This document shows positions 1 to 20,211 of a stretch of 20,211 nt of DNA, piece after piece. How positions within the stretch are numbered: the first letter of the stretch is position 1; each line of letters opens with the position of its first letter. The stretch is from a virus. The translations under genes and the position numbers were made by a program. The stretch spans positions 1 through 20,211 of the IMG/VR virus record IMGVR_UViG_3300044225_000034; one strand, given 5' to 3'. The notes below the pieces were generated by a model that did not search any database, was not told the origin of the DNA, and worked only from the letters and a program-made list of their open reading frames with translations.

Positions 1-1
1 G

Positions 2-70
2 AGAACTCCTACTTTTCAATTTGGCATGGATTTTGCTAATGCAAGTTTTGTGCCAAGTTTTACAAGGTAA
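2..70 (+). CDS. possible 3' end of an upstream gene (partial)
   Basis: One frame is open from the left edge to TAA at 68-70 and reads RTPTFQFGMDFANASFVPSF followed by TR. The mix of aromatic and polar residues resembles the end of a soluble or structural protein, but only about 22 codons are visible. A second frame is also open to position 80 and reads as hydrophobic residues, so chance cannot be excluded. No function can be assigned. Confidence 0.3.
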   Translation, partial: RTPTFQFGMDFANASFVPSFTR

Positions 71-125
71 ACTGATATAGTAACAGTTTTCATAAATCAA
101 ATTATCTAATAAAATCAATAACTTT

Positions 126-144
126 TTTTACCAACTTGGTAAAA
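126..144. repeat. perfect 9-1-9 palindrome, operator-like
   Basis: The arms TTTTACCAA and TTGGTAAAA flank a single C. The element is a perfect dyad in the gene-free leader, about 200 bases upstream of the first promoter. No U-run follows the stem in either direction, so an intrinsic terminator is unlikely. A protein-binding site is the simpler reading (inference). Confidence 0.5.
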
Positions 145-342
145 TTCTGACATTTTAACGATAATCAACAAAAAACTATCATTTTTTATCGTGCCATGCG
201 ACTGCCACACCCCCGTACCCACGTATGTATCATGTACTCATACACAGATTAGGTATTTTAGGTGTAAACCACAGTGATAACTGTCAATATACTACATTAA
301 AGTACTCTAATAGAAGGGCGGGGTACAACACTTTCTATGTAT

Positions 343-371
343 TTGACATTTAAATAAAAATATGCTATAAC
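343..371 (+). promoter_or_regulatory. predicted sigma70-type promoter P1
   Basis: A perfect -35 box TTGACA (343-348) is followed by a 17-base spacer and the -10 box TATAAC (366-371). An extended -10 TG lies at 363-364. Transcription would start near 378, giving a leader of roughly 105 bases before the first gene at 485. It would drive the whole block of small genes. It shares box sequences and the ATATG before the -10 with the predicted capsid promoter at 15730-15757. Confidence 0.75.
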
Positions 372-390
372 CAGCAACAATTATAATGTT

Positions 391-440
391 AACATTTACA
401 ATGTATTATACATATATAATAAAATAACATTTACTATGTA
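391..440. repeat. direct repeat pair in the first transcript leader
   Basis: AACATTTACAATGTA (391-405) and AACATTTACTATGTA (426-440) match at 14 of 15 positions and start 35 bases apart. Both lie between the predicted transcription start and the first gene. A repeated binding site, on DNA or in the mRNA leader, is possible (inference). Confidence 0.5.
404..421. repeat. palindrome 7-4-7 in the first leader
   Basis: The arms TATTATA and TATAATA flank CATA. It is all A+T apart from one C, so it would be a weak RNA hairpin. It may be an A+T-rich operator or simply low-complexity sequence. Confidence 0.35.
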
Positions 441-446
441 GTAAAT
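429..446. repeat. perfect 8-2-8 palindrome, operator-like
   Basis: The arms ATTTACTA and TAGTAAAT flank TG. The dyad overlaps the second copy of the 15-base direct repeat and ends 39 bases before the ATG of the first gene. Its size and shape fit a dimeric regulator site, or a short hairpin in the mRNA leader. Confidence 0.45.
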
Positions 447-484
447 CTTATGAGAATCCCACGTAAATATAATTAAACTTGACA

Positions 485-691
485 ATGAGGAAAAAATCCG
501 TACAACTATACTCAGGTATGACATTAGAAAAGTTCTACCGTGCTGTCCGAAATAATAAATTACATAAAATCCATATCCCCCATAGTGATGTCCACTACGT
601 AAAAGCAGCAGTGGAGGCTCATTACAATAGGAAGTTCAGTTTGAAACATGTTGAATGGGCAATGAAAGCCGAAGGGTGGAAAGATGATTAA
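485..691 (+). CDS. small hypothetical protein, 68 aa
   Basis: This is the first gene after promoter P1. ATG 485 is preferred; an in-frame TTG at 479 would add two residues, and no clear ribosome binding site precedes either. The product is basic at the N terminus (MRKKSVQLYSGMTLEKFYRA), rich in Lys and His, and ends in an aromatic, partly acidic tail (WAMKAEGWKDD). The middle and C-terminal parts read as alpha-helical, with a possible helix-turn-helix-like arrangement. I do not recognise the family. It ends four bases before the next gene, so the two are probably cotranscribed. A host-takeover or regulatory role would fit its position, but that is only inference. Confidence 0.6.
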   Translation: MRKKSVQLYSGMTLEKFYRAVRNNKLHKIHIPHSDVHYVKAAVEAHYNRKFSLKHVEWAMKAEGWKDD

Positions 692-694
692 CGA

Positions 695-937
695 ATGTTT
701 GAGACACTAGTACTCGTATGCCTACTTGGAACTACAGATACATGCCAAGCACTGTCCGATTTGAACGGACCTTACAAAACTAAAGCAGAATGCACAGCAA
801 GAGCTTATGAAATAGCTTATCAACTACCAATACATATGCCAAACTACGTAGCTGTTAAATATAAATGCGTAAAAGCTGAAGAAAATCTAGAGGGAAAGAT
901 AAATACAAGTTATGGCAGAGAAAAAGAAGAAACGTAA
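695..937 (+). CDS. small protein with hydrophobic N terminus, 80 aa
   Basis: The protein opens with a short hydrophobic run (MFETLVLVCLLG) and then carries Cys at 9, 17, 33 and 57. It has the pattern K-x-E-C-x(2)-R-A, later YVAVKYKC, and a charged tail. The N terminus could be a short signal or anchor segment. The layout resembles the 60-residue protein at 4199-4381: short hydrophobic start, a Cys followed by A-E or A-Y residues, and a C-terminal Y-x-C-K. The two may be distant paralogues. The last 26 bases overlap the next gene in another frame, and the tail (REKEET) is the shadow of that gene's lysine-rich start. Function unknown. Confidence 0.6.
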   Translation: MFETLVLVCLLGTTDTCQALSDLNGPYKTKAECTARAYEIAYQLPIHMPNYVAVKYKCVKAEENLEGKINTSYGREKEET

Positions 938-1211
938 AGGCAGTTTAAAAGGATTTACCCAAAAAAGTGGGGACATGAGGTCTACCAAAAGTGGTGCTGG
1001 TATGACTAAGAAGGGTGTTGCCAAGTATAGAAGGGAAAATCCGGGTAGTAAGCTAAAAACAGCAGTAACAGAGAAGAAACCTACGGGTAAACGAGCAGCA
1101 AGACGTAAATCTTTCTGTGCTAGGAGTGCAGGACAGATGAAAAAGTTCCCAAAGGCAGCTAAAAATCCTAATAGTCGTTTAAGACAAGCTAGAAGACGGT
1201 GGAGGTGTTAA
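912..1211 (+). CDS. DUF6321-like basic protein, 99 aa
   Basis: A strongly basic protein. After a Lys-rich start it has a Gly/Ser/Lys segment, then the blocks MTKKGVAKYRRENPGSKLKT (31-50), GKRAARRKSFCARSAGQMKK (59-78) and a C-terminal run ending RRRWRC. From memory this block order matches a phage family of unknown function that I believe is DUF6321, usually 80-110 residues, so the gene looks complete. Cys69 and Cys99 are in the conserved parts. The charge suggests contact with nucleic acid, but no known DNA-binding fold is visible. An AGAGGGA about 15 bases upstream of ATG 912 is a poor Shine-Dalgarno match. The stop overlaps the next ATG (TAATG). Confidence 0.75.
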   Translation: MAEKKKKRKGSLKGFTQKSGDMRSTKSGAGMTKKGVAKYRRENPGSKLKTAVTEKKPTGKRAARRKSFCARSAGQMKKFPKAAKNPNSRLRQARRRWRC

Positions 1212-1558
1212 TGACCCTAGTAGAAGCAAGAGAAGTATTAGACAATTCTGAAAAACACAGTAAAGGTATCGTAGAAAGAGCACGAGAAATTGTGCAAGAA
1301 TCTTTAAAATCCAAATTGGCAAAGGCTAAAGAGGATTTAATTCAAAAACAGACAGGGAGAATGGGAAGAATGGATGCTCAACAAGCAAAAAGCCAAAAAA
1401 CACAAATGGCATACGGTGGAACAGCTATGGGTAAAAAACACTTTTACGTTGCTGGTGGATCTGTTACACTAAATCCGGGATTGAAGGCACTACGTAAATC
1501 TAGTCCCGAAGCATTTGCCAAGATTACTAAAGGCAAAACAGTGAAGATGGGAGATTAA
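1211..1558 (+). CDS. hypothetical protein with YGG/AGG motifs, 115 aa
   Basis: ATG 1211 overlaps the preceding stop as TAATG and has GGAGG at 1201-1205, five bases upstream, so it is preferred to the in-frame GTG at 1199. The N-terminal half (to about residue 50) is a charged helix with heptad-like spacing and could form a coiled coil. A Gln/Lys linker leads to MAYGGTAMGKKHFYVAGGSV and a basic tail. From memory the YGGTAMGKKH..VAGG block recurs in marine phage genomes, without known function. The YGG and AGG motifs join a set of Gly-Gly motifs seen in other basic proteins of this window. Function unknown. Confidence 0.65.
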   Translation: MTLVEAREVLDNSEKHSKGIVERAREIVQESLKSKLAKAKEDLIQKQTGRMGRMDAQQAKSQKTQMAYGGTAMGKKHFYVAGGSVTLNPGLKALRKSSPEAFAKITKGKTVKMGD

Positions 1559-1559
1559 T

Positions 1560-2249
1560 ATGTCAGAAGTAGATATTAGGAAGCTATCAAAGTTTCAAAC
1601 AGATGATGAGTTCCTCAAAATGATGAAGAGGAAGATAAATGCTCTAAAGTTTGAAAAGAATAAAAAAGAAGCTATAGCCAAGTATAATAAAAAGATAGCA
1701 AATAACATGAAAGCTAGTTTAAATAAAACCAATCTTCCTAAAGCAAATGTAAATAGCATAATAAAAAAGGTAGACTCTGGTATAGATAAAACAGGCGATA
1801 TAACTAAGAATTTTAATAAAGCTAAAAGTATAATTAAAAAAGAAATAAAGGGTATAACAACAGCATTACCTAAATTAAAACCTAAATCTTTAACTAAGAC
1901 TAAAACTAAAGTAAAAGCAACAGCAGCAAACACAAAAGATTATAATAAAACACTAGCTCTGCAAAAGAGACTGATAGCTATGGGTGCTAAGATCACAGCC
2001 GATGGTATCATGGGAGCTAAGACAAGAGCTGCTATACAAAAATTCATGAAGAAGAAAAAGACATCAGCTAGTCCTATTATGTCAAAGAAAACTAGTTCCA
2101 TAAAGACTACCCCATCTAAATTTGGGGGTAGAATATCTATGTCTGCAAGATTAAAAGAAATAGATAATGAGAAGAAGAAAGCCAAAAGTAAAGATACTAT
2201 GCAAATGGTAAAACGTTTGGCTAAAAGAGCTATAGCTAAAAGAAAATAA
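1560..2249 (+). CDS. Lys-rich protein with a peptidoglycan-binding-1-like domain, 229 aa
   Basis: Residues 1-125 are very Lys-rich helical sequence. Residues 128-164 match the PG_binding_1 pattern: L-x-L-Q-x-R-L-x(3)-G, then ADGIMGAKTRAAIQKF, equivalent to the family's DG-x-x-G-x-x-T-x-x-A-hydrophobic-x-x-F core. The C terminus (191-229) is basic and helical again. The family usually sits in cell-wall hydrolases and their cofactors and binds peptidoglycan; here no catalytic domain is visible. That leaves a cell-wall-targeting or virion-entry role, or reuse of the three-helix fold for something else. There is no signal peptide. ATG 1560 lies one base after the previous stop. Confidence 0.65.
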   Translation: MSEVDIRKLSKFQTDDEFLKMMKRKINALKFEKNKKEAIAKYNKKIANNMKASLNKTNLPKANVNSIIKKVDSGIDKTGDITKNFNKAKSIIKKEIKGITTALPKLKPKSLTKTKTKVKATAANTKDYNKTLALQKRLIAMGAKITADGIMGAKTRAAIQKFMKKKKTSASPIMSKKTSSIKTTPSKFGGRISMSARLKEIDNEKKKAKSKDTMQMVKRLAKRAIAKRK

Positions 2250-2259
2250 GGAGAGGCAA

Positions 2260-2556
2260 GTGGCAGATAAAGGCAAAAGTCCGAGTGATTACGGTTTAAC
2301 TAAGAAGCAGGCTGCTGATCTTATTAAGTTACTAGAGAATAAAGCACCTGAAAATGCTAATTACTTTAGAAAACTGTTTAAAATGAAACTAAACAAAGGA
2401 GGCACAACTATGCCAATGCACGGAAAGAAAAAATCCAAGATGATGAGTCGTGGTGGAGCAGGAATGAAGAAGAAAACAAAGTACATGTCTAAGGGTGGGG
2501 CAGGTATGAAGAAAACTAAATATATGTCTAGGGGTGGTGCAGCAAGACGTAAGTAA
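2260..2556 (+). CDS. basic protein with C-terminal RGGAG repeats, 98 aa
   Basis: The start is GTG 2260, chosen because AAGGAG at 2248-2253 sits six bases upstream and no in-frame ATG precedes the helical N-terminal part. Residues 1-45 look like a small folded domain (LTKKQAADLIKLLENKAPEN). The rest is a tandem array: MSRGGAGMKKKTKY, MSKGGAGMKKTKY and MSRGGAARRK, preceded by a Lys/Met-rich stretch. The array spans 2443-2553 and its copies have diverged at silent positions, so it is maintained. RGG-type tracts often bind RNA or DNA, but Arg/Lys-Gly-Gly alone does not prove that. The stop overlaps the next ATG (TAATG). Confidence 0.65.
   Translation: MADKGKSPSDYGLTKKQAADLIKLLENKAPENANYFRKLFKMKLNKGGTTMPMHGKKKSKMMSRGGAGMKKKTKYMSKGGAGMKKTKYMSRGGAARRK
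2443..2553 (+). repeat. tandem repeat coding for (M-S-R/K-G-G-A-G-M-K-K) units
   Basis: Three in-frame units begin at 2443, 2485 and 2524, each opening with ATG-(AGT/TCT)-(CGT/AAG/AGG)-GGT-GGN-GCA. Synonymous differences between units (for example GGT GGA, GGT GGG, GGT GGT) suggest selection on the protein rather than a recent DNA duplication. Confidence 0.7.
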
Positions 2557-3248
2557 TGTCTTATCTCATCAGCAACGTACCTCATTTTAAATGCTGGGTA
2601 CGTAAAGAGTTCACTTGTAATCATATGAATTATCATGGTGAATTTCTCCACGCTATAGCATTTGCAGTAAACACCATACCTGATAGGTCATTGAGTTTCC
2701 AAGTTGTATTTACAGGATGTGACGAAGACGAAAATGTACATGGTGGTGCAATGTGGGCAAGAATGCCAATACAAGCATTGGTAGCAGACATACCACTAGA
2801 TCAGTGGGCAGAACCTATGGAAGATCATTTGTGTCAACCGTGGGATTGTGAATCAAGGCATCATAGCGTAGTGGTCATGGATAGAGTAAGTTCTAGTCCG
2901 TGGTTATGTAAAATAGATAATAAGTTTCATACAGCTAAATATTTGTTTACAGTTGACTACACAGAAAACGCTATAGCAGATGACCCTGCACAACATAAGC
3001 AATCGCATGTCTTGTATCTGTTAGATGCAGATAAATGGACAGGTAACATAGTCGCATTACCGAACAATAGAGTTAGGGCAACAAGTCCAGCTTTATGGGT
3101 TACTGGAGAGGGTGCTCCTGATTTTGCACCATCGCAGTGGCTACATTCAGCAGAAGCTCATGAGTCCTATCTAGATCCTTTCACAACGTTTAACAATTTA
3201 TACAATGACACAAACAGCAAAAAAAAGAAAAACAAAAAGAAACTATAA
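2556..3248 (+). CDS. conserved marine-phage hypothetical protein, 230 aa
   Basis: A near-neutral, globular-looking protein that stands out among lysine-rich neighbours. It is rich in Trp, His and Cys, with segments such as HGEFLHAIAFAV, VHGGAMWARMPIQALV, HLCQPWDCES and YLFTVDYTENAIADDPAQHK. It reads as a mostly beta-stranded domain of about 210 residues plus a Lys-rich tail. From memory, very similar proteins are common in uncultured marine phages, always without a function. The repeated His, Cys and acidic residues could make a metal or active site, but no motif is diagnostic. ATG 2556 overlaps the previous stop. The last 44 bases, coding for the Lys tail, overlap the next gene. Confidence 0.75.
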   Translation: MSYLISNVPHFKCWVRKEFTCNHMNYHGEFLHAIAFAVNTIPDRSLSFQVVFTGCDEDENVHGGAMWARMPIQALVADIPLDQWAEPMEDHLCQPWDCESRHHSVVVMDRVSSSPWLCKIDNKFHTAKYLFTVDYTENAIADDPAQHKQSHVLYLLDADKWTGNIVALPNNRVRATSPALWVTGEGAPDFAPSQWLHSAEAHESYLDPFTTFNNLYNDTNSKKKKNKKKL

Positions 3249-3483
3249 GAAAGAGTATCAGAATTACCACGGTAAAGCTGAACAAATAAAGAAGCGAGAC
3301 AGCAGAAATGCTGCTCGTAATCTTCTGAAGAAGAAGGGGGTAAATGTAAAGGGGAAAGATGTAGCACACAAAAATGGTAACCCTAAAGATAATAGAGTAT
3401 CTAATCTAACTACTAAAACTGCATCAAAGAACAGATCTTTTAGACGAACCCGTAAGGCTAAAAAAGTAAACCCAATGGCATAA
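3205..3483 (+). CDS. HNH-endonuclease-like basic protein, 92 aa
   Basis: Residues 13-50 are basic and helical (NYKKEYQNYHGKAEQIKKRD). Residues 52-77 carry an HNH-like core, DVAHKNGNPKDNRVSNL, followed nine residues after Asn67 by Asn76. In the family the core is (D/H)-H-x-(N/D)-G...N-P...N-x(2)-S-N-L...N/H and binds one divalent metal at a betabetaalpha site. Here His55, Asn67 and Asn76 are present, but the residue before His55 is Ala instead of Asp or His, so activity is uncertain. HNH proteins next to terminase genes are sometimes needed for packaging, but this one lies about 3 kb away. ATG 3205 overlaps the previous gene by 44 bases. Confidence 0.65.
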   Translation: MTQTAKKRKTKRNYKKEYQNYHGKAEQIKKRDSRNAARNLLKKKGVNVKGKDVAHKNGNPKDNRVSNLTTKTASKNRSFRRTRKAKKVNPMA

Positions 3484-3485
3484 CA

Positions 3486-3809
3486 ATGACAGAAAAAGCA
3501 AAAAAAGTAGTAAAGAAAGTAGCAGGAAAATTAGAGAAGGCTAGTAAAGCTCATGCAGGTCAAGCTAAATCTCTAGCGGCTTTAGAGTTGAGAAAAGGTG
3601 GCTCTGCTAAAAAGAAAACTACAAAGAAGAAGAAGTCTAAGAGTACAGTAAACAAAGCAGGTAATTACACTAAACCTGAATTACGTAAACGTATATTCAA
3701 CAGAATTAAAGCAGGGGGTAAAGGTGGTGCTCCGGGTCAATGGTCTGCACGTAAAGCACAGATGATGGCTAAAGCATATAAAGCCGCAGGTGGTGGATAT
3801 AGAAACTAA
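3486..3809 (+). CDS. basic protein with PGQWSARKAQ motif, 107 aa (first half of a DUF5872-like family)
   Basis: An N-terminal Lys/Ala helix and an RKGGSAKKK linker lead to a conserved C-terminal domain at about 58-107. Its landmarks are NYTKPELRKRIFNRIKAGG, KGGAPGQWSARKAQMMAKAY and AAGGGYRN. From memory this block forms the first half of a family found in phages and giant viruses (I believe DUF5872). In those proteins it is followed by a W-x-TKSGKPS...RYLP block, and that second block is here in a different gene, at 4803-5174. The function of the family is unknown. The start lies two bases after the previous stop, and its own stop forms TAATG with the next gene. Confidence 0.65.
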   Translation: MTEKAKKVVKKVAGKLEKASKAHAGQAKSLAALELRKGGSAKKKTTKKKKSKSTVNKAGNYTKPELRKRIFNRIKAGGKGGAPGQWSARKAQMMAKAYKAAGGGYRN

Positions 3810-4108
3810 TGGCTAAGAAGAAAGACCCTAAAGTTGGCACAGGTAAAAAACCCAAAGGGTCGGATAGACGTTTATATACTGACGAAAACCCTAAAGACAC
3901 AGTTAGAATTAAATTTGCTACTGCAAAAGATGCTAGAGAAACAGTCACAAAAGTTAGAAAAGTTAATAAACCTTATGCACGAAAGATACAAATCCTAACA
4001 GTTATGGAGCAACGTGCAAAGGTTATGGGCAAGACAGAAGTTGTCAAAATAGCAAAAGCAGCTAAAGAAAGTTTAAAGAAAGCACATGAACGAAAAAAGA
4101 AAAAATAG
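3809..4108 (+). CDS. conserved basic hypothetical protein, 99 aa
   Basis: A compact, basic protein with recognisable blocks: KVGTGKKPKGSDRRLYTDEN (8-27), DTVRIKFATAKDARETVTKV (30-49) and RKIQILTVMEQRAKVMGKTE. From memory this set recurs in cyanophage and other marine phage genomes as an uncharacterised family, so the gene is likely real and full length. The VRIKFAT strand followed by helices suggests a small alpha/beta fold. A poly-Lys tail ends the protein and overlaps the start of the Cys-rich gene by 23 bases. Coupled to the preceding gene by TAATG. Function unknown. Confidence 0.7.
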   Translation: MAKKKDPKVGTGKKPKGSDRRLYTDENPKDTVRIKFATAKDARETVTKVRKVNKPYARKIQILTVMEQRAKVMGKTEVVKIAKAAKESLKKAHERKKKK

Positions 4109-4199
4109 ATGTGAAACTTGTGAATGCTACGATTGCGATTGTGAAGAGTGCAACTGTGATTGCCACGAAGAAGAGGAGGTACAAGGAGTACCTGTATAA
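4086..4199 (+). CDS. Cys-rich, metallothionein-like microprotein, 37 aa
   Basis: The frame from ATG 4086 to TAA 4197-4199 encodes a 37-residue protein with eight Cys (9, 12, 14, 17, 19, 22, 24, 26) and His27. They alternate strictly as CxxC and CxC, and most intervening residues are Asp or Glu; the tail is EEEEVQGVPV. Such packing is the hallmark of metallothioneins, which bind Zn(II), Cd(II) or Cu(I) in thiolate clusters. The frame overlaps the preceding gene by 23 bases and its stop forms TAATG with the next gene. Without it, a hole of about 90 bases would remain in an otherwise gapless array. The ribosome binding site is weak (AAAGAAAG). The metal-binding role is inference from composition. 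Confidence 0.75.
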   Translation: MNEKRKNRCETCECYDCDCEECNCDCHEEEEVQGVPV

Positions 4200-4381
4200 T
4201 GATTGAGTTTGTGCTTGTGTTTATGATGGGATTAAGAGTAGTAGACCAAACACAAACCTTTGAAGACATAGATAGATGTTTGTACTTCGCAGAGAGATTG
4301 CATAAGCAACCTTCAATACCACAGCAGGAAGGACCTAATCTACAGATAACAGCATATTGTAAGCCTAGAAGGAAAAGATAA
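4199..4381 (+). CDS. small protein with hydrophobic N terminus, 60 aa
   Basis: ATG 4199 is chosen because it overlaps the previous stop (TAATG) and has AAGGAG at 4183-4188, ten bases upstream; upstream in-frame codons only mirror the Cys-rich gene. The protein begins MIEFVLVFMMGLRVVDQTQT, a single hydrophobic segment, then FEDIDRCLYFAERLHKQP and a basic tail with Cys54 (ITAYCKP). From memory this small protein is frequent in marine phages. It may be membrane-anchored or exported, with its two Cys able to pair outside the cytoplasm. It shares its layout with the 80-residue protein at 695-937. Function unknown. Confidence 0.7.
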   Translation: MIEFVLVFMMGLRVVDQTQTFEDIDRCLYFAERLHKQPSIPQQEGPNLQITAYCKPRRKR

Positions 4382-4821
4382 TGTTAGCAGAACTAGCTGC
4401 GGCAAATGCCGCTTTCAGTGTAATAAAAAGTTTCGTGTCTAACGGAAAAGAACTTACAGGATGTGCTAAACATATATCAGATTTTGTATTCTCAAAAGAA
4501 CAACTAGAGAAGAAAGCAAGTAAACAAAAATCTAAAGGTGGTGGTTCTGATTTAGAAGAGTTCATGGCTCTTGAGCAAATAAAAGAAAAAGAAGAAGAAC
4601 TCAAGAAGATGATGATATATATAGGCAGACCCGGACTGTGGCAAGATTGGCAGGCTTTTCAAGCTGAAGCAAGAAAGTCTAGACGTTACCAAGAGAAGAT
4701 GAGAGAGAAACGTCAAGCAGAATTAGTAGAATACTTTGGTTATGGAATAGCTTTTATATTTATATTATTCTTTGCAGGATTACTAGCTTGGATTGTTGGT
4801 AAATGGACAGGGAAACTTTAA
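4381..4821 (+). CDS. C-terminally membrane-anchored coiled-coil protein, 146 aa
   Basis: Residues 1-20 form an Ala-rich amphipathic helix (MLAELAAANAAFSVIKSFVS). Residues 57-115 are highly charged helix with coiled-coil character, including DLEEFMALEQIKEKEEELKK. Residues 121-140 (GIAFIFILFFAGLLAWIVG) form one clear transmembrane segment just before a short basic tail. From memory the DLEEFMALEQI...GLW-x-DW block is a conserved marine-phage protein without assigned function. The likely topology is a cytoplasmic coiled coil with a C-terminal anchor. A link to lysis or membrane remodelling is possible because the holin and lysozyme follow about 400 bases later, but this is inference. TAATG joins it to the previous gene, and its end overlaps the next by 19 bases. 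Confidence 0.7.
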   Translation: MLAELAAANAAFSVIKSFVSNGKELTGCAKHISDFVFSKEQLEKKASKQKSKGGGSDLEEFMALEQIKEKEEELKKMMIYIGRPGLWQDWQAFQAEARKSRRYQEKMREKRQAELVEYFGYGIAFIFILFFAGLLAWIVGKWTGKL

Positions 4822-5174
4822 CACCTTGCATAGGTGTATGCACATTAGAAGATGATGTATGTATAGGATGCGACAGAACAATAGAAGAGATTAAAGAGGC
4901 ATATGAAAACAGTATGGCATTAAAAAAATCACAGAGGTCGTTAGTTGCGTGGGGCAAACAAAAATGGAGAACTAAGTCAGGCAAACCTTCTACACAAGGG
5001 TCAAAAGCTACTGGTGAACGTTATCTACCTGAGAAAGCGATTAAGGCTCTTAGTGCCAGTGAATACGCCGCCTCTACGGCTGCTAAACGAAAAGCAACTA
5101 GAAAAGGTAAACAAGTGGCTAAACAACCCAAAAAGATTGCAAAGAAAACATCAAGATTTCGTAAATACAGCTAA
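4803..5174 (+). CDS. DUF1289-type Cys4 domain fused to a DUF5872-like C-terminal half, 123 aa
   Basis: Residues 8-34 match the DUF1289 pattern: PCIGVCTLEDDVCIGCDRT followed by IEEIKEA, with Cys9, 13, 20 and 23 (C-x3-C-x6-C-x2-C). DUF1289 proteins are small bacterial proteins thought to bind iron-sulphur or zinc. Residues 38-123 are basic and carry WGKQKWRTKSGKPSTQG, ATGERYLPEKAIKAL and KGKQVAKQPKKIAKKTSRF, the second half of the family whose first half is at 3486-3809 (from memory DUF5872). The join falls near an in-frame ATG at 4914, so a second, shorter product is possible, though no good ribosome binding site precedes it. Function unknown; metal binding by the N-terminal part is likely. 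Confidence 0.7.
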   Translation: MDRETLTPCIGVCTLEDDVCIGCDRTIEEIKEAYENSMALKKSQRSLVAWGKQKWRTKSGKPSTQGSKATGERYLPEKAIKALSASEYAASTAAKRKATRKGKQVAKQPKKIAKKTSRFRKYS

Positions 5175-5221
5175 AGTAAAAGAACAGATAAGACTTGCAA
5201 GGATGCAGGAGAAAATAAAGA

Positions 5222-5614
5222 ATGATACAAGCACTAATAGGACCACTCGCAAATCTCGCAGGAACGTGGTTTCAAAACAAAGTAGAAAAAACAAAAGCCG
5301 ATGGTCTCGCTAAAATAGCTGAAGCCAAAGCTAGAGCAACCGTTGCAGAGAAGGTAGCTGCAGGTGAAGTAGAGTGGGAAGGTAAGATGGCAGATGCCAC
5401 AGTAGATTCGTGGAAAGACGAATTTGCTTTAGTTGTGCTGTTAACCCCTGCGATTTTAGTTTTCATTCCGGGTATGACAGAATATGTGGAACATGGATTT
5501 AGTATATTGGCAACTTTACCAGAGTGGTATCAGTACCTCTTATATATCGCAATTAGTGCATCGTTTGGGATTAAGGGTGTCGGACAAGCAGCAAAGATGT
5601 TTAAAAAGAAATGA
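5222..5614 (+). CDS. holin (GTA-type 3TM-holin-like), 130 aa
   Basis: The layout is an N-terminal amphipathic helix (MIQALIGPLANLAGTW), a charged Ala-rich helix (19-60), W-K-D-E-F, then two hydrophobic segments at about 68-84 (LVVLLTPAILVFIPG) and 103-121 (YQYLLYIAISASFGIKG), and a Lys tail. This matches the holin family described for gene-transfer-agent release and common in marine phages, where DSWKDE and WYQYLLYIAISASFG-like blocks are conserved. Holins form the inner-membrane lesions that let the endolysin out. The lysozyme follows directly with one small gene between, supporting the call. The spacing to the previous gene (47 bases) is the longest in this block; GGAG precedes the ATG at about 5209-5212. 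Confidence 0.8.
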   Translation: MIQALIGPLANLAGTWFQNKVEKTKADGLAKIAEAKARATVAEKVAAGEVEWEGKMADATVDSWKDEFALVVLLTPAILVFIPGMTEYVEHGFSILATLPEWYQYLLYIAISASFGIKGVGQAAKMFKKK

Positions 5615-5730
5615 CATATAAAGCAAGAATGTATTTGAAATTATCATCATTTATATGTAATATAGGTAATTACTTTTGGAGAAAACACGTAGAGGAAATA
5701 CGTAAACAACAAACATCTAGGTTAATATAA
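5611..5730 (+). CDS. 39-aa protein between holin and lysozyme
   Basis: ATG 5611 overlaps the holin stop as ATGA, and the TAA at 5728-5730 overlaps the lysozyme ATG as TAATG. The frame fills the gap between the two genes exactly, which is strong evidence that it is translated. The product begins MTYKARMYLKLSSFICNIGN and continues YFWRKHVEEIRKQQ. It is basic, with an amphipathic or membrane-hugging stretch at about 7-24 and one Cys. Position suggests a lysis accessory role (antiholin, or an inner-membrane spanin-like piece), but it is shorter than usual spanins and no family is recognised. Confidence 0.65.
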   Translation: MTYKARMYLKLSSFICNIGNYFWRKHVEEIRKQQTSRLI

Positions 5731-6194
5731 TGAATTTAATGACAATACAAGACGAAATAGCTGAAGACGAAGGAATAAAATATGAGTTGTATCTATGTTC
5801 AGAAGGGCATTTGACCGGGGGAATCGGACATTTGATTACTGAATGGGATGCAGAGTATTATGATAAACCTATAGGAACAAAGATTCCAATTGATCAGGTA
5901 GATGATTGGTTTGCAAAAGATATCAAAGTGTCTGTGAAAGACTGCGAAGATCTATTTAGCAACTTTAATGATCTACCTGAAGACATACAACATGTATTAA
6001 TAAATATGTCATTTCAATTAGGGAAGCCTCGTTTATCTAAATTTAAAAAAATGATTGCTGCTGTAGAAAATCTAGATTGGTCAAAGATGGCAGATGAGAT
6101 GCAAGACAGCACTTGGAGGTGGCAGACACCTAACAGAGCACAGAGATTAATAAAACGTGCTGAAGAACAAATGATTAAGGATATACCAATATGA
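5730..6194 (+). CDS. T4-type lysozyme (GH24 endolysin), 154 aa
   Basis: A muramidase that cuts the MurNAc-GlcNAc bond of peptidoglycan. The N terminus aligns with T4 lysozyme: EDEG holds the catalytic Glu14, GHLTGGIGHLI holds Thr29, and the position of T4 Asp20 is Cys23. The spacing Glu-8-Cys-5-Thr fits the known GH24 triad Glu-Asp/Cys-Thr. The C-terminal half (NMSFQLGKPRLSKFKKM, then STWRWQTPNRAQR) matches the family's helical lobe, including the W-x(4)-R-A-x-R motif. Length is close to T4 lysozyme (164). No signal peptide or SAR segment is seen, so release should depend on the holin just upstream. The stop overlaps the next start as ATGA. Confidence 0.92.
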   Translation: MNLMTIQDEIAEDEGIKYELYLCSEGHLTGGIGHLITEWDAEYYDKPIGTKIPIDQVDDWFAKDIKVSVKDCEDLFSNFNDLPEDIQHVLINMSFQLGKPRLSKFKKMIAAVENLDWSKMADEMQDSTWRWQTPNRAQRLIKRAEEQMIKDIPI

Positions 6195-6550
6195 GCAGAG
6201 AACTAACGGATAGACAAAAACTATTTTTAGAAGTTCTGTTTGACAATGCAGGGGGCGATATAGTACAAGCTAAACTACTTGCTGGTTATTCAGAGAAGTC
6301 TTCTACAGGGGACATTGTTAATTCATTAAGAAAAGAAATAATGGAAGCAACAGAATCTTATATGGCTAGAAACGCACCAAAGGCTGCTGTGGCTATGGTA
6401 AGTGGTGTAGATGACCCTACACAGCTAGGAATAAGAGATAGACTGTCTGCATCAAAAGAATTGCTAGACAGAGTAGGTTTAGTTAAAACTGAGAAAGTAC
6501 AAGTAGAGGCATCAGGTGGTGTCATGATATTACCACCAAAGAAGCAATAA
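6191..6550 (+). CDS. terminase small subunit (probable), 119 aa
   Basis: The N-terminal 50 residues (ELTDRQKLFLEVLFDN, AKLLAGYSE, IVNSLRKEI) fit the small-terminase pattern L-T-x-(K/R)-Q-x-x-F...A-x-x-x-A-G-Y-S, a helix-turn-helix DNA-binding region. The middle (RDRLSASKELLDRVGLVKTE) is the usual helical oligomerisation part, and the tail ends GGVMILPPKKQ. Small terminases form rings that recognise viral DNA and start packaging with the large subunit. The location, two genes before the large subunit, fits. From memory this family is widespread in marine phages. The start overlaps the lysozyme stop (ATGA), and the end forms TAATG with the next gene. Confidence 0.75.
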   Translation: MSRELTDRQKLFLEVLFDNAGGDIVQAKLLAGYSEKSSTGDIVNSLRKEIMEATESYMARNAPKAAVAMVSGVDDPTQLGIRDRLSASKELLDRVGLVKTEKVQVEASGGVMILPPKKQ

Positions 6551-6819
6551 TGCCCCCAAAAATACTAAAACGATTAGTTACACAACTAATGGATAAGGGA
6601 TACGACAAAGGTGCAGCCTTTGCAATAGCCACTAAGAGTTTGCAGAAGAGTGGTAATTTAAAAGAAGGAACACAGAAGGCAACTAAAAAGGGTAAGAAGC
6701 AAGGAAAGAAAACACCTGCACTTAGAGCTAAAGAAAGAGCAGCTAAGATATCTAAAAGAAAGACATCTGAGTATAAGTATAATAAGAAAACAAACACAGT
6801 GAAATTAAAAAAGAAGTAA
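6550..6819 (+). CDS. conserved basic hypothetical protein, 89 aa
   Basis: The N-terminal 40 residues form a folded-looking helical block, MPPKILKRLVTQLMDKGYDK then GAAFAIATKSLQKSGNLK, followed by a Lys-rich disordered segment and the ending YKYNKKTNTVKLKKK. From memory the DKG-x(4)-AFAIAT-x-x-LQKSGNLK-x-GT block recurs in many marine phages and in larger viruses, without function. It lies between two terminase-related genes and is joined to both by TAATG overlaps, so a packaging-related role is possible, but nothing in the sequence proves it. Confidence 0.7.
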   Translation: MPPKILKRLVTQLMDKGYDKGAAFAIATKSLQKSGNLKEGTQKATKKGKKQGKKTPALRAKERAAKISKRKTSEYKYNKKTNTVKLKKK

Positions 6820-7220
6820 TGGACAGAAGTTTAGGCAAGTGGAAGTTACCACAACCAACAGATTTAAAAGACGAAGAGCAGAAAGAGTGGATACAGATAC
6901 CACGAATAGCGAGAACGATACCGTTTGGCTATAAGTTAAATGAAGAGGATTCTGAATTACTTGATCCAATATCTTATGAGTTAGAAGCAATAGAACTAGC
7001 TAGGAAATATGTAAATCAATATTCATATAGGCAAGTTGCTAATTGGCTAACGAAGAAAACAGGTAGAGTTATATCTCATACAGGGTTAAGAAAAAGATTA
7101 ATACATGAACGACATCGTAAGAACAAAGCTAGAACTCTTAGAAAATGGTCCGAGTATGCCGAGAAAGCAATCCAAAAGGCGAAAGAGATCGAAGAAGGTA
7201 GAGTCGGAGCAAGAGCCTAA
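6819..7220 (+). CDS. HTH protein adjoining the large terminase, 133 aa
   Basis: A 133-residue protein beginning MDRSLGKWKLPQPTDLK, with a conserved stretch RTIPFGYKL. Residues 57-96 (ELARKYVNQYSYRQVANWLT, then TGRVISHTGLRKRL) have the shape of a helix-turn-helix like that of recombinases and transposases: a Y-S-Y-R-Q-V-A-x-W-L first helix and S-H-x-G-L recognition helix. A basic helical tail follows. Marine-phage homologues sit immediately before the large terminase (memory), so a second small-terminase-like or DNA-recognition role is likely. The end overlaps the large terminase by 65 bases. Confidence 0.7.
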   Translation: MDRSLGKWKLPQPTDLKDEEQKEWIQIPRIARTIPFGYKLNEEDSELLDPISYELEAIELARKYVNQYSYRQVANWLTKKTGRVISHTGLRKRLIHERHRKNKARTLRKWSEYAEKAIQKAKEIEEGRVGARA

Positions 7221-8658
7221 AACTATTAAGATAGAACGTGTAGAGGAAGTTCCTGTAGAGGAACAGAATATAGTATTCCAACCTAATGAAGGTCCTCAAA
7301 CAGAGTTCTTAGCATCACCAGAAAGAGAAGTTTTATATGGTGGTAGTGCAGGTGGTGGCAAGTCGTATGCCATGTTAGCAGATCCATTACGTTATATGGG
7401 TCATCCACAGTTTAGTGGATTGCTGTTACGACACACGACAGAAGAATTAAGAGAGCTAGTTTGGAAGTCACGAGAATTATATCCTCTTATATACAAAGGG
7501 ATAAAATGGTCAGAAAGAAAGATGCAATGGGTAGCACCGTCAGGTGCAAGACTATGGATGTCATACCTAGACCGAGATGATGATGTATTAAGATATCAAG
7601 GTTTAGCTTTTAGTTGGATAGGCTTTGATGAGTTAACACAATGGGCAACACCATTTTCTTGGAATTACATGAGGTCACGATTACGTTCTACTGCTCCTGA
7701 TTTACCAGTGTATATGAGAGCAACTACGAACCCCGGAGGTCCGGGACATCAATGGGTTAAGAAGATGTTTATTGACCCAGCACCTTATGGAAAGTCGTTT
7801 GATGCCACAAATATTGAGACAGGGAAGGTTCTTAAATATCCCGAAGGACATGACAAAGCAGGTCAGTCATTATTTAAAAGAAGATTCATACCTGCTAGAT
7901 TATCTGATAATCCATACTTGTCAAGTCAAGGAGACTATGAAGCGATGCTTCTTTCCTTACCTGAACACCAACGTAAGCAGTTGCTTGAAGGTGATTGGGA
8001 CATTAAAGAAGGTGCTGCTTTTACTGAGTTTAATAGGGATGATCACGTTGTTGAACCTTTTCCAGTTCCACGAAATTGGGTTAAGTTTCGTGCTTGTGAT
8101 TATGGTTATGGTTCTTATAGTGCTGTGTTGTGGTTTGCTGTTGCTCCAAGTGAACAACTTATTGTATATAGAGAGTTGTATGTTTCTAAAGTCCTTGCCA
8201 CAGATTTGGCAGATATGATTAACGAGTTAGAAGCAGAAGACGGTAACATAAAGTATGGTGTATTAGATAGCTCGTTATGGCACAAACGTGGAGATACTGG
8301 ACCTTCACTAGCAGAGCAGATGATACAAAGAGGGTGTAGATGGAGACCTTCAGACAGAAGTAGAGGCAGTCGTGTTTCGGGAAAGAACGAGATACATAGA
8401 AGATTACAAATAGATGAATCAACAGAAGAGCCAAGATTAGTGTTTTTTAATACATGTACAGACTCAATTTCACAACTACCTGCTATACCTTTGGATAAGA
8501 AGAATCCAGAAGATGTTGATACAAGAGCAGAAGATCATATCTATGATGCGTTAAGATATGGTGTAATGACTAGACCTAGATTTAGCATATTTGATTATGA
8601 CCCTATGGGTAGACCTTCTCAAGGTATGCCTATAGCCGATGCAACGTTTGGATATTAA
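7156..8658 (+). CDS. terminase large subunit, 500 aa
   Basis: The packaging motor ATPase and nuclease. Numbered from ATG 7156, Walker A is GGSAGGGKS (62-70), Walker B is WIGFDEL with Asp158 and Glu159, and the coupling motif is ATTNPGG (189-195). The C-terminal RNase H-like nuclease shows FRACDYGYG (Asp315), YGVLDSS (Asp371) and EDHIYDALRYG (Asp460 or Asp464). Length is typical. ATG 7156 (MPRKQSKRRKRSKK) is preferred to the in-frame ATG at 7105, which would lengthen the overlap with the previous gene to 116 bases, but neither has a strong ribosome binding site. The portal gene follows after one base. Confidence 0.93.
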   Translation: MPRKQSKRRKRSKKVESEQEPKTIKIERVEEVPVEEQNIVFQPNEGPQTEFLASPEREVLYGGSAGGGKSYAMLADPLRYMGHPQFSGLLLRHTTEELRELVWKSRELYPLIYKGIKWSERKMQWVAPSGARLWMSYLDRDDDVLRYQGLAFSWIGFDELTQWATPFSWNYMRSRLRSTAPDLPVYMRATTNPGGPGHQWVKKMFIDPAPYGKSFDATNIETGKVLKYPEGHDKAGQSLFKRRFIPARLSDNPYLSSQGDYEAMLLSLPEHQRKQLLEGDWDIKEGAAFTEFNRDDHVVEPFPVPRNWVKFRACDYGYGSYSAVLWFAVAPSEQLIVYRELYVSKVLATDLADMINELEAEDGNIKYGVLDSSLWHKRGDTGPSLAEQMIQRGCRWRPSDRSRGSRVSGKNEIHRRLQIDESTEEPRLVFFNTCTDSISQLPAIPLDKKNPEDVDTRAEDHIYDALRYGVMTRPRFSIFDYDPMGRPSQGMPIADATFGY

Positions 8659-8659
8659 T

Positions 8660-10813
8660 ATGGCAGAAGAAGATATTCCTGTAGAAATAGAATCAGTATC
8701 ACTAGAAGATACAGATGATTCTACATTAGCAGATGCAGGTGCTAATAATATAATACCATATATCATGGATAAGTATTATAGAGCAGATGACTATCGTGAA
8801 CAAGATGAGCAGAGATGGCTACGAGCATATAGAAACTACAGAGGATTATATGGTTCTGATGTACAGTTTACAGAAGCAGAGAAATCTAGAGTATTTATAA
8901 AAGTTACGAAAACTAAAACATTAGCCGCATATGGACAGATTGTTGATGTGTTGTTTGCTAATAATAAGTTTCCGTTGAGTGTAGATCCAACGGAGTTACC
9001 AGAAGGAGTAGCAAAAGATGTTAGCTTTGATCCGAAAGAACCTGAAGAAGTCCGTGATATGGGCATGGAGTCACCTTACGGTTTCCGTGGCGATGGCATG
9101 GAGTTTCCTAAAGGAGCGACTGCAAAGAGCTTACAAGAAAGGCTTGGTCCTCTTGAAGAAAAGTTGCAAAATATTGAAGGTCTCAAAGAAGAAGTAGGTA
9201 AAACACCTTCAGCAGTTACATTTAGTCCTGCTATGATAGCTGCTAAATCTATGGAAAAGAAAATCATGGATCAGTTAGATGAGTCAGGAGCTAACAAACA
9301 TTTAAGAAGCACTGCATTTGAGATGTCTTTATTTGGGACTGGAGTCATGAAAGGACCTTTCGCAGTAGATAAAGAGTATCCTAATTGGGGTGATGATGGT
9401 GATTATGATCCAACATTCAAAACAATACCACAGATATCTCATGTGTCTGTGTGGGACTTTTATCCTGATCCTGATTCTACAAACATGGATGATGCTCAAT
9501 ATGTAATTGAAAGACATAAGATGTCACGTTCACAATTACGTTCACTTAAAAAGAGACCTCACTTTAGAGAGCAAGTCATAGAAGAGGCTATAGAGGCAGG
9601 AGAAAACTATACTAAGAAGTCATGGGAAGATGATCTAGCAGATTATGCATCTGAACACGAAATAGAAAGATATGAAGTTATAGAATATTGGGGTAACTGC
9701 GATGTCGATATGTTGATAGAACAAGGCATTGAGATACCTAAAGAATTAAAAGCCTTAGATGAAATACAAATAAATGCTTGGGTATGTAATGGTAAATTAT
9801 TAAGAATGGTTATTAATCCATTTAAACCTGCTAGAATACCATACATGGCAGCACCATATGAATTAAACCCATACTCTTTCTTTGGTGTAGGTGTAGCTGA
9901 AAACATGGATGATACACAAACACTTATGAATGGCTTTATGAGAATGGCAGTAGATAATGCTGTGCTATCAGGTAATTTACTTATAGAAGTAGATGAAACT
10001 AATTTAGTGCCGGGACAAGACTTATCTGTATATCCGGGAAAGGTATTCAGAAGACAAGGGGGTGCTCCCGGACAAGCATTGTTTGGTACGAAGTTTCCTA
10101 ATGTTGCAGCAGAGAACTTACAGTTATTTGATAAAGCAAGACAACTAGCAGATGAGAGTACGGGTATGCCATCATTTGCACACGGACAAACAGGTATAAC
10201 GGGAGTAGGTAGAACTGCTTCGGGTATATCTATGTTGATGAATGCAGCTAGTGGCAGTATTAAAACTGTTATAAAAAATGTAGATGATTATCTTCTAAAA
10301 CCATTAGGAGAAGGTTTATTTAAGTTTAATATGCAGTTTGACTATGATCCAAAGATTAAAGGTGATCTAGAAGTTAAAGCTAGAGGTACAGAAAGTTTGA
10401 TGGCAAACGAGGTAAGATCACAAAGACTTATGCAATTCTTACAAGTATCATCTAATCCAGCCCTTGCACCTTTTGCAAAGTTTCAGTATATTATACGTGA
10501 GATAGCAAAGGCTATGGATCTAGATCCTGATAAAGTTACTAATAATATGGATGAGGCAGCCGTACAAGCTGAACTCATGAAAGACTTTAGAGCACCTCAA
10601 CAAGAGCAACCTCAACCACAACCACCTGCAGGTACAGATCCTAGTGATCCAACAGGTTCAGGTGGTGGTACAATAGGTACTGGTATAGCACCTACACCAC
10701 AAGAACAAGGATTTACAGGAAGGTCACAAGTTGGACAACAACAACCACAAGCAGATACGCAGCCGACTCAAGACGTTGGTGAACAACCCCAAACTAATCA
10801 ACCACTTCAATGA
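8660..10813 (+). CDS. portal protein, 717 aa
   Basis: The portal dodecamer forms the DNA channel at one capsid vertex and binds terminase and tail adaptor. The size is close to P22 portal (725). The N-terminal domain contains YYRADDYREQDEQRWLRAYR and VTKTKTLAAYGQIVDVLF; the central part has FEMSLFGTGVMKGPF, HVSVWDFYPDPDSTNMDDAQ and YMAAPYELNPYSFFGVGVAE, a pattern I know from podovirus portals. The Gln/Pro-rich last 80 residues look disordered. ATG 8660 is preferred to the in-frame ATG 8639, which lies inside the terminase gene. The tail overlaps a small gene that begins in another frame. Confidence 0.88.
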   Translation: MAEEDIPVEIESVSLEDTDDSTLADAGANNIIPYIMDKYYRADDYREQDEQRWLRAYRNYRGLYGSDVQFTEAEKSRVFIKVTKTKTLAAYGQIVDVLFANNKFPLSVDPTELPEGVAKDVSFDPKEPEEVRDMGMESPYGFRGDGMEFPKGATAKSLQERLGPLEEKLQNIEGLKEEVGKTPSAVTFSPAMIAAKSMEKKIMDQLDESGANKHLRSTAFEMSLFGTGVMKGPFAVDKEYPNWGDDGDYDPTFKTIPQISHVSVWDFYPDPDSTNMDDAQYVIERHKMSRSQLRSLKKRPHFREQVIEEAIEAGENYTKKSWEDDLADYASEHEIERYEVIEYWGNCDVDMLIEQGIEIPKELKALDEIQINAWVCNGKLLRMVINPFKPARIPYMAAPYELNPYSFFGVGVAENMDDTQTLMNGFMRMAVDNAVLSGNLLIEVDETNLVPGQDLSVYPGKVFRRQGGAPGQALFGTKFPNVAAENLQLFDKARQLADESTGMPSFAHGQTGITGVGRTASGISMLMNAASGSIKTVIKNVDDYLLKPLGEGLFKFNMQFDYDPKIKGDLEVKARGTESLMANEVRSQRLMQFLQVSSNPALAPFAKFQYIIREIAKAMDLDPDKVTNNMDEAAVQAELMKDFRAPQQEQPQPQPPAGTDPSDPTGSGGGTIGTGIAPTPQEQGFTGRSQVGQQQPQADTQPTQDVGEQPQTNQPLQ

Positions 10814-10952
10814 TTATTTGGATCATAAGATAGACGAACAACATAAGATAATGGAACAATCAGATGACGTTATATCTCTACATAGAGCACAAGGATATAT
10901 AATGGCATTGAAAAGACTAAAGATGTTAAGAGATGAAGTGAATGCAGAATGA
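10779..10952 (+). CDS. small helical protein overlapping the portal end, 57 aa
   Basis: The frame codes for NNPKLINHFNDYLDHKIDEQ, then SDDVISLHRAQGYIMALKRL and KMLRDEVNAE: two long helices resembling small proteins found next to the portal in marine podoviruses (memory). No ATG is available before the conserved part. GTG 10779 is the best guess; TTG 10776 and TTG 10731 are alternatives, and the latter adds residues that only mirror the portal's Gln-rich tail. The start lies inside the portal gene, so translation is probably coupled. The end overlaps the next gene by 11 bases. Function unknown. Confidence 0.65.
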   Translation: MNNPKLINHFNDYLDHKIDEQHKIMEQSDDVISLHRAQGYIMALKRLKMLRDEVNAE

Positions 10953-12822
10953 TCTAAAAGAACAAACTGAAAAAGCATTTAACTTTGATGCGTTTGGTAA
11001 GTTTAGAAGTGCTGATGAGATAGCAGAGAAAGCTAAAGCTACAGGTACTGGATTACTAACAGGTACTGCAGCTATACCATCTGATGTAATTACTATGGCA
11101 GAAACAGCGAATACGTTCTTAGCTGATTATGCAAACAATCCTTTGGCAATGTTGATAAAAGATAACTTGCAGAACTTTGAGAAACAGTATGGTAGAAAAG
11201 CATTTGATGAAGGCTTTGAAGAGATAACAGGTATTAAGTCTGATCCTGAAAACACAGACCAGTTAATAGGAGAGATACTTTCACCTACGGGAGCATTTTT
11301 AGCTCCTGCAAAGTTTTTTGATAAATTATCAGATGGTGCATCTACCTTATATAACACAATAAAAAATACACTGTCTAAGAGTGATTTTGTAGATTCTAAT
11401 TTGGTTACAGAAGGAGCTAAACTGTCTGATATAACATCTATTAAACCTATAGCCGATGATATAAATAAAGCTAAAATAGATTTAAACGTGGTAGGTGAAC
11501 AAACAGAGATAGGAAAGCAAAGAGCACAAACTTATAGAGAAGCAGAATATAATATTTTAAAAGAAGGAGGTACTGCTAAAAGAGGACAAGAACCTAAAAA
11601 ATCAACTATATTAACTAAAAATATAAAAGAAACTGATTCACTAAGAAATTATGAAATGCTTACTCTACCACAAAAACAAAAGTTGTTTTCAGAAACAGGT
11701 GTGTATAGAGGTCGAGATGGTAAATTAAGATATAAATTAGATACACGAGGAGTTACTTTAAAAACAGAAAACTTTACAGTAACAGATCCTGATTTAAAAA
11801 CATTAGAGGTTAAAGAAAATTCTACTTTAGGGGATATTATAAATTTTGAAGATCTGTTTAAGCAATACTACAAATCAGCTACTCAACATGCAGTTAGAAA
11901 AGATGATTTAAAAAATCCCATAGTTTATGGTAGACTTAGGGATATAAAAATAGAGAAAGTTCCTTCTGAAGATACTACAACAGCAGCAAGTTATGATCCT
12001 ATAAGAGATGTAATTAGTATTTCATCTGATAGAACACAGTCACAACTAACAACTGATATATTACATGAAATACAACATGCAGTTCAAGAGAGGGAGGGAT
12101 TTGTACCCGGATCTAGTGTAGAAAACTTTTTACCTAAAGATTACAGCGATAGAGCATCGTTGTTAGAAAGAACAATTAAAAATTCTCAAGATAATTTATT
12201 TACACGATTGGGTAATGAACAGGGAGTAGATGCCGATGGATATATTAAAAATAATCTATTGGATAACTTTTTTGGTAATGTAAAATTAGATAGAACGGAC
12301 TTAACTTCAAATGAAGCAAAAGCATTTAGCACTGAATTAGCGGCACAGTTTACTGATAAACAAAAAATGAAAATGTTTAAAAATAGTTTTGAAGATACAA
12401 TAACTAAATTAGCAAAAAGAGAAGCAGATAGAGTTGATGAAACATTAACAAATAATAAAGGTGTTATGTATACTGTGAATCCGTTAGATAGATATGAAGA
12501 TGCTACGAACAAAGGAAGAAAGATAATGTTTAGTGCAAGTGAGTCTCAATTAATAAATTCATTATCAGGTAAACAAGAATTTAAATCACATGTATTAGAA
12601 AGAATATTATCCGTAAAAAAAGCAAAGAAATTAGATGAGGAATATCTTCAGGCTCGTAGACAATATCAAGGTGTTTATGGGGAGATGGAATCAAGAATGG
12701 TTGAAGACATGTATCTAAATCCAGATGCAGCTATTTCACCTGAGATGCTTATGGGTTATGAGGGTCAATCCATACCATACAGTAATATTGACTCGATTGT
12801 AGCTAAACAAGGGAAACAGTAA
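10942..12822 (+). CDS. polyvalent protein with HExxH metallopeptidase-like domain, 626 aa
   Basis: The centre carries LHEIQHAVQEREGF, with His375, Glu376 and His379 as HExxH zinc motif; the block resembles a domain of large polyvalent proteins of phages and conjugative elements (I believe LPD23). Before it come YRGRDGKLRYKLDTRGV (255-271) and STLGDIINFEDLFKQYY (294-310), which precede this motif in that family. After it, GEMESRMVEDMY (580-591) matches the family's G-E-x-E-x-R element, whose Glu could be a third ligand. The N-terminal 125 residues include helical, partly hydrophobic parts typical of ejected proteins. Location between portal and scaffold fits a protein packaged and injected with DNA. 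Its substrate is unknown; maturation protease is an alternative. Confidence 0.78.
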   Translation: MQNDLKEQTEKAFNFDAFGKFRSADEIAEKAKATGTGLLTGTAAIPSDVITMAETANTFLADYANNPLAMLIKDNLQNFEKQYGRKAFDEGFEEITGIKSDPENTDQLIGEILSPTGAFLAPAKFFDKLSDGASTLYNTIKNTLSKSDFVDSNLVTEGAKLSDITSIKPIADDINKAKIDLNVVGEQTEIGKQRAQTYREAEYNILKEGGTAKRGQEPKKSTILTKNIKETDSLRNYEMLTLPQKQKLFSETGVYRGRDGKLRYKLDTRGVTLKTENFTVTDPDLKTLEVKENSTLGDIINFEDLFKQYYKSATQHAVRKDDLKNPIVYGRLRDIKIEKVPSEDTTTAASYDPIRDVISISSDRTQSQLTTDILHEIQHAVQEREGFVPGSSVENFLPKDYSDRASLLERTIKNSQDNLFTRLGNEQGVDADGYIKNNLLDNFFGNVKLDRTDLTSNEAKAFSTELAAQFTDKQKMKMFKNSFEDTITKLAKREADRVDETLTNNKGVMYTVNPLDRYEDATNKGRKIMFSASESQLINSLSGKQEFKSHVLERILSVKKAKKLDEEYLQARRQYQGVYGEMESRMVEDMYLNPDAAISPEMLMGYEGQSIPYSNIDSIVAKQGKQ

Positions 12823-12823
12823 T

Positions 12824-14776
12824 ATGCCAAACATAGAGAAAAGAAAAGGAAGTGGACAAGAAGTCTTTGAACCTAAAGATTTAGTCCTAGAGTTAATAGA
12901 AGCTGGTAAGGTGGGATCACTAGCCGATAGATTAACTAATGATGAAATCAATGAAATCCTAAAGGCTTTCTCTACTATGAAACAAGCTAAAGCTAAAGGT
13001 GGCAATGTAGAAAAACAAATGGAGCTATTCCAAGATGGTGGACTTAAAGATGAAGGCAATACAAAAGATCCGATATCAGGTAATGATGTACCACCGGGAG
13101 CAACACAAGAAGAAGTAAGAGATGATATACCGGCACAGTTAAGTGAAGGGGAGTTTGTATTTCCTGCAGATGTTGTAAGATATATTGGACTAGAAAAGTT
13201 AATGATGATGAGACAGGAAGCAAAGATGGGTCTCAAAACTATGGAAAGAATGGGACAGATGGGTAATGCTGATGAAGCAACTATACCCGATGATATGCCA
13301 TTTAGTATAATAGATATAGAAATAGCAGAGGGTGATGATGATGAAGTGGAGGAAAGAGCACAAGGAGGAGTTATAAAAGCCGCTAATGGTTTTGTGGGAA
13401 CAACAACAGCAACTAATCCCTTACAAACTAGGCAACCTAGCAATATGGGAGCACCTACAGGATTAAAATCAGCATATACTGCTCCTATAATACCACCTGC
13501 TACTTCTGCACCCACAGGTGGCTTTACATATAAAAGTCCTGTAGATCAGACTAAAAAAGCTACATATACAGGATTATTTGGAGGTCAAGAATTAACACAA
13601 GGACCTGACGAGTATAGAACGTTTATAAACAATGAAAACGTAGAAATACAAATACCATTTAAGAATGGTAAAATATTTACAGGTTTTACAATACCCGAAG
13701 GATTCAAAGAAAAAACTGAAAAGGTAGACACTGCTAGAGTGCAAACAGCTAGAATAAAATCAGCTAAAGTATCAGAAGGTGAAGGAGATAGTTCAGGTGT
13801 TACGAGTGGTGCAATAGATCCTGCAGGAGATCCATTAAGTTATAGTGGTATTGGTGCTAAAGACGATTTAGACAAGAATATGAAAGAGTTTGGTAAGATG
13901 CAATTCGGTGTCATAGGATTATCGGGTATTTATTCAGGGGCAAAAGCTGGAATAATGGGTCGCATGGAAATGAATCAAACAACTTTAGGTGCATTAACAC
14001 AAACTTATACAGCAGCTAAAAATGAATTAGGTTTAAAGGGTAAGGATATAAACACTTTAACTGATCAAGAAAGGGCAGACTTGAATAAATCTTTTGAAAG
14101 AGGTAAAATGGCAGTTGAGGAGTTTGGATTAGGCGATTTAGGTAATGTTTCTATTGATGATGTTGTAAGTAATGTTAATGCAGTAGCTGATATTTATGGT
14201 GTAACACCAGTTAGTACAAGAACAAACATTAATAAAAGTTTAAACATAGGTAAGGTAATAGGAAAAATATCTGTTGCAAGAGAAAAGAAAAGAAAAGAAT
14301 TAATTAAAGTTATAGGAAAAGGTGTGCAACAAGGATTTAGTCCTGAAGAAGCTCTAGGTATAGAGAGTTTAGGAAAAACACAACAACAAGATATCATGGC
14401 AGCATTAGAAAGTGGTAAAGGTGTTAATGAATTTGGTGGTATTAGTTCAAAAGCTCTAGATGATATCATGTCAATAAATAAGGGTAATGTAGGAATAGGA
14501 ACTAAGGGAGGTATAGGAGCAGTTGGCTCTAGTACTCCTTCCGGTGGTATTGGATTGGGAGGTCCACAAGGAATATCCCAATCCAGCATAGGAACATCTG
14601 CAGGATCTTTTGGAGGCTCTCCAAGCGATGGTCCGGGAGAAGATTCTGATCCTTCAAGTGGAGACACTGGACTAGGATCAGAGGGTTACTCTACTGCTGT
14701 AGGTGGTTTCATACCTAGACTTAAAAAGAAAACTAAGACTAAGAAGATGAAGCGTGGTGGATTAGCTTCACGATAA
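12824..14776 (+). CDS. large marine-phage virion-type protein, 650 aa
   Basis: Residues 68-160 hold the strongest block: LFQDGGLKDEG, GNDVPPGATQEEVRDDIPAQ, LSEGEFVFPADVVRYIGLEK and MGQMGNADEATIPDDMPF. From memory this block, especially L-S-x-G-E-F-V-x-P-A-D-V-V-R, recurs in many marine phages and is suspected to be structural, without a defined role. The middle is a mixture of low-complexity and helical segments (about 380-520). Residues 545-625 are Gly/Ser/Pro-rich and probably disordered. The end, PRLKKKTKTKKMKRGGLASR, repeats the basic Gly-Gly motif seen at the end of the 98-residue protein at 2260. Its place between the polyvalent protein and the scaffold suggests an internal or ejected virion protein. 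Confidence 0.7.
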   Translation: MPNIEKRKGSGQEVFEPKDLVLELIEAGKVGSLADRLTNDEINEILKAFSTMKQAKAKGGNVEKQMELFQDGGLKDEGNTKDPISGNDVPPGATQEEVRDDIPAQLSEGEFVFPADVVRYIGLEKLMMMRQEAKMGLKTMERMGQMGNADEATIPDDMPFSIIDIEIAEGDDDEVEERAQGGVIKAANGFVGTTTATNPLQTRQPSNMGAPTGLKSAYTAPIIPPATSAPTGGFTYKSPVDQTKKATYTGLFGGQELTQGPDEYRTFINNENVEIQIPFKNGKIFTGFTIPEGFKEKTEKVDTARVQTARIKSAKVSEGEGDSSGVTSGAIDPAGDPLSYSGIGAKDDLDKNMKEFGKMQFGVIGLSGIYSGAKAGIMGRMEMNQTTLGALTQTYTAAKNELGLKGKDINTLTDQERADLNKSFERGKMAVEEFGLGDLGNVSIDDVVSNVNAVADIYGVTPVSTRTNINKSLNIGKVIGKISVAREKKRKELIKVIGKGVQQGFSPEEALGIESLGKTQQQDIMAALESGKGVNEFGGISSKALDDIMSINKGNVGIGTKGGIGAVGSSTPSGGIGLGGPQGISQSSIGTSAGSFGGSPSDGPGEDSDPSSGDTGLGSEGYSTAVGGFIPRLKKKTKTKKMKRGGLASR

Positions 14777-14837
14777 TAATTCACATACTAGCTACTTATC
14801 CCCCGAATGATGGCTACGATAACCCTAGGAGTAAAAA
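14777..14837. promoter_or_regulatory. short gap before scaffold with strong ribosome binding site
   Basis: A 61-base gap, unusual in this array. It ends with TAGGAG (14826-14831), six bases before ATG 14838, a strong Shine-Dalgarno match. The upstream part contains TAGCTACT, also present in the gap before the capsid gene near 15862. No promoter boxes or convincing hairpin were found. Confidence 0.4.
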
Positions 14838-15725
14838 ATGGCAGAAGAAGCTACAAAACAAGAAATGGTGGTAGATGCTACACCTGAGAAAAAAGCATTT
14901 ATGACTAAACGTTCTACTCATGAAGAAAGAATTAAAAAAGATGAGGAAGAGCTAAAAGAAATGATTGAGGCACAAAAAGGTGAAACAGAATCTGTTGAAG
15001 AAAAGAAAACAGAGGATGAGGAAGAACCGAAGGGTGCTGAAGAAAAAACTTTTAAAAAGCGTTATGGAGATTTACGAAGACACACCCAAGAAAAAGAAAA
15101 GCAATTTCAAAAGCAGCTTGATGAGTTAAAAAGTCAATTAACACAAGCCGCTCAAAAAGAAATGAAGTTGCCAAAGTCTGATGAAGACATAGATGCTTGG
15201 GCAAAAGAATATCCTGATGTGGCTAAGATTGTAGAAACAATTGCTATTAAAAAAGCAAAAGAACAATCCGAGTCTTTAGAAAAAAGAATTAAAGAAATAA
15301 ATCAGTTTAACGAAGAGACTGTAAAAGAAAGAGCAGAAGTTGAACTTATGAGAATACATCCTGACTTTGATCAGATTAGAGACAGTGATGATTTTCATGA
15401 ATGGGCAGAGCAGCAACCACAGTGGGTACAGAATGCGTTATATGAAAATCAAGATGATGCAAAGTCAGCAGCAAGAGCAATTGATTTGTATAAAGCAGAT
15501 AAAGGCATTAACAAGAAAGACACAAGTGAGAGTGGCAAAAGTGCTGCTACACAAGTTAAGGCAAAAACTACAAAAGCTACCCCAACGGTTGATAGCACCA
15601 AAAAGATTAAAGAATCCGATGTTCAGAAAATGTCTGCTACAGCATATGAGAAAAACGCAGATATGATAATGGAAGCAATAAGGTCTGGCAACTTCGTATA
15701 TGACGTATCAGGCTCTGCTAGATAA
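14838..15725 (+). CDS. scaffolding protein, 295 aa
   Basis: Highly charged and largely helical. The N-terminal 90 residues are Glu/Lys-rich; FKKRYGDLRRHTQEKEKQFQ (71-90) leads into a long coiled coil; the centre has WAKEYPDVAKIVETIA and RIHPDFDQIRDSDDFHEWAE. The latter pattern (h-x-HPDF-x-x-I...F-x-x-W) is typical of phage scaffold proteins that chaperone coat assembly and leave before DNA entry. A Lys/Thr-rich linker precedes the C-terminal helix (SATAYEKNADMIMEAIRSGN), where scaffolds usually bind coat. Location directly before the major capsid gene supports the call. Promoter P2 begins five bases after its stop. Confidence 0.85.
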   Translation: MAEEATKQEMVVDATPEKKAFMTKRSTHEERIKKDEEELKEMIEAQKGETESVEEKKTEDEEEPKGAEEKTFKKRYGDLRRHTQEKEKQFQKQLDELKSQLTQAAQKEMKLPKSDEDIDAWAKEYPDVAKIVETIAIKKAKEQSESLEKRIKEINQFNEETVKERAEVELMRIHPDFDQIRDSDDFHEWAEQQPQWVQNALYENQDDAKSAARAIDLYKADKGINKKDTSESGKSAATQVKAKTTKATPTVDSTKKIKESDVQKMSATAYEKNADMIMEAIRSGNFVYDVSGSAR

Positions 15726-15729
15726 TATG

Positions 15730-15757
15730 TTGACATCAAAGAATAAATATGTATAAC
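15730..15757 (+). promoter_or_regulatory. predicted sigma70-type promoter P2 for the capsid gene
   Basis: A perfect -35 box TTGACA (15730-15735), a 16-base spacer and -10 box TATAAC (15752-15757). Both boxes and the ATATG just before the -10 are the same as in P1 at 343-371, the only other site of this kind I found. Expected role: extra transcription of the capsid cassette. Confidence 0.7.
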
Positions 15758-15766
15758 TATACATAT
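15747..15766. repeat. perfect 9-2-9 palindrome over the P2 -10 region
   Basis: The arms ATATGTATA and TATACATAT flank AC. The dyad covers the -10 box and the expected start site. It is a plausible operator for repression or timing of the capsid promoter, or an easily melted A+T-rich start region (inference). Confidence 0.5.
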
Positions 15767-15782
15767 CTATAAATGTGACCTC

Positions 15783-15792
15783 TCCACGTGGA
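15783..15792. repeat. 10-base perfect palindrome TCCACGTGGA
   Basis: A G+C-rich dyad in an A+T-rich leader, about 18-27 bases after the predicted P2 start. It could bind a protein or be a methylation or restriction-type site. Small enough that chance is possible. Confidence 0.3.
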
Positions 15793-15904
15793 CAACTCAC
15801 ATAGTAAACTACACTTGAAAGCCTACCTGATGGTAAGAGCCTATGTCTAAATAGCTACTAGATATACAACCTCAAACACTATTAGCCGATGACGAGTAAA
15901 TTTA

Positions 15905-15916
15905 GCACAATCGTGC
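15905..15916 (+). other. short stem-loop before the capsid ribosome binding site
   Basis: GCAC-AATC-GTGC, with a further AAAT/ATTT pairing possible across a three-base bulge, then a T-rich run (TTTGTTTTATTTT). It looks like a weak intrinsic terminator, but it sits between promoter P2 and the capsid ATG, so it would more likely act as a leaky terminator, an RNA-processing site or an mRNA stabiliser. Confidence 0.35.
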
Positions 15917-15947
15917 ATTTGTTTTATTTTCAAAAATGGAGATGAAA

Positions 15948-17021
15948 ATGGCATTTAAAACTGCAGCAGGTTACGGTAATCTGCCCAATGGTAATTTCTC
16001 CCCAGTTATTTACTCTAAGCAGGTTCAGTTAGCCTTCAGAAAAACTTCCGTTGTTGAATCAATCACAAACTCCGATTATTTCGGAGAGATTGCCAACATG
16101 GGTGATTCTGTAAAAATCATTAAAGAGCCAGAAATCACCGTTAAGGAATACGCTAGGGGTGCAAACGTGCAACCTCAAGACCTTGACGATGAGGACTTTA
16201 CATTAACTATTGACAAAGCAAACTACTTTGCTTTCAAAATAGATGATATTGAAGAGGCTCACAGTCACGTAAACTTCTCTCAAATGGCAAGTGACAGAGC
16301 GGGTTACAGACTTAAAGACAACTTCGACCAAGATGTTCTTGGTTACTTGTCAGGATTTGCACAAGCATCTAACAATGCTGTAGCAAGTTCAGCTAACTCA
16401 ACAGTTAACGGAACTAAGTCAGTGTCAACTGCAGGTTCAGATGAATTGTTGACAAGCATGAAGCTAAGAAAAGATAGCTTTGGTAACATCACTACAAGTA
16501 GTGCAGGTGACCATTCTATTCCAATAGCTCCAAGACTAGGTGGTGCAACTTCTCAAGCAACTGCTACTGCTACTCCTTTACAGGTTATAGCAAGAATGGC
16601 AAGATTACTTGATACTCAGTTCGTAGACACTGATGGTAGATGGTTAGTTCTACATCCAACTTTTATTGAAGTTCTAAAAGACGAAGACTCTCGTCTTCTA
16701 AATGGTGACTTCGGTGAGTCAGGTGGATTGAGAGCAGGTCTATCTGTAGGGAAGATACATGGCTTTGACGTATATATGTCAAACAACTTACCTGCAGTAG
16801 GTACAGGTCCGGGAACATCTGGAACTGCTAACCAAAACTCAAACTACGGTGTTATCGTTGCAGGACATAGTTCAGCAGTAGCTACTGCCGAGCAAATCAA
16901 CAAGACAGAGACTTATAGAGATCCTGATTCTTTTGCTGATATTGTTCGTGGTATGCATTTGTATGGTAGAAAGATTCTTCGACCTGAAGCAATCGCCACT
17001 GCCAAGTATAACGTAGGATAA
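15948..17021 (+). CDS. major capsid protein, 357 aa
   Basis: The sequence begins MAFKTAAGYGNLPNGNFSPV, followed by VQLAFRKTSVVESITNSDYF, GDSVKIIKEPEITVKEYARG and ANYFAFKIDDIEEAHSHVNF; from memory this is the coat protein of HMO-2011-type marine podoviruses, with an HK97-like fold expected. The end, SFADIVRGMHLYGRKILRPE, matches the usual coat C terminus. ATG 15948 is chosen because GGAG lies six bases upstream; the two earlier in-frame ATGs (15936, 15942) sit before or against that site. Codons ending in C for Phe, Asn, Asp and Tyr are visibly more common than in neighbouring genes, consistent with very high expression. Confidence 0.92.
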   Translation: MAFKTAAGYGNLPNGNFSPVIYSKQVQLAFRKTSVVESITNSDYFGEIANMGDSVKIIKEPEITVKEYARGANVQPQDLDDEDFTLTIDKANYFAFKIDDIEEAHSHVNFSQMASDRAGYRLKDNFDQDVLGYLSGFAQASNNAVASSANSTVNGTKSVSTAGSDELLTSMKLRKDSFGNITTSSAGDHSIPIAPRLGGATSQATATATPLQVIARMARLLDTQFVDTDGRWLVLHPTFIEVLKDEDSRLLNGDFGESGGLRAGLSVGKIHGFDVYMSNNLPAVGTGPGTSGTANQNSNYGVIVAGHSSAVATAEQINKTETYRDPDSFADIVRGMHLYGRKILRPEAIATAKYNVG

Positions 17022-17032
17022 GGGAGATATAA

Positions 17033-17563
17033 ATGGCAACTTTTGATTTAACCTCAAAGGATACCACAGGTATCTTTTCCGACTCTATCGTGGCTATGCC
17101 TTCTATGAAGAATACTAATGTAATGAGAAATATTGAGGCTTACCTTGATATCGATGCATTAGTAGCAGCAGGTGGTAGCTTCTCAGACGGAGATATATTT
17201 CAGGTGTTAGAAATACCTGCAAATACTTTAGTCATAAATGCAGGTGCAGAAGTGATGAAAGCATTCACAGGCAGTTGTACTCTTGACATGGACTTCGCAG
17301 CAGGAGATGACATTATTGATGGTGCAGACATTACATCTACAGGCTTTTGTGCCGCAGGTAGTAATGGTCAAACCAACACTATTGTCGGAAGTGGAGCTTC
17401 AACTTACACTCAATTTGTAACTACTACAGATACTATTGATGCTAAGATTGCAGGTGCCGCTCCAGCTACAGGCAGACTTAGAATGTATGCCACTGTTATT
17501 GATTTAGCAGGTCATGGTTTAGATGATAAGCCTGACGAAGTTGATAGAGATCAATTAGCTTAA
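17033..17563 (+). CDS. capsid-associated protein, possibly decoration, 176 aa
   Basis: An acidic, Gly/Ala/Thr-rich, mostly beta-type protein (DGDIFQVLEIPANTLVINAG, GRLRMYATVIDLAGHG). From memory it follows the coat gene in many marine podoviruses. It shares the coat gene's promoter and is closed off by a stem-loop, so it is expected in amounts similar to the coat. That favours a capsid decoration or head-surface protein, though a head-completion role cannot be excluded. GGGAG at 17022-17026, six bases before the ATG, is a strong ribosome binding site. Confidence 0.65.
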   Translation: MATFDLTSKDTTGIFSDSIVAMPSMKNTNVMRNIEAYLDIDALVAAGGSFSDGDIFQVLEIPANTLVINAGAEVMKAFTGSCTLDMDFAAGDDIIDGADITSTGFCAAGSNGQTNTIVGSGASTYTQFVTTTDTIDAKIAGAAPATGRLRMYATVIDLAGHGLDDKPDEVDRDQLA

Positions 17564-17569
17564 ATTTAT

Positions 17570-17599
17570 ATGAGAGAGCAGGGCAACTTGCTCTTTCAT
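17570..17599 (+). terminator. strong stem-loop after the capsid cassette, likely terminator
   Basis: An 11-base-pair stem (one G-U pair): 17570-17580 pairs with 17589-17599, around the eight-base loop GGGCAACT. It is the strongest hairpin I found in the window and begins seven bases after the stop of the 176-residue gene. The 3' arm is T-rich and is followed by T-rich sequence rather than a pure U-run, so it may terminate partially or protect the capsid mRNA's 3' end. Confidence 0.65.
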
Positions 17600-17615
17600 T
17601 CTCATAGGAATTATA

Positions 17616-18557
17616 ATGTCTGGAACTTTTCTCGTATTAACTAATAAAACTTTAGCTAGAATAAATGAGGTGCAACTTACTTCTAGTAATTTTAGTGATG
17701 CAAGAGGAATACAAGTACAGGCACAGAATGCAGTAAATGAAGCAATAAGATATATTAATCAAAGAGAATTTAATTATCCTTTTAATCATGCCACAGAAAC
17801 TAAAACCCTAACTGCAGGGGTAGTTAGATATAGTATACCTACATCTGCAAAGACTGTAGATTATAATACTTTCAGATTAGTAAAAGATAGTGACTTAGGC
17901 AATTCAGGATATAGATTAGGTCAATTAGATTATAACGAATACATAAATGCTGTTAGTGATCAAGAAGATGAAATAAATTCTACAACCACTAGCACAACAC
18001 ATACAGACTCTGTGACAACAATAACAGTTACTAGTACATCAGGATTTGATACTGCTGGAACATTGTTTATAGGAAATGAAGAAATAACATATACTGCCAT
18101 AGGTAGTAGCACAACATTTACAGGATGTACAAGAGGTGCTGGAGGCACTACGGCAGCCTCAATAGCTAGTGGTGTAACAGTAACGCAATTTGATCAAGGT
18201 GGTATACCTGAAAATATAGTTAGGACACCCGATAATAATTATTTACTTTATCCATTTCCCGATAAATCATATTCTCTAAAATTTGATTACTATACATTTC
18301 CATCAGACCTATCTGCTCATAGTGATACAACGAGTATACCAGCAAGATTTGATGCTATTATAGTAGATGGAGCGACAGCTTTTGTTTATCAATACAGAGG
18401 TGAGACTGCACAATATCAACTTAACTTCCAAAGATTTGAACAAGGCATAAAGAACATGCAAACACTCTTAGTTAATAAATATGATTATGTAAGATCTACT
18501 TTTATACCAAGAGTTGGAGCATATAGTACAACTAATATAATAGGTAGAACACTTTAA
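17616..18557 (+). CDS. tail adaptor / tail tubular protein with inserted beta-type module, 313 aa
   Basis: The N-terminal half (LARINEVQLTSSNFSDARGI, AVNEAIRYINQREFNYPFNH) and the C-terminal third (PDNNYLLYPFPDKSYSLKFD, IPARFDAIIVDGATAFVYQY) fit the adaptor that joins portal to tail nozzle (P22 gp4 or T7 gp11 role). Between them, residues 121-192 form a Thr/Ser-rich beta-type insert (TITVTSTSGF, GTLFIGNEEITYT, TFTGCTRGAGGTTAAS) of a kind I know as a repeated module in marine phage tail proteins. ATG 17616 has AGGA at 17606-17609. The stop overlaps the next gene as TAATG. Confidence 0.75.
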   Translation: MSGTFLVLTNKTLARINEVQLTSSNFSDARGIQVQAQNAVNEAIRYINQREFNYPFNHATETKTLTAGVVRYSIPTSAKTVDYNTFRLVKDSDLGNSGYRLGQLDYNEYINAVSDQEDEINSTTTSTTHTDSVTTITVTSTSGFDTAGTLFIGNEEITYTAIGSSTTFTGCTRGAGGTTAASIASGVTVTQFDQGGIPENIVRTPDNNYLLYPFPDKSYSLKFDYYTFPSDLSAHSDTTSIPARFDAIIVDGATAFVYQYRGETAQYQLNFQRFEQGIKNMQTLLVNKYDYVRSTFIPRVGAYSTTNIIGRTL

Positions 18558-20107
18558 TGGCAGACTTATCTCAAGTAACTCCTGTAGCATTTAACTGTGA
18601 AGGTGGACTAGTTTTAAATAGGTCTACCTTTATGATGAAACCGGGTGAGGCATTAGAGTTAGAAAACTTTGAACCTGACATTGAAGGTGGGTATAGACGT
18701 ATAAATGGATTTAGTAAGTATGTAACTGCAGTTGTTCCTCAAACAACCTCTTCTTCTGAAAAAGTTCTAATGGTAGCAACATTTGCTAGTAAGGTTGTAG
18801 CAGCAAGAGGAACTAATATATTTCAAGCCACTCCCGGTGGATCTTCATGGACAACAATAGATAGTGGTAGAACAAGTGCAAGTAAATATTCATTTGAAAG
18901 ATTTAACTTTGACGGTAATGATAAGTTAATAGTTGCAGATGGAACAAATGCACCTACAGTATTTAACTCTTCATTCTCTGCTACAGATGTATCATCAGGT
19001 GGTGGTGGAGAAGTAAGCACTGCAGTAACAGGTGCTAAATTTGTTGTGGCATTCAAAGAACATATGTTCTATGCAGGTATGTCAAGTGCTAAACAGGAAT
19101 TAGTATTTAGTGTACCTTTTGATGAAGACAACTTTGCTACAGGTAGTGGTGCAGGAACTGTCAAAGTTGATGATGAGATAACGGGTCTTAAAGTTTTCCG
19201 TGAAGACTTATTTATATTTTGTCAAAATAGAATATTTAAGTTATCAGGAACATCAACAAGTAACTTTGCTATAACTGCAGTAACAAGAGATATAGGATGT
19301 ATCAATGGTGATACAATCCAAGAATTTGCAGGTGACTTAATATTCTTAGGTCCTGATGGTTTAAGAACCATTGCAGGTACTGCGAGAATTGGTGACGTTG
19401 AATTAGGAACTATAAGTTCTAATGTTCAAAGTTTATTTGATGATAACTTATCTAGTGCTTCACAGTTTGACTCAATAGTTATACCTGATAAAACACAATA
19501 CAGAATATTCTTTACTAAAGATGGTCAAGGTGAAAATGCGACAAATGGTGTTATGTGTGTTATGAAAGGACAGTCTTTTGAGTTTGCAAAACTAAGAGGG
19601 ATTAAACCTGCTTCAACAGACACATTTGTATCAGAAGGAAATGTTATAGTTCTTCATGGTGCTTATAGTGGGGGTTACATATACAGACAGGAATCAGGTA
19701 ATGACTTTGATGGAACTGCTATACTAGGTAAATATAGAGGTCCTGATATGACATTTGGTGATGCAGGTATACGTAAACATATGCAACGTGTTATAGTAAA
19801 CTTTAAACCTGAATCAACAATAGATGCAGATTTATTTTTAAGATATGATTATGAAGCTAAAGATTCTGCAAGACCTGCAGCTTATGAGTTAGATTCTAGT
19901 GATATAGCAGCTATATATGGTTCAGCAACCTATGGTGCTAGTTCCACAAACTTTGGAACATATGGTGGTGCATCACAACCCCTAGTAAGACAATCTGTTG
20001 AAGGTTCAGGATTTGCAGTAGCATTAAGAGTTAATGACGGTGGGTCTACTGCACCATATTCACTAAAAGGTTTTCAATTAGAATATCAGACAGGAGCAAG
20101 AAGATAA
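18557..20107 (+). CDS. tail stabilisation / nozzle protein, 516 aa
   Basis: The N terminus contains NCEGGLVLNRSTFMMKPGEA followed by LELENFEPDIEGGYRRINGF, a signature I know from podovirus tail stabilisation proteins. The body has repeating beta strands such as NDKLIVADGTNAPTVF, GLKVFREDLFIFCQNRIFKL and GDLIFLGPDGLRTIAG, fitting a beta-propeller. The C terminus (HMQRVIVNFKPESTIDADLF, YSLKGFQLEYQTGARR) is a beta sandwich-like end. Length is near P22 gp10 (472). It would extend the short tail tube below the adaptor and hold the fibres. The next gene begins right after its stop. Confidence 0.8.
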   Translation: MADLSQVTPVAFNCEGGLVLNRSTFMMKPGEALELENFEPDIEGGYRRINGFSKYVTAVVPQTTSSSEKVLMVATFASKVVAARGTNIFQATPGGSSWTTIDSGRTSASKYSFERFNFDGNDKLIVADGTNAPTVFNSSFSATDVSSGGGGEVSTAVTGAKFVVAFKEHMFYAGMSSAKQELVFSVPFDEDNFATGSGAGTVKVDDEITGLKVFREDLFIFCQNRIFKLSGTSTSNFAITAVTRDIGCINGDTIQEFAGDLIFLGPDGLRTIAGTARIGDVELGTISSNVQSLFDDNLSSASQFDSIVIPDKTQYRIFFTKDGQGENATNGVMCVMKGQSFEFAKLRGIKPASTDTFVSEGNVIVLHGAYSGGYIYRQESGNDFDGTAILGKYRGPDMTFGDAGIRKHMQRVIVNFKPESTIDADLFLRYDYEAKDSARPAAYELDSSDIAAIYGSATYGASSTNFGTYGGASQPLVRQSVEGSGFAVALRVNDGGSTAPYSLKGFQLEYQTGARR

Positions 20108-20211
20108 ATGGGAGCTACGTACACAAGACAGTCCTCATATAGTGACGGAGACACAATAACTGCTGCTCATACCAATGATGAATTTAATCAGATATTAGCT
20201 GCCTTTCTTCT
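20108..20211 (+). CDS. tail fibre-like protein, N terminus only (partial)
   Basis: The frame starts at ATG 20108, directly after the previous stop, and runs off the window after 34 codons. It reads MGATYTRQSSYSDGDTITAA, then HTNDEFNQILAAFL. From memory, (Y)SDGDTITAAHTNDEFNQ-like starts occur at the N terminus of marine phage tail fibre or receptor-binding proteins. Position after the tail nozzle gene agrees. The remainder is not visible. Confidence 0.65.
   Translation, partial: MGATYTRQSSYSDGDTITAAHTNDEFNQILAAFL

Follow-up and report, generated by a model that had tools for sequence, protein, structure and literature searches.

A conserved cysteine-rich microprotein gene near the lysis genes of HMO-2011-type marine phages and its putative two-site metal-binding core

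The window analysed here is a virus record in its entirety (20,211 bases), and it carries a short cysteine-rich frame between a small basic protein gene (called 'up' below) and a small gene with a hydrophobic N terminus (called dn), upstream of a holin-like frame and a lysozyme gene. The features of this region are as follows.

3809..4108, plus strand: 'up', basic, 99 aa; not an obligate neighbour, as the microprotein gene can follow other genes
4086..4199, plus strand: cysteine-rich microprotein gene, 37 aa, ATG start and TAA stop; in place in relatives and under purifying selection
4110..4166, plus strand: conserved core, 19 codons (residues 9-27), C-x-T-C-x-C-Y-x-C-x4-C-x-C-x-C-H; the Cys at residue 19 is variable
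4167..4199, plus strand: variable tail and stop, EEEEVQGVPV*, holding AAGGAG, the putative ribosome-binding site of the next gene
4199..4381, plus strand: dn, 60 aa, hydrophobic N terminus and two conserved Cys; the usual partner of the microprotein gene
4381..4821, plus strand: 146-aa gene with a C-terminal membrane-type segment, phrog_32327; follows in most loci
4803..5174, plus strand: DUF1289 (PF06945) joined to phrog_14910; a neighbour outside the core unit
5222..5614, plus strand: holin-like frame, phrog_2524, with a putative role judged from position and hydrophobic segments; lysis-region context
5730..6194, plus strand: lysozyme (PF00959); lysis-region context

The portal protein of the window is 77.5% identical to that of Roseobacter phage CRP-1 and 77.3% to that of Puniceispirillum phage HMO-2011. 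The matches of the window to terminase, capsid and lysozyme are in keeping with a tailed phage, its structural and packaging genes are homologous to those of HMO-2011-type phages and lie in identical order, and by these comparisons the window can be assigned to the HMO-2011-type marine phages, a group with isolates on SAR11, SAR116 and Roseobacter hosts (PMC9038755).

The original prediction described a 37-residue frame with Cys at residues 9, 12, 14, 17, 19, 22, 24 and 26 followed by His27, tied to its neighbours by a 23-nt overlap with the upstream frame (3809-4108) and by a TAATG overlap downstream. The translation of 4086-4199, MNEKRKNRCETCECYDCDCEECNCDCHEEEEVQGVPV, has these residues, and both overlaps are present, the second at 4197-4201 with the next frame starting at 4199. 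Cysteine accounts for 8/37 residues (22%) and for 8/18 across residues 9-26. A single one of 200 dinucleotide-shuffled windows also held eight Cys in 18 open codons, so that an eight-Cys frame is unlikely but not impossible by composition alone, and composition does not settle whether the frame is a gene.

Relatives were therefore considered by location, being fetched via the upstream neighbour 'up' or the downstream neighbour dn without using the Cys pattern. A Cys-rich frame was found just upstream of dn in 78/80 dn-seeded loci. In the two loci without it (L211 and L255) just 7 and 46 bases precede dn, and one of the 78 frames is out of register and was read as L256, whose contig starts 75 bases before dn. 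As these three are broken off before dn, the microprotein gene is in place in all complete dn-seeded loci (77/77), and the frame is conserved at this position in related phages, which answers the check proposed in the original prediction. Pattern-found and neighbour-found sequences were pooled for the selection analysis (127 distinct core DNAs). The pN/pS of the core was 0.10 in frame vs 2.86 and 0.98 in the other two frames, a rough figure given that synonymous sites are saturated, and the pairwise difference was 0.504 at codon position 3 vs 0.073 and 0.065 at positions 1 and 2, i.e., about seven-fold higher; the synonymous-site excess for which the original prediction suggested a test is thus found. 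The seven Cys codons showed TGT/TGC swaps and zero replacement. The His codon varied only synonymously, being partly fixed by the search pattern, and His27 was constant in the dn-seeded set too, which used no Cys pattern. Because the frame is conserved in place, varies at third positions and loses Cys only at residue 19, its sequences identify 4086-4199 as a real protein-coding gene under strong purifying selection. A chance open frame, or DNA conserved for an RNA signal or for overlap with its neighbours, for which the short length, the start inside the upstream gene and the single shuffle in 200 could be cited, is scarcely credible and was rejected for the window's family on the selection, dn-locus and frame data: variation has a period of three, pN/pS is 0.10, the Cys are fixed through synonymous swaps, the gene occurs behind three different upstream genes, GGAGG precedes the start where it directly follows the phrog_17747 gene, and beyond its first 23 nt and its last base the frame in the window overlaps neither neighbour.

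The fixed unit of the family is C-x2-C-x-C-x2-C-x4-C-x-C-x-C-H, i.e., seven Cys and one His. Its spacing was unchanged among 78 distinct cores, the collecting pattern itself fixing the spacing, and the dn-seeded set showed identical core spacing. Residue 19 was Cys in 54/78 distinct cores and was replaced in the other 24 (about 30%) by T, A, D, I, Y, K, P, V and others. The loss of Cys codons or of the frame in close relatives, named by the original prediction as evidence that would speak against it, is therefore seen at the eighth Cys and nowhere among the other seven or the His; 'eight-cysteine' holds for the window's protein, whereas the family-wide conserved set is seven Cys and one His. 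One homologue (L285) has three extra Cys (MTIETRCCDTCTCYECNPDECNCDCHCECKPAVKGDD) and no Cys at the residue-19 position.

The main clade also keeps Thr11 and Tyr15 constant. The invariance of these two residues and of His27 there rests chiefly on the dn-seeded set (38 distinct cores, including one out-of-register sequence), as the pattern scans prescribe or forbid certain codons, which limits what they can say on this point. Within the 2.9-million-contig viral collection, replacement of His27 by a codon not starting with C, or of Thr11 by a codon not starting with A, gave only Cys-run artefacts among the matches listed. A first DNA scan for eight Cys had likewise returned many Cys-run artefacts, mostly frames without a start, and these were set aside. 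Replacement of Tyr15 by a codon not starting with T was found in a diverged relative present in at least four loci (L385, L394, L398 and L401). This variant has 28 residues, MSQCEDCKCENCEC[TVQ]ECECECHNEKTDED, and retains eight Cys and the His; it is without Thr11 and Tyr15, the Tyr15 position being Glu, and in L401 it starts at a GTG overlapping the 3′ end of the phrog_17747 gene. Since it keeps the Cys and His and loses the Thr and Tyr, the ligand set of seven Cys and one His outlasts all other residues, and eight such ligands would suffice for two tetrahedral metal sites. Directly after the diverged variant in L401 lies a second small Cys protein, MKKPTKTKNTFKPCAGCKTPTACRKANACLLGKKGIKHKH (1863-1985).

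The predicted family proteins are about 28 to 56 residues long, mostly 34-42, and differ from one another in the length and sequence of both the N terminus and the tail. The tail variants (VQGVPV, VAEKGND, ELDFVN, HHNDR...) were considered as functional modules and rejected on reading the DNA, because they follow the dn start or ribosome-binding site, or run out of frame through dn. Within the VQGVPV tail, AAGGAG lies a few bases ahead of the dn start, the dn ATG sits inside the last codons of the VAEKGND-type tail, and in the HHNDR-type clade the microprotein frame continues through the first part of dn, out of frame. Judging from these comparisons, the residues outside the 19-residue core are replaceable and the protein is, in essence, its core. 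A natural out-of-frame overlap reaching tens of bases into the dn start occurs in L308, L320, L325 and the HHNDR-type loci.

The microprotein gene was seen after 'up', the phrog_17747 gene or a lysozyme gene, and it is usually followed by dn and then by the membrane-type gene corresponding to 4381-4821. The gene travels with dn, which lay within 1.5 kb in 18/18 loci with the microprotein gene vs 1/49 without it (raw counts, relatedness ignored). Where the gene is missing in L193, 'up' directly adjoins dn. Another contig (L286) has an SU10-type portal, unlike that of the window; there the gene starts where a GTA_holin_3TM holin gene ends, the match given by the counterpart of the holin-like frame at 5222..5614, and is shortly followed by a 67-aa frame and then a Cpn10 gene. 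The three arrangements near lysis genes suggest, from position, late expression. Other Cys-containing proteins are encoded in these contigs. The DUF1289 domain at 4803-5174 has four Cys; in L401, phrog_14910 is a gene of its own, preceded by a distinct small protein that bears a CAGC...C...C motif. These phages repeatedly encode small proteins that combine a hydrophobic N terminus with a few conserved Cys, and a single contig may hold two or more (4199-4381 and 695-937 in the window; 2040-2237 in L286). A 230-aa protein of the window (2556-3248) matches phrog_3704, which bears a ferredoxin/auxiliary label (3e-29), and this label looks doubtful because the protein has no Pfam match.

Many uncultured ocean viruses akin to HMO-2011 carry the gene. 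The strict core occurs in at least 119 viral stretches, and 126 distinct predicted proteins were collected; loci from one contig recur, so locus counts exceed virus counts. None of 84,980 cellular genomes contained the strict core pattern, a search by alignment likewise turned up no relative in cells, and the gene appears to be phage-restricted as far as searched. Of the 'up'-seeded loci, 20 carry the gene immediately after 'up'; it is missing from that place in 58, two of which have it elsewhere, and no core was present in the regions read from the isolates HMO-2011, HTVC033P, CRP-1, HTVC104P, HTVC035P, Lederberg and MEP401. The microprotein gene is an accessory gene rather than a core gene throughout HMO-2011-type phages. 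When phage records were searched by tblastn with the 37-aa protein, nothing matched, low-complexity masking probably hiding the protein, and blastn of the gene gave chance matches only. The dn protein matched HMO-2011 at 34% and other records only more weakly, at chance level; its scarcity in phage records is the stronger evidence of absence, since dn is well conserved and the tblastn null is weak.

None of the 26 family members examined (0/26) matched Pfam, NCBIfam or PHROGs at E<=1, and no match was found among PDB sequences at E<=10. The control protein SmtA matched PF02069 (75 bits, 4.5e-21), so short Cys-rich proteins are not simply invisible to profile search. The metallothionein likeness put forward in the original prediction does not extend to membership of that family (PF02069), for which the microproteins gave no match where SmtA scores 75 bits. 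Its description of a phage-encoded Cys-rich microprotein, with residues of metal-ligand type in CxC/CxxC spacing, is borne out as real and under selection, and the gene is uncatalogued, having no family in Pfam, NCBIfam or PHROGs. In functional terms the protein has the low mass and the high Cys content in CxC/CxxC arrays of a metallothionein. The classical definition also asks for few or no aromatic residues, to which bacterial members are exceptions, and here Tyr15 is invariant in the main clade. With regard to an SmtA-like zinc-finger fold around one site, AlphaFold2 run without metal gave no secondary structure and no confident fold (mean pLDDT 58, pTM 0.21), a result that says little about a peptide expected to need metal for folding.

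Cys in CxC/CxxC spacing, together with His, bind Zn(II) or Cu(I) by established coordination chemistry, and on this ground the core probably binds one of the two. The best reading is a putative two-site metal-binding microprotein that would be chemically metallothionein-like and lie outside the bacterial metallothionein family. More specifically, we favour, with a probability of about 0.6, a late or lysis-region microprotein whose 19-residue core of seven Cys and one His would bind two Zn or a small cluster and play an adaptor or carrier role beside dn. From the ligand count of eight, two Zn(II) could be held in two four-ligand sites or in one small shared-thiolate cluster, Cu(I) being the alternative metal, and the apo-peptide would fold on metal binding. 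Gene position points to a late, cytoplasmic role near lysis: most likely the protein would be produced in the host cytoplasm late in infection, as a small, soluble microdomain loaded with metal. It would most likely act as a metal-binding adaptor or carrier beside dn and the lysis-region genes rather than as a bulk detoxifier, in that the fixed ligand number, the dispensable Cys and the two constant non-ligand residues of the main clade rank this role somewhat above bulk buffering; the preference is weak because metallothionein families likewise keep their Cys fixed. Several results count against this explanation, namely the lack of a match to any metal-binding family or solved chain, the low AlphaFold2 confidence, which is expected for a metal-dependent peptide and gives it no support, and the invariance of Thr11 and Tyr15 in the main clade, which pure ligand conservation leaves unexplained.

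A tentative alternative is a functional metallothionein, i.e., a Zn/Cu thiolate-cluster buffer or sink that could supply late metalloproteins, protect against metal set free by the infection or strip metal from host enzymes. Eight Cys in 18 residues, with such CxC/CxxC density and small size, fit cluster-forming thiolate peptides, and the tail and N terminus are free to vary; a loosely evolving sponge would nevertheless hardly keep a Thr and a Tyr invariant in the main clade, PF02069 goes unmatched where the SmtA control matches at 4.5e-21, and no metal-resistance or metal-regulation gene was recognised beside the microprotein gene. The His is compatible with this role, since His serves as a ligand in bacterial metallothioneins too (PMC10612145). 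A cytoplasmic thiol/redox peptide or an iron-sulfur cluster protein, rather than a Zn/Cu binder, is improbable: the protein is Cys-rich and has the DUF1289 and phrog_3704 ('ferredoxin') proteins nearby, but the constant His after the last Cys and the CxC spacing would suit tetrahedral sites better than the usual Fe-S motifs, and the ferredoxin label is without Pfam support.

The gene family is uncatalogued, belongs to a dominant group of marine phages and is pared down nearly to its predicted metal ligands, and its absence from a phage library clustered by remote homology makes it a clean example of the short-gene annotation gap. If metal is bound, it would be among the smallest natural metal-thiolate proteins, and phages would handle trace metals directly in metal-poor seawater. 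More speculatively, a metallothionein-like protein might have evolved in abundant ocean phages, independently of the cellular ones, as a minimal two-site metal-thiolate peptide for late Zn/Cu management in virion assembly or lysis.

No phage or viral metallothionein was found in the open-access literature searched, most subscription journals lying outside its coverage. Like the prokaryotic metallothioneins (PF02069; SmtA/BmtA type), the microprotein is small and Cys-rich, combines CxC with CxxC and has at least one likely His ligand. It differs from the SmtA type in lacking a profile match, in length (28-56 aa vs 56 in SmtA), in having its ligands in one 19-residue block with acidic spacers, and in being phage-borne, with none found in the cellular genomes searched. 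With zinc ribbons and knuckles, taken as a general class, it shares fixed Cys/His ligands in numbers enough for two tetrahedral sites, although it matches no Pfam, NCBIfam or PHROG model and three CxC steps are unusual for zinc fingers. The Neurospora-type fungal copper metallothioneins are about 25 residues long, with seven Cys in CxC/CxxC spacing, Gly/Ser/Asn spacers and no His ligand. The phage microprotein resembles them in its seven Cys and their spacing, a likeness for which no homology is expected, and differs from this eukaryotic type in its Asp/Glu spacers and its His.
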